Shown: positions 1 to 51,263 of the stretch, piece after piece
Layout of the letters: each line of letters opens with the position of its first letter
How positions within the stretch are numbered: position 1 is the stretch's first letter
Source of the DNA: Erysipelothrix sp.
GTDB lineage: Bacteria > Bacillota_I > Bacilli_A > Erysipelotrichales > Erysipelotrichaceae
Length of the DNA: 51,263 nucleotides
NCBI GenBank assembly: GCA_012512595.1
Contig: JAAZDW010000006.1
Span: 1-51,263, forward strand
Reading direction: 5' to 3'
Program-made: the position numbers and the translations under genes
The notes under the pieces: generated by a model
Database searches by the model: none
Seen by the model: the letters and a program-made list of their open reading frames with translations, nothing else
Told to the model about the DNA's origin: nothing

Positions 1-251
1 ATTGCTACTAACAAAATAACAAAGGGTATTGCTCTAAAGAAATTAACTACTCCATCAATACTTGAAAATAAAACTTTGTTTGGCATTAAACCTTTATTTC
101 TAAATAAGACTAAACCAATCGCTAAAATTAAACCGATAATAAAGGCAATGGCACCGGCCACAATAACCATGTTTATTGTAGCTATAGTTTCAGTAATAAT
201 TAAATCCTTTAAGGAATACAAATTTGGAAATATTTTCTCTAAATTAAACAT
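1..251 (-). CDS. metI: Methionine ABC transporter permease (MetI-like), 3' part cut by window edge
   Basis: This is the N-terminal part (about 83 codons) of an integral-membrane permease that would form the channel of the MetNIQ methionine importer. It starts at an ATG at 251, eight bases inside the end of metN, and stays open to the window edge. The visible protein has two hydrophobic stretches and ends in FFRAIPFVILLVA, the R-(A/S)-IPF motif typical of MetI permeases. Overlap with metN implies translational coupling and shared T-box control. The rest of the permease and any substrate-binding lipoprotein lie outside the window. Confidence 0.85.
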   Translation of the reverse strand, partial: MFNLEKIFPNLYSLKDLIITETIATINMVIVAGAIAFIIGLILAIGLVLFRNKGLMPNKVLFSSIDGVVNFFRAIPFVILLVA

Positions 252-1263
252 TGGTTATCAACTCATTTACTATGACCCCTTGGTCAGCTAGAAAGTCTAG
301 TCCATTTTCGATCATCTTTTCACTCCCTTTAATAACAACAACTAAGTGGCCAAAGGATTGAAAAGATATTATTTCTATTGATCCAGCAATAATATTTACT
401 TCTAAATTATAATTTTTAATTAGACTTGTAATTAAGGCCTTACTTGAAGATTGTTGTCCATATATTAATTCAAACAAACCTTCTCCTTGGTCAATATTAT
501 TCTTTTTAACTAAGGTTGCAATATCATCTAAATTAAAGCTTTCCCTAACAAAACTTTTGGTGACTTCACTTTTTGGTTTGGTAAAAATATTTATAACCTC
601 ATCAACTTCAACTACTCTTCCTTGATCCATAATCGCAACTCGATCACAAATACTCTTAATTACATCCATTTCGTGAGTTATAATAACTATGGTTAAATTT
701 AAACTTTTATTTAACTCTTTTAAAAGGGATAGGATTGAGTCAGTTGTTTGGGGATCAAGGGCACTGGTCGCTTCATCACATAAGAGCACATCTGGATCAT
801 TGGCCAGCGCTCGCGCGATTGCGACTCGTTGTTTTTGACCACCTGATAGTTGGTTAGGATAACTAAAGGCCTTATCACTAATACCAACAATTTCCAACAA
901 AATATTTACCTTTTTTTCTACTTCTTTTTTGTTTTTATTATTGATTGGAAAAGCGACATTATCAAAAACATTTCTTGAGGCCAGTAAATTAAAGTTTTGA
1001 AAGACCATTCCAAGTTTTTTTCGAGTTTGACGGATTTCTTTTTTAGACAAAGTTAATAAATCCTTATCTTTAAAGAAAACTTGACCACTCTCTGGATATT
1101 CTAGTAAGTTTAAAGTGCGTATTAAAGTTGACTTGCCAGCCCCACTAGCACCAATAATGCCAAAGATTTCTTGTTCTCTAATTTTTAAGCTAACATCTTT
1201 AACAGCTTCTACTCTACTGTCTTCACTGATAAACGTTTTGGTAACATTTTTTAGATTAAACAT
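244..1263 (-). CDS. metN: Methionine ABC transporter ATP-binding protein MetN
   Basis: A 339-residue cytoplasmic ATPase that powers methionine import with MetI. The ABC domain has Walker A GASGAGKST near residue 38, Q-loop VFQNFNLL, signature LSGGQKQR and Walker B VLLCDEATSALD. Residues from about 260 to the end form an extra ACT-like NIL domain, which in MetN proteins senses intracellular methionine and gives transinhibition. Length is normal for MetN. The ATG at 1263 follows an AGGAGG that is buried in a terminator-like hairpin. The gene is first in its operon, behind a T-box leader with a Met (AUG) specifier, which supports methionine rather than another amino acid as substrate. Confidence 0.95.
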   Translation of the reverse strand: MFNLKNVTKTFISEDSRVEAVKDVSLKIREQEIFGIIGASGAGKSTLIRTLNLLEYPESGQVFFKDKDLLTLSKKEIRQTRKKLGMVFQNFNLLASRNVFDNVAFPINNKNKKEVEKKVNILLEIVGISDKAFSYPNQLSGGQKQRVAIARALANDPDVLLCDEATSALDPQTTDSILSLLKELNKSLNLTIVIITHEMDVIKSICDRVAIMDQGRVVEVDEVINIFTKPKSEVTKSFVRESFNLDDIATLVKKNNIDQGEGLFELIYGQQSSSKALITSLIKNYNLEVNIIAGSIEIISFQSFGHLVVVIKGSEKMIENGLDFLADQGVIVNELITNV

Positions 1264-1299
1264 AAAAAAACTTCCTCCTAATCGTATAGGACGAAGTTT
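1264..1299 (-). terminator. T-box terminator hairpin containing the metN Shine-Dalgarno
   Basis: On the minus strand a 7-bp arm (AAACTTC at 1293-1299 with GAAGTTT at 1268-1274) continues, after one mismatch, into a 5-bp arm (TCCTA with TAGGA) around a 6-base loop. The 3' arm contains the metN AGGAGG (1274-1279). A run of seven U residues (1264-1270) follows and directly abuts the ATG at 1263. The structure can therefore terminate transcription and also hide the ribosome binding site. The 5' arm begins in the T-box sequence itself, so tRNA-stabilised antiterminator formation would open it. Confidence 0.85.
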
Positions 1300-1536
1300 C
1301 GTGGTACCACCTAATTTTGTGAATACTTCACAGTATCCACCTCTTTAAGTACGCTTTATAATTTATAAAGTTATACTCTAGTATTTTAACGGGTACATCC
1401 GGCATAGCCTAATAAATATTTCGGTATGCAACTCATGGGCCATTTTCAGTAAGTTATAATTTATCTATTTTCACCAAATATAGATTCTCTAAGAAATTTA
1501 ACGTACTTACTTTTCCAATCACAGTCTTTATTAATA
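1264..1536 (-). promoter_or_regulatory. Methionine-specific T-box riboswitch leader of metN
   Basis: The untranslated leader carries the canonical T-box core AGGTGGTACCACG (1300-1312, minus strand), which pairs with the NCCA end of uncharged tRNA. Upstream lie Stem I landmarks: an AGAG-type bulge near 1487 and a GGTG apical loop near 1473. The 3' side of Stem I reads CTTACTGAAAATGG, giving an AUG (Met) specifier codon at 1441-1443. Uncharged tRNA-Met should stabilise the antiterminator and switch on metN-metI. The T-box class is clear; the specifier is read from motif spacing, and the downstream gene agrees with it. This leader fills the only stretch of more than 300 bases without a coding or stable-RNA gene. 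Confidence 0.93.
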
Positions 1537-1542
1537 AATCCA

Positions 1543-1571
1543 ATTATACATAGTTATGTTAGTCTTGTCAA
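1543..1571 (-). promoter_or_regulatory. Consensus sigma-A promoter of the metN operon
   Basis: A perfect TTGACA (1566-1571) and a perfect TATAAT (1543-1548) are separated by exactly 17 bases on the minus strand. The predicted start is near 1536. The -35 box lies only 7 bases past the sortase stop codon. Confidence 0.9.
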
Positions 1572-1578
1572 ATATCTT

Positions 1579-2352
1579 TTATTGATCTTTTAGTGGTTGA
1601 CGTGACACTTCTTTTGCAATTACTACTAATCTTCTTTCATCTGTAGCGTTTAAACATGTTTGAAGTGAAATAATATTATCATCTGCATTAAAATTTACAC
1701 CAGTATCATAAAACTGTTTAGCTTTGGCATTACTGATAAAGCTAGAAAATTCTGATTCACTAAATGAACCCATCCAATAAGGAATACTATAATAGTCATC
1801 AATCGAGTGCGCATATAATACTACGCCAACTTCAAATTCATAGATAAAGTCTTTATCAACAAAATAGAAAGTTTTGTACTTATCATAATCACTAGCCTTT
1901 TTTAGTTTGTGTAAATTAGAAAACTTTAAAGTTGAAACGGTTGTTCCATGTCCATATAAAGTTGTATTTTGTTCATCCATGTCTTGGCTTGCCTCAACAA
2001 AGACTGTTCCTAATGATAAATAATCACCATAAAAAGTATGATCTAAATAATAGTCATTATTACTACCTTGAACTACCTGTTCATTTATTTGTAGGCTTGG
2101 ATAATAAATATAACCTTTAAAATCATTGTTGATTGCATATAATTCTTGAAAACTTTTTTTGGTTAAAAAGCCAACACTGCCATCTTCTTCTTTGCCGATA
2201 ATCTCGACTACTTCTTTATTAATTGTCTTAGAGGTGTCTTTTTCCTCCTTTATTTGAAGCAATTGATAACCACTAAATAAAATCGCAATGACTGCCACTA
2301 CCATTAAAAATTTTCTTAAATATTCTTTATATTTATTTGGCATTTTTATCAC
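1579..2352 (-). CDS. Class B sortase (membrane-anchored transpeptidase)
   Basis: A 257-residue (or 254-residue) sortase. Sortases cleave a C-terminal sorting motif in surface proteins and join the protein to a nucleophile, normally peptidoglycan. One N-terminal membrane segment spans about residues 14-33 and the catalytic domain faces outside. Catalytic residues are visible: His135 in TLYGHG, Cys233 in SLQTC and Arg240/241 in DERRLVV. The late Cys and the layout resemble class B. The start is GTG at 2352 or ATG at 2343; neither has a strong ribosome binding site. The gene lies 7 bp after ftsZ and reads with it. No LPxTG-type substrate is encoded here, so the target is unknown. Confidence 0.88.
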   Translation of the reverse strand: MIKMPNKYKEYLRKFLMVVAVIAILFSGYQLLQIKEEKDTSKTINKEVVEIIGKEEDGSVGFLTKKSFQELYAINNDFKGYIYYPSLQINEQVVQGSNNDYYLDHTFYGDYLSLGTVFVEASQDMDEQNTTLYGHGTTVSTLKFSNLHKLKKASDYDKYKTFYFVDKDFIYEFEVGVVLYAHSIDDYYSIPYWMGSFSESEFSSFISNAKAKQFYDTGVNFNADDNIISLQTCLNATDERRLVVIAKEVSRQPLKDQ

Positions 2353-2359
2353 TCAATTC

Positions 2360-3469
2360 TTATTTAAATTCTCGTTGACGGATAAATGAAGGAATTTGTG
2401 AATCATCATCTAAGTCTTCAACTTCAATTTTACTATCTAAATTGTTTGTATCAGTGTTTAGTCTTTCTCTTTTTAATTCTACCTTAGGTTTTTGACGATA
2501 GTCTTTTGGTTGGGATACTTTAACATCAAAATCAAAACCGGTTGCTATCACTGTAACAATAATCGAATCGCCGACATCTTCATTAATCGCAACCCCAAAG
2601 ATAATATCAACATCTCCACCAGCTGCTTCACGAATAAATTCGACGGCTTCGTTTGCATCATAAATTGTAATATCATTACCACCGGTTATATTAACTATGG
2701 CATTAGTTGCCCCATCAATTTTAGCTTCTAAAAGTGGTGATTGAATTGCCCGCTGGGCAGCTTCAATTGCCTTGTTTTCACCTTGGGCCATCCCAATCCC
2801 AATTAGGGCACTACCTTGGCCTTGCATTGTTGTTCTAACATCCGCAAAGTCTAAATTGATTAAGGCAGGAATTGCAATTAGGTCTGTAATTGTTTGAACC
2901 CCTTGGCGAAGTACATTGTCAGCTTCCTTAAAAGCATCAAGTAAAGGAATTTTTCCAATTACTTCTAAAAGTTGATTGTTTGAAACAACAATCATTGAGT
3001 CAACATATTCCTTAAGTTCAGTTAAACCTTCTTCTGCAAACCTAATACTTTTTGGACCTTCAAAGGTAAATGGCTTAGTAACGATACCAACTGTTAATGC
3101 TCCAACTTCTTTTGCTATTTTCGCAAATAATGGTGCCGCTCCAGTTCCGGTTCCGCCACCCATTCCAGCTGTAATAAAGACCATATCGGTATCTTGCATT
3201 AATTCTCTAATTTCACTCTCATTTTCCTGGGCAGCCTTAAAGCCCATTTCTGGGTTTCTTCCAGCCCCAAGTCCCTTAGTAGTTTCTTTACCTAAGGCTA
3301 TTTTGTTTGGAATTGGTGAAATATGTAAACTTTGAAGATCAGTATTAGCGACATAAAATTCAACACCTTCTAATCCTTCTTCAACCATTCTATTGACTGC
3401 ATTGGTGCCAGCTCCACCGATTCCAAATACTTTGATTTTTGCAACTTGATTTAAATCTAATTTTGCCAT
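2360..3469 (-). CDS. ftsZ: Cell division GTPase FtsZ
   Basis: The tubulin-like protein that polymerises into the Z-ring at mid-cell. The nucleotide-binding glycine loop GGGTGTG is at residues 104-110 and the T7 catalytic loop (NLDFADVRT) is near 205-213. A charged linker follows, ending in the conserved C-terminal peptide [11 protein letters not shown] that docks on FtsA. At 369 residues the length is typical. The ATG at 3469 follows AGGAGG at good spacing. It lies 11 bp downstream of ftsA, the usual partner order, with sortase as the third gene. No mur or ftsW genes are adjacent, unlike a dcw cluster. Confidence 0.97.
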
Positions 3470-3480
3470 TATATTTCCTC

Positions 3481-4737
3481 CTAATTATCCTTATTGATTT
3501 TAAATAATTCTTTAAAGCGGTTTGCCATTGAATCTTCACTCTGACTAAATTCTTTTAATTTAATTTCTTTATCATACATTTGCTTATTTAAACTATTCTC
3601 ATTGATGCTATTTAAAACTGATATATCTTTGTAAGCATAAATTGATCCTAAACAAGCTGTTAAACTACCTTTTCTTGCCCCAAGAATTGCTGGAGAGTAA
3701 ACTTTTGTTGGTGACTTTAAAATTTCTCGACAAATTTCACTCAAAGAAACAATCGAAGCACCCTTGCCAGTAATATAAACTTCACTTTCTTTATCTTCTA
3801 AAATTGGCGCAATCATTTGACTAATTTCATTAAATTGATCACAGAGGATTGGCATTAATAAATTGTTTAAATATTTATCATCGATAGATTTAGTTTCACT
3901 ACCTTCTGAATAAAGAAAAACTGGGGCCACTTGATTGTCCGCAATCGTTAAATAATCATTTGTCAAAATAAGCTTTTCTGCGTTATTTCTGGAAATATTA
4001 TTGTCTTTTACAATTGAATCAACTAAGTCAGCATAACCAACATCCATCATTAAGCTGTTAATAATTCTACCATTATGTAACAGTGACATTGTTAAATTAG
4101 AACGTTCATATCTAATAATTATAATGTTTTTATTTCGGGATGGTTCTAATAGCGCCATTTCTGTTGCCATGGCATAACTGTCTAAAAATATATCCAAAAC
4201 GGCAAATCCAGCTTTTTCAATTACACTAATGTAATCAAAAATTAAGGCTTTGGGACCTGTATATAGATCAACATCAACATATAGGCGAGAAATCTTTTTA
4301 TCTAATTTTAATTTTTTTGACGAAACTCCATCAATTATATAACGATTGAAAACTTGATTTATCAATATCTCATTATCAGCATATTCTAAGTCTAGGGCTT
4401 GCGTTATCGCATCATTTACATCTTTTTTAGAAAAATAATCGCTTTCTTCAAAGTTTACAATTTTAACTCTTTTTGAATAACGTTTAATTGAATAACTCGG
4501 AATCAATAATATAATTTTATCGATCGTAAAACCCATTTTGTCTGACACATCGGTAATAATTTCTTGAATGTTTTCTACCAATTTATTTGTATCAACAATT
4601 TCAATTTTATCAATTGCATCTGTATAAAGTGACTCTGTCTTTAATATATTCAGTTGATTGTTATGAAACTCGCCCAAAATGAAACGAACTTCATGGTCAA
4701 CAAACTCAATAGCTCCATAAATTTCCTTTTGGTTCAC
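3481..4737 (-). CDS. ftsA: Cell division protein FtsA (actin-like membrane tether of FtsZ)
   Basis: An actin-fold ATPase that ties FtsZ filaments to the membrane. The fold is recognisable from the N-terminal YGAIEF strand, a 1C-like insertion, the central [19 protein letters not shown] strand region and [10 protein letters not shown] late in the protein. The C-terminus ([16 protein letters not shown]) can form the usual amphipathic membrane helix. Start choice: an ATG at 4755 has no ribosome binding site and itself contains the AGGAGG. The in-frame GTG at 4737 lies 8 bases after that AGGAGG and is preferred, giving 418 residues. Sequence divergence from Bacillus FtsA is high, but the position before ftsZ supports the call. 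Confidence 0.9.
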
Positions 4738-4887
4738 ACACTCAGCCTCCTGCATCTATAAATGACAATAATTTATATTACTAGTATACTACAATAAACA
4801 AAACAATTAAACATTCAACCTTAAAATCCCCCTAAAGTAAAGTAAAATATATTTATCCTAATTAAGTCGGTTAAAGCTAGCTTTTTC

Positions 4888-4916
4888 TTGATTTATTATA
4901 TGTGATGTGATATTAT
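4888..4916 (+). promoter_or_regulatory. rpmB promoter
   Basis: TTGATT (4888-4893), a 17-base spacer and TATTAT (4911-4916) precede rpmB. A 12-bp perfect palindrome AAAGCTAGCTTT (4873-4884) sits just upstream of the -35. The region 4756-4950 is the divergent control region for ftsA and rpmB; I saw no equally good promoter for ftsA. Confidence 0.7.
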
Positions 4917-4950
4917 ATCTAAGCAGTAATTAAGAAAGGGGGTTTACGGT

Positions 4951-5148
4951 ATGTCAAATGATAAAATATCCGTAACCGGAACTAGAAAACCGCTATTTGG
5001 TAACAAACGTTCACACTCATTACGCTCTTCTAGACGTAAATGGAATGTTAATACACAAAATGCTACGATTATGGTTGATGGGAAACCAACAAAAGTCCGT
5101 ATATCTGCCCGAGAACTTAAAGTTTTAAAAGCACAAGGTAGAATATAA
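4951..5148 (+). CDS. rpmB: Ribosomal protein bL28
   Basis: A 65-residue basic protein of the large ribosomal subunit. The family pattern is visible: [17 protein letters not shown], then RRKWNVNTQ and [16 protein letters not shown]. It has no cysteines, so it is the zinc-free form of L28. The ATG follows AAGGGGG. As in Bacillus, rpmB stands alone on the opposite strand, converging on the thiN end of the priA-to-thiN block, and a shared terminator separates them. Confidence 0.97.
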
Positions 5149-5166
5149 AATCATAATTGATTTAGT

Positions 5167-5194
5167 AAAAAGCTCTTTTATAAGAGCTTTTTTT
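5167..5194. terminator. Bidirectional terminator between rpmB and thiN
   Basis: The arm AAAAAGCTCTT (5167-5177), a TTAT loop and the arm AAGAGCTTTTTTT (5182-5194) give a strong hairpin. A U-tract follows in both directions, so it can end both rpmB and the thiN operon. Confidence 0.9.
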
Positions 5195-5789
5195 ATTGGT
5201 CTGAGCTTAAGACAACAGTTACATTACCACTCACTACCTCAATTTGGGCAAAATCATCTATAATCTCATTGGCACTTGTATAAGTGTCATAGTAGGCTAT
5301 CTTTTGATTATCTAATTCATACTTGGTACCACTTAGAGTAACAATCGCCTCATCATTTGTAAAAAGTGATAAGAATTGGAATTCTTTTTTTATCCGGTGA
5401 TGGCCCTTTTTAAAATTAAATATTTTGCTGTTTTCTAAAAGATAAGTGACATTATACTTTTCAGTCAAACGATAGTTAACTAGTAAGTGATCTAATCTAA
5501 GGCCAACATCTCCAATTAAAGTTATATCCTTATATCCTAGACTTAAAACATATAAAATTGCAGCTTCACTATCCGTTTCATTTTTTATAATTGAAAGCTT
5601 AACTTGTTTTTTACTCATTTTTTTAACAAGTGCTAACTCTTTTTCATTGATTGAATCAAAATCACCTATAGCCACATCCATTTGGATGTCTTTTTTAGCT
5701 AACATAAAAGCGCCACAGTCTACCCCGACAATAAAATCACAGTCATAACTAGGATTGAAAGTATGGGGCAAGTAAATATTTACCTTCAT
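5193..5789 (-). CDS. thiN: Thiamine pyrophosphokinase
   Basis: Transfers pyrophosphate from ATP to thiamine, making the cofactor TPP. The 198-residue protein shows GVDCGAFML, IGDFDSI (residues about 42-48), KNETDSEAAILYVL and LIGDVGLRLDHLLVNY, the metal/ATP-binding and thiamine-site blocks of the family. It is the last gene of the priA block, and its ATG overlaps the rpe TGA. It completes the thiamine salvage route with the TPP-controlled transporter thiT at 39384. No de novo thiamine genes are in the window. Confidence 0.95.
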   Translation of the reverse strand: MKVNIYLPHTFNPSYDCDFIVGVDCGAFMLAKKDIQMDVAIGDFDSINEKELALVKKMSKKQVKLSIIKNETDSEAAILYVLSLGYKDITLIGDVGLRLDHLLVNYRLTEKYNVTYLLENSKIFNFKKGHHRIKKEFQFLSLFTNDEAIVTLSGTKYELDNQKIAYYDTYTSANEIIDDFAQIEVVSGNVTVVLSSDQ

Positions 5790-6430
5790 CTTAGTGACTT
5801 GATATTTTCAACAATATTACCATTGAAAACATAAGAACCTGCAACTAAAATATCTACTCCTGCAGCTTTAGCAAGCTTGCCAGTATCTTTATCAATTCCG
5901 CCATCAATTTCAATTAAGTAGTTATAATCTAAAGATTCTCTTAATTTAACTAACTCTTTTACTTTAATAAGTGAGTCATGCATAAATGTTTGACCACCAA
6001 AGCCTGGCTCAACGGACATAACTAAGACTATATCGACAGCTTTTAACAATGGTTGGATTTCCTGAATCGTTGTTTTTGGTTTTACAACTATCCCCGTTTT
6101 AACACCTCTACTTTTTATATACTCAATAATTTCTAAGGCTTCAAAATGATTTTCAACCGCTTCAATATGAAAAGTAATTGAATCTGCGCCTGCATCAATA
6201 AACCATTTGGCGACATCTTTAGGATTTGATACCATAATATGGACATCACAAAATAAAGTTGTTAATTTTTTTACTTCTTCTAAAACCTTTGGTCCATAAC
6301 TGATGTTTGGAACAAAATGTCCATCCATAACATCAAAATGAATCCAATCTGCATGATTATTTAAAACTTCTATTTGTTCACTAAACTTGCTAAAATCTAA
6401 TGAAAGAACAGATGGTGCAATTTTTATCAT
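5786..6430 (-). CDS. rpe: Ribulose-phosphate 3-epimerase
   Basis: Interconverts ribulose 5-phosphate and xylulose 5-phosphate in the pentose phosphate pathway. The 214-residue TIM barrel shows IAPSVLSLDF at the N-terminus, the metal-binding HFDVMDGHFVPN, DVHIMV, VMSVEPGFGGQ and the phosphate loop EIDGGI..AGVDILVAGSYVF. Its ATG shares a base with the rsgA stop (TAATG), and its TGA overlaps the thiN start, so the three are translationally coupled. Length and motifs are normal. Confidence 0.97.
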   Translation of the reverse strand: MIKIAPSVLSLDFSKFSEQIEVLNNHADWIHFDVMDGHFVPNISYGPKVLEEVKKLTTLFCDVHIMVSNPKDVAKWFIDAGADSITFHIEAVENHFEALEIIEYIKSRGVKTGIVVKPKTTIQEIQPLLKAVDIVLVMSVEPGFGGQTFMHDSLIKVKELVKLRESLDYNYLIEIDGGIDKDTGKLAKAAGVDILVAGSYVFNGNIVENIKSLR

Positions 6431-7296
6431 TAATACAGTCTCCTTACATCGGCTATTTCTTCGTTAAACTTTAAGTAGTTTTCATAACGTTCTTTAGGAA
6501 TTAGTCCAGCTTCAACTGCTTTTATTACTCCACAACCTGGCTCTTTAATATGAAAGCAATCACTAAAGCGACATAAAGCTGAATACTCTTCAAATTCAAA
6601 CATGGCATCTCTTAGATCTTCTATCGTTAAAACAGTTAAGTCAATCTTAGAAAAGCCTGGCGTATCTGCCACCCACCCACTACCAACTGGTAGGTATTGA
6701 ACATGTCTTGTCGTATGTTTACCACGGCCTAAGGACTGACTTATTTCTTGAGTCTTAATTTCAAAGTCAGGATTAATCCGATTTAATAAAGTTGATTTCC
6801 CAACCCCACTTTGGCCACTTAAAACTGAAAACTTATTGGCAACAATCTTTTCGATTTCGCCAGTATCCTTGTCTTTTCCACTTTTAATAACTCGATAACC
6901 ACTTTTAACATAATTATCTATTAAAAGATTAATTTTGTCATCTTTATCTAAAAGATCCATTTTGCTAATAATTAATACTGGTTTAACCCGGTGAAAATTT
7001 GACATCACTAACATTTGATCAACTAAAGAAACTGAAAAGTCTGGATCTTTAGCTGATACAACAATTAACATTTGATCAATGTTTGCGATTGGCGGTCGCC
7101 TTAAATCATTAAAACGATCTAAGATATCGACAATCATATACTTTTCTTCTCTTATTTCAAGTTTTACAATGTCTCCAGTTTTTGGAGCCATTTTTAATCT
7201 TAATTTACCACTAGCAATAGTATCAACTATTTCCTTACTATCTAACAATACTTGGTAACGATTTGAAATTAATCTAATTATTCTACCTTTTATCAT
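6430..7296 (-). CDS. rsgA: Ribosome small-subunit GTPase RsgA
   Basis: A circularly permuted GTPase that checks late 30S maturation. The 288-residue protein has an N-terminal OB fold, G4 (ISKMDL) before G1 (GQSGVGKST) and G3 (DTPG). A C-terminal zinc site follows, with Cys, Cys/His and Cys in CRFSDCFHIKEPGCGV. The permuted order is diagnostic. Its ATG overlaps the prkC stop (ATGA). The neighbouring PASTA kinase may phosphorylate it, as is known for the homologous pair in Bacillus, but nothing in the sequence proves that here. Confidence 0.96.
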   Translation of the reverse strand: MIKGRIIRLISNRYQVLLDSKEIVDTIASGKLRLKMAPKTGDIVKLEIREEKYMIVDILDRFNDLRRPPIANIDQMLIVVSAKDPDFSVSLVDQMLVMSNFHRVKPVLIISKMDLLDKDDKINLLIDNYVKSGYRVIKSGKDKDTGEIEKIVANKFSVLSGQSGVGKSTLLNRINPDFEIKTQEISQSLGRGKHTTRHVQYLPVGSGWVADTPGFSKIDLTVLTIEDLRDAMFEFEEYSALCRFSDCFHIKEPGCGVIKAVEAGLIPKERYENYLKFNEEIADVRRLY

Positions 7297-9017
7297 GCGC
7301 CATCTCCTGGTTCTGGTTCAGGATCTGGTTCTGGATCTGGTACAACCGGTCCTGTATCTTCGTAATATTTAATAATAACTGAACTATTTTCAGTTTGAAC
7401 ATAGATTGAATTTCGAGCTGGAAGCGTTGAATGAACCTTGTTTTTTTCTTGAGCCGCTAAAAATTCTGGGCTACCTTCAGTAATAGGTTCTAAGATTACC
7501 TTTGCGCCTAAGTCTTCTAAAATCTTTTGAGCTTGGTAGATATCCATTCCATATAAATTACTTGGGATTGTAATTTCTTGTTCTTTAGCAACAACAAACT
7601 TTACTTCAACTGTATTGTTTGGGTTTAGTTTACTGCCGGCAACAATACTTTGAGAAAATATTTCACCCGCTGCTACATTTGGAATTGTCGAATATTCAGT
7701 TCTAATTACAATCTTTAAGGCGTTTTCTAATTCATACCTTACAACATCATAGTCGCGACCTACATAGTCTCCAAAGACAAAATACTTTCCTAAAGAGACG
7801 ACAATATTTATTTGACTCCCCTTTTCAACTTGACTATTAGAACGTGGAGTTTGTTTAATAACATTATTTACATCTAGCTCATCATCTAAGTCACGGTCTA
7901 TGGTACCAATTATTAAGCCATAGTCTAATAATCTATTTCTCGCATCATCTAAGCTTAGCCCGACAACATCGGGCACAACTACTTCTTCGATTTGTTTTGG
8001 AAGCATTGAAATATATATAGCTCCAAAAAGTAAGACTACGGCCAACACTGAGGCTATAATCACATTTCTTTTACGCATTTTATTTCTTTTTGGATTTTTT
8101 TGTGTTTCTTCAACTGTTTGAAGTTTTGAAATAACTTTTGTTTTATCATCTGAGACTAATAGTGGATCAGTTGCTAGTTTTTTAACATCCTTTTTATCTT
8201 CATCAAAAACACTTTCAAGCTCGCGTAACATTTCTAAGGCACTTTTATATCTTTGTTGCTTATTTTTAAAGGTAGCCTTAATTATTACATTTTCAACTGT
8301 TTGGGCAATCGTTGGATTAAATTCTCTAATACTTGGAATTGGTTTATTAATGTGCTGCATTGCGATTTGAATTGCGGTTTCACCTGAAAATGGTACTGAT
8401 CCTGCCAACAGTTCATAGAAAACAATTCCTAAAGCATAAATATCACTTTGATAAGTAGCCTTTTCACCACGCGCAAGTTCTGGAGCTAGGTAGTGAACAC
8501 TACCCATAACCGTTTCTTTTTGGGTCAAATGTAAGGCATTTTGGGCTAAGGCAATCCCAAAATCAGTAATTATAACACTACCATCACTTTTTACTAAGAC
8601 ATTTTGGGGTTTAATATCACGGTGAATAATTTCATTATTGTGAGCTTCACTAATCGCACTAGTTAACTGCCTCATAATATAAATTGCTTCTTCTTGATAT
8701 AAGCCACCACGATCACTGACTAATTGTTTTAAGGTTTTACCATCAACATATTCCATTACGATATATTGACGCGAATCATGTTCACCAATATCAAAGATTT
8801 CAATAATATTTGGATGCGATAATTTACTAACCGCCACCGCCTCATGTTTAAATCTTAAAAGTGAAACTGCATCACTAGCGATTTCATTGCGTAAGATTTT
8901 AATCGCAACATCACGTTCTAAAAGAATATCATAGGCTAAGTAAACGTCAGCCATTCCACCTTGGCCAATTATTTTTACAATCTTATAGCGTTTTGCTAAA
9001 ATATCGCCTTTATTCAT
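7293..9017 (-). CDS. prkC: Membrane Ser/Thr kinase with three PASTA domains (PrkC/Stk family)
   Basis: A 574-residue Hanks-type kinase. The cytoplasmic domain has the glycine loop GQGGMADVY (18-26), Lys40, HRDIKPQN (132-139) and DFG (152-154). A charged linker leads to one membrane span (about 318-337). Three extracellular PASTA repeats follow (about 345-415, 416-482, 485-555). The C-terminus is an acidic Pro/Glu/Asp tail of PDPEP-like repeats, possibly a spacer. PASTA domains normally bind muropeptides or lipid II and link the kinase to wall growth and division. The partner phosphatase is encoded directly upstream with an 8-base overlap. The presence of PASTA is notable because ftsA-ftsZ here lack neighbouring wall genes. 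Confidence 0.95.
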   Translation of the reverse strand: MNKGDILAKRYKIVKIIGQGGMADVYLAYDILLERDVAIKILRNEIASDAVSLLRFKHEAVAVSKLSHPNIIEIFDIGEHDSRQYIVMEYVDGKTLKQLVSDRGGLYQEEAIYIMRQLTSAISEAHNNEIIHRDIKPQNVLVKSDGSVIITDFGIALAQNALHLTQKETVMGSVHYLAPELARGEKATYQSDIYALGIVFYELLAGSVPFSGETAIQIAMQHINKPIPSIREFNPTIAQTVENVIIKATFKNKQQRYKSALEMLRELESVFDEDKKDVKKLATDPLLVSDDKTKVISKLQTVEETQKNPKRNKMRKRNVIIASVLAVVLLFGAIYISMLPKQIEEVVVPDVVGLSLDDARNRLLDYGLIIGTIDRDLDDELDVNNVIKQTPRSNSQVEKGSQINIVVSLGKYFVFGDYVGRDYDVVRYELENALKIVIRTEYSTIPNVAAGEIFSQSIVAGSKLNPNNTVEVKFVVAKEQEITIPSNLYGMDIYQAQKILEDLGAKVILEPITEGSPEFLAAQEKNKVHSTLPARNSIYVQTENSSVIIKYYEDTGPVVPDPEPDPEPEPGDGA

Positions 9018-9753
9018 GGAAAAAACCTCCTAAGTCCGCGAGAATAATTGTGACATTGTCATAGCCGCCAACACTGTTGGCCTTGGTAATTAGAGCTTCT
9101 AATGTTTGATCCATTTGTATTTCATTATTATTAATAATTTTAAAGAGATCCGCATGTTTTACATAACCTGACAAGCCATCAGTACAAAGCAAAAGTTTTT
9201 CACCTTTAGCTACAATAAAAGTATCAACCCTTAAAGACCCGACAACCCCTAAGGCATTAGTTAAGACATTTCTTTGGGGATGATTTTCGATTTCATCAAC
9301 TGTAATTTTACCAGAGGCCGCAAGTTCATAAACTAAACTGTGATCTATTGTCACCTGTTTTAGGTGGTCTTTTTCTAAAACATAGGCCCGACTATCGCCA
9401 ACATTGGCGACAATAATCTCATTATTGATAAATAAAGCCCCGACAAAGGTTGTACCCATTCCTGCATAGTCATCGGTTGTGGCAGTAGTTGAATAAATTA
9501 AATCATTAGTCTCGTTTAAAACTTTCTTTAACCAAGTTTCACCTTCACTAAGGTCTAAAAACCCATCAATTTGAGAAAAACTTTCACCAATATTTTTAGT
9601 GGCGATTAAACTTGCGACATCGCCAGCTTTGGCTCCACCAATACCATCACACACAAGCGCTAAAATGTCACCCTTATTATTTTTTGTGATTAAATAATTG
9701 TCTTGGTTGTTTGCTCTAACTAAACCAATGTCACTTCTTCCTGCAATTTTCAT
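9010..9753 (-). CDS. prpC: PP2C-type Ser/Thr phosphatase (PrpC/Stp)
   Basis: The metal-dependent cytoplasmic phosphatase that opposes the PASTA kinase. In 247 residues it carries the PPM metal-binding motifs: DNQDNYL-type start (RANNQDNYL), VCDGIGGAKAGDVAS, VANVGDSRAY, LCTDGLSGYV and GGYDNVTIIL. Its start overlaps the rlmN stop as TAATG and its end overlaps prkC, whose AGGAGG lies inside the prpC end. The kinase/phosphatase pair is conserved in this position across Bacillota. Confidence 0.95.
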   Translation of the reverse strand: MKIAGRSDIGLVRANNQDNYLITKNNKGDILALVCDGIGGAKAGDVASLIATKNIGESFSQIDGFLDLSEGETWLKKVLNETNDLIYSTTATTDDYAGMGTTFVGALFINNEIIVANVGDSRAYVLEKDHLKQVTIDHSLVYELAASGKITVDEIENHPQRNVLTNALGVVGSLRVDTFIVAKGEKLLLCTDGLSGYVKHADLFKIINNNEIQMDQTLEALITKANSVGGYDNVTIILADLGGFFHE

Positions 9754-10790
9754 TATAAATTCCTTTCACTTTGTGCTCTAAGTTGACCACATGCTGCTTC
9801 TATTTCATCACCATGTTTGGCTCTTAAAGTTGCCTTTACACCTAGCTTCATCAACATATCATAAAATTTTAATGATTCTTTATCTGAAGTAGAACTAAAA
9901 CCTGACTCATCAACTGAATTATATGGAATTAAATTTACATAGGCATTTCTATTTCTTACAATTTCAGCAAGTTGATTTGCACACTCTTGGGTATCATTTA
10001 AGCCTTTCAATAAAATATATTCAAAAGTAATACGTCGATTGCTTTTTGAAGAATAATAATCTAAAGATGAAAGTAATTCTTTTAATGGATAAGCATGATT
10101 GATCGGCATAATTTTACTTCTTAGGTCATCATTTGGGGCGTGGAGCGAAATCGCAATGTTAAATTGATAGTCTCCATCCGCAAATTGTCTAATCTTTGGT
10201 GCAATTCCACATGTACTAACCGTAATTTTGCGGGCTCCAACTTCTAGTCCATGATCTGAGTTTATCGTCTTCATAAATTGTATTGTATTATCATAGTTAT
10301 CAAAAGGCTCGCCAATACCCATTATTACAACATTACTAACACGATCTTGACTTTTATCTAATTGTTTTTGAACAAATAAAACCTGACTTACCATTTCTGA
10401 TACAGTTAGATTTCTTTTTTTCTTTAATAAGCCGCTAGCACAAAATTTACAGCCCATATTGCAGCCGACTTGAGAAGTAACACAAACACTTTTTCCATAA
10501 TCATTGTACATTAAGACTGTTTCAATTAAGTGGCCATCCGCTAGTTTAAATAAATACTTTGTTGTGCCATCTTTAGCTGTTTGTTGATTCACAACTTCAA
10601 GGGAGCTAAAAGTAAAGTCTTTTTCCAACATTGTCCTAAAGTCTTTTGCTAAATCAGTCATTTCATCAAAACCATTAACGCGCTTTTTATATAACCAAGT
10701 AAAAAGTTGTTGCGCTCTAAATTTGCGCATCCCTTTTTCTAAAATATATTCTTCCATTTCTTTATAACTATAATCGTATATGTCTCTCAT
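9753..10790 (-). CDS. rlmN: 23S rRNA (A2503-C2)/tRNA (A37-C2) methyltransferase RlmN
   Basis: A radical-SAM enzyme that methylates C2 of A2503 in 23S rRNA and A37 in some tRNAs. The 4Fe-4S motif CNMGCKFC (CxxxCxxC) is present, and the C-terminal methyl-carrying cysteine lies in EAACGQLRAQ. Length is 345 residues, as usual. The start is preceded by GGTGA. It sits 27 bp after rsmB in the priA block. Confidence 0.97.
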   Translation of the reverse strand: MRDIYDYSYKEMEEYILEKGMRKFRAQQLFTWLYKKRVNGFDEMTDLAKDFRTMLEKDFTFSSLEVVNQQTAKDGTTKYLFKLADGHLIETVLMYNDYGKSVCVTSQVGCNMGCKFCASGLLKKKRNLTVSEMVSQVLFVQKQLDKSQDRVSNVVIMGIGEPFDNYDNTIQFMKTINSDHGLEVGARKITVSTCGIAPKIRQFADGDYQFNIAISLHAPNDDLRSKIMPINHAYPLKELLSSLDYYSSKSNRRITFEYILLKGLNDTQECANQLAEIVRNRNAYVNLIPYNSVDESGFSSTSDKESLKFYDMLMKLGVKATLRAKHGDEIEAACGQLRAQSERNL

Positions 10791-10817
10791 AATTTCACCA
10801 TCTCTATTTTACCATAT

Positions 10818-12056
10818 TTAAATTTTTCTTTTTAGCTTTGCAATATAGAAGCTATCGCTATTATTTTGATGTCCAAAGATTGTTTCTTCAATAATTAATT
10901 CAAATTCTTGGTGGTTTTTTAAAATTCTTTGAACTTGTCTTTCATTTTCTTTTTTATTTAAGGTACAAGTTGAATAAATCAGTTCGCCACCAGGTTTTAC
11001 CATCTTAATTGCTGAATCTAAAAGTTGTGCTTGGAGATCAACTAAGTCATCGAGGTTGTTTGGGGTTGTAAAGATCTTTATTTCTGGTTTACCCCGCATT
11101 ACACCAAAGCCTGAGCATGGGGCATCGACTAAAACCTTATCATAACTTAATCTTTCTAAGTAGTCTTCAAGTTTTGTCGCATCATTGACCCAAATGTTGA
11201 CAGAATTTAGTCCTAAACGTTTTTTATCATCCAAGATAAGTTTAGCTCGGTTTTCATGGAGTTCAACTGCATCAATCTCACCGCTATCGCCTCTTAGCGA
11301 TGCAATGTGGAAGGCCTTGGTGCCAGGAGCACTACAAGTGTCCAAAACTTTATCTAAGGGCTGGGCGTTGACTGTGTGGGCAACAAGTTGACTAGCACTA
11401 TCTTGAATTGAAACACTTCCATCTTGGAAATATTTACTCTTAAAAATATTACCATCATAGTAAACTGCTTCTGGAGCCAGTTGAGCCTTAGTAAATAGTG
11501 GGTCTTTTAATATCGCTTCTAAGCTTGTTTTATGTAAGTTAACCCGTAAAGTTAAATTTGATTGACTGTTATTATGTTTTAAAAAGGCTAGTGTGTTTTC
11601 TAAACCATAGTGGGCCGTCCACATTGAAATTAGCCACAACGGATGACTATACTTAATTGCTAAATCTTCTAAAGATTTCTCATTAAAGTCTGGCATTCCT
11701 TCTTTAATGAATTTCTTTAAGACAGCATTTGTTAATTTGGTATATTTGCTATGTTCAATATCTTTACTAATTTCAACTAAGTTATTAACAATTGCATAAT
11801 CTGGTGTGTTATCGAGTTCACTTAACATATAAACACCTAAATCTAAAAGGACACTAATCTTTATTTCTAAGTCATCTTTTACAAACCGACTCCAGCCAAA
11901 ACGAACTTTTTTATAATTTCTCAAAGTGCCATAGACAAGGTGGGTAATAAAATTGGCATTATAACTGTCATCAAGGCCTTGAAGTAGTAAGTTTGAATAA
12001 GCCTTATCTTTTCTTACTGCGTATATGATTTCATAAGCTTTTTTAGTGTTTTCCAT
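10818..12056 (-). CDS. rsmB: 16S rRNA (C967-C5) methyltransferase RsmB
   Basis: A SAM-dependent m5C methyltransferase of the small-subunit rRNA. The 412-residue protein has an N-terminal NusB-like RNA-binding domain (about 1-130). A Rossmann domain follows, with DTCSAPGTKAFH, VLVDAPCSGFGVMRGKPE and the catalytic YSTCTLNKKENE. The ATG immediately follows the priA stop. In Bacillus, def and fmt lie between priA and this gene; they are absent from this junction. Confidence 0.95.
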   Translation of the reverse strand: MENTKKAYEIIYAVRKDKAYSNLLLQGLDDSYNANFITHLVYGTLRNYKKVRFGWSRFVKDDLEIKISVLLDLGVYMLSELDNTPDYAIVNNLVEISKDIEHSKYTKLTNAVLKKFIKEGMPDFNEKSLEDLAIKYSHPLWLISMWTAHYGLENTLAFLKHNNSQSNLTLRVNLHKTSLEAILKDPLFTKAQLAPEAVYYDGNIFKSKYFQDGSVSIQDSASQLVAHTVNAQPLDKVLDTCSAPGTKAFHIASLRGDSGEIDAVELHENRAKLILDDKKRLGLNSVNIWVNDATKLEDYLERLSYDKVLVDAPCSGFGVMRGKPEIKIFTTPNNLDDLVDLQAQLLDSAIKMVKPGGELIYSTCTLNKKENERQVQRILKNHQEFELIIEETIFGHQNNSDSFYIAKLKRKI

Positions 12057-14234
12057 TTATTCCATCTCCATCGGGTTTACATCTATTAGTATATTAACAC
12101 TTGCCAAGCGTTTTGTAAGTTTACTGTTTACTTCACTTAAGGTTTTAGTCATTAAGTCTAAATCTTTACCTTTTAAAATAAACTGAAAGCGGTGCTGACG
12201 TTTAATTTTCGTCATTAAACTGGGACCCAGTGTTGTCCAAACATTTTCTTGGTTTAAAAGTTCTTTTACCATCGCCGTTTTTTCTTCTAACAGTTGTTCA
12301 TTATGATGGCTTAAGACAATTTTAATTAAGTATGAATAAGGTGGATAGTTAGCTAAATGGCGGTATTGCATTTCTTGGTTAAAAAATCTAATATAGTCAT
12401 TTTGACAAGCTAAGACAATTGCATAGTGTTTGGCATCAAAGGATTGAACAATTAATTCACTTTTAAGTTGACCCCTACCACCACGACCACTTACTTGGGT
12501 AATTAAATTAAAAGTATCTTCAACACTACGATAACTATTACGTGCTAGCATTGCATCAGCACTTAAAACTCCAACTAAGGTAACACGGTGATAGTCTAAA
12601 CCTTTAGCGATCATTTGTGTCCCAAGTAAAATATCCCCTTTATTTTCAAACTCATTTAATAAGCGTTCATGACTACCCTTTTTTCCAACTTGATCAGCAT
12701 CCATTCTTACAACATGGGCCTTTGGAAAAAGCTTGTTTAGTTCAACTTCAACCCTCTGTGTGCCAAAACCACGATAAGTAAAACGATTATTACCACATTC
12801 ATCACAAGTAACTGGAAGCTTTTGAATTAAGCCGCAGACATGACAAACCATAATGTTGTCATCGCGATGATAGCTCATCGCAACATCACAATCTTTACAC
12901 ATCTTAACACTTAAACATTTAGTACATGTAAAAACAGGAGTATAACCGCGCCGGTTTAAAAGGATTACACTTTGTTGATTATTATCTAAACGCTCTTGAA
13001 TTGCCGCAATTAACTCGTTAGTTAAAATATTTGACTGGCCCTTGTATAAGGCTTTTTGGGTATCAATAATTCGGTAAGGAATACGCTGGTGAACACCAAT
13101 TTTATTAGGAAGTTCTAAAAGATGATAAACTCCTTTAGCAGCTCTTGCATAAGACTCTAAAGATGGCGTAGCGCTGCCTAAAATTACCTTGGCTTGATGA
13201 TTTAAAGCGCGCTCGATCGCCACATCGCGAGCGTGGTAGCGTGGCATTGAACCTTGTTTATAAGACCCATCATGTTCCTCATCTAAAATTATAAAACCAA
13301 TATTGTCAAATGGCATAAAGATACTGCTTCGAGTACCAACGACAAGTTTTACCTCGCCTTTAACAACTCGTTGATATTGTTCATATTTTTCTTGGTCATT
13401 AAGATAAGAATGATAAATAGCGACCTTGTCACCAAAACGACTTCTAACATGGTTTATCATTTGTGGAGTTAGTGATATCTCAGGAACTAAAATTAAAACT
13501 GACTGACCTTTTTCTAAAGCCTGTCTTGCCAATTGTAAATAAATTTCAGTTTTGCCCGAACCGGTGACCCCATGCAGTAAGTAAACTTGGTCATCTGTTG
13601 CTAAGATTTCTTTGTAAACTGACTCTTGGTCTGGCGTTAATTTATGAAAGGGTTTTGTTTCTACTTTTTGTTCATAATAACGGCTTTCCTTTTTAAACTT
13701 AACTACTAAGCCTTTATCTTCCATTCGATTTAAAAGGCTTCCATTAAAAGCCTTATTAAAATCTGTTTGTGTTTGTGGCTGATTATTTTTAATATAATTA
13801 TAAGCTTCCGTTTGAAGCGGTGTTAATTTAATATCTTTACTATCTACAACTTCAACAAAAGTTGTAAACTTCTTTTTGCCAAAAGAACTAGATGGTTTTA
13901 ATTTTGAAGGTAGCATTACTGATAAACAAGCGATTAAAGGTGATATCGTTTTTTCTTGTAAAAAATAAGCCAATTCTAACAATTCTTTATTTAAAATCAC
14001 AAAGTCATCAACAACTGAGATAATAGGATTAAGTTTAAATCCAAACTCCTCTTCATATTTTTCCATACTGCCGGCGTACTCTTCTACTTCCATCACAATT
14101 CCAACTGTTTTACGGTTATTAAAAAGTACAAAAACTCTTAGCCCAGGTTTAACCGCTATGTCATTTATAAGATAGGAGTAAGTTTGATCAACTTGAAAAA
14201 CTGAATATTCGACTAATACTTTTGCAATAAGCAT
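12057..14234 (-). CDS. priA: Primosomal helicase PriA
   Basis: A 3'-5' DNA helicase that reloads the replisome at stalled forks. The 725-residue protein has an N-terminal DNA-binding region, Walker A GVTGSGKTEIY, the DEEH box, and GSATPS. The two-zinc region has four Cys pairs (CTKC, CKDC, CHVC, CDEC), followed by helicase motifs V/VI (GTQMIAKGLDY, QVSGRGGRG). The ATG follows AGAGGTG. It is the first gene of the block ending at thiN, with its own promoter upstream. Confidence 0.97.
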   Translation of the reverse strand: MLIAKVLVEYSVFQVDQTYSYLINDIAVKPGLRVFVLFNNRKTVGIVMEVEEYAGSMEKYEEEFGFKLNPIISVVDDFVILNKELLELAYFLQEKTISPLIACLSVMLPSKLKPSSSFGKKKFTTFVEVVDSKDIKLTPLQTEAYNYIKNNQPQTQTDFNKAFNGSLLNRMEDKGLVVKFKKESRYYEQKVETKPFHKLTPDQESVYKEILATDDQVYLLHGVTGSGKTEIYLQLARQALEKGQSVLILVPEISLTPQMINHVRSRFGDKVAIYHSYLNDQEKYEQYQRVVKGEVKLVVGTRSSIFMPFDNIGFIILDEEHDGSYKQGSMPRYHARDVAIERALNHQAKVILGSATPSLESYARAAKGVYHLLELPNKIGVHQRIPYRIIDTQKALYKGQSNILTNELIAAIQERLDNNQQSVILLNRRGYTPVFTCTKCLSVKMCKDCDVAMSYHRDDNIMVCHVCGLIQKLPVTCDECGNNRFTYRGFGTQRVEVELNKLFPKAHVVRMDADQVGKKGSHERLLNEFENKGDILLGTQMIAKGLDYHRVTLVGVLSADAMLARNSYRSVEDTFNLITQVSGRGGRGQLKSELIVQSFDAKHYAIVLACQNDYIRFFNQEMQYRHLANYPPYSYLIKIVLSHHNEQLLEEKTAMVKELLNQENVWTTLGPSLMTKIKRQHRFQFILKGKDLDLMTKTLSEVNSKLTKRLASVNILIDVNPMEME

Positions 14235-14251
14235 AAAACACCTCTTTTTAT

Positions 14252-14281
14252 ATTATACTACATCCTAGCCTATCAAGACAA
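14252..14281 (-). promoter_or_regulatory. Promoter of the priA-thiN operon
   Basis: TTGTCT (14276-14281), an 18-base spacer and a perfect TATAAT (14252-14257) lie just before priA on the minus strand. The predicted leader is very short. Confidence 0.65.
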
Positions 14282-14316
14282 AAAGCACTAGTAAAACAAT
14301 TTTTATCCAAAATAGT

Positions 14317-15294
14317 TTAAAACCAATTTTTCTTTTTAAAATATCTCAAGAGCACTAATATAATTATTGTTGAAATAATCCAAAAACTAAGATAGCCATA
14401 CTTCCAATTTAGTTCAGGTAAATACTTAAAGTTCATCCCATAAACACCGGCCAAAAAAGTCAGTGGAATAAATATGGAAGAGAAAATCGTTAAAACTTTC
14501 ATAATTTCATTTGTCTTATTACTAATGCTAGATAAGTAAGTGTCTAACATTCCTGAACAAATATCCCGATAAGTTTCAATAATATCAATTAATTGTATGA
14601 CATGGTCATAAACATCCCGAAAATAATATAGTGTTTTTTCATCAATGAGGTCATAGTCATTTTTGGAGATACCACTAATGGCATTACGCATTGGCCACAA
14701 AGCTTTTCTTATATATATTAAATCGCGTTTTATTCTATATATTTCCTGAAGTGACTCTTTTTTAGGATTTAATAATACTTGGTCTTCTACTTCATCAATA
14801 TACTCACCAATTTCTTCAACTACTTCAAAATAATCATCAACAATTGCATCAACCAGAGCATATAAAAGATCATCGGCTCCATTTTTTCTTATATTAGAGC
14901 CCTCTTTAATTCTGGTGATAATTGAATCGAATACCTTGGTTTCAGATTGTTGAAAAGATATAATTAAATTTTTAAATAAAATGAAACTATATTGTTCGAT
15001 CTTGATTTTTTTGTTTTCATCCATAACCATCCCATCGATAATAAGATATAAATACTCATTGTAATCTTGTAATTTAGACATGTGGTCTAAATCTAAAATA
15101 TCCTCAACAACTAATGGATGTAAGTTAAACTTATTTGCAATATCATTGATTAAATCAAGGTCAGCTAAAGATGTGATTTCAAGCCATTTAACATCTTCAC
15201 TTTCTTCTAAGACTAAATCATTAAAACTAAAAAATTCTTTTCGTTCAAAATTGTCACTATTATAATTTGTATACCAGTGCGATACCTTTTTCAT
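14317..15294 (-). CDS. corA: CorA-family magnesium/divalent cation channel
   Basis: A pentameric inner-membrane Mg2+ channel. The 325-residue protein has a long cytoplasmic alpha/beta and helical funnel domain, then two membrane helices at the C-terminus. The selectivity signature YGMN lies between them (VYGMNFKYLPELNW) and the tail is positive (RYFKKKNWF). It may carry Mg2+, Co2+ or Ni2+; the sequence alone does not decide. It stands as a single gene, with the serpin gene 33 bp downstream in the same direction. Confidence 0.95.
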   Translation of the reverse strand: MKKVSHWYTNYNSDNFERKEFFSFNDLVLEESEDVKWLEITSLADLDLINDIANKFNLHPLVVEDILDLDHMSKLQDYNEYLYLIIDGMVMDENKKIKIEQYSFILFKNLIISFQQSETKVFDSIITRIKEGSNIRKNGADDLLYALVDAIVDDYFEVVEEIGEYIDEVEDQVLLNPKKESLQEIYRIKRDLIYIRKALWPMRNAISGISKNDYDLIDEKTLYYFRDVYDHVIQLIDIIETYRDICSGMLDTYLSSISNKTNEIMKVLTIFSSIFIPLTFLAGVYGMNFKYLPELNWKYGYLSFWIISTIIILVLLRYFKKKNWF

Positions 15295-15327
15295 AAGACC
15301 CTCCAGACATGTTAATGCTACTTGATA

Positions 15328-16581
15328 CTAATTAAGACTCATCAAAACTCCCATAAACAGTGGTAATTCTTGTTGTAAATCAATTATCATATACACAAAC
15401 GGTCGATTTAAAATAACTTCTTTGCGGTCAATAATAACACTAGTTGTATCCATTACAACCGCAGTAACAGCTCCTGCCTTACTTCCTTTTTCATCAACAA
15501 CTAGTTTTGTTTTATGCACTATTTGGCTTATAAAAATATTTTCACCTTCAAATTTGCCTAATCTACTAAAGTCTGCCTGACTAGCCTCAAAGGCATCTGA
15601 AATTCCTAAGTTTTGTAATGGCTCATTTAAGAGCGTGCTGTATTCAATTGACATTTTAGGAAGCTGAAATAAAACCTCAGCTTCTTGTTTGTTTTCAAAT
15701 AAATCAAGTACCATCTGATAATCAAGCGATAATAAAAGTTTTTGAATTGAAAGATTATCTTTTGGCAAAAAAGCTACAAGGGCATACTTACTATCTTTGT
15801 AAGGTTTAATTACACCTGTTGCCAGATCATTTTCTAAATATATAGACTCAGATGAAGTCATAAATTCAACACTCTGACTGCCACCTGTTTCTAAGAAAAA
15901 ATCTCCCTGAATAACTTGGTCCACACGATAAATTTTCTCCCACTCTGCTTCAAAAGACAGGGCATTAATAAGATACATAATTGTCTGTGGTGATGGTGCT
16001 TGTTTTAGTAGTTCTGTGATTAAATTATTAGTCTTAGCCTTGACCCAATTATTTATATCGACTTTAGTAGTATTGTCAAAGGCGGACTTGTAAATACTTG
16101 CATCGTAGTAGTCTTTATTAATTTGTAAAAAACTATTTTCGATTACTAGTTTTGGATCATCTTTAAACCAAATCGAATTTGCAAGACTAACTTGATACTT
16201 TTGACTTGTTGGCAAATATTCACTATATGCCTTTAAGTAGTCATTAAGTCCTTGAATGTCTGAATTTAAAACCGCTTCTATTTCTAAAAGAGTCTGATTT
16301 TTGGCGCCATTGCCAGTCATAGCTAGCGCATAAACTATTGACAGTGGTGAAAGCAAAATATTTTCTGCTTCAAAACTCTCTAAAAAAAGTTTTAGTGAAA
16401 AATCTAAAATTTCATTTTTACGACTTAAGAATTTGTCACCCTGACTTGAAATGTCAATTAAATCAACTTTACTTTCTTTGTAACCTGACATAAGGTTAGA
16501 AGACTTAATTGATATTGGTGATGCACATCCTGATAAAACAAGTCCTAATAATAGCAAAACTTTTATAATTGATTTTTTCAT
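15328..16581 (-). CDS. Serpin-family protease inhibitor, predicted surface lipoprotein
   Basis: A serpin of about 417 residues with a lipoprotein signal peptide (hydrophobic stretch, then lipobox LSGC with Cys19), so it should be anchored outside the cell. Serpin landmarks are NILLSPLSIVYALAMTGNGA near the start, the INNWVKAKTNN region, LVVDEKGSKAGAVTAVVM (hinge before the reactive loop) and RPFVYMIIDLQQELPLFMG at the end. Small residues at P15-P9 (G, S, K, A, G, A, V) fit an inhibitory serpin. The scissile bond is probably near DTTS but is not certain. ATG 16581 is chosen over the GTG at 16587 because AGGAG lies 7 bases before it. Target proteases are unknown. Confidence 0.93.
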   Translation of the reverse strand: MKKSIIKVLLLLGLVLSGCASPISIKSSNLMSGYKESKVDLIDISSQGDKFLSRKNEILDFSLKLFLESFEAENILLSPLSIVYALAMTGNGAKNQTLLEIEAVLNSDIQGLNDYLKAYSEYLPTSQKYQVSLANSIWFKDDPKLVIENSFLQINKDYYDASIYKSAFDNTTKVDINNWVKAKTNNLITELLKQAPSPQTIMYLINALSFEAEWEKIYRVDQVIQGDFFLETGGSQSVEFMTSSESIYLENDLATGVIKPYKDSKYALVAFLPKDNLSIQKLLLSLDYQMVLDLFENKQEAEVLFQLPKMSIEYSTLLNEPLQNLGISDAFEASQADFSRLGKFEGENIFISQIVHKTKLVVDEKGSKAGAVTAVVMDTTSVIIDRKEVILNRPFVYMIIDLQQELPLFMGVLMSLN

Positions 16582-16680
16582 AGTCACACTCCTTGCTGTT
16601 AGCTATCTTTATTATATATTAATATCATTATATTTACGCTTAGAGTTATTATTTACTATCAATACTTAGGTTAGCTTATA

Positions 16681-16721
16681 AATTAAAAATGCACCCAGTT
16701 TATAGATTTGTTTGGATGCAT
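16681..16721 (-). terminator. Terminator of the padR operon
   Basis: Minus-strand hairpin with arms ATGCATCCA and TGGGTGCAT (16713-16721 and 16689-16697, one mismatch) and a 15-base loop, followed by a U-rich stretch. Confidence 0.75.
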
Positions 16722-16733
16722 CTTTAGTTTTGA

Positions 16734-17354
16734 TTATTTGATTAATTTATTTTGATCATTTGGATTAATAGTTATAATTGCTTGTTGTAAATTAACCGGC
16801 AATTTTTTAGCCTTCATTATTTTCTTAAAAGTATCATATTCAAGAAGATTTCCAATAAATCTTCGGCTAACCATAATATCTTGATAACAGTAACTAGCTA
16901 AATCTAAATTAATTTGACTATTTTCTGGAAATCTCTCAACTATTTCAAAGTGGTGATTATTGCCAATATAGTGGTAGCCATCATAAGCATTAAAGTATAG
17001 GCGATTATTTTTGATGGCGTATTGTTTTGGACTGGCGACACAGTAGCCAAAAGTTGGATAAAAGATAAGTTCGTATTTGAGTTTTCCTTCTGGCTGATTA
17101 TTATCTATAACTATTTTTGTCTCAAGTTCACTATAGTAGTTATAAGCTGTTTGATTAAATAAGATATGATCACTAATTGTGGCAGCACCATAGGCAGTAA
17201 TGTCAATATCGATTGTAACCTTTTTGGTTTCAAAGCCAATTTCTTCAAAAGTTTGATCGGTTTTATTCCATTTTAATAATTCGGTAGCGGTAATTAAACC
17301 TCCACTAATGATGAGTGCCATACTAATCCCAAATATTATAAGTGCTTTTTTCAT
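16734..17354 (-). CDS. Hypothetical membrane-anchored protein of the PadR/DUF1700 unit
   Basis: A 206-residue protein I do not recognise by family. It has one N-terminal hydrophobic segment (about residues 4-24, MKK then IIFGISMALIISGG) and a presumably exported remainder rich in Tyr, Asn and beta-type residues. Its start overlaps the end of the DUF1700 gene (ATGA), so the two are translated together. In comparable PadR/DUF1700 units the third gene often encodes a DUF4097-type beta protein. The VTIDIDITAYGAAT segment is vaguely like that, but this is a guess. It is followed by a terminator, making it last in the operon. Confidence 0.7.
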   Translation of the reverse strand: MKKALIIFGISMALIISGGLITATELLKWNKTDQTFEEIGFETKKVTIDIDITAYGAATISDHILFNQTAYNYYSELETKIVIDNNQPEGKLKYELIFYPTFGYCVASPKQYAIKNNRLYFNAYDGYHYIGNNHHFEIVERFPENSQINLDLASYCYQDIMVSRRFIGNLLEYDTFKKIMKAKKLPVNLQQAIITINPNDQNKLIK

Positions 17355-18343
17355 TTAGTCTTACCTCCACTGACAAAATTGATTCCAACGGTTAAAAGAT
17401 AGAAATACATTAAAAACACACCACTTAAAATTAAAGATATTCCAATACTGCCATAGCCAATAATTGTATTGTAGACAACAATCACAAAGGCAATTCCTAA
17501 AAAGACACCGACTACAATCATTGGAATTAAGATTAGTAAGACAATCATCTTAATTACAAATAAATTTCCTTTAAAAAGTTTTTGTGAAAATGATTCCTTA
17601 CTAGCTTGAACTTTTAAATCTTCCAGTGCAGCCTCTGGCCTGATAGTTTTACTCAAAATGATCTCATCTGTCTGATAATCACTAGCTGTTTCTTTAACAA
17701 TATTTATGTCATCACTAGGCTCAAATAAATCTTTTTGTTTTTGAGCTAATTCTTTTTTATTTTTCGCTTTCAAACTAGTTTTAATATATGTGTCGCTGGT
17801 TTCAAACTTTATTACTCGCTCTGTCGCAAACCAATATAAGATTGATAAACTAATTGTTAAGTTAAAGAGTAAACTTAAACCTCTAACTAAAAACCTTATG
17901 ATGCGACCAATAAAATATGGGCTGTAGTAAAATATCCGCATTACATTTGTCGAAACGATATCAATGACTAATGACACTACCCATAATAAGACTAAGACTA
18001 AGACAAATTCAACCACTAAGGTGACCATTTCAGTGCCGGAACGTTTAAAGATTGAATTAGTAATTTTATTTATAAAGTCTAAACCAGTATTCAACCATTT
18101 CTTTATATTATTACTAAAGTTTTCAAATTGATCTTTTGAGGTGTCAATTTTATAAGCATCTAAGATTTCATCAACCAAATCATCTAAGTCTCCAAAATCT
18201 TTAATTGCGGCTTCTTCACTAACACCATCCGCTTTACGCATATCTATGTGTTGTAAGTACTCATTGATAATTTCATCAATTTCACTTTGCTTTAGTATCG
18301 AAAGCTTTTCCCTTAAATATGTTTCAAATTTTAATTTATTCAA
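17351..18343 (-). CDS. DUF1700/HAAS-domain membrane protein
   Basis: A protein of about 330 residues. The N-terminal HAAS-like helical domain (about 1-80: FETYLREKLSILKQ, then AIKDFGDLDDLVDEIL) is typical of DUF1700 proteins that accompany PadR regulators. Two hydrophobic pairs follow (around 115-185), a cytoplasmic Lys/Glu-rich loop, and two more spans at the C-terminus (VIKMIVLLILIPMIVV and later). Start choice: the ATG at 18370 has no ribosome binding site and lies in padR. A TTG at 18343 sits 9 bases after AGGAGG and gives the family-like start MNKLKFETYL. It overlaps the padR stop. Its role is probably to respond to envelope state together with PadR; no reaction is known. Confidence 0.8.
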   Translation of the reverse strand: MNKLKFETYLREKLSILKQSEIDEIINEYLQHIDMRKADGVSEEAAIKDFGDLDDLVDEILDAYKIDTSKDQFENFSNNIKKWLNTGLDFINKITNSIFKRSGTEMVTLVVEFVLVLVLLWVVSLVIDIVSTNVMRIFYYSPYFIGRIIRFLVRGLSLLFNLTISLSILYWFATERVIKFETSDTYIKTSLKAKNKKELAQKQKDLFEPSDDINIVKETASDYQTDEIILSKTIRPEAALEDLKVQASKESFSQKLFKGNLFVIKMIVLLILIPMIVVGVFLGIAFVIVVYNTIIGYGSIGISLILSGVFLMYFYLLTVGINFVSGGKTK

Positions 18344-18659
18344 CTTCAATCTCCTCCTTAATGAAATCATCCACTTGTTTTACAAAATTTTTCCATTCTT
18401 CTAATAGCTGGTTTGTATAATTTATTCCAATTGCTGTTAAGCGATAATACTTACGTGGTGGCCCTTCATTTGACTCCTTTAAGTAAGTATCAAAGTATTT
18501 TTCATTTGTCAGTCGTCTTAATAAAGGGTAAATTGTTCCTTCATTGACATCAATTACCTTACTAACCTTATTTACAAGTTGATAGCCATACATATCTTCT
18601 TTAGTTAGTGTTAATAAGACCACAAGTTCTAAAACTCCTCTTTTAAATTGAGTATTCAT
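18336..18659 (-). CDS. PadR-family transcriptional regulator
   Basis: A 107-residue winged-helix repressor. The body is LELVVLLTLTKEDMYGYQLVNKV, EGTIYPLLRRL (recognition region) and GPPRKYYRLTAIG (wing), all standard for short PadR proteins; a C-terminal dimerisation helix follows. The ATG at 18659 is chosen because GGAGGTG lies just upstream and because it gives the family length; an upstream in-frame extension would run through the promoter. It is the first gene of a three-gene unit. An inverted repeat in its promoter spacer suggests autoregulation, which is common for PadR regulators. Confidence 0.93.
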   Translation of the reverse strand: MNTQFKRGVLELVVLLTLTKEDMYGYQLVNKVSKVIDVNEGTIYPLLRRLTNEKYFDTYLKESNEGPPRKYYRLTAIGINYTNQLLEEWKNFVKQVDDFIKEEIEVE

Positions 18660-18681
18660 CCAGCACCTCCACTTCACTACT

Positions 18682-18710
18682 ATCATACACCTACTACTGG
18701 GTGTCGTCAA
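18682..18710 (-). promoter_or_regulatory. padR promoter with operator in the -35/-10 spacer
   Basis: TTGACG (18705-18710), a 17-base spacer and TATGAT (18682-18687) on the minus strand. The spacer is filled by a dyad ACACC-N8-GGTGT (18687-18704). A repressor bound there would block RNA polymerase. The link to PadR is inferred from position. Confidence 0.8.
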
Positions 18711-18740
18711 GTACTAAATATATAAAGTAGTCAAACAAAT

Positions 18741-18769
18741 AAAAAGACCTAGTATTTCTACTTAGTCTT
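18741..18769 (-). terminator. Terminator of the aro operon, overlapping the aroA stop
   Basis: The minus-strand hairpin AAGAC..AGTA, loop GAAA, TACT..GTCTT (two imperfect pairs) is followed by a U-tract. The 5' arm lies in the last codons of aroA and the TAG stop (18758-18760) lies in the hairpin. Confidence 0.75.
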
Positions 18770-20017
18770 AACCCAAATACTATTTAAGTCCTTAAAGAAA
18801 TTAGGATATGATTTATTAACGGCCAAAGCTCCATTAATAATTAGTGGCTTTTTTAAGACAGTCGCTAGTACTGCCATCGCCATTACGATTCGATGATCAT
18901 TACTCCCATCAACTTCAATTTCTTTATCTATAAAATCTTCTAGTTTATAAACAGTAATACTATTTTCTTCTAAAATAACTTTTGCCCCAATTTTTTCAAG
19001 TTGATTTTTCATTGTCAAAAGCCGATCTGATTCTTTAATCCGTAAACGTCTCACATTGTCCAGCCTTAAATAGTCATCACTAAACAAACCTAACACACAA
19101 AGAATTGGACCTAAATCAGGCATATTAGCTAAATCTATACTGGCACTTTTAAGTTTACTTTTAAAGACTTTAACACTGTTTGCTTTAAACTCAACCCTTA
19201 CATTTAACTTTTGTAAAATATTAAAGATTTCGAGGTCACCTTGAACACTGTCTAAATTAATGTTTTCTAAAACCAAGTCATTATTAATCGCAGCTAAAAC
19301 CGCAAAAAAAGCCGCTTGCGAAAGATCACCTTCAGCCTTGAGATTATATGGCTGATACTTTTGATTACCTTTTATATAAAACTTATTGTTAGAAGTTTTA
19401 ATTTTAATTCCATATTTTTCTAAAATGGAAATTGTTAAATAAACATATGGCTTAGATTCAAACGGTTTGATTACTTCAATAATTGAATCAGCTTTTAATA
19501 AAGGTAACAGAAACATTAACCCACTTATAAACTGCGAACTGACATTACCTTGCACTTGATAAGTTTTTGGTTTTAATTTACCTTTAATTATTTTTCTACA
19601 CTTATTATCTGCAAACATTAAACCTTGCTCTAAGTACAAGTCTTTATAAACATTTAAAGGTCTTTCCATTAATCTTTGACTGCCTACAAATTTAACCTCT
19701 TGGGCAACACTGGTCGCAATTGGAATCAAAAATCTTAAAGTTGAGCCGGATTCATTGGCATCTATTTCTACTTTATCAATGTTTTGATTAACATCAAAGC
19801 CATTAATACAAATAGTACTGCCCTTTATTAAAATTTTAGCTCCAAGTTTTTCTAGGCCATTGATTGTTGCAAAAATATCTTCATTAAAATCAACATCATC
19901 GATTTCATTGTAGCCATTACTAAGAGCACTGGCAATTAAAGCCCGATGGACAACACTTTTACTTGCAGGAACTTTTATAGTGCCAAAAACTTTACTAGGA
20001 AAAACTTTTACTTGCAT
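18758..20017 (-). CDS. aroA: 3-phosphoshikimate 1-carboxyvinyltransferase (EPSP synthase)
   Basis: Joins PEP to shikimate 3-phosphate, step six of the chorismate route. The 419-residue protein has the two-domain EPSPS pattern: PASKSVVHRALIASAL near the N-terminus, ANESGSTLRFLIPI, QGNVSSQFISGLMFLLPLL, the DLGPIL region and RRLRIKESDRL. The family normally reads NAGTAxR at the second block; here it is NESGSTLRF, as in other Gram-positive forms. It is last in the aro operon and its ATG overlaps the aroF stop (TAATG). Confidence 0.96.
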   Translation of the reverse strand: MQVKVFPSKVFGTIKVPASKSVVHRALIASALSNGYNEIDDVDFNEDIFATINGLEKLGAKILIKGSTICINGFDVNQNIDKVEIDANESGSTLRFLIPIATSVAQEVKFVGSQRLMERPLNVYKDLYLEQGLMFADNKCRKIIKGKLKPKTYQVQGNVSSQFISGLMFLLPLLKADSIIEVIKPFESKPYVYLTISILEKYGIKIKTSNNKFYIKGNQKYQPYNLKAEGDLSQAAFFAVLAAINNDLVLENINLDSVQGDLEIFNILQKLNVRVEFKANSVKVFKSKLKSASIDLANMPDLGPILCVLGLFSDDYLRLDNVRRLRIKESDRLLTMKNQLEKIGAKVILEENSITVYKLEDFIDKEIEVDGSNDHRIVMAMAVLATVLKKPLIINGALAVNKSYPNFFKDLNSIWVKTK

Positions 20018-21033
20018 TATATTTCACGCTCAATTGCTTTAGCCATTTTACGGCACTCAACCATCAACTTATCAAAGTTTTCTAAGGTTAATGATTGGGC
20101 ACCATCTGACAGAGCCATTTCAGGGTTATCATGCACTTCTATCATTAAACCATCCGCACCAGCAACGATTGCCGCCATCGCCATTTTCTCGACTAAGCGC
20201 CAATCACCCGTTGCATGGGAGGGGTCTACAATAATTGGCAAATTAGATTTTTGTTTAATAATCGGTATAACACTTAAATCTAAGGTATTTCTTGTATAGG
20301 TTTCAAAAGTTCTAATCCCACGCTCACATAAAATAACATTTGGATTTCCAGCACTAACTATATATTCGGCTGACATTAACCATTCTTCGATTGTATTGGC
20401 AAAGCCACGTTTTAATAAGATTGGCTTAGATGTTTTACCTAAGGCTTTTAAAAGTTCAAAGTTTTGCATATTACGAGCTCCAACTTGTAAGATATCAACA
20501 TTAGCTTCAAATAGTTCTATTTGGCTTGCGGCTGAAATTTCACTAACAATTGGTAAATTATATTTTTGATTAGCCTTTTTTAATAAGTCAATCCCAGCTA
20601 CACCTAAACCTTGAAAGGCATAAGGTGAAGTTCTTGGTTTAAACGCTCCTCCGCGTAAAAGTTTAGCTCCACTTTTTTTAATCGAGGCGGCAATCATATT
20701 CAAACTTTCTTCACTTTCGACAGAACATGGCCCGGCAATTATTGCAATTGGCTGTTTATTTCCAATCAAAATTCCATTAACATTTACAATGACATCCTCT
20801 TTAAAAATATCACGGTTAACTCGCTTATAAGGGGCACTGATTCTTGTCACTGACTCAACAAATAAAAACGCTAAAATGGCGTTATCATCAATGGTGGTTG
20901 TGTCACCAAAAACATTTACCATAACTTTATTAGCGTGATCATTTTTTGTAATATTAAAACCTAAACCTTCAAGTTTTATAATTAGTTTTTTTAATTCTGA
21001 TTTAGGTGTTTTAGCTTTGATTGTTATAATCAT
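20017..21033 (-). CDS. aroF: DAHP synthase, type I-beta with N-terminal ferredoxin-like regulatory domain
   Basis: Condenses PEP and erythrose 4-phosphate to DAHP, the entry step. Residues 1 to about 75 form the small ferredoxin/ACT-like domain seen in the Thermotoga enzyme, where it mediates inhibition by Tyr/Phe. The barrel carries IAGPCSVES, LLRGGAFKPRTSPYAFQG, GARNMQNFELL, KPILLKRG and IVDPSHATGD, which supply metal and PEP ligands. At 338 residues it is complete. Feedback by aromatic amino acids is likely from the domain, not shown. The start overlaps the aroQ TGA as ATGA. Confidence 0.95.
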   Translation of the reverse strand: MIITIKAKTPKSELKKLIIKLEGLGFNITKNDHANKVMVNVFGDTTTIDDNAILAFLFVESVTRISAPYKRVNRDIFKEDVIVNVNGILIGNKQPIAIIAGPCSVESEESLNMIAASIKKSGAKLLRGGAFKPRTSPYAFQGLGVAGIDLLKKANQKYNLPIVSEISAASQIELFEANVDILQVGARNMQNFELLKALGKTSKPILLKRGFANTIEEWLMSAEYIVSAGNPNVILCERGIRTFETYTRNTLDLSVIPIIKQKSNLPIIVDPSHATGDWRLVEKMAMAAIVAGADGLMIEVHDNPEMALSDGAQSLTLENFDKLMVECRKMAKAIEREI

Positions 21034-21461
21034 TTAAGTCTCTTTTCTAAAATCTTAATGGCCTTAATATAGCCTTCGATTCCTTCATTTGTAACACTGG
21101 CTATACAAGCCTTTTTAATATAATTTGTTTGTCTAAATGCTTCTCGATTTTCAATATCGGAAAGATGGACTTCTACACATGGAATATTAATCGCCAAAAG
21201 CGTGTCATATAAGGCAATGCTCGTATGGGTAAAGGCGCCCGGATTAAAAACAATCCCATCATATTTATTAATTCCACCTTGTAAGGTATCTATCAAAACT
21301 CCCTCATGATTGCTCTGAATTAAATGAATAATATGATTTTGTTTTAAGCTATAGTCAATGATTAACTTTCTTAAGTCATTATATGTAGCGGTGCCATATA
21401 TTTCTGGTTCGCGTTTTCCTAATAGATTAAGATTAGGACCATTCAATACTAGTATGCGCAT
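21030..21461 (-). CDS. aroQ: Type II 3-dehydroquinate dehydratase
   Basis: Removes water from 3-dehydroquinate. The 143-residue protein shows VLNGPNLNLLGKREPEIYG, with the reactive Tyr in the lid, then IQSNHEGVLID, FNPGAFTHTSIALYD and VEVHLSDIENREAFR. This is the compact dodecameric type II enzyme, not the larger aroD type. The ATG follows AGAGG and overlaps the aroE-aroK end by 13 bases. Confidence 0.97.
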   Translation of the reverse strand: MRILVLNGPNLNLLGKREPEIYGTATYNDLRKLIIDYSLKQNHIIHLIQSNHEGVLIDTLQGGINKYDGIVFNPGAFTHTSIALYDTLLAINIPCVEVHLSDIENREAFRQTNYIKKACIASVTNEGIEGYIKAIKILEKRLK

Positions 21462-22684
21462 TTTATAGCCTCTAAGATCTCATTAACTACTTGATCTAAA
21501 GACTCATCATTAACTACAACAACATCACTAACATCCTTATATGTTTGGTAGCGATCTTTATAAATTTTTTCTAAGTTATCATCACTGGCAGTTAAAGGAC
21601 GACTTTGTTCAGCATATAAAAGTTCTAATGGCCGGTCTACAAAAACTAAAAGGCCATTACCTTTAAGCCAGTCAACATTTTCACTATCTAAAATACTGCC
21701 GCCACCACTTGCGATTATTGTATTTGTTAAGTGGCTAAGTTCTTTAATAATTGTCGACTCTAGCATTCTAAAGAAGTCTTCACCATCATGAGTAAATATT
21801 TCTCGGATTGTTTTACCTTGACGCTCAACTATAATATGGTCAACATCTTTAAAATCTTTGTTGAGTTTTTTTGCAAGTTCTCTTGCGATTGTCGTTTTAC
21901 CAGCTGTTGGCATACCAATTAAAACAACGTTCATTTTTTTCATTACCATTTTCTGATAGGCCTTATCAATATCTTCATTATTAAAATCTTCATCAAAAAA
22001 TAAACGTGCTGATTCAAAGGCTTGAGCCACTAACATTTCTAAGCCGCCAACGGCCTTAATATTTAATTTTAAAGCATCAATCACAAGTTTTGTTTTAAGC
22101 GGATTATAAATAACATCTACTACTGCTTCAAGTTTAGTAAAAAGACTTAAGTCAATTAAGCTTTCACCTGAATCTGGAAACATTCCTGACGGTGTCGTAT
22201 TAACGATTATATCAAAATCTTTTACTGAATCTAAGTCATCATATGTAATCGAATTTTTAGTAAATGTTCTCGAAACTTTGACAATTTCATTAGCCTTTAA
22301 GTCTCTAAAGACGGCGGCTGCGGTTTTCGAAGTCGCACCTGTCCCCAAAATAAGCACATTTTTATTTAAAACTTCGATTTCGTTTTTTTCAATTAAGTAT
22401 TTTAATCCAAAATAATCTGTATTATAACCAATTAGCTGATTATCTTTTTTCAAAACTGTATTAACAACCCCAATTCTTGAGGCTATCTCATCTTCAATGT
22501 CTAAATGTTTTCTAACCAATTCTTTATAAGGAATAGTTATATTGATTCCCTTGAAAACTCTATTTCGCATAAAATTTTCAAATTTATCTTCTCTTAAATC
22601 CAAAATCCCATAATCATAACCCAACTCTTCATAAATCTCCTGGGAATAACTATGACTAATACTTTCTCCAATTAATCGATACAT
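21449..22684 (-). CDS. aroE-aroK: Fused shikimate dehydrogenase - shikimate kinase
   Basis: One 411-residue chain carrying two pathway enzymes. Residues 1 to about 250 are shikimate dehydrogenase: GESISHSYSQ, GINITIPYKE (catalytic Lys), the NADP loop VLILGTGATSKTA, VNTTPSGMFP and GLEMLVAQAFESARLF. From about residue 251 the chain is shikimate kinase: Walker A GMPTAGKTT, the DHIIVERQGKTI region and ASGGGSI (shikimate binding), 161 residues long. The reading frame is continuous across the junction. The ATG at 22684 is chosen because AGGTGG precedes it and it overlaps the aroC stop as TAATG; upstream in-frame codons lie within aroC. Confidence 0.95.
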   Translation of the reverse strand: MYRLIGESISHSYSQEIYEELGYDYGILDLREDKFENFMRNRVFKGINITIPYKELVRKHLDIEDEIASRIGVVNTVLKKDNQLIGYNTDYFGLKYLIEKNEIEVLNKNVLILGTGATSKTAAAVFRDLKANEIVKVSRTFTKNSITYDDLDSVKDFDIIVNTTPSGMFPDSGESLIDLSLFTKLEAVVDVIYNPLKTKLVIDALKLNIKAVGGLEMLVAQAFESARLFFDEDFNNEDIDKAYQKMVMKKMNVVLIGMPTAGKTTIARELAKKLNKDFKDVDHIIVERQGKTIREIFTHDGEDFFRMLESTIIKELSHLTNTIIASGGGSILDSENVDWLKGNGLLVFVDRPLELLYAEQSRPLTASDDNLEKIYKDRYQTYKDVSDVVVVNDESLDQVVNEILEAIKCAY

Positions 22685-23784
22685 TATTTTCCACCTCTTT
22701 GCCACATATATCCATATCTAACACAGTACGCATCTACTAGCGCTAGCGCTAATAGACTATCTACAATAACCGGTATTCTTGTAAAGATCGAAGAATCATG
22801 CCGGCCTTTTATATTTATTATTGTTTCTTCATGACTTTCTTTTCTAATTGTTTTAATCGGCTGATTAATAGATGATGCCGGTTTAACCACACTATTTATA
22901 ATAATTGGCATTCCACTACTTACTCCTCCAATAATTCCCCCATTATGGTTACTCTTTGTTTTAACTGTTTTGTCATAGTAGTATTCATCAACTACTTCAC
23001 TGCCTACGGCTTTTGAATAATCAAAACCTTTTCCAAACGATACACCCTTAATCGCTGGAATTGACATTAAATAATAAGCTATGCTTGCATCTAATTTATT
23101 GAAAAACGGTTCGCCAAGACCAGGTTCTATGCCAATTATAGCACTCTCTAAACTAGCCCCCAGTGAATCATTTGCTAAACTTGTAGTTTCAATCAAATCT
23201 AAGACAGCTTTTTCAAAAGTATGATCAATTACTGGCAAGTTATTTTTACTAATCGTTTGAATTTGTTGTAAGATTATTTTTTCATCAAAGCTTTTATCCA
23301 AAAGATCACTAACACTTTTAATATGCGTTTTTATATAAATATTATTTTTATTTAATATTTGTAAAGCAATACTGCCCGCAATAACTAATGGTGTAGTTAA
23401 GCGACCTGAGTAGTGGCCAGCTCCCCGATAATCTTCATAACCAAGCGCTTTTTTAGAGGCTGGATAGTCAACATGACTTGGTCTAAAAACATCTTTTAAA
23501 CTATCATAGTCATCACTTCTAACATCTTGGTTAAAGACTAAGATTGTAAGTGGCGCTCCAGTTGTATAGCCATTAAAATAACCACTCACAATTTCAAAAT
23601 TATCTACTTCAATTCTTTTTGTTTCAGAAATTCTTTTAGGACGGCGCAAAAGTAAATTAGCTTTTATTAAATCTGAGTCAACTTTAAGCCCCGGTGCTAA
23701 ATTATCAATGGTCACACCAATAATCTTGTTATGTGATTCTCCAAATAGGCTAATTTTAAATATTTTTCCAATCTCATTTGCCAT
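22684..23784 (-). CDS. aroC: Chorismate synthase
   Basis: Converts EPSP to chorismate using reduced FMN without net redox change. The 366-residue protein has the family signatures GESHNKIIGVTIDNLAPG near the N-terminus, DYRGAGHYSGRLT (FMN region), SNHNGGIIGGVSSGMPI and KGRHDSSIFTRIPVI. It overlaps aroB upstream by 11 bases and aroE-aroK downstream. The call is unambiguous. Nothing in this locus encodes a dedicated flavin reductase. Confidence 0.97.
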   Translation of the reverse strand: MANEIGKIFKISLFGESHNKIIGVTIDNLAPGLKVDSDLIKANLLLRRPKRISETKRIEVDNFEIVSGYFNGYTTGAPLTILVFNQDVRSDDYDSLKDVFRPSHVDYPASKKALGYEDYRGAGHYSGRLTTPLVIAGSIALQILNKNNIYIKTHIKSVSDLLDKSFDEKIILQQIQTISKNNLPVIDHTFEKAVLDLIETTSLANDSLGASLESAIIGIEPGLGEPFFNKLDASIAYYLMSIPAIKGVSFGKGFDYSKAVGSEVVDEYYYDKTVKTKSNHNGGIIGGVSSGMPIIINSVVKPASSINQPIKTIRKESHEETIINIKGRHDSSIFTRIPVIVDSLLALALVDAYCVRYGYMWQRGGK

Positions 23785-24775
23785 TAAGTATCTCCCACAA
23801 ATATTCTTTAGGATATTTTTTTAGATAACCCTTGCCAATTTCATCAACTTGAACTAGTTCTATATAATTATCATTCATCTTTTTATCTAAAATCATCAAG
23901 TCATATAAGTCTTCAGTTAACTCTAATTGATAATATAAATCAAACTTTTGAGCAATTTCTATCAACTTTTGTTTAATATCTAAATTATCTACTGTATAAA
24001 TCATTCCTAACATGACACTTTGACCATGACTAAATCCATACTTTGTTTCTAAGGCATGACCTAGGGTATGGCCAAAATTTAATAGTTTTCGCTCTTTTAA
24101 GTCTTTTTCATCTAAACTAACAAGCTCACTTTTATTTATAATTGACCTTTTAATAATCTCAATAATATGACTTTTAATATTCTCTTGTAAAAAGATTTCA
24201 AATAATGTTGGATCAAAAAGTAGTCCCATCTTAACAGCCTCTACTAAGCCACTGTTGTATTCTTTGTTTGATAAAGTCAATATAACATTTGGGTCAATAA
24301 TTACCTTTGTAGGTTGATAAAAGCTGCCTACAACATTTTTTACACCATTTAAATTGATTGCGACCTTACCACCAACACTACTGTCAATTTGCGCCAGAGT
24401 CGTAGTTGGAATTGCTAAATAGTCAACACCACGTAAGTATAAAGCTGCCACTAATCCGGCCAAATCACCTACTACCCCTCCACCTAATCCAATCACAATA
24501 ATATTACGATTAAGTTTTAGTGTTTGCATTTTTGCTAAGATTTTTTCTAAATAGTTAAATGACTTACTATTTTCACCGGGCTTAATTGTAAAACTATCAC
24601 TTGAAACAAACTGTTCTTTGACTGTTTGTAAGTACAACTTTTCAACATTTGAATCTGTCACAATAAAAGCATGTCTTGAAACATCTGTATACTTGTATAA
24701 ATTTAAAATAGCTTCTGCCTTAATCTCAACTGCATAGGACTTAGAATTTAAATTAACGATTATTGTTTCACTCAT
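23774..24775 (-). CDS. aroB: 3-dehydroquinate synthase
   Basis: Cyclises DAHP to 3-dehydroquinate with NAD and a divalent metal. The 333-residue protein shows GEN-SKSF, GLGGGVVGDLAGLVAALYLRG (NAD loop), PTTTLAQIDSSVGGK, NVVGSFYQP, LVEAVKMGLL and metal-binding LNFGHTLGHALE with a downstream HGQSV. It is slightly short but complete. It is first in the aro operon, with AGGAGG before the ATG and a good promoter about 60 bp upstream. Confidence 0.97.
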   Translation of the reverse strand: MSETIIVNLNSKSYAVEIKAEAILNLYKYTDVSRHAFIVTDSNVEKLYLQTVKEQFVSSDSFTIKPGENSKSFNYLEKILAKMQTLKLNRNIIVIGLGGGVVGDLAGLVAALYLRGVDYLAIPTTTLAQIDSSVGGKVAINLNGVKNVVGSFYQPTKVIIDPNVILTLSNKEYNSGLVEAVKMGLLFDPTLFEIFLQENIKSHIIEIIKRSIINKSELVSLDEKDLKERKLLNFGHTLGHALETKYGFSHGQSVMLGMIYTVDNLDIKQKLIEIAQKFDLYYQLELTEDLYDLMILDKKMNDNYIELVQVDEIGKGYLKKYPKEYLWEILNGK

Positions 24776-24833
24776 ATGGCCTCCTAGTAATTATGACCTT
24801 AACGATAGCTTTTTTGGCTTATTGTCTATCTAA

Positions 24834-24862
24834 ATAATACTATACTAACCTAGCACTTGCAA
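24834..24862 (-). promoter_or_regulatory. aro operon promoter
   Basis: TTGCAA (24857-24862), a 17-base spacer and TATTAT (24834-24839) on the minus strand. The leader of about 50 bases contains GATAG/CTATC arms that could form a 5' hairpin, but no T-box or known riboswitch. Confidence 0.65.
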
Positions 24863-24986
24863 CAAAGAGAAAGATGGCTCTTGGTTTTTTATCTAATAAA
24901 AAAGATAGAAAAATGCCACTAAGGCATACTTCTATTGTATGATTGACTTATAAATTAAATGTTTTAAATTATATTAGGAGGATAAA

Positions 24987-25250
24987 ATGCAAAGATACCG
25001 TAATCTCTTAGATGAGATAGATGCGCATATGCTAGATTTATTTTTGGAAAGACTAAAGTTAATTGAAGAAATTGGCGAATATAAAAAAATAAACAATATT
25101 CCAATTTTAGATGCTTATCGGGAAGATGAAATTATAGCCGTTGGCGTTAGTAAAATTACTAATGAAAACTACAAAGATTTTTATCGCGAGTTTATCAAGG
25201 TCCAATTGAAAATTAGTAAAGAATTGCAAAAAAAGATTATCGATAAATAA
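24987..25250 (+). CDS. Chorismate mutase (AroQ-class, monofunctional)
   Basis: An 87-residue all-helical protein that should rearrange chorismate to prephenate. The N-terminal helix RNLLDEIDAHMLDLFLERLKLIEEIGEYKK has the family's Arg, Asp-x-x-hydrophobic and Lys pattern, and REDEII supplies the second helix. It has no fused dehydratase or DAHP synthase domain. It is divergent from aroB and has AGGAGG before the ATG. A small dyad ATGCC-N5-GGCAT (24913-24927) and a TTGACT (24943-24948) lie upstream, with only a weak -10. Prephenate-processing enzymes must be elsewhere. Confidence 0.9.
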   Translation: MQRYRNLLDEIDAHMLDLFLERLKLIEEIGEYKKINNIPILDAYREDEIIAVGVSKITNENYKDFYREFIKVQLKISKELQKKIIDK

Positions 25251-25295
25251 AAAACATTGAAAGTTTAGAAATTATAACTAAACTTTCAATGTTTT
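25251..25295. terminator. Strong bidirectional terminator
   Basis: A perfect 18-bp stem (25251-25268 with 25278-25295) has a 9-base loop and A/T tracts on both sides. It serves the converging chorismate mutase and PhnA-like genes. Confidence 0.92.
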
Positions 25296-25297
25296 TA

Positions 25298-25642
25298 TTA
25301 GGCCTTTTTTACAAATTCAGTTTTTAAACTCATTTGCCCAATTCCATCAATTCGACAATCAATGTCATGGTCACTATCGACAAGTTTAATATTTTTTACC
25401 TTTGTCCCTTGTTTTACAGTACTAGAACTACCCTTAACTTTTAGATCTTTAATAACGATGATATCATCGCCATCAAATAGTTGGGTGCCATTAGCATCAT
25501 GGTAAAGCTTTTCTAACGATACTTTTTCTTTTTCAACGACTTGGCTTGACCATTCATGGGCACACTCTGGACAAACATATAAGTTTCGATCTTCATATAC
25601 ATACTGTGAATTACACTGTGGACATTTTGGCATCTTACTCAC
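25298..25642 (-). CDS. PhnA/YjdM-family zinc-ribbon protein
   Basis: A 114-residue small cytoplasmic protein. The N-terminal zinc ribbon has CPQC and CPEC pairs (residues about 7-30). The C-terminal SH3-like PhnA domain carries [29 protein letters not shown] and [18 protein letters not shown]. The family was named from phosphonate operons, but its biochemical role is not settled and no phosphonate genes are nearby. The GTG at 25642 has AGGAG 7 bases upstream and is preferred over the internal ATG. Confidence 0.92.
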
Positions 25643-25767
25643 ATTATCACTCCTTTTGCCCTATCATTATACTATTATCCCAACTTAATACAAACTAGCT
25701 AAGATTGTAAATTAAGATAAATAAATATTAATGAAAAAATCATTTATCATTTAATGCCCTTATACTT

Positions 25768-25781
25768 GTTAAAAATTTAAC
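25768..25781. promoter_or_regulatory. Dyad upstream of nrdD
   Basis: GTTAAAAATTTAAC is a 6-2-6 inverted repeat. It sits between a CTTGTT at 25765 and a second CTTGTT/AACAAG pair (25781-25786 and 25803-25808). A candidate -10 TATGAT is at 25818-25823, with only a weak -35. It does not match the NrdR box I know, so its role is open. Confidence 0.35.
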
Positions 25782-25855
25782 TTGTTGTGGTCACTTATAA
25801 ATAACAAGCTTATATAGTATGATGTCATTACGAGAAAAAAAGAGAGGTAGATATT

Positions 25856-28117
25856 ATGCAAGTTATTAAAAGAGATGGATCAACAGTCAATTTTAACTTA
25901 AATAAAATTGGGACAGCAGTGTCAAAAGCTTTTTATGCTTTAAACAAACCAGTTAGAAAAGAAGAAATCGAAAATATTCAAAGTATTGTTGAAAGTAAAA
26001 TAAAAAAGGATGTTATCAGTATTGAAGAAATTCAAGACTTAGTTGAAGATACCCTATTAGAATTAGACTATGAAGATGTTTTTAAAGAATATGTAACCTA
26101 TCGTAGAAAAAGAACCCTTTCTAGGGAGTTTTTATCTAATAATCAACATTCTTTCTTAAAGAAATTAGAAAATATTGGCATTGACACTACTAAAAATCAT
26201 GACTTTAAACGAGAAAATGCCAATGTTGATGGAAATAGTGCGATGGGTGTGATGTTACAGTATGGAAGTACTCTCTCAAAAGAATTTGCGACCGCCTACC
26301 TTTTAGATAATAAAACAAATAATGCCCACCAAGCTGGTGATATTCATGTCCATGACTTAGATTTTTATCCAATGGGTACAACCACTTGCCTTCAACTTGA
26401 TTTAAATAAACTTTTCAAAGATGGCTTTAATACTGGTCATGGCCATTTGCGTGAACCAAACCATATAACATCTTATGCAGCCTTGGCTGCAATTGCGATT
26501 CAATCAAATCAAAACGATCAACATGGAGGTCAATCAATACCAATGCTTGATTATTATATGGCCAAGGGTGTTATTAAATCTTTTAGAAAACATTATAGAA
26601 ATATTTTAAAAGATGACACAAATTTAAATAAAAACTTAAGTCCACAGCAATTAGAAAGTGCTTTAAACAAGATTGAACTTTTAGATGATCTTGTAAAAAT
26701 AAAAGTTAAAGATGACGTTTATGATCAGCAAGTATATGATTTAGCTTTAGAAAAGAGTGACCATGAAACTTATAAAGCAATGGTTGGTTTTATTCATAAC
26801 TTAAACACAATGCATTCAAGAGCTGGCGCCCAAGTACCATTTAGTTCAGTTAACTTTGGAACTGACACTTCAGCAGCTGGTCGTATGGTAACGAAAAATT
26901 ATCTATTATCACTTGAAAGTGGTCTTGGAAATCATGATACACCAATCTTTCCAATCTCAATATTTAAAGTTAAGGAAGGTGTTAACTTTAATGAAGATGA
27001 TATAAACTATGATTTATTTGAACTAGCTTGTAGAGTCTCTGCAAAAAGAATGTTTCCAAACTTCTCTTTTATTGATGCTCCCTTCAATCTTGAACTTTAT
27101 AAAAAAGGCAAACCTGAAACAGAAGTTGCTTATATGGGCTGTCGAACAAGAGTTTTAGCCGATGTCACTGACTTAGAGAACCAAGAGGTTGTTTCAAGAG
27201 GAAACCTAAGTTTTACAACCGTAAACCTACCTCGGCTTGGAATTAAACATGGTTTAGTTAATAATGAAAAAATGAATGAAGAAGCCTTCTTTATCGATTT
27301 GAAATTTCAAATGGATTTAATTAAGGACCAACTTCTAAAACGATTTGACTACCAATCAAATAAAAGTATCGCTAACTTTCCATTCTTACTTGGAGAAGGT
27401 AATTGGAAAAACAGTGATAAATTAAATGTAACCGACAATTTACGTGATGTCTTAAAACATGGATCACTATCAATCGGTTTTATTGGCCTTGCTGAAACCT
27501 TAAAAGCCTTAACTGGATTTCACCATGGTGAAAACAAAAAAACCCAAAAACTTGGAATTAAAATAATTACTTTTATGCGCCAGACAGTTGATGACTATGC
27601 AAAAGCAGAGACTTTAAACTTTACTCTACTTGCAACTCCAGCTGAAGGTTTGTCAGGCCGTTTTGTCAAATTAGATAAAAACCTTTTTGGTGAACTAGAA
27701 GGAATTACTGACCGTGATTATTATACTAACTCCTTCCATATCCCAGTTTACTATCAAACTAATGCAAAGCATAAAATCGAAACTGAAGCACCATATCACG
27801 CTTTAACAAATGCCGGTCATATTTCATATATTGAACTTGACGGTGACTTGATTACAAATCAACAAGCCTTTATCAATGTCATTAAAATGATGAAAAAAGC
27901 TGGAATTGGCTATGGTGCCATTAATCATCCCTTAGACCGGGATCCAATTTGTGGTTTTTCGGGAGTGATTGGTAATGTTTGTCCAGGCTGTAATCGTCGT
28001 GAAAATGATGTTCCTTTTGAAAGAATAAGAAGAATTACTGGTTATTTAGTTGGGACCTTAGATCGCTTTAATAATGCAAAACAGGCCGAAGAGGCAGACC
28101 GTGTCAAACATAAGTAG
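25856..28117 (+). CDS. nrdD: Anaerobic ribonucleoside-triphosphate reductase, large subunit
   Basis: A glycyl-radical enzyme reducing NTPs to dNTPs in the absence of oxygen. The 753-residue protein starts with an ATP-cone domain (VIKRDGSTVNFNLNKI, residues 1 to about 90) for allosteric control. The catalytic barrel has GDIHVHDLDFYPMG and NFGTDTSAAGRM. Near the C-terminus lie the zinc cysteines ICGFSGVIGNVCPGC and the glycyl-radical loop RRITGYLVGTLDRFNNAKQ. GAGAGG precedes the ATG. It overlaps the activase gene nrdG. It supports an anaerobic life style; no aerobic nrdAB is in the window. Confidence 0.97.
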   Translation: MQVIKRDGSTVNFNLNKIGTAVSKAFYALNKPVRKEEIENIQSIVESKIKKDVISIEEIQDLVEDTLLELDYEDVFKEYVTYRRKRTLSREFLSNNQHSFLKKLENIGIDTTKNHDFKRENANVDGNSAMGVMLQYGSTLSKEFATAYLLDNKTNNAHQAGDIHVHDLDFYPMGTTTCLQLDLNKLFKDGFNTGHGHLREPNHITSYAALAAIAIQSNQNDQHGGQSIPMLDYYMAKGVIKSFRKHYRNILKDDTNLNKNLSPQQLESALNKIELLDDLVKIKVKDDVYDQQVYDLALEKSDHETYKAMVGFIHNLNTMHSRAGAQVPFSSVNFGTDTSAAGRMVTKNYLLSLESGLGNHDTPIFPISIFKVKEGVNFNEDDINYDLFELACRVSAKRMFPNFSFIDAPFNLELYKKGKPETEVAYMGCRTRVLADVTDLENQEVVSRGNLSFTTVNLPRLGIKHGLVNNEKMNEEAFFIDLKFQMDLIKDQLLKRFDYQSNKSIANFPFLLGEGNWKNSDKLNVTDNLRDVLKHGSLSIGFIGLAETLKALTGFHHGENKKTQKLGIKIITFMRQTVDDYAKAETLNFTLLATPAEGLSGRFVKLDKNLFGELEGITDRDYYTNSFHIPVYYQTNAKHKIETEAPYHALTNAGHISYIELDGDLITNQQAFINVIKMMKKAGIGYGAINHPLDRDPICGFSGVIGNVCPGCNRRENDVPFERIRRITGYLVGTLDRFNNAKQAEEADRVKHK

Positions 28118-28610
28118 TCTTCGCTTGGCAAGTCAACTTGAATTTGACTCAGTGTCAAATGGCCAAGGCTTAAGAATGGTCTTATGGTTTCAAGGTTGTT
28201 TTTATGAATGCAAAGGTTGTCATAACCAAGAGTCCTGGGACTTAGATGGTGGTAACATTTATTTAATTGATGATATAATCAAAGTCTTAAAAAATAATCT
28301 TCACTATGATGGAATCACTTTGTCAGGTGGAGATCCCTTACTTCAAGCTGAAGCTTTAAAGGTTTTGTTGCCAAAAATAAAACACTTAGGATTAAATGTT
28401 TGGCTCTATAGTGGTGATGTTTATGAAAACTTAAGTAAAAAGACTTATTTTAAAGATATTGAAGCTTACATCGATGTGCTTGTAGATGGTCCTTTTATCT
28501 TAAGCCAACTTGACTTAAACTTAAAATTTAAAGGTTCAAAAAATCAGCGTATAATTGATATTAATAAAACAATAAATAATAACCAAGTCACATTATTAGA
28601 TTTAAACTAA
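28101..28610 (+). CDS. nrdG: Anaerobic ribonucleotide reductase activating protein (radical SAM)
   Basis: The 4Fe-4S activase that generates the glycyl radical on NrdD. The radical-SAM motif is CFYECKGC (CxxxCxxC), followed by LSGGDPLLQAE and VDGPFILSQLDLNLKFKGSKNQRI. The GTG at 28101, with AGAGG upstream, is preferred; it overlaps the nrdD end by 17 bases and gives 169 residues. The ATG at 28074 would add nine non-family residues and lacks a ribosome binding site. Confidence 0.94.
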   Translation: MSNISSLRLASQLEFDSVSNGQGLRMVLWFQGCFYECKGCHNQESWDLDGGNIYLIDDIIKVLKNNLHYDGITLSGGDPLLQAEALKVLLPKIKHLGLNVWLYSGDVYENLSKKTYFKDIEAYIDVLVDGPFILSQLDLNLKFKGSKNQRIIDINKTINNNQVTLLDLN

Positions 28611-28612
28611 AG

Positions 28613-28652
28613 AAAAAAGCATTACTTCATATTTACTTTGAAGCAATGCTTT
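28613..28652. terminator. Bidirectional terminator after nrdG
   Basis: The arms AAAAAGCATT-A-CTTCA and TGAAG-C-AATGCTTTTT form a long hairpin with A/T tracts. It separates the nrd operon from the converging HAD gene. Confidence 0.85.
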
Positions 28653-28664
28653 TTGTTTAGCTAA

Positions 28665-29330
28665 TTAAAATTCTATTTCTTTGTTTTCAATCATTTCTAA
28701 TAATTGATTGAAGTCATCAATGACCAGATCACTAATAGCAGTGATTTCTTCTAAGTCATCAATAAACCTTTCTTCTTTCACTGCAATTGTTTTAAATCCG
28801 GCTTTCTTCGATGTTTCTATGGCATATAAGGCATCTTCAAAGACAATTGTATTAGAAGTATCCGCACCCATTTTCGCAGCTGCCTGCAGGTATATATCAG
28901 GGAAGTCCTTAGTGATCCCAACTCTTCCTTCTGTAATAATAAATTCAATTCTATCCATCAAATCAAAGCGCTCAAATACATCTAATGCACCCTTCATTCT
29001 TGTTGCGGTCGCAATCGCATACTTAATATCTTTTTTATCTAAATAGTCTAAAAAATCTAAAAAACCTGGAATTAGTTCATAACCATTTTGATATCCTGCA
29101 TAATGTGTTTCCCAGATACCATCTAAAAAAGCTTTTTCACTAAAGTTTGTCCCTTTAGTTTTATTAATATGTGAATATGTTTCATGCCAGCCGACATTTT
29201 TTAAATCTTCAATTTCCTCATTATTTAAATCTACACCTAAAGATTGAATATATTCCACCCTATTTTCAACACTTTTATTCATTGAATCCAAAACGGTACC
29301 ATCCATATCAAAAATTACTGCTTTTATCAT
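28665..29330 (-). CDS. HAD-superfamily phosphatase (beta-phosphoglucomutase/phosphatase-like)
   Basis: A 221-residue HAD hydrolase of the cap-I type. Motif I is VIFDMDGTVLDS (nucleophile Asp8, acid Asp10), motif II IATAT, the motif III Lys lies in the GITKDFPDIY region, and motif IV is VFEDALYAIE. Substrate cannot be read from sequence; sugar phosphates are the likely class. It lies 3 bp downstream of cutC and is co-transcribed with it. A clear paralogue lies at 44100-44768. Confidence 0.88.
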   Translation of the reverse strand: MIKAVIFDMDGTVLDSMNKSVENRVEYIQSLGVDLNNEEIEDLKNVGWHETYSHINKTKGTNFSEKAFLDGIWETHYAGYQNGYELIPGFLDFLDYLDKKDIKYAIATATRMKGALDVFERFDLMDRIEFIITEGRVGITKDFPDIYLQAAAKMGADTSNTIVFEDALYAIETSKKAGFKTIAVKEERFIDDLEEITAISDLVIDDFNQLLEMIENKEIEF

Positions 29331-29333
29331 TAT

Positions 29334-30074
29334 CTATTCTCCTACCTTTAATACTTGATTCATTATTTCTTTTAATTTTTCTTCACTTACTCCATCATAG
29401 GAATAATCATCTTTATTTTCACTAAGACCCATTACATAGGTTGACTCATCAAAAATTCTTTCTCTTCCTGAAAAGTGGACTTGTTTAATGCCCGTTTTCG
29501 TTAGGACTTCTTTAACATTGTGGGGCCTAATTCCACCACCTACAATTATTTCAATTTGATCTCCATAATTATCTTGGAGATATTTTAGTAAATCTAAATT
29601 ATCTAAAATGTCTTTTTGGCCCCCACTTGTCAAAACCCGATCAACTTTTAAATCGATTAACTGTTTTAATGAAGCTTCTAAGTCCTTTGTAAAATCTAGG
29701 GCCCGGTGAAAAATAACATCTTTGTCACCAATTACATCTACCATTTCCTTAGTTCGTTCTACATTAATACTGGCATCTGCATTTAAAAAACCAAAAACAA
29801 TTCCATCAGCACCATGTTTTATGAGATTTTTAGCATCATATAGCATTGCCTGAAATTCTTCTTCTATGTAATTAAAACCTTGCGGACGTGCCCTTACCAT
29901 TGGATATATTGGCATATCAGTTAACTTTTTAGCCATAACTAAAGTACCAACTGAAGGTGTCATTCCATCAATTTCTAAGCCAGAGTTAAGCTCAATTTGG
30001 TCAAAGCCAAGCTGATCGGCAATAATTACATCCCTAACACTTCCACAACAAGCTTCCATTTTAATTTTATTCAT
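29334..30074 (-). CDS. cutC: CutC-family TIM-barrel protein
   Basis: A 246-residue barrel of the CutC family: ACCGSVRDVIIAD, FDQIELNSGLEIDGMTPS, VRARPQGFNY, GADGIVFGFLNAD, VIFHRALDFTKD, RVLTSGG and IIVGGGIRPHNV. The name comes from copper homeostasis, but the real reaction is unproven. The linkage with a HAD phosphatase suggests a metabolic role here (inference). The ATG at 30074 is chosen, since GGAGG lies 5 bases upstream; the ATG 12 bases before overlaps that site. Confidence 0.92.
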   Translation of the reverse strand: MNKIKMEACCGSVRDVIIADQLGFDQIELNSGLEIDGMTPSVGTLVMAKKLTDMPIYPMVRARPQGFNYIEEEFQAMLYDAKNLIKHGADGIVFGFLNADASINVERTKEMVDVIGDKDVIFHRALDFTKDLEASLKQLIDLKVDRVLTSGGQKDILDNLDLLKYLQDNYGDQIEIIVGGGIRPHNVKEVLTKTGIKQVHFSGRERIFDESTYVMGLSENKDDYSYDGVSEEKLKEIMNQVLKVGE

Positions 30075-30177
30075 AATTACCTCCATAAATATTTAGATAT
30101 CTAAGTCATATAGATATTGCCTTCTTCCATTATATCATTTAAGCCTTTTATTGCATGTTTGATGAAAAGCGCAATAA

Positions 30178-30199
30178 AAAATTGGCTTTCACCAATTTT
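30178..30199 (-). terminator. Terminator of the lone EIIA gene
   Basis: The minus-strand hairpin AAAATTGG, loop TGAAAG, CCAATTTT is followed by further U residues. Confidence 0.85.
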
Positions 30200-30211
30200 A
30201 AATTATTATAA

Positions 30212-30523
30212 TTATTTATTATGAATCAGTTTATACACTTCAATCATTTCTTTAGTTACAATTTTAATTGTATCAGTTGCCATTAACTGATCCTCAGCAT
30301 GGGCGATTAATAAATTAATCGCGGTTTCTTCACCTTGGGTACTTTGAATCATTTGCATGTGAGCACGATGCCCCTCAATAAAGTGACCTTCACCCTCTTT
30401 TATAAGATCTGTTGCCTCATCAAATTTACCAACTCTTGCCACCTGCATTGCTTTTACAAAACAATCTTTAGCCAAACCAACATTTGATAACATTTCAAAG
30501 CTTAATTGTTGTAAACCTTCCAT
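30212..30523 (-). CDS. PTS EIIA component, lactose/cellobiose family (orphan)
   Basis: A 103-residue three-helix protein that accepts phosphate from HPr. The active-site segment is LIAHAEDQLMATDTIK, with His75 as the phosphorylated residue and Asp78 as the buried Asp. The family often has a second His four residues later (HAQDHLM); here that place is Gln79. No EIIB or EIIC gene of this family is adjacent, so its partner is elsewhere or the protein is regulatory. The ATG follows AGGAGG. Confidence 0.9.
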   Translation of the reverse strand: MEGLQQLSFEMLSNVGLAKDCFVKAMQVARVGKFDEATDLIKEGEGHFIEGHRAHMQMIQSTQGEETAINLLIAHAEDQLMATDTIKIVTKEMIEVYKLIHNK

Positions 30524-30662
30524 CAGTTATTCCTCCTATTGTTTAATTTATATTAAATAGCAAGTACCCTTTATATAATTATACAGTTATCTATAAAAAT
30601 TGTAAAAATTAACGATAAATTACTGTATTAACAAATAGTAATTGAATATTGTTAAAAAATCC

Positions 30663-31178
30663 CTAATTAATTTGCTTTTCATTTTTATTATCATCAATCA
30701 CAATTTTGATAAGAGTACTAATAACAACTACAATGATCAAACTTATCATAACAATTAGGCCTTTGCGACTTTTTAAATAGACAGATAAATAACCTAAGTA
30801 AGGCAGACTATATTTAACTACTCCTAAGACATTATTAAAATGGACTGGCTTTCCATCAACTGAGTTATTAGCGTCACCTTTAGTCTTGAAGAGTTTTGCC
30901 TCTTTGTCAATATCAACTACTCGATGGGTTGCAACGACAAGATCTTCATTTAACACAAAGGTAATCGGGGTATTGACTTCTATTTCCTCAACATCAACTT
31001 TTTGGACATAGACAAGTGATCCAACTGGATAAGCGGGTTCCATACTTCCGCTAATAATTGCATAAGGAGTATATCCTAAAAACCTAACACCAACTAAAAG
31101 AAAGGCAAATATCAAAAGTCCTACAGTTAATAAGGTTGTAAAATAGTTCCATGTTTTATTAAGCATATTTTTTTTCAT
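30663..31178 (-). CDS. Signal peptidase I, SipW/ER-type
   Basis: A 171-residue membrane protease of family S26 with the Ser/His catalytic pair of the archaeal/eukaryotic (SipW) branch rather than the usual Ser/Lys. The nucleophile Ser is in YAIISGSMEP and His in VVATHRVVDI; KGDANNSVD gives the conserved Asp region. Membrane spans lie at about 15-35 and at the C-terminus (IVMISLIIVVVIST). In Bacillus, SipW processes specific matrix proteins; no such substrate is encoded beside it here. AGGGGA precedes the ATG. Confidence 0.9.
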   Translation of the reverse strand: MKKNMLNKTWNYFTTLLTVGLLIFAFLLVGVRFLGYTPYAIISGSMEPAYPVGSLVYVQKVDVEEIEVNTPITFVLNEDLVVATHRVVDIDKEAKLFKTKGDANNSVDGKPVHFNNVLGVVKYSLPYLGYLSVYLKSRKGLIVMISLIIVVVISTLIKIVIDDNKNEKQIN

Positions 31179-31396
31179 TGAAAATCCCCTTTGCTTGGTA
31201 TGTTTAAATAGTATTCACTTATCTATTATATTGTACTACCTTTTTTGAAATAAATGAAATATTAGTCTATCATAAAAATATACGATTTATACATGAATAT
31301 CCTAACACATAGGGGATGTTAACTGGCACAATTTTTTCTTGATTATAAATTTCAAATTATAAAGATTTTTGGCCATTTATCTTTAAGACTATCTTA

Positions 31397-31425
31397 TTAA
31401 AAAATCTCCACTTTAGTAGAGGTTT
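31397..31425 (-). terminator. Terminator downstream of tRNA-Thr
   Basis: A minus-strand imperfect hairpin CCTCTACT-AA-AGTGGAGA runs into six U residues. Confidence 0.65.
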
Positions 31426-31437
31426 TAAATTTATAAA

Positions 31438-31512
31438 TGGTGCCACAGGTGAGAATCGAACTCACGACCCCTTCCTTACCATGGAAGTGCAATACCCCTA
31501 TGCCACTGCGGC
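31438..31512 (-). tRNA. tRNA-Thr (anticodon GGU)
   Basis: A 75-base cloverleaf with encoded CCA. The 7-bp acceptor is GCCGCAG with CTGTGGC (one G-U). The anticodon stem is CTTCC/GGAAG with loop ATGGTAA, so the anticodon is GGU. The T arm is GTGAG-TTCGATT-CTCAC. The stretch 31179-31704 has no protein gene; apart from this tRNA, its promoter and terminator, I see only AT-rich sequence and the promoter region of the upstream signal peptidase. Confidence 0.95.
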
Positions 31513-31520
31513 CTATAATT

Positions 31521-31549
31521 ATTCTAAACTAAATTAGATTTAAGGTCAA
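31521..31549 (-). promoter_or_regulatory. tRNA-Thr promoter
   Basis: TTGACC (31544-31549), a 17-base spacer and TAGAAT (31521-31526) on the minus strand, with -10 only 8 bases before the mature 5' end. Confidence 0.8.
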
Positions 31550-31704
31550 ATAATATTATAGATTTTAGTGCTTAAGTTAATCAAATCATGGCCTTATAAT
31601 TATATTGTATTTTGGATCTCTTAAGTTTTAACTTAAATAATGATAAAGTAAACACTTTCTTGGCCAAATTAGATTGTGTACTATTCTTCTATTAGTATGG
31701 TGAA

Positions 31705-32292
31705 TTATCCTTTATTTAAAAGTTGTGAATAGACATTAAAATCATCTCTTAAAACACTGTAGATTTCAGCAACTGGAAAACCAACAACTGCATAATAGTC
31801 ACCCTCAACTTTATAAATAAACTTTGACATTAAACCTTGAATTGCATAAGCGCCAGCCTTATCTCTGTACTCATCACTTTTTAAATATTCATTTATTTCT
31901 TGATGACTTATTTCATTAAAATAAACCTTACACTTTGTTATAAAATTGACAGTTTGACTCTTATCGATAATACTAACTGCTGTTAATACTAAGTGATGGT
32001 TATTTGAAAAGGCTTTAATCATTTGATAAGCATCTTCTTTATCTTTGGGTTTATTAAATATAACATCATTTTGAAAAACAATACTATCGGCCCCAATTAC
32101 GATACTGTCACGATAATCTTTAAAAACTGCCTTTGCCTTTTTATTGGCTAATTTAATTAAAGCTTTTTCAATTGGTAAAGTCTTATCTAAACTTTCATCG
32201 ACATTGGCCACAATAACCTCAAAATCAACATCTAATCTTTCCATTAATTCTTTTCTTCGAGGTGAGCCACTTGCCAAGATAATATTTTTCAT
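31705..32292 (-). CDS. maf: Maf-family nucleotide pyrophosphatase
   Basis: A 195-residue house-cleaning enzyme that hydrolyses non-canonical nucleoside triphosphates (dTTP/UTP type in the YhdE branch). Motifs are IILASGSPRRKELM (phosphate loop), ANVDES, IVIGADSIV and YAIQGLMSKFI. It is also known as a septum-formation inhibitor when overexpressed in Bacillus. It stands alone between fba and tRNA-Thr. AAGGAAT precedes the ATG. Confidence 0.95.
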   Translation of the reverse strand: MKNIILASGSPRRKELMERLDVDFEVIVANVDESLDKTLPIEKALIKLANKKAKAVFKDYRDSIVIGADSIVFQNDVIFNKPKDKEDAYQMIKAFSNNHHLVLTAVSIIDKSQTVNFITKCKVYFNEISHQEINEYLKSDEYRDKAGAYAIQGLMSKFIYKVEGDYYAVVGFPVAEIYSVLRDDFNVYSQLLNKG

Positions 32293-32340
32293 AAAGTATT
32301 CCTTTCTTGATTTAACAGCTAGTTTATGATATTTATAACA

Positions 32341-32372
32341 AAAAGATGATTTGAGATTTCAAACCATCTTTT
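32341..32372 (-). terminator. fba terminator
   Basis: The minus-strand hairpin AAAAGATG-G-TTTGA, loop AATC, TCAAA-T-CATCTTTT continues into U residues. Confidence 0.85.
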
Positions 32373-32397
32373 ATTATTAAATTTTTATTGTTTTAGA

Positions 32398-33264
32398 TTA
32401 AGCTTTATCAACTGATCCAAACATTTCCATTTTTTCTTTAACTGCTAATTTCATTGCTTCATAACCTGGGGCTAATAATTTACGTGGATCATAGTTCTTT
32501 CCTTCTAAATCTTTACCTTCTTCAATGAATTTACGTGTAGCTGCTGCAAACATTAATTGTAATTCTGTATTAACGTTAATTTTCGCTACTCCTAAGTTAA
32601 TTGCTTTATCAATTTGTTCTACTGGAATTCCAGTTCCACCGTGTAATACTAGTGGGATGTTTCCTGTTGCTGCTTTAATGTCTGTTAATGTTTCAAAGCT
32701 TAAGCCAGCCCAGTTTTCTGGGTATGGACCATGAATGTTTCCAATTCCTGCTGCCAAGAAATCAATTCCTGTTGCAGTAATATCGATACATTCTTGAATG
32801 TCCGCTAATTCTCCAGTACCAACGATACCATCTTCTTCTCCACCAATTGATCCAACTTCGGCTTCAACTGATACGCCAGCTGCATGAGCCAATTTTACGA
32901 TTTCTTTTGTTTGAGCTAGGTTTTCATCAAATGGTAAAGCTGAACCATCAAACATAACTGAAGTAAAGCCAGCTGCGATTGCTTCTTTTGCACCTTCAAA
33001 GCTACCATGGTCTAAGTGTAGAGCTACTGGTACTGTGATGTTTAATTCTTCCATCATCCCATTAACCATTCCTACTACTGTTTTAAATCCTGTCATATAC
33101 TTAGCTGCACCTTCGGATACTCCTAATAATATTGGTGAATTAAGTTCTTGAGCAGTTGTTAAAGCCGCCTTTGTCCATTCTAAATTATTAATGTTAATTG
33201 CAGGTACTGCGTAATGTCCATCACGAGCTGCATCTAAAATTCCTTTTGCTGATACTAATGCCAT
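32398..33264 (-). CDS. fba: Fructose-bisphosphate aldolase, class II
   Basis: A zinc-dependent glycolytic aldolase splitting fructose 1,6-bisphosphate. The 288-residue barrel shows YAVPAININNLEW, VALHLDHGSF (catalytic Asp and zinc His), VSVEAEVGSIGGEEDG, FLAAGIGNIHGPYP and LVLHGGTGIP. Codon use is visibly more restricted than in neighbours (GCT, GGT, CCA dominate), as expected for a highly expressed gene. Tagatose or sulfo-sugar aldolases share this fold, but the single-copy context and strong expression signs favour glycolysis. AGGAGG precedes the ATG. Confidence 0.96.
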   Translation of the reverse strand: MALVSAKGILDAARDGHYAVPAININNLEWTKAALTTAQELNSPILLGVSEGAAKYMTGFKTVVGMVNGMMEELNITVPVALHLDHGSFEGAKEAIAAGFTSVMFDGSALPFDENLAQTKEIVKLAHAAGVSVEAEVGSIGGEEDGIVGTGELADIQECIDITATGIDFLAAGIGNIHGPYPENWAGLSFETLTDIKAATGNIPLVLHGGTGIPVEQIDKAINLGVAKINVNTELQLMFAAATRKFIEEGKDLEGKNYDPRKLLAPGYEAMKLAVKEKMEMFGSVDKA

Positions 33265-33299
33265 AAATTAAAATCCTCCTCTATTAAGTCTTCTTCTCT

Positions 33300-33328
33300 A
33301 TTCTACTATATTTATACTCATTTGCAAA
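33300..33328 (-). promoter_or_regulatory. fba promoter
   Basis: TTTGCA (33323-33328), a 17-base spacer and TAGAAT (33300-33305) on the minus strand. Confidence 0.65.
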
Positions 33329-33424
33329 GTTTATCACCAATTACAAGCCTTATTTAGAAGGTTATTGTGATTTATATGATTTCAACGCTTTGGTAGGGTT
33401 TTCATTTTAAATTTCAAAATAAAA

Positions 33425-33440
33425 ACTAGGTTTACCTAGT
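33425..33440 (-). terminator. tRNA-Leu terminator
   Basis: The perfect 6-bp hairpin ACTAGG-TAAA-CCTAGT on the minus strand is followed by a U-tract. Confidence 0.85.
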
Positions 33441-33452
33441 CATTAAATAATA

Positions 33453-33537
33453 TGGTGCACCTGGCGAGACTTGAACTCGCACGATAAATATCACACGCCC
33501 CTCAAGCGTGCGCGTCTACCAATTCCGCCACAGGTGC
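33453..33537 (-). tRNA. tRNA-Leu (anticodon GAG)
   Basis: An 85-base class II tRNA with encoded CCA. The acceptor is GCACCTG with CAGGTGC and the anticodon stem is CACGC/GCGTG with loop TTGAGGG, giving anticodon GAG (reads CUC/CUU). The long variable arm (TGATATTTATCG region) is as expected for Leu. The T arm is GCGAG-TTCAAGT-CTCGC. Confidence 0.96.
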
Positions 33538-33569
33538 AATAAATAGGTTAGATGCTTTTAACCTTAACC

Positions 33570-33598
33570 ATTATAGCAAGTCTTTTATAATTTGTTAA
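33570..33598 (-). promoter_or_regulatory. tRNA-Leu promoter
   Basis: TTAACA (33593-33598), a 17-base spacer and a perfect TATAAT (33570-33575) lie immediately downstream of the GNAT stop codon. The leader contains GGTTA/TAACC arms. Confidence 0.75.
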
Positions 33599-33599
33599 A

Positions 33600-34133
33600 T
33601 TATTTAATTAATTCGCTTATTTCATATTGATACATTGGCACAAAATTATCACTCATATCTTCTTCAATGCTTTCTCCAATTTTTTCAAAGCCTAATTTCT
33701 CTACTAGTTTTATTGAGGCTTGATTATTAGTTTCCACATAGGCATTAATAGCCTTAATTTTTGTTTTGGATAAGGCAAAGTTTACAACTAATTTTAAAGT
33801 TTTTGACATATAACCGTTTCTAGTATAATCACTGCCGATAAAATAACCTAATTCCCCAGTTTGCTTTATATAATCTAATCCCAACAAGGACACAACCCCA
33901 ACTAATGTTTCTTCAACAAAGATTCCCCAATAATAATAGACTCTACTCTTTACTTTTTTCTGATTATCCAAAATAAAGGTGTACGTTTGAGAAATGTGAG
34001 TTTGTGGTGTTAATCCCGATTTTCTACAAAGTTCTTTATCACTAAACATTAAAAAGAGTGCTTCTGTGTTAGAAGGGTTAAGAGCTTTTAAATATACAAC
34101 ATCATCTTTTAATTCTGGTTGTTTAATAATCAT
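33600..34133 (-). CDS. GNAT-family N-acetyltransferase (RimJ/RimL-like)
   Basis: A 177-residue acetyltransferase that uses acetyl-CoA. The fold is visible from VYLKALNPSNTEALF, GVVSLLGLDYIKQTGELGYFIG, the CoA-loop region (TRNGYMSKTLKLVV) and ETNNQASIKLVEKLGFEKIGES, the classic RimJ/RimL ending. The substrate is unknown; ribosomal proteins, antibiotics or small amines are all possible. The ATG at 34133 is chosen because AAAGGA lies 7 bases upstream. It lies 11 bp after the MATE transporter and is probably co-transcribed. Confidence 0.85.
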   Translation of the reverse strand: MIIKQPELKDDVVYLKALNPSNTEALFLMFSDKELCRKSGLTPQTHISQTYTFILDNQKKVKSRVYYYWGIFVEETLVGVVSLLGLDYIKQTGELGYFIGSDYTRNGYMSKTLKLVVNFALSKTKIKAINAYVETNNQASIKLVEKLGFEKIGESIEEDMSDNFVPMYQYEISELIK

Positions 34134-34144
34134 AAAATCATCCT

Positions 34145-35551
34145 TTAAATTTGAATGTTTAGCCATTTACCCGAGCTAAAACGTTTTTGACTCGCAATTG
34201 ATCTGATTGCTTGATCTAAAAGAATTGATATCCAAGCAGCTAAAAGTCCGCCTGAAAAAGTAATTGCAAATAAATAACTAGTAACTGGGCGAACAATCCC
34301 AATACTAATCATCATTAAAAAGGCTGTAAATTTAAGGTCGCCACCACCTCTAAGGGTACCAATTGTAATTACGCCTAATATTTGAAAGGCAACTGTTATT
34401 CCAACGATAAACATAATGGGCTCACCTAACGTAAGGACCACTTCATTACCTTGCGAAAACAAGGATAATATTTGAATTCTAAATATCACTAACAAAGAAC
34501 CTAAGATAACTGAAGTTACAAGCCCTATTCGCTGTAATACCTTACTATATAACATCGCCAAATCTTGACGCTTTTTTCCTAAGTTTTGACCAACTAAGGT
34601 ACTAGCTGCAATTGACAAACCTTCTCCAACTGCAAAAGATAAACTTAAAATGTTCATTGTCACTTGATGAGCGGCAAAGGCTTGGGTTCCAAGTTTTGCG
34701 ATAACTATTGCGAAAAGAAAAAACCCACCTCTAATAAAGATTTGTTCTACAAAGGCTGATGAACTAACTCTTGTTAATTCCATCCAGCGTGACATTTCAA
34801 GTTTTAAATCCTTACTAAAGCTTAAAGAAACAAAACCGGTCTTTCTTGTGATTGAATATAAGGCAATTGCAAAGGAGACTACATTACCAATTAAGGTTGC
34901 ATAACCAGCCCCTTTAATCCCAAGTTCAGGAAAAGGACCAATTCCGTAAATAAGGAAGTAGTTGAAAACAATATTTACCATGTTTGCGGTTAAATTGGTA
35001 ACCATTGATATCTTTGTATTTCCAGCACCACGTTGGGCTGAAGTTAGGGTATTGGCAACAGAAGTAAAAAAGTTTCCAACGACAATAATTCTAAAGTAAC
35101 TAATCGCTATTTCTAAGTAGTCAGCACTAGCCCCGGCCATAGTTAAAATCGGTCTTGCAAATACAAAACCTAAAACTGACATCGATGTCGCAATCAAAAG
35201 ACTCATAAAAAACGCATTTTTTAATATCTTGTTTGCTTCTGCTTGACGATTTTGCCCTTTTCTTCGTGAGACAATAACCGTGACGCCAGTATTTAATGCT
35301 AATACCATTGCCAGTAATATGAATTTTGGTTGAGTTGTAATACCGGTTGCTGCAATTGCATTAGAACCTAAGTGACTTACCATTATTAAGTCTGCAGAAC
35401 CAATCAACCCAATCAACACCATTTCCACGGATGACGGCCAAGCCATCTGAAATGCTGTAGAGTACGCTTCTTTGTTTGAAGGTAGTGGGCCCTTTTTAAA
35501 CTTGTCAGCTATTAAATTCTCCACTGATAAAAACCTTCGCAATATGTTCAT
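34145..35551 (-). CDS. MATE-family efflux transporter
   Basis: A 468-residue polytopic membrane protein with 12 predicted helices. It shows the two-repeat MATE pattern: AWPSSVEMVLIGLIGSADLIMVSHLGSNAIAA at the start, and RVSSSAFVEQIFIRGGFFLF with GLSIAASTLVGQNLGKKR for the second half. Such proteins export drugs or metabolites by Na+ or H+ antiport; the substrate is not readable. AGGAGA precedes the ATG. It pairs with the GNAT gene downstream, which could be a modify-and-export unit (inference only). Confidence 0.93.
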   Translation of the reverse strand: MNILRRFLSVENLIADKFKKGPLPSNKEAYSTAFQMAWPSSVEMVLIGLIGSADLIMVSHLGSNAIAATGITTQPKFILLAMVLALNTGVTVIVSRRKGQNRQAEANKILKNAFFMSLLIATSMSVLGFVFARPILTMAGASADYLEIAISYFRIIVVGNFFTSVANTLTSAQRGAGNTKISMVTNLTANMVNIVFNYFLIYGIGPFPELGIKGAGYATLIGNVVSFAIALYSITRKTGFVSLSFSKDLKLEMSRWMELTRVSSSAFVEQIFIRGGFFLFAIVIAKLGTQAFAAHQVTMNILSLSFAVGEGLSIAASTLVGQNLGKKRQDLAMLYSKVLQRIGLVTSVILGSLLVIFRIQILSLFSQGNEVVLTLGEPIMFIVGITVAFQILGVITIGTLRGGGDLKFTAFLMMISIGIVRPVTSYLFAITFSGGLLAAWISILLDQAIRSIASQKRFSSGKWLNIQI

Positions 35552-35667
35552 AGAATTCTCCTAACTAGAATATTATACCACTAATTTATAAATTAAGTTA
35601 TCCATTACTACTAATTTACTGGAGTTAAAAAGGTGATAATTTGTTATAATCAAAGTAGGAGGAAGTT

Positions 35668-36519
35668 ATGAAAACAAACAAAGATAAATTAATTACTCAT
35701 GCCATTGTAGGTGAAATCTCTCATCCTACTATAAATAAGTCATACTGGACTGGCTATGATGGTGTTGCACGAACTCTACCTAGTGTTGGCTCTATCACCT
35801 ATGACATTGAAGTTGGTGATGTTTGTATTGGCTTAGTTGGTGACCACATTGAACCTGGAGTCAGCATTAAAAATAAAGATGCAAAAGCAAATATGACTTT
35901 AAATCAGCTAGCCTGTATTGGTAATACTGCCACCATTGTAAGTGGTGATGCTAAAGGTGAAACTGGAATTGTAACTGGAAAACATGGGGGAATTGATCAT
36001 GTCATTATTTACTTTAAACAAAAGATTTTAAATAAACTAGTTATTGGCGATAAAATTCAAATAAAAAGCTTAGGCCTTGGTTTAGAACTAAGTGATTATC
36101 CTAAGGTTGCGGTAATGAATATTGATCCTACATTATTAGACAAACTCTCGCTTGAAGAAGTAGATGAAAAATTAGTCGTCCCAGTGGCTAAAGTAATCCC
36201 AGCCTATTTAATGGGAGCTGGCATTGGCTCAGATAACAGCCGCGCAGGAGACTATGATATTATGCTCCATGATCAAGATAAAAATTTAAAGTTTGATTTA
36301 AATGATTTACGTTTTGGAGATGTAGTAGCCATCCGTGATCACTATGCCAATTATGGACCCCACTATAAACAAGGTGCACTAACCATTGGGGTAATTGTCC
36401 ACAGTGATAGTTATTCTGCTGGGCATGGACCTGGTGTTGTTGTCATTTTAACGAGTGATAGTGACCAGTTAGAATATAAACTACAAAAAAATGCCAACAT
36501 CGCAAAACTAATTAAGTAA
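35668..36519 (+). CDS. DUF4438 domain protein
   Basis: A 283-residue cytoplasmic protein that I place in DUF4438 from its pattern: YDGVARTLPSVGSITYDIEVGD, GDHIEPGVS, KGETGIVTGKHGGIDHV, MGAGIGSDNSRAGDYDIM and HGPGVVVILTS. There is no signal peptide or membrane span. The many conserved Gly, His and Asp residues hint at an enzyme or metal binder, but no reaction is known to me. AGGAGG precedes the ATG and a TATAAT lies about 30 bases upstream. It is a single-gene unit, divergent from the MATE gene and convergent with the SWIM gene. Confidence 0.85.
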   Translation: MKTNKDKLITHAIVGEISHPTINKSYWTGYDGVARTLPSVGSITYDIEVGDVCIGLVGDHIEPGVSIKNKDAKANMTLNQLACIGNTATIVSGDAKGETGIVTGKHGGIDHVIIYFKQKILNKLVIGDKIQIKSLGLGLELSDYPKVAVMNIDPTLLDKLSLEEVDEKLVVPVAKVIPAYLMGAGIGSDNSRAGDYDIMLHDQDKNLKFDLNDLRFGDVVAIRDHYANYGPHYKQGALTIGVIVHSDSYSAGHGPGVVVILTSDSDQLEYKLQKNANIAKLIK

Positions 36520-36528
36520 TAAATGTTT

Positions 36529-36566
36529 AAAACCCTTGTTGATAATTTTTATAACAGGGGTTTTTT
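36529..36566. terminator. Bidirectional terminator between DUF4438 and SWIM genes
   Basis: The arms AACCC-T-TGTT (36531-36540) and AACA-G-GGGTT (36553-36562) form a hairpin with U-tracts on the plus strand and partly on the minus strand. Confidence 0.85.
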
Positions 36567-36568
36567 AA

Positions 36569-38287
36569 TTATAATCGTCTTAATTCTTCCATCATTGCTC
36601 GTCTTTTTTTATACTTTATTTGCCATTCTTGAACTATGTCTAAAACCATTTCCTGACCGCCAGGATAATTTTGCATTCTTCTTAAAACTGTAACTATTTC
36701 TCGATAATAAGACCTATTCTGGGTATTTTTCGCCATATTTTCAACAACGCTTACATATTTCGCTAATAATTCTTGTGGGTACAAATGTTTTAAATGTTTT
36801 TCATATTTAAAGAGTTTAGATAAGTGCGGATAATTTACTACTACATCTAATAAGCGGTCATATAATTTTTCTAAAAGATATAAGTCTTCAATTGTATTTG
36901 AATCAGAAAGTTGTCTAAAGATTGTTTCGCGTTTGTCGCGCCACTTGGCTTTAGGATACATCAACTTTAATTCTTTATAAGTTTCAATATCGCCTGGATT
37001 ATATCTTGTAACTAGACTATAAAGTTCTTTAACATATGCTTCTTTGTCGCCAAGCTCTTTATATAAGTCTTTTAACAACAAACTATATTCCTTAACTATC
37101 CCTATAAACTCTCTATTGACATTTTTTCCTTCTATCAACATTTCAATCGCCGTTTTAAAATCTTGGTTTTCAATACAGATATTTATATAATAACTTCTAA
37201 CCGCATTAAGCTTGCGATTTTTTCTAGCGTAGGCAATAATTTCTTCTTTATCAAAATTAAGAGCTTCAAGTATCTTAATATATCGCAAAAACCAGACTTC
37301 TGCTTGATAGTTTACATAATTTCTGTTTGAAAAGTTTTTTAGCGACTTTAATTTTCTGTCAGCCAATACTAGTTTTTCGTTTAAATACGCCTTTTCTAAA
37401 TAGTTTTCAAATAAAAAGTTTTCTATCTCTTCAATAAAATAGTCAGGCAAATCAGACTCAATTTGTGATTTAAACCAAATAAACATTGATTCTTTAAAAT
37501 CATCAGTACTTTTAGCTAAGATATCAGTCCAAATAACCTTACAGTCAGCAAAAAAAGCATCCAACTCGCCAAAAGAACTATCGATATCTTGATTAGATAT
37601 TTCAAGATACAGATAATTAACTAATTCAAAAGCTTTATTATGCTGGCCTTTATCGATCATCTCTTGAATTGTTGATGACATAAAATCATTCACCATAAAA
37701 AAGCTGTAGTTATCATCATTCTCCTCATCACCAAATTCATAGCTGTATCCATAGTTGTAACGAGAGTAAGTGTTTGGCCTGATATCGCCTATTATTTTAT
37801 CAATTTCTTTTTTTAATTTACTTATATCATATGATATTATCTCACACACAAACAAATCTTTGAATTGTTTAAACAAAGAATCATTAGTTTCAAAGTTTTT
37901 ACTTAAAAATTCTTTAAGAGCTTTAGTATCAACAATATCTAAAAGTTGATTTATTTCCCTTTGTCTTATTTGTATTTGCTTATTTGCTGATTCCTTAATG
38001 ACTTCACTACTGTGACTGTAGATTTTTTTATTTACTTCTTCTTGATATTTAAATAAAACAGCTGCCATGTGTTTACAATTTTCGCCACTGTCCGCATGAG
38101 GGCATGAACATTCCATTAGTGAAACACTATTTTCAAATACTTCAATATATACGATGTAATCTTTGCTCCCAAAAACCCGAGCATTTACAAAGTCATTATT
38201 CAACTTGAGATTAGATACTAAACCCTGTTTGTAATAATTAAAACCTCGCTCTAAAATATGTGGCCAAAATTCTTGATTCCAGTCCAT
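36569..38287 (-). CDS. SWIM zinc-finger protein
   Basis: A protein of about 572 residues. The SWIM finger near residues 45-75 reads CSCPHADSGENCKHMAAVLF (CxC...CxH), which binds zinc and usually mediates DNA or protein contacts. The rest is helical, TPR-like, rich in Tyr, Glu and Lys, with no catalytic motif that I see. Related SWIM proteins in Bacillota are uncharacterised. The ATG at 38287 is chosen because GGAGG lies 5 bases upstream; an upstream in-frame TTG overlaps that site. It directly follows the UPF0158 gene, as an operon. Confidence 0.85.
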   Translation of the reverse strand: MDWNQEFWPHILERGFNYYKQGLVSNLKLNNDFVNARVFGSKDYIVYIEVFENSVSLMECSCPHADSGENCKHMAAVLFKYQEEVNKKIYSHSSEVIKESANKQIQIRQREINQLLDIVDTKALKEFLSKNFETNDSLFKQFKDLFVCEIISYDISKLKKEIDKIIGDIRPNTYSRYNYGYSYEFGDEENDDNYSFFMVNDFMSSTIQEMIDKGQHNKAFELVNYLYLEISNQDIDSSFGELDAFFADCKVIWTDILAKSTDDFKESMFIWFKSQIESDLPDYFIEEIENFLFENYLEKAYLNEKLVLADRKLKSLKNFSNRNYVNYQAEVWFLRYIKILEALNFDKEEIIAYARKNRKLNAVRSYYINICIENQDFKTAIEMLIEGKNVNREFIGIVKEYSLLLKDLYKELGDKEAYVKELYSLVTRYNPGDIETYKELKLMYPKAKWRDKRETIFRQLSDSNTIEDLYLLEKLYDRLLDVVVNYPHLSKLFKYEKHLKHLYPQELLAKYVSVVENMAKNTQNRSYYREIVTVLRRMQNYPGGQEMVLDIVQEWQIKYKKRRAMMEELRRL

Positions 38288-38299
38288 GGCTACCTCCAA

Positions 38300-38710
38300 T
38301 TAGTAATAGTTAATTTCATTGCGTTTACACCAAGCAATCGCTAGCTCTCTATAAGCTGCTCTTTGATATTTATACCATCCATCAGCAAGTGCATAATGAT
38401 AAATTAAATCTTTAAAATTTCTAAAAGCTCCCTTACGATTAATTGCCGACCATAAAATATCCGCAACCTCTTCATCTGTAATTGTTTTTATGAAGTTTTG
38501 CATAAGCTTATGATCATGTCTTTCATACTGGTCAGGGATCATTAAATAGTCATCAGAGTATTCTATTTCCTCAATCAATTCTTTATCTAAATCAGAACTA
38601 AATTCAAATGAAACAAAAGAAATCTCTCCAGTTTTTTTATTATAGTAAAAACTAACCTCTTGCATTGTTTGTTCAATGGCATCTACAATTTTTTCTAATT
38701 CGACTTTCAC
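38300..38710 (-). CDS. UPF0158 family protein
   Basis: A 136-residue acidic soluble protein. The UPF0158 pattern is visible at the C-terminus: RKGAFRNFKDLI, WYKYQRAAYRELAIAWCKRN. The family has no established function. The GTG at 38710 lies 5 bases after AAGGAGG, so it is the start. It precedes the SWIM gene closely; co-occurrence of the two is a lead to function. Confidence 0.85.
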   Translation of the reverse strand: MKVELEKIVDAIEQTMQEVSFYYNKKTGEISFVSFEFSSDLDKELIEEIEYSDDYLMIPDQYERHDHKLMQNFIKTITDEEVADILWSAINRKGAFRNFKDLIYHYALADGWYKYQRAAYRELAIAWCKRNEINYY

Positions 38711-38838
38711 ATTAGCCTCCTTTTACCTATGCCTAGTTTTTCTAATTTGCAATTATTATATCCTTATAATTTATTTTAACATGTTTTTATGTAATAAAAA
38801 AATATCCTAAATTTAATTAGTAATACTTTTAAAGATAT

Positions 38839-39345
38839 TTATTTTATTATAACTTGATCGATGTCATCTGTTTCAAGTAAATTAACTTTTACATTTTCAT
38901 TTTTTGCAGTTGGAATGTTTTTTCCAACATAGTCAGCACGAATTGGAAATTCGCGGTGGCCACGATCAATTAAAACTGCTAATTGAATGGTTTGAGGCCT
39001 GCCATGAGAAATAATCCCATCCATGGCAGCTCTTATCGTACGACCACTAAATAAGACATCATCAATTAGAATGACTTGTTTATTGGAAAAATCATAATTA
39101 ACATCAGGCTTAATAGAACTCTTTTTAGAATCATCACGCCAAAAACTAATATTAAAGGCCACTGTGTCAACTTTAACTTTTTCAAAATTTAAAATATTTA
39201 AAGCGATTCGCTCCATTAAAAACTCGCCCCGAGTTTTAATCCCAACTAAGACCAAATTATTGATGTCTTGGCTGTTTTCCAGGATTTCATGAGTTATTCT
39301 TGTAAGCGATCTTTTAATGTCATCTTTGTCTAATAAAATTTTCAT
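38839..39345 (-). CDS. pyrR: Pyrimidine regulator/uracil phosphoribosyltransferase PyrR
   Basis: A 168-residue phosphoribosyltransferase-fold protein. PyrR binds pyr mRNA leaders in the presence of UMP and can make UMP from uracil. The PRPP loop is VILIDDVLFSGRTIRAAMD, and RPQTIQLAVLIDRGHREFPIRADYVGKNIPT is near-identical to Bacillus PyrR. No pyr biosynthesis genes or PyrR-binding leader are visible around it. AAGGTGA precedes the ATG. It follows thiT by 38 bp and may share its transcript. Confidence 0.95.
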   Translation of the reverse strand: MKILLDKDDIKRSLTRITHEILENSQDINNLVLVGIKTRGEFLMERIALNILNFEKVKVDTVAFNISFWRDDSKKSSIKPDVNYDFSNKQVILIDDVLFSGRTIRAAMDGIISHGRPQTIQLAVLIDRGHREFPIRADYVGKNIPTAKNENVKVNLLETDDIDQVIIK

Positions 39346-39383
39346 ATTCTCACCTTTGTCATGTATGTGTATTTTACCACACT

Positions 39384-39908
39384 TTATCTTTCCATTAAAT
39401 TTAATTTCTTTAATCGACTATGGATAAGTGGAACTAAAACCATCGAAGTTAGAAGGGTTGGGATCATATAGGTTGAGTTATATGCCATTGATCCAATTAA
39501 ACCAGTTTTATAAAACAGCATCCCCGATATTGTCGAAAGAATAAATCGCAGTAAGTTGGCCATAAAGACACCAGTATAAACAAACTTATAGTTTGGAAAT
39601 AAAACAGCAAGACCATAGACTCCATAACCTAAAACGTAGTCTAAAACAAAACCAAATATTCCAGTCGCTAAATACATATCTCCTGATAAAAACTGTAAGA
39701 CAACACTAATCAGTGATATATATACACCCTTTTTCCATCCTAAATGATAGGATGCTAACATCAAAATTACGACTGATATACTCCAGCTTCCTCCATTTGC
39801 CATTTTAAAAAAGGCAAATTGATTTTGAATTAATTCAAGGGCTAAAAATAAGGCAGCATATACCGCCAACAAAACAATTTCTCTAGTTGTTAATTTTTTG
39901 TTTTTCAT
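39384..39908 (-). CDS. thiT: Thiamine transporter ThiT (ECF S component)
   Basis: A 174-residue membrane protein with six predicted helices, the substrate-binding subunit of an energy-coupling-factor importer. NGGSWSISVVILMLASYHLGWKKG and GFVLDYVLGYGVYGLA are in the places of the thiamine-binding segments of ThiT. The shared ECF energising module is not in the window. A TPP riboswitch directly upstream confirms the substrate. The ATG at 39908 follows GGAGGTG and seven U residues; upstream in-frame codons lie in the riboswitch output. Confidence 0.95.
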   Translation of the reverse strand: MKNKKLTTREIVLLAVYAALFLALELIQNQFAFFKMANGGSWSISVVILMLASYHLGWKKGVYISLISVVLQFLSGDMYLATGIFGFVLDYVLGYGVYGLAVLFPNYKFVYTGVFMANLLRFILSTISGMLFYKTGLIGSMAYNSTYMIPTLLTSMVLVPLIHSRLKKLNLMER

Positions 39909-39930
39909 AAAAAAACACCTCCATGAGGCG
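39909..39930 (-). promoter_or_regulatory. TPP riboswitch output hairpin hiding the thiT Shine-Dalgarno
   Basis: On the minus strand CGCCTC (39925-39930), a 3-base loop and GAGGTG (39916-39921) form a 6-bp stem that includes the thiT GGAGG. Seven U residues (39909-39915) follow and abut the ATG. This can sequester the ribosome site and may also act as a short terminator. Confidence 0.75.
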
Positions 39931-39947
39931 CAGAAATTCAAAAATAG

Positions 39948-40028
39948 AACTCCCTACGCTAGTATTAACTAGATCAGGTATAAAGGGATTGTGAATTCAC
40001 ATCTCAGCTAACAGCACCCCTGTCTGAA
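39948..40028 (-). promoter_or_regulatory. TPP riboswitch aptamer
   Basis: The minus strand carries the THI-element core: CAGGGGTGCTG, GCTGAGATG, AATCCCTTTATACCTGATC, TAATACTAGCGTAGGGA. These are the conserved P2/P3 (CUGAGA) and P4/P5 (ACCUGAUC, GCGUAGGGA) segments. Bound TPP should turn thiT expression off. A candidate TATGAT promoter box lies at about 40036-40041. Confidence 0.97.
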
Positions 40029-40051
40029 CTTATATATCATACCATATAAAA

Positions 40052-40080
40052 AGGTTAGGCTTAATTTATTTGCCCAACCT
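40052..40080 (-). terminator. glpK terminator
   Basis: The minus-strand hairpin AGGTT-G-GGC / GCC-T-AACCT with an 11-base loop and U-tract lies between glpK and the thiT riboswitch. Its U-tract runs into the thiT promoter region. Confidence 0.8.
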
Positions 40081-40093
40081 GATAATTTATTAT

Positions 40094-41578
40094 TTACTCA
40101 AGCCAGTTTAATGATCTTGAGACAGCCTTATGCCATTGTTTCAAGTATTGTTTTCGGTCACCTTTTTGCATTTGTGGATAATATACTTTTGTAACTGTTG
40201 ACATTTTTTCTAAACTTTCCTTAGAATCAAAAAACTTGGTATATAAACCCGCTAAAAAACAAGCGCCTAAGGCAGAGGATTCTAAAACCTTTGCCTTGTG
40301 GATTTCTGTATTCAAGATGTCAGCTTGAAACTGCATTAAGAAATTGTTGGCACTAGCCCCACCATCAACTTTAATTGAACTGATCTTAAGTTTTGAATCA
40401 TTTTCCATGGCTTTTAAAATATCATAGCTTTGATAAGCGATTGATTCTAAACCGGCTCTAATCAAGTGATTTTTATTGCTGCCACGGGTTAAGCCAACAA
40501 TTGTACCTCTGGCATCCATATCCCAATATGGCGCCCCAAGGCCGGTAAAAGCAGGAACTAAATAGACTCCTCCATTGTCACTAACCTTTGAAGAAAAGTA
40601 CTCAGTATCATCGGCTTCACTAAATAATCTAAGTTCATCGCGCAACCATTGAATCGTTGAGCCGGCGTTAAAGATTGAACCTTCAATTGCATATTCAACT
40701 TTATCATCTATGGAAACACTTATTGTAGATAAAAGCCCATGTTTACTTTTTACTAATTTGTCTTTTGTATTCATAAGTAAAAACCCACCAGTACCATAAG
40801 TACTCTTAACACTACCGGCTTTAAAGCATGTGTGTCCAAATAATGCAGCTTGTTGGTCACCAATCACAGCACAAATTGGAATTAGTTGTCCAGAAATATT
40901 AACTTCTCCATAAAAATCACTACTATTTAAGACTTTAGGCAACATCGATTGTGGTATATTAAAAATATCTAAAAGCTTTTTATCCCAACGTAAATTTTTA
41001 ATATCAAATAACATGGTTCGACTAGCATTAGTATAGTCTGTCGCAAAAACTTTACCACCAGTTAATTTATAAATAAGCCATGTATCAACGGTTCCAAACA
41101 TTAGCTCACCCTTGTCGGCTTTTGCTTGAGCACCTTCAACATTATCTAAAATCCATTTAATTTTGGTAGCAGAAAAATAAGCGTCGACAACAAGACCGGT
41201 TGCTTCTTTTATATAGTCACCATGACCCGCTTCAATTAATTCTTGACACAGTGCTTGGGTTCTACGACACTGCCATACAATCGCATTATAAATTGGCTTG
41301 CCAGTGATTTTATCCCAAACAATTGTTGTCTCTCTTTGATTAGTAATTGCGATTGAATCTATTTCTTTTGGACTAATGCCCGCTTTCGCAATAACTTCAT
41401 TTAAGACCCCACTTTGACTGGCCCAAAGATCACTTGGGTCATGTTCAACCCAACCTGGTTTTGGATAAATTTGTAAAAACTCACTGTGGGCACTCGCAAC
41501 AACTTCATGTTTTTTATTAAAGACAATTGCTCTTGAACTTGTCGTACCTTGATCTAAGGCAATAATATAATTTTTCAT
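40094..41578 (-). CDS. glpK: Glycerol kinase
   Basis: Phosphorylates glycerol to glycerol 3-phosphate in the cytoplasm. The 494-residue FGGY-family protein has [35 protein letters not shown], the FGGY signature region ([15 protein letters not shown]) and [20 protein letters not shown]. Length is normal. GAAAGGG precedes the ATG. No glpF, glpO or glpD is adjacent; a DUF1622 membrane protein is 30 bp upstream in the same direction. Confidence 0.97.
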
Positions 41579-41608
41579 ATTAACCCTTTCTTTATTAAAA
41601 AAAGAAGA

Positions 41609-41962
41609 CTAGGCTTCTTCTAATGCTTTCATTCTAGCCTTGGCTGCTTGAGTATCTTCTTTTAATTCGTGTTCCATTTCCTTTTGATTTACAAAGACAA
41701 TTACAATTCTAATAACTAAAATTATCGCTAAAGCATATAAATCTGATGGAGCATGCGAAATAACAGAACGCAAAACTTCACCAACCATTAAATACCTTAA
41801 TCCTAACTCAAGACTTTGACCAAGCACATAGCCAGGATTTGTTGGTTTTCTATCAAGTAAATATATGATTGACTTTATAACTCCATATAAAATTATGATA
41901 ACTGAGAGAATATCAATTATAAATATAAAGCCTTCAACAAAAACATTAAATAATTCTTGCAT
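41609..41962 (-). CDS. DUF1622 membrane protein
   Basis: A 117-residue membrane protein with three predicted helices (about 10-35, 52-72, 74-92) and a charged C-terminal tail (KEMEHELKEDTQAAKARMKALEEA). The segment FVEGFIFIIDILSVIIILYGVIKSI and the RYLMVGEVLRSVI turn fit DUF1622. Its function is unknown. It is transcribed with glpK and may be the first gene of that unit. AAGGT precedes the ATG; a TATAAT lies about 25 bases upstream. Confidence 0.85.
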   Translation of the reverse strand: MQELFNVFVEGFIFIIDILSVIIILYGVIKSIIYLLDRKPTNPGYVLGQSLELGLRYLMVGEVLRSVISHAPSDLYALAIILVIRIVIVFVNQKEMEHELKEDTQAAKARMKALEEA

Positions 41963-42028
41963 TATATACCTTCTTTCCTTGTATATTATAATCTTTTTCT
42001 ATTTTTTTTCATAGGGCTTTGTGAAAGT

Positions 42029-42057
42029 TTTACTAATATCTGAAGATGGTCTATAAT
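42029..42057 (+). promoter_or_regulatory. Promoter of the arylsulfotransferase gene
   Basis: TTTACT (42029-42034), a 17-base spacer and a perfect TATAAT (42052-42057). Confidence 0.65.
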
Positions 42058-42091
42058 AAAATTAGAAGTTTCACTCTTGGAGGTCAAGAAA

Positions 42092-44050
42092 ATGAAATTA
42101 AATAAACGCCTAGTAAAATCAATAATCGTCCTTTGTTTAAGTGTTACAAGCATTCTTGTAATGACTGCTTTTGGAATACATAAAAATTTAGTCGCAAAAA
42201 CAACTATTGAGCCCACAGAAAGCTTAATTGAAGTTCAAAATAGAATTGATCAAGAAATTGATAGTAGTGGATATACAATTGAAAATCCCCTCATAATTAT
42301 TAATCCTTACAAAATATCTCCCCTAACCGCTCTAATTGTTTTTGAGACAAAAACAGAAACAGCTCCTAAAGTTATTATTAGAGGTAAAGATGGCGGCAAG
42401 GATATTAGCCATACTTTTGACTTTGATACAAAACATTATCTACCTATCTATGGCTTGTATGCAAACTATAATAATACTGTCATTGTTGGTTTTGAAAATA
42501 ACGATTACACTTTTACTATTAAGACCGATGCTTTGCCAGCTGACTTAAAACTACCAATCAACAAACCTTTTATTGATGAAAATAATAAAGATAATATTGA
42601 AGGTTTTTTATACTTTGTAACGCCAGCTTCGAATGGATATACAAGTGCTTATGACATTAATGGTGAAGTTAGGTGGTATTTGACTGAAAATATGGCTTGG
42701 GAAATCTCACGCTTAGCAAATGGAAACTTAATTTTAAGTAATGAGCGAGTAATAAATCCACCTTACTATACCACCGGCTTATATGAAGTCTCACTTTTAG
42801 GTAAAATCTATAATGAATATAATTTACCAGGCGGGTATCATCATGATGTCTTTGAAAAAGAAAATGGCAATCTAATTGTCCTGAGTAATAATTTTGAACA
42901 TAATACGGTTGAAGATATTATTGTTGAAATTGATCGAAGTGATGGAAGTATTATTAAAGAGATCGACCTTAAAGAAATTTTAAATACAAGTGATGGTAAA
43001 AGTGAAAACTGGGTTGACTATGACTGGTTTCATAATAATTCTGTTTGGTATGATAAAGATACAAACTCGCTTATTCTTTCAGGACGCCACCAAGATATAG
43101 TTTTAAATATTAACTATGATAGTTTAGAAATTAACTATATTCTTGGCGATCCGCAAGGCTTTTCAGATGAATATCAAAAATATTTTTTAAAACCACTTGG
43201 AGATTTAGAATGGCAATATGCTCAACATGCTGCCAAGATTATTCCAAATGGAGATTTAATTCTTTTTGACAATGGAATCAACCGCTCTAAAGATCCAAAC
43301 AACTATCTTTTGGCCAAGGATAATTATAGCCGAGGCGTTGTCTATAATATAAACCAAAAAGATATGACAGTTTCGCAAGTTTATCAATATGGGAAACAAC
43401 GTGGCAGTGATTACTACTCTTCTTACATTTCTGATATTGACTACTTAAATAAAGAACACTACCTAATTCATTCAGGCGGAGTGGCCTTTAAAGATGGTGA
43501 AGTTTTAAATCGGCCACCAGGCTTATTAAAAGCTGATGCACTTAGAAGTTATACAACTGAAATCTTTAATGACAAAAAGATTTTTGAACTAGTTTTGCCT
43601 AATAATAATTATCGAGCCCAAAAGATGACCGCGTATGTTAGTAATGATAAGTTTAATAAAACAGTGGGAAAAAGTCTTGGCAATTTAGGCCAAAGTTCAA
43701 TTGATAAAAATCAGCGTGGGCTTATATTTAAAACAGTCACTGACCAAGCTTTTTTAGATGATTATGATATTACATTTACAAAAGAGAGCGATCGCTTAGT
43801 TATCAGTGGCGACTTTAAACCTGAAGATAATGTTAAGATTATTTTATATAATAACTTTACAATTAAAATGTATCAGCTGAGGGTCAGTAAAAGACCATAT
43901 ACAGCTATGTGTCTTGATATCTTTAATGAAGATGATAAGGTAAGTGTCAGCAAATATATTAATGACCAAGGATTAGATAAGCGCCAAACGATCTTGATTG
44001 AAATCAATAATGTCGTCTATAAAACAGGCTTAGCCGTTGATTTTAGATAA
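42092..44050 (+). CDS. Membrane-anchored aryl-sulfate sulfotransferase (ASST family)
   Basis: A 652-residue protein of the PAPS-independent arylsulfotransferase family, which moves sulfate between phenolic compounds. An N-terminal membrane segment (about 9-28) places it outside the cell; no twin-Arg or cleavable site is obvious. An N-terminal beta domain (about 40-150) precedes the six-bladed propeller. Candidate catalytic residues by spacing are His250/251 (GGYHHDVF), His314 (DWFHNN), Arg332 (SGRHQD) and His379 (YAQHAAKI), matching the His/His/Arg/His set of the E. coli enzyme. The ATG at 42092 has GGAGG 8 bases upstream; an upstream in-frame TTG overlaps that site. The redox partner DsbL/DsbI of enterobacterial loci is absent. 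Confidence 0.88.
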   Translation: MKLNKRLVKSIIVLCLSVTSILVMTAFGIHKNLVAKTTIEPTESLIEVQNRIDQEIDSSGYTIENPLIIINPYKISPLTALIVFETKTETAPKVIIRGKDGGKDISHTFDFDTKHYLPIYGLYANYNNTVIVGFENNDYTFTIKTDALPADLKLPINKPFIDENNKDNIEGFLYFVTPASNGYTSAYDINGEVRWYLTENMAWEISRLANGNLILSNERVINPPYYTTGLYEVSLLGKIYNEYNLPGGYHHDVFEKENGNLIVLSNNFEHNTVEDIIVEIDRSDGSIIKEIDLKEILNTSDGKSENWVDYDWFHNNSVWYDKDTNSLILSGRHQDIVLNINYDSLEINYILGDPQGFSDEYQKYFLKPLGDLEWQYAQHAAKIIPNGDLILFDNGINRSKDPNNYLLAKDNYSRGVVYNINQKDMTVSQVYQYGKQRGSDYYSSYISDIDYLNKEHYLIHSGGVAFKDGEVLNRPPGLLKADALRSYTTEIFNDKKIFELVLPNNNYRAQKMTAYVSNDKFNKTVGKSLGNLGQSSIDKNQRGLIFKTVTDQAFLDDYDITFTKESDRLVISGDFKPEDNVKIILYNNFTIKMYQLRVSKRPYTAMCLDIFNEDDKVSVSKYINDQGLDKRQTILIEINNVVYKTGLAVDFR

Positions 44051-44052
44051 TA

Positions 44053-44096
44053 AAAAAGCAAGAACTTTAACTTTACAGTTTAAATTCTTGCTTTTT
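44053..44096. terminator. Bidirectional terminator
   Basis: The 12-bp arms AAAAAGCAAGAA (44053-44064) and TTCTTGCTTTTT (44085-44096) have an inner TTTAA/TTAAA extension. It serves the converging ASST and HAD genes. Confidence 0.88.
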
Positions 44097-44099
44097 ACT

Positions 44100-44768
44100 T
44101 TAGTCAAAGACAATTGTTTTGGCTTCAATTTGATCCATTAAATCATCATAGTCTTCAATAAAATAATCAGCTGTCGCAATTATTTTATCGCGATCTTTTT
44201 CAAAATACTTATCAGCGATTCCCACTACTTTAAAGCCACCTCTTTTGGCAGACTCAACTGCATAAAGAGCATCCTCAAAAACAAACGTTTCGCTTATTTT
44301 AGAGCCTAGCATAATCGCAGCTTCTTTATAAACGCTTGGATATCTTTTTGAGCGATCAACATCTCCTGTGGTGATGATAAATTCAAACCTATCCATCATA
44401 TCAAGATGAGTAAAAGCTGAGATTGCATTAATATTTTTTGATGCTGTTGCAATACAGTATTTAATCCCTTTTTCATCCATATAGTCTAAAAATCTTTCAA
44501 CACCCTTTTTTAAAGGAAAACCAATTCGATAACTATTTCTTACCCTAGTATTTACGATGTGGAAAAATTCTGATTCATCTAGTTTTTCTTCTCTTAGCGT
44601 ATTAAAGACATTTGGAAATTCCCAATGTGAAACAGAACTTAAAACTTCCAGTTCTGATTCAGATAAGGTTATCCCCATATCTTCAACTACTTCATATTTA
44701 ACCGTTTCATAAACACCCATCGAATCGATGACTGTTCCATCCATATCAAAAATGACTGCACTTTTCAT
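44100..44768 (-). CDS. HAD-superfamily phosphatase, paralogue of the 28665 gene
   Basis: A 222-residue HAD hydrolase: VIFDMDGTVIDSMG (nucleophile and acid Asp), YCIATAS, the Lys/Arg region DRSKRYPSVYKEA and FVFEDALYAVESAKRGGF. Long stretches match the protein at 28665-29330 (LMDR.EFIIT, VFEDALYA.E), so the two are paralogues of common origin. The substrate is unknown. The ATG at 44768 is chosen because AAGGAG lies 8 bases upstream; the GTG at 44777 overlaps that spacing. Confidence 0.87.
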   Translation of the reverse strand: MKSAVIFDMDGTVIDSMGVYETVKYEVVEDMGITLSESELEVLSSVSHWEFPNVFNTLREEKLDESEFFHIVNTRVRNSYRIGFPLKKGVERFLDYMDEKGIKYCIATASKNINAISAFTHLDMMDRFEFIITTGDVDRSKRYPSVYKEAAIMLGSKISETFVFEDALYAVESAKRGGFKVVGIADKYFEKDRDKIIATADYFIEDYDDLMDQIEAKTIVFD

Positions 44769-44809
44769 ATATACCACTCCTTCTAAAATAATACTTTATT
44801 AAAATTAAT

Positions 44810-45091
44810 TTATTCTGCTAAGACAAAGTTTTCTAACATTTTGCTACGACTGACTCTAAATAATTCAGCTGAGCGATCATTTCTAATTACATAAGCATAA
44901 TTTTCAAAGTCACCTGAGTCTTCATCCTTACGCAATTTATTAGACTTTTCTGGAACATAGCCCATAATTGTATATTGACTACCCAATTCTGGTACCTCTA
45001 GATCATGATCTAATAATTTTGGATCATTATTATAATAAAAAACTCTTAACTCACAACTTGAATTCAAGACTACTCTATCATTTATTTTCAT
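44810..45091 (-). CDS. Small unrecognised protein
   Basis: I do not recognise this 93-residue protein. It begins KINDRVVLNSSCEL, has a beta-rich centre (SQYTIMGYVPE), a charged loop (KLRKDEDSGDFEN) and YAYVIRNDRSAELFRVSRSKMLENF at the end. The alternation of short strands looks like a small SH3-like barrel, which is only a guess. The ATG at 45091 has AGGAGG 6 bases upstream, so this start is firm. It lies between an arsC-type gene and a HAD phosphatase, all in one direction. Confidence 0.7.
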   Translation of the reverse strand: MKINDRVVLNSSCELRVFYYNNDPKLLDHDLEVPELGSQYTIMGYVPEKSNKLRKDEDSGDFENYAYVIRNDRSAELFRVSRSKMLENFVLAE

Positions 45092-45131
45092 TAAATGCCT
45101 CCTGCTCCTATTATACCTCTTCATCAATAAA

Positions 45132-45530
45132 TTATAAATTTAATTTTTGTAAGAGGTTTTCCATATTTACTTCTATTTGATTAATAACTTCAATAAACTT
45201 ACTATCATTTTGTCCTGATGGATCATCTAAGTCCCAATCTTCGCTATATTGATTTTCTAAAATCGGACAATATACATCACAGCCCATTGTAATTACAACA
45301 TCTAGTTTTGGAATATCAGTAATTAGTTTTGGCTTTTGTGTTTTTATCATGTTTACATTATATAAATCTTTAATTATTCTAACTGCATCTTCATTGATAT
45401 TACGCGACATTTCACTGCCTGCAGAATAAACATTTATTTTATCGGCATATTTCAGTTTTCCAATCGCTTCTGCCATTTGACTACGGCATGAATTATGTAC
45501 ACAAATAAAACCGACATTTAATTTTTTCAT
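45132..45530 (-). CDS. arsC: Arsenate reductase / low-molecular-weight phosphatase family (ArsC type)
   Basis: A 132-residue protein with the LMW phosphatase P-loop ICVHNSCRSQMAEA (nucleophile Cys10). The general acid loop DLDDPSG and the Cys region MGCDVYCP match thioredoxin-linked arsenate reductases, which use a Cys relay. A protein-tyrosine phosphatase role is less likely given the extra Cys residues. No ars efflux pump or ArsR regulator is adjacent, so arsenate resistance is inferred from the protein only. Confidence 0.85.
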   Translation of the reverse strand: MKKLNVGFICVHNSCRSQMAEAIGKLKYADKINVYSAGSEMSRNINEDAVRIIKDLYNVNMIKTQKPKLITDIPKLDVVITMGCDVYCPILENQYSEDWDLDDPSGQNDSKFIEVINQIEVNMENLLQKLNL

Positions 45531-45653
45531 AATGGCCTCCTTAAATACTCTCCAACATTAATATTATACAAAATAAAACAAGATTAATCTCTTTATTGCC
45601 TTGATTTAGGTAGTTGTAATAATTTTGTTTAAATTTATAAATTTATATTATAT

Positions 45654-46373
45654 TTAAATTAGTGAGCCAGCTGCTTCGTCATAAATACAAATAAAGTTAT
45701 CATGAGTTTTTAAGACACTCGCTGGATAAGCTTTATCAATACCCTTATAAATAAGATCATACATTGCCTTAGCCTTGGCCTCTCCTGACACTAAAAGTAA
45801 TACAGTCTTGGCTTTCATGATATCTTTTGTACCTAGGGTAATCATTTGTAAAGGCACTTGGTCAGCTGTTAAGTCATATTGCTCCATGTGTCTTTTAATT
45901 GAGGCAGGTTGTGAATCACTTAAAAAGACTTCTTGGTCAAAACTTGTGCCTGGCTCATTTGCGCCTATATGGCCATTTACGCCAAGGCCCAAAATTTGAA
46001 TGTCAGCCGGATATTTTTCTAATTTTTCTTTATAAGCTTTTATTTCTTCATTAACATCTGTGGTTTCACCATCTAACATAAAGATGTTTTTTGGTTTTTT
46101 AACAATTTTATTATATAAAGTTTCATGCATAAAATTGTAAACAGATAAATTCATTTCTTTTGGACAAATAAATTCATCTAAGTTCATAAAGGTTGCTTGA
46201 CTAATATCTAAACCTTCATTAATTTTTTTGGCAAGTTTTAAAATTAAACCCCTTGGTGAATCACCAGTTGTAAAATTTATTACTGATGCCTTATTTGATG
46301 CTAATTGTTTTTCGACAATCTCAAAACCAAGTTGTGAGACTGCCTCATAATCTTTAACCTTAATAAATTTCAT
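45654..46373 (-). CDS. nagB: Glucosamine-6-phosphate deaminase
   Basis: Converts glucosamine 6-phosphate to fructose 6-phosphate and ammonia. The 239-residue protein has FTTGDSPRGLIL, MNLDEFI (catalytic Asp), GLGVNGHIGANEPG (His and Glu of the ring-opening site) and VLLLVSGEAKAKA. Asn in place of Asp before GHIG is usual for Gram-positive NagB. AGGAGG precedes the ATG. It has its own promoter and a palindromic operator, and stands after an RpiR-type regulator and an amino-sugar-like PTS operon that would supply its substrate. Confidence 0.93.
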   Translation of the reverse strand: MKFIKVKDYEAVSQLGFEIVEKQLASNKASVINFTTGDSPRGLILKLAKKINEGLDISQATFMNLDEFICPKEMNLSVYNFMHETLYNKIVKKPKNIFMLDGETTDVNEEIKAYKEKLEKYPADIQILGLGVNGHIGANEPGTSFDQEVFLSDSQPASIKRHMEQYDLTADQVPLQMITLGTKDIMKAKTVLLLVSGEAKAKAMYDLIYKGIDKAYPASVLKTHDNFICIYDEAAGSLI

Positions 46374-46392
46374 TATATGCCTCCTTTGGCAA

Positions 46393-46419
46393 ATTACTTA
46401 AGTAATCTAATATATTGTA
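46393..46419 (-). promoter_or_regulatory. nagB promoter -10 and palindromic operator
   Basis: TACAAT (46414-46419) predicts a start near 46407. A perfect 14-bp palindrome ATTACTTAAGTAAT (46393-46406) begins at about +1. The -35 is weak. A repressor site is likely; the RpiR-type protein encoded next door is the nearest candidate. Confidence 0.65.
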
Positions 46420-46491
46420 CCATAGTCTTTTTAAACATTGACTGCTTAATAAGGATTGGACATTACCCTTTAATATCAAAACAAATAAAAA

Positions 46492-46535
46492 AGGCTATAA
46501 CTATTTTCGCCATTACATACAGCAGTTACTAGCCT
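46492..46535 (-). terminator. Terminator of the RpiR-type regulator gene
   Basis: The minus-strand arms AGGCTA-G-TAACT and AGTTATAGCCT have a 21-base loop, followed by a U-tract. Confidence 0.75.
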
Positions 46536-46587
46536 AAATCATCTTATAATAAAATATATCTTATTGTTTGACAGTTGTTTTATTTAC

Positions 46588-47490
46588 TTATTCATTAGTT
46601 TTTGAATCAATATTCTCCTGCCAATTGTAACTAAACGTATCCTCAGTAAAGGTTTTTTCACTTGCATCTTTAGCCTTTTGAGTTTGATTATAATAACCAG
46701 AGAAGACTATATCTAATACACACTGCATTGACATCCTTGATTCAATCCCACCAATTCTATAATAAGATTCACTAATTCCTACATATAAATTTAAGTCAGC
46801 ATTATTGGAAATATCATTTACTGAATTGCTTGTGATAGAAATAGTCTTACAATTATTTAACTTTAGAATTTTAGCAATCTTGATCATATCTAATGTAAAA
46901 CCAGTATAGGAGACAATAATCCCTAAATCATCTTTTTTACTCATTCTAGCATGCATTGACATTTCTGCATAATGATTAAAAGAATAAATGTTTAAACCCA
47001 TTCTTAGACCTTTATTCATGGCATCTTGGGCGATTAGATTTGAAATCCCACTTCCATAAATTGTTACCTTACTAGCTTTTGTAACCCAGTCAATAGCCTT
47101 TTGAAAACTATCAGAGCTATTTAAAAGCTTAACATCAATTAAAGCCTTAGTACTATTTGCGACAACCTTGTCAATTGTATCCTCAATTGAATCACTACTA
47201 CTAAAAGGTAGTCGGTTTGTATTGAGATAGACATACTCTTGATACTTGTCAATATCCGTACAAATACGTTGTTTAAAATCTGGATAGCCATTTGTATTAA
47301 GTTTTTGGCAAAGTCTTGAAACTGTACTTGCACTGGTAAAAGTATTTGCCCCTAATTCAACAATTGTCATTTCACACACTTTTTGAGGGTGTTTTAAAAT
47401 ATAATCAATGACGTGTCGCTCACTGGCTGGCAAATCCTTAAGTTGATGCATTTGCATGAAAATATTCATTTTCTTCACAGTAATCACCAT
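46588..47490 (-). CDS. RpiR/MurR-family transcriptional regulator
   Basis: A 300-residue regulator. The N-terminal HTH (about 15-90) reads LPASERHVIDYILKHP, MTIVELGANTFTSASTVSRLCQKLNTNGYPDFKQ. The C-terminal SIS domain (about 130-265) reads KVTIYGSGISNLIAQD, DLGIIVSYTGFTLDMIK and TISITSNSVNDI, and binds a phosphosugar. The natural ligand is probably the PTS product of the adjacent operon or glucosamine 6-phosphate (inference). The start is uncertain: the ATG at 47490 follows AAAAGGG with no spacing, and the ATG at 47469 is an alternative. It sits between the PTS operon terminator and nagB. Confidence 0.92.
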   Translation of the reverse strand: MVITVKKMNIFMQMHQLKDLPASERHVIDYILKHPQKVCEMTIVELGANTFTSASTVSRLCQKLNTNGYPDFKQRICTDIDKYQEYVYLNTNRLPFSSSDSIEDTIDKVVANSTKALIDVKLLNSSDSFQKAIDWVTKASKVTIYGSGISNLIAQDAMNKGLRMGLNIYSFNHYAEMSMHARMSKKDDLGIIVSYTGFTLDMIKIAKILKLNNCKTISITSNSVNDISNNADLNLYVGISESYYRIGGIESRMSMQCVLDIVFSGYYNQTQKAKDASEKTFTEDTFSYNWQENIDSKTNE

Positions 47491-47511
47491 CCCTTTTCTT
47501 AATAATACAAT

Positions 47512-47569
47512 AAAAAACCCCTTTAAGTTGATATTACATCTTGCTTTGCAACATCTTTTAAAAAAGGGG
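47512..47569 (-). terminator. Terminator of the PTS operon
   Basis: The minus-strand arms CCCCTTT and AAAGGGG, with an inner GTTG/CAAC pairing, are followed by six U residues. It isolates the PTS operon from the regulator gene. Confidence 0.8.
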
Positions 47570-47600
47570 CGATTATTTATTTTAATTAAAATCTCTCAAA

Positions 47601-47987
47601 CTACTTTTTTGGATAATAGTCGATCGATTCTTTACTAGTCTGAATCATTGTTTGAACTACATCATCAATATCATTTTCTCTTTGAAAGTAAACTTCTAAT
47701 AAAGAAGCTAGATTTGTTCCAGCAATAACTCGGACATTATTATAGTCAAGACTCTGCATTGCACAAACTTTAAATGGTGCACCACCAACCATATCACAGA
47801 TAAACAATAAGGGTGTATTTTCATTGTCCTTGATAACCTTTAAAACTGCGGTGGTTAAGTCAGTAGCATCCATTGTTTTATCAAAGTCGATAACACTGAC
47901 ACTTTCTACTGCAGGTAACAGCATTTGTAAACTCTCTTTTAAACTCGAACCATATGTTCCATGTCCACATAATGCGAAGTGAACCAT
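47601..47987 (-). CDS. PTS EIIA component, mannose family
   Basis: A 128-residue IIA-Man domain that passes phosphate from HPr to EIIB. The phosphorylated His9 lies in LCGHGTYG, and LFICDMVGGAPFKVC and VIAGTNLASLLEVY are the typical strands. It is free-standing rather than fused to IIB. It lies 3 bp after the SIS gene and is last in the operon. Confidence 0.93.
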   Translation of the reverse strand: MVHFALCGHGTYGSSLKESLQMLLPAVESVSVIDFDKTMDATDLTTAVLKVIKDNENTPLLFICDMVGGAPFKVCAMQSLDYNNVRVIAGTNLASLLEVYFQRENDIDDVVQTMIQTSKESIDYYPKK

Positions 47988-47990
47988 AAA

Positions 47991-48746
47991 CTAATTTCCT
48001 TTTTTTCTAACCAATTCAGTGTATTTGCCATACACTTGTTGCATATAGTCAGCCGGAACTTCAGTAACGTTAGGTGATACAAAAATAAACATTTCATGAC
48101 CTAACTTTTGTAGTTGTAAGGCTGTTTCTGAAGCTATAGCTTGTGTAATTACGGTTACAGCAACAGTACTAGAGCCACCTACTGGTTGTGGATAACCTGG
48201 AATTTTTACCAGGGCATCTTCTAGTGGACAACAATTTGAAATAAGCACATCAGCTACATCTCCAAGTTTATTGCCACTTGAGTGTTTAGCTTGGGCTTTT
48301 TCAAAGTTGTCACCACTGGTCACTACAATGACTTTAAGCCCCTTGCTTTTAGCATAAAGTGCCGTTTCAATTGGAGCTGCATTAAGACCACCGTGAGAGT
48401 AAACAATCATTACTTCGCCTTCTTCAAAGTTATAACTTTGTAAAAAGTTTTCAATATAACCTTCTTGTCTTTCAAGCCATAATAATTCTCTTGCGCCACC
48501 ACCTCTAATGACATTATCCCACATTAAGCGTGGATCCATCAGTGGGTGAAATCCTACAACTCCACCATATCTTGGAAACATGTCTTGGATTGGTAAAACC
48601 GAATGCCCACTTCCAAATAAATGAACGAGTTTACCATCATTAATTGCAGTAGCACACAATTGTGCAGCTTTTTTGATATTTTCACTTTGAGTATCATCAA
48701 TTTTTTTAATGATATCTACCATTTGCTTATTATAGTCAAGATTCAT
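47991..48746 (-). CDS. SIS-domain sugar-phosphate protein (UPF0309-like)
   Basis: A 251-residue phosphosugar-binding protein. The SIS motifs are LVHLFGSGHSVLPIQDMFPRYGG, EVMIVYSHGGLNAAPIE and LKVIVVTSGDNFEKAQ. It resembles the UPF0309/sugar-isomerase branch, not GlmS or MurQ in detail, and its reaction is unknown. The position between EIID and EIIA says that it acts on the imported phosphosugar. The ATG at 48746 has AAGGAG 8 bases upstream; longer in-frame starts run into the EIID gene and are rejected. Confidence 0.85.
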   Translation of the reverse strand: MNLDYNKQMVDIIKKIDDTQSENIKKAAQLCATAINDGKLVHLFGSGHSVLPIQDMFPRYGGVVGFHPLMDPRLMWDNVIRGGGARELLWLERQEGYIENFLQSYNFEEGEVMIVYSHGGLNAAPIETALYAKSKGLKVIVVTSGDNFEKAQAKHSSGNKLGDVADVLISNCCPLEDALVKIPGYPQPVGGSSTVAVTVITQAIASETALQLQKLGHEMFIFVSPNVTEVPADYMQQVYGKYTELVRKKGN

Positions 48747-48766
48747 ATTAATTACTCCTTCATTTT

Positions 48767-49609
48767 TTAGAATACGTAAGTACCTGATAAAACGCCTACA
48801 ACAGTTAATAAAATCGCTACTAACAAAATCACTCCCATAATAAATAAAGGTGATTTGTTTTTCTTTGAATAAAGCCAATAGACAAAGATTGTAAATAAAA
48901 GTGGAAGGATGTTAGGAAAGATATTATTTATCATCGCATTAACATCTACTGCTGCGGTCTCTCCACCTGGTGGAGTAATAACTAGTGGTATATTGACACT
49001 AACAAAAGAAGCAGCCAGTGCTCCAACAACAATCAATCCTAAAATTGTCATTGTTTTAGTAATTTGTTCTAACATTCCTGATTCCATGAATTTTCTCATA
49101 CTGTCAATACCGGTACGATATCCTAATTGCCAAAGTTTCCAACTCATTATTGCGGTTCCTATTGGATAGCCAATTGCATATAGTAGTGGTCCAATATAAA
49201 CAAAGGCTCCACCCATATGCGTAATCGTCATTGCTACAGTTAAAAGTAATGGAATGACAGTCGCAACCCAAAGTGAGTCGCCAATAGCTGAAGTTGGACC
49301 AATCAAAGCAACTTTAACTGAGTCGGCGATTTCTGGTGTTATTTCCTTGTTAGCGACTGATTCTTCAACCCCGACCAAGATTCCAGGCGCAATCGCACCT
49401 AATTGTTGTTCAGTATTAAATAAAGTTAAACTTCTTTTATAGGCTAAAACTTTTTCTTCTTTATTATCATAAAGTTCTTCTATAACTGGTGTCATTGTAT
49501 GACCCATTGCATTTCCTAAAAGGTTTTCACCTTGTTGTGAAGAACCATGCCAGAAAAACCAAATTTTCCATGATTTTCTAAGTGTTTTTTCACTAATTTT
49601 CTTCGTCAT
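48767..49609 (-). CDS. PTS EIID component, mannose family
   Basis: A 280-residue membrane component that forms the translocator with EIIC. It shows LRKSWKIWFFWHGSSQQGENLLGNAMGHTMTP, AIAPGILVGVEES, ALIGPTSAIGDSLW and several C-terminal hydrophobic helices, all as in ManZ-type proteins. The start overlaps the EIIC end, with GAGGTAG as ribosome site. Confidence 0.95.
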   Translation of the reverse strand: MTKKISEKTLRKSWKIWFFWHGSSQQGENLLGNAMGHTMTPVIEELYDNKEEKVLAYKRSLTLFNTEQQLGAIAPGILVGVEESVANKEITPEIADSVKVALIGPTSAIGDSLWVATVIPLLLTVAMTITHMGGAFVYIGPLLYAIGYPIGTAIMSWKLWQLGYRTGIDSMRKFMESGMLEQITKTMTILGLIVVGALAASFVSVNIPLVITPPGGETAAVDVNAMINNIFPNILPLLFTIFVYWLYSKKNKSPLFIMGVILLVAILLTVVGVLSGTYVF

Positions 49610-50393
49610 TGACTGCTACCTCCTTATTAGATTGGGAAATATAATAGACGACGGCAATAATGATCGCAAACATTGCTGAACCCATCATATTTAGACCTAA
49701 GTAACCGACTAACATAAATCCAAGTAACACAAGGACCCATTGCCATGTTTCTTTAATAAGAAGTGAAAGTAAAATCCCCATCCCTAATGCGGCCATCATG
49801 CCACCAAAAGTATTTATAGTGACTAAAAACCATTGTGGAATAAGATCTGCTACGTTAATACCACTTTGGGACCCCGCAACAGCTGTTGTTACTAAAATAA
49901 TAATTGCCGGTATAAAGCGCGTTGCAAAACCAATCATATTACCAAGCCCAGCATTTGCAAAAGCTATCTTTTTTGGATCTGCTTCTTCTGCTCCTTGGTG
50001 AGCAAGACGACTTGCTGATAAGTTTAAGGCATAGTTAAGATTCCACATTGCGACTCCAATTGCGCCACCAACGACTGAAAATGTCCACATTAATGCGGTC
50101 GTTGTCGCCATGTCACCGGTATGAAAGGCAAGTGCGCCTCCGACACCAATAAAAGTTGCATAAGATAAATCCCATCCAACTGCTCCCCCTGGTGTTACTG
50201 AACCTAAATTTGCAAGCTGTAGTAATAAACCTAATTGAATTGCTACTTCTACCTTACCCATAATTAACCCAACGATTAATGATGCTACTAATGGACGACC
50301 AATATTATACCAACCAAGCGTATTGCCTACGACTGATCCTATCGCCCCTAAATAAACGAATAGTGAAATAAGTACTGCTTGTAATATACTCAT
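49593..50393 (-). CDS. PTS EIIC component, mannose family
   Basis: A 266-residue polytopic membrane protein with about 6-8 helices. It shows ALISLFVYLGAIGSVVGNTLGWYNIGRPLVASLIVGLIMG and GLLLQLANLGSVTPGGAVGWDLSYATFIG, typical of the ManY/AgaW group. It lies between EIIB (20 bp gap) and EIID (overlap). The sugar is not fixed by sequence; GalNAc, GlcN and hexosamine-type transporters share this pattern. Confidence 0.95.
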   Translation of the reverse strand: MSILQAVLISLFVYLGAIGSVVGNTLGWYNIGRPLVASLIVGLIMGKVEVAIQLGLLLQLANLGSVTPGGAVGWDLSYATFIGVGGALAFHTGDMATTTALMWTFSVVGGAIGVAMWNLNYALNLSASRLAHQGAEEADPKKIAFANAGLGNMIGFATRFIPAIIILVTTAVAGSQSGINVADLIPQWFLVTINTFGGMMAALGMGILLSLLIKETWQWVLVLLGFMLVGYLGLNMMGSAMFAIIIAVVYYISQSNKEVAVNDEEN

Positions 50394-50412
50394 ATCTTTC
50401 CTTTCTAAACCC

Positions 50413-50919
50413 CTAATTAGCTTTTAGAGTTTGTTTTAACGTCGGCCAATCAATGACCTTGTCACTTGGCATCTGTTGGAAAATAACTTTTATTCCCTCA
50501 TTATGTAATTCATCGAGTACATCGACATCAGCTTGAGAGAAACTAAGAACTTGACCAACTCCGATACCTTTTGAAATGTAAACTGAATCTGATTGTTTAG
50601 AACAATTACCGATATTAACTTCTTGCGCTGTTTTGATATAGTCTTTAATAGTTCTAAGATTTTTAGCAAAACGAGTTATAAGCAGAATGTTTTTACTATC
50701 TAATTGCTCTGATAAAATCTTGATTGCAGTTTCCAGTGTAACAACTTGAGGTCGATAATCCTTAGGTATTCCCATTAACATAATCCCTTGAACCATCTCA
50801 TTATTTGCAATATCGTCGTCAATCGCTATTACTCTTTTTATATTGAGACTTTTTGCCCATGCTGTTACTATTTGACCATGTATCAATCGGTCATCAATTC
50901 GTACATGCAGATTTGCCAT
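50413..50919 (-). CDS. PTS EIIB component, mannose family
   Basis: A 168-residue cytoplasmic phosphotransfer domain. It starts ANLHVRIDDRLIHGQIV, where His14 is the phosphorylated residue; GIPKDYRPQVVTLE and NILLITRFAKNLR follow. It is the first gene of the operon. A ribosome site (AGGAGG) precedes the ATG, and a promoter with an upstream cre-like site controls it. Confidence 0.95.
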   Translation of the reverse strand: MANLHVRIDDRLIHGQIVTAWAKSLNIKRVIAIDDDIANNEMVQGIMLMGIPKDYRPQVVTLETAIKILSEQLDSKNILLITRFAKNLRTIKDYIKTAQEVNIGNCSKQSDSVYISKGIGVGQVLSFSQADVDVLDELHNEGIKVIFQQMPSDKVIDWPTLKQTLKAN

Positions 50920-50947
50920 ATTCCCTCCTTTCTTGCTTCTTTTCTAT

Positions 50948-51006
50948 ATTATAGAACACATTTTACTTTAAATAGTCGTTTCTCTAAGATTGGGTAAGCG
51001 CTTTCA
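50948..51006 (-). promoter_or_regulatory. PTS operon promoter with upstream cre-like CcpA site
   Basis: A perfect TATAAT at 50948-50953 predicts a start near 50941; the -35 is weak. A near-consensus catabolite-responsive element lies at 50993-51006: TGAAAGCGCTTACC on the minus strand, one mismatch in the last base. Its centre is about 58 bases upstream of the start. Confidence 0.65.
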
Positions 51007-51023
51007 TTTTTCGGTAATTAAAA

Positions 51024-51042
51024 AGCCCTTGCTAAAAGGGCT
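51024..51042 (-). terminator. Terminator of the right-edge gene
   Basis: The minus-strand hairpin AGCCCTT-TTAGC-AAGGGCT is followed by a U-tract, lying about 30 bases after the stop at 51074. Confidence 0.85.
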
Positions 51043-51073
51043 CGATTTAAATGATGTTATTACAAAATTTTCT

Positions 51074-51263
51074 TTAAAAATGGTTTCTTCTTTGTTCGAA
51101 ATAGAAACTTTCCATGTGCTTATCATACATTTCCCTTTGTCTTTTCGATATAGACAAGACCGATGACAAGGCCATAATCAGCGCCCCCATCCCTAATACA
51201 CCAAAATAAGATAAGTCTTTTATTTTGAAAAGATACTTTAAAGTAACATAAAATATCAAAGCA
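51074..51263 (-). CDS. C-terminal part of an unrecognised membrane protein
   Basis: The frame is open to the window edge, so the start is unknown. The visible 62 residues contain a hydrophobic stretch (YFGVLGMGALIMALSSVLSI) and a charged tail (KRQREMYDKHMESFYFEQRR). I do not recognise the family. It ends before a clear terminator and is separate from the PTS operon. Confidence 0.6.
   Translation of the reverse strand, partial: ALIFYVTLKYLFKIKDLSYFGVLGMGALIMALSSVLSISKRQREMYDKHMESFYFEQRRNHF

Follow-up and report, generated by a model that had tools for sequence, protein, structure and literature searches.

A putative terminator hairpin holding the Shine-Dalgarno sequence in thiT TPP riboswitch leaders of the Erysipelotrichaceae

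Results

Organization of the thiT and metN leaders

The window, that is, the whole 51,263-nt stretch of Erysipelothrix sp. DNA analysed here, carries on its minus strand thiT (39908-39384; start AUG at 39908-39906), whose product matches the S component of ECF thiamine transporters (Pfam PF09515, Thia_YuaJ; 57.5 bits). Upstream, on the same strand, lies a TPP riboswitch aptamer (THI element; 40031-39934) that matches Rfam RF00059 over the full length of the model (74 bits, with a cut-off of 54.3 bits; E = 8.5e-13), and the Thia_YuaJ match places it before a thiamine gene, as expected of an RF00059 riboswitch. The segment 3' of the aptamer, AGUUCUAUUUUUGAAUUUCUGCGCCUCAUGGAGGUGUUUUUUUAUG, includes a hairpin, GCGCCUC-AUG-GAGGUGU (39931-39915, minus strand), recognized from the sequence and its local fold, and a U7 tract (39915-39909) that adjoins the thiT start codon. 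The hairpin has 7 bp, two G-U pairs among them, and is short for a terminator; its outermost G-U pair takes the first U of the U7 tract (39915), and its 3' end lies 6 nt upstream of the AUG. Its local fold (-8.8 kcal/mol; z = -2.7) was equalled in 2 of 200 shuffles. The Shine-Dalgarno (SD) sequence GGAGG (39922-39918) is located in the 3' side of the hairpin and is the only one in the leader, as no second SD was found between the U7 tract and the AUG. An intrinsic-terminator-like hairpin and U-run 3' of the aptamer, and a GGAGG within that hairpin close to the AUG, are both features of the dual attenuation platform discussed below. The initial annotation had described the leader as a hairpin with GGAGG followed by U7 and AUG, and the sequence bears this out (minus strand, 39931-39906); the span that it quoted, 39909-39930, omits the hairpin's first base and ends short of the AUG.

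The same annotation held that two unrelated sensors in the window share this arrangement, and we indeed find it a second time, before metN, which codes for the ATPase of a methionine ABC transporter (1263-244, minus strand; Pfam ABC_tran and NIL). The metN leader (1531-1284, minus strand) matches the T-box family RF00230 with 126 bits (cut-off 93) and has the structure, specifier and terminator/antiterminator of a T-box; the specifier, AUG for Met (1443-1441), was read from the RF00230 alignment. Sequence and folding place the terminator core at 1297-1270, and its 3' arm contains AGGAGG (1279-1274). The terminator reads ACUUCGUCCUA-UACGAU-UAGGAGGAAGU, followed by U7 (1270-1264) and the AUG (1263-1261). 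At the base of the stem a G-G mismatch completes the SD, with AGGAGG in place of AGGACG, the exact complement of CGUCCU. With its T-box, terminator and Met specifier, the metN leader thus resembles the transcriptional T-box leaders of RF00230, but differs from them in that the terminator also holds the only SD. Since a review of T-boxes treats them as either transcriptional or translational (PMC7583486), metN is less well documented than thiT as a merged case.

Predicted folds of the thiT leader

The fold of the whole thiT leader (z = -0.56) is uninformative because the aptamer in its ligand-bound fold is not at its free-energy minimum. We therefore relied on local and constrained folds, whose energies are equilibrium estimates that leave out tertiary contacts. 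Under these conditions, a 12-bp antiterminator (or anti-sequestor), GCGUAGGGAGUUC...GAAUUUCUGCGC (39959-39928, minus strand), is predicted between the 3' strand of the aptamer, GCGUAGG, on which it is built, and the 5' arm of the terminator. It shares GCGC (39931-39928) with that arm, and the two predicted helices are mutually exclusive. An antiterminator that excludes the terminator and depends on a strand of the aptamer, as a dual platform demands, is thus predicted here and in the 70 family leaders described below. Constrained folds without ligand favour the antiterminator state over aptamer plus terminator by 7.6 kcal/mol. TPP is bound with nanomolar affinity, and binding of this strength could bridge the gap.

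From these helices we infer a ligand response, termination and a translational share in repression. In the absence of TPP, GCGUAGG would pair with the downstream UCUGCGC and so take the 5' arm of the terminator; RNA polymerase would read through, and the SD would be freed from the terminator hairpin. With TPP bound, the 3' strand would be kept within the aptamer, allowing the GCGCCUC/GAGGUGU hairpin to form, and RNA polymerase would stop in the U7 tract, directly 5' of the thiT AUG. Any transcripts that escape termination in the presence of TPP would have their only SD locked in that same hairpin. In the read-through RNA of Erysipelothrix sp. the SD may refold with the U-run and the AUG (-5.4 kcal/mol). 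The same hairpin is predicted at only -1.8 kcal/mol in one other family sequence, and such re-pairing, which depends on local bases, may not be general across the family.

Conservation at thiT in the Erysipelotrichaceae

We compared TPP leaders in 25 genomes of the family, namely Erysipelothrix sp. and 24 relatives. The merged layout, with the SD in the 3' arm of the terminator, was found in 20 of 21 thiT leaders but in none of 14 other TPP leaders (Fisher P = 6e-9), these 14 preceding thiC, ABC transporter and other genes that were judged by N-terminal sequence. All 21 thiT proteins, 20 from the family and one from a genome of a sister family (G035), matched Thia_YuaJ. Elsewhere in that sister family, where genes were judged by N-terminal sequence only, the thiT leaders have ordinary terminators.

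With a strict pattern, the merged layout was detected in 90 of 245 family genomes, representing 40 of 60 genera, and outside the family in only two genomes of the class, G035 and G400. Searching the GTDB genome collection with GCCTN{3,16}GGAGGTGTTTTTTTATG returned 103 stretches, and among the 80 listed, 56 were TPP-thiT leaders; judging by record names, the listed matches come mostly from Erysipelotrichaceae, Holdemania, Bulleidia, Solobacterium, Faecalicoccus, Erysipelothrix and similar organisms. Cultured members of the family with the same leader include Holdemania massiliensis (L207) and Bulleidia extructa (L169). Each of 70 distinct family leaders is predicted to form an antiterminator that overlaps the terminator and includes 5 or more aptamer pairs, and each has a U-run of 5-8 residues; the median energies were -9.1 kcal/mol for the terminator and -14.6 kcal/mol for the antiterminator. 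The distance between the last conserved strand of the aptamer and the AUG is 41-82 nt. The linkers vary in both sequence and length, yet 27 of 40 fold within the best 10% of their shuffles. Covariation in the terminator stem is unusable, as neither the SD nor the aptamer strand is free to vary in sequence. Hence the part of the initial annotation in which terminator and ribosome-site sequestration are merged stands for thiT, and does so family-wide.

The layout recurs at TPP leaders of more distant genomes (L374, L375 and L376), in sequences that are independent. In one of these, from a small-genome relative (L374, genome G247), the riboswitch is followed by the hairpin ATCCTC-TTTTA-GGAGGAT, U7 and AUG; the downstream ORF is lipoprotein-like and may need TGA to be read as Trp.

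Frequency of the arrangement in the genome

The genome is a partial metagenome-assembled genome (954,570 bp, 35 contigs, 66% complete) that was covered except for 424 bases of contig 34; its 917 genes and their starts were called with a simple script. The pattern GAGGN{0,5}TTTTTTNATG occurs at two sites only, those of thiT and metN, and the reversed-pattern control gave none. Both sites are in sensor leaders, of which there are 17 among the 917 genes (hypergeometric P = 3e-4), a value that errs on the optimistic side, since the pattern was devised with the sites already known and terminator U-runs are in any case carried by sensor leaders. The pattern is noisy in relatives, where many of its sites fall outside gene starts or lack a sensor, and was therefore applied only to the count in this genome.

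That the arrangement arose by chance and has no function is a negligible prospect. U-runs are common at the 32% GC of this genome and the metN case may be a by-product of a shortened leader, but the layout at thiT is conserved in the family in spite of changing linkers and loops.

The counts also bear on whether the U7 tract is a mere spacer to the thiT AUG, with a hairpin that acts on translation alone by hiding the SD. The SD does lie wholly within the hairpin, there is no other, and the hairpin is short for a terminator. However, a U-run of at least 6 residues ending no more than 3 nt from a start codon is found at only 7 of the 917 genes; that it is rare in the genome, yet kept at thiT in the family, points to termination. 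A mutation in the U-tract of the Lactococcus lactis thiT leader, moreover, abolishes repression (PMC8862789), and we regard control by translation alone as very improbable.

Other sensor leaders

Rfam scans of the genome yielded 12 T-boxes (9 of them above the cut-off) and one TPP, two purine, one SAM and one fluoride leader. Ten of the 11 T-boxes other than that of metN have an ordinary terminator and U-run, with a separate SD 3' of the U-run; the SAM leader likewise has its SD apart from, and downstream of, an ordinary terminator, the fluoride leader possesses a terminator and an SD of its own, and no terminator-U-run-AUG arrangement was seen in the two purine leaders. One of the purine riboswitches precedes an adenosine-deaminase-like gene (L107:5350-5451, minus strand; contig 15); its SD, GGAGGAAATA, can be paired by TATTTTTTCTTC, suggesting control at the level of translation.

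The eleventh T-box, that of thrS (contig 28:72645-72844; L131), is ambiguous. Its terminator contains GGGGGAG and is followed by U7, an A and an in-frame AUG, but relatives start about 6 codons later, at an internal AUG after a separate SD; thrS may be a third merged leader, or its start may have been mis-called. Among 65 T-boxes sampled, the SD precedes the U-run only at metN and possibly at thrS of Erysipelothrix sp.

A T-box pattern applied to 395 genomes of the class had matches in 12 genomes, most of them false; a merged T-box that runs from the AUG into a long ORF was present in five of the 12, before metN in Erysipelothrix sp., two GNAT genes and two HD-domain genes. The HD-domain genes, from two genera (L369, L370), and the GNAT acetyltransferase genes, from two genomes (L360, L361), have independent merged T-boxes in which the only SD is in the terminator, followed by U7 or U8 and the AUG.

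Conservation of the metN layout within the genus was considered and rejected. In a same-genus genome (G001; L067) the metN T-box reads AUAGGAUGGAGUUUUUUUUAUUAGGAGGUGUUGAGGGAUG, a terminator-U8 followed by a separate AGGAGGT; no metN T-box was recognized in another relative (G002). Because the metN T-box of this nearest relative is ordinary, we view the merged layout at metN as a local coincidence, and it probably arose by loss of the stretch holding a separate SD.

The initial annotation went further and proposed an expression platform common to the unrelated sensors of the lineage, in which riboswitches and T-boxes alike would share the merged output. Both merged sites of the genome do lie within sensor leaders, and thrS may add a third. 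Nevertheless, 10 of the 11 other T-boxes, the SAM leader and the metN T-box of the same-genus genome are ordinary, none of the 14 non-thiT TPP leaders is merged, and the T-box version leads into a long ORF in only 5 of the 395 genomes of the class. The layout is thus not shared by the other riboswitch and T-box leaders; ordinary terminators prevail among them, in this genome and in its relatives, and a platform of that breadth appears highly improbable.

Discussion

The explanation that we favour, with a probability of roughly 0.77, is that the thiT leader works as a TPP-OFF riboswitch whose expression platform is dual, acting by termination and by sequestration of the SD, that this layout is fixed for thiT across the Erysipelotrichaceae, and that the metN T-box of Erysipelothrix sp. 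reached a similar end arrangement independently.

The design itself has been described. Barrick and Breaker (2007; PMC2258182) defined a "dual transcription and translation attenuation" platform by a terminator no more than 10 nt from the start codon; they predicted it for TPP riboswitches too, and credited the layout to an earlier TPP study. In principle the thiT leader does not differ, but here the layout goes with thiT and is conserved across a single family. Bifunctional terminators that sequester the ribosome-binding site, as proposed here for thiT, were also discussed by Naville and Gautheret (2010; PMC2965389), whose examples are Escherichia coli attenuators no more than 15 nt from the start codon and who noted no experimental demonstration at that date. 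For thiT of Enterococcus faecium, translational/transcriptional behaviour has been reported (PMC12632268). The Erysipelotrichaceae leader is therefore a well-conserved new instance of a known design, and one that the other sensors of the genome do not have in common with it.

A close parallel is the L. lactis riboswitch RSthiT, which shares the TPP aptamer, the thiT gene and a U stretch directly 5' of the AUG (PMC8862789). The order there is SD-U8-AUG, as read from the sense strand of a published primer, AAAAAGGAGUUUUUUUUAUG; in the part of the hairpin that the primer covers, L. lactis has AAAAAGGAG where Erysipelothrix has GGAGGUG. When part of that U stretch was replaced, expression became constitutive (PMC8862789).

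This last result, in which a change in the U-tract alone abolishes repression, could also be accommodated by control of transcription only, with an ordinary intrinsic terminator pushed against the thiT start codon by compaction. Nearly all repressed transcripts would then end before the AUG, making the burial of the SD irrelevant to regulation. Conservation of the U-run in the family thiT leaders and the plain terminator switches at the other leaders of the genome are in line with this. Compaction alone, however, would not single out thiT, and 20 of the 21 thiT leaders have the SD in the 3' arm, whereas it is separate in every other TPP leader; we therefore consider termination alone unlikely. 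The dual platform would place both functions in a single hairpin.

We tentatively suggest, as a possibility less likely than not to hold in full, that thiT alone has been fixed as a very compact three-way switch for leak-proof repression, in which the SD would be the 3' arm of the terminator and the ligand-binding strand would form the antiterminator, and that metN, perhaps with thrS, converged on a similar output by loss of the stretch with the separate SD. If so, the metN T-box would act on both transcription and translation. Whereas the literature mostly assigns dual riboswitch platforms by distance rules, thiT offers a clean family-wide comparative case with internal controls, as merged thiT leaders and other TPP leaders with a separate SD are found within the same genomes. 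It thus makes testable the question of whether burial of the SD in a terminator adds repression beyond that due to termination.

Hairpins and blocks adjacent to start codons were also observed elsewhere. In metagenome-assembled genomes of Clostridia (L186, L208, L216, L223, L225 and L235), GCCTTCGCAT..ATGCGGAGGTGTTTTTTTATG precedes a gene for a small membrane protein, which in L225 matches DUF3792; no known sensor or aptamer was recognized in these leaders despite their hairpin-SD-U7-AUG layout. A Glycosyl hydrolase family 1 gene (L290; genome G027) has a hairpin, CCTCTTTGCATG..CATGCAAGGAGG, followed by U7 and AUG, which is possibly the target of an antiterminator protein. Finally, in genome G008 the genes for a helix-hairpin-helix (ComEA-like) protein and for DprA (L333, L334) share a near-identical block, TTTTTTTAGGATTTTCAC..TTTTACGTATATA..AGGAGGTGTTTTTTTATG, directly 5' of the start codon, perhaps a signal of the competence regulon.
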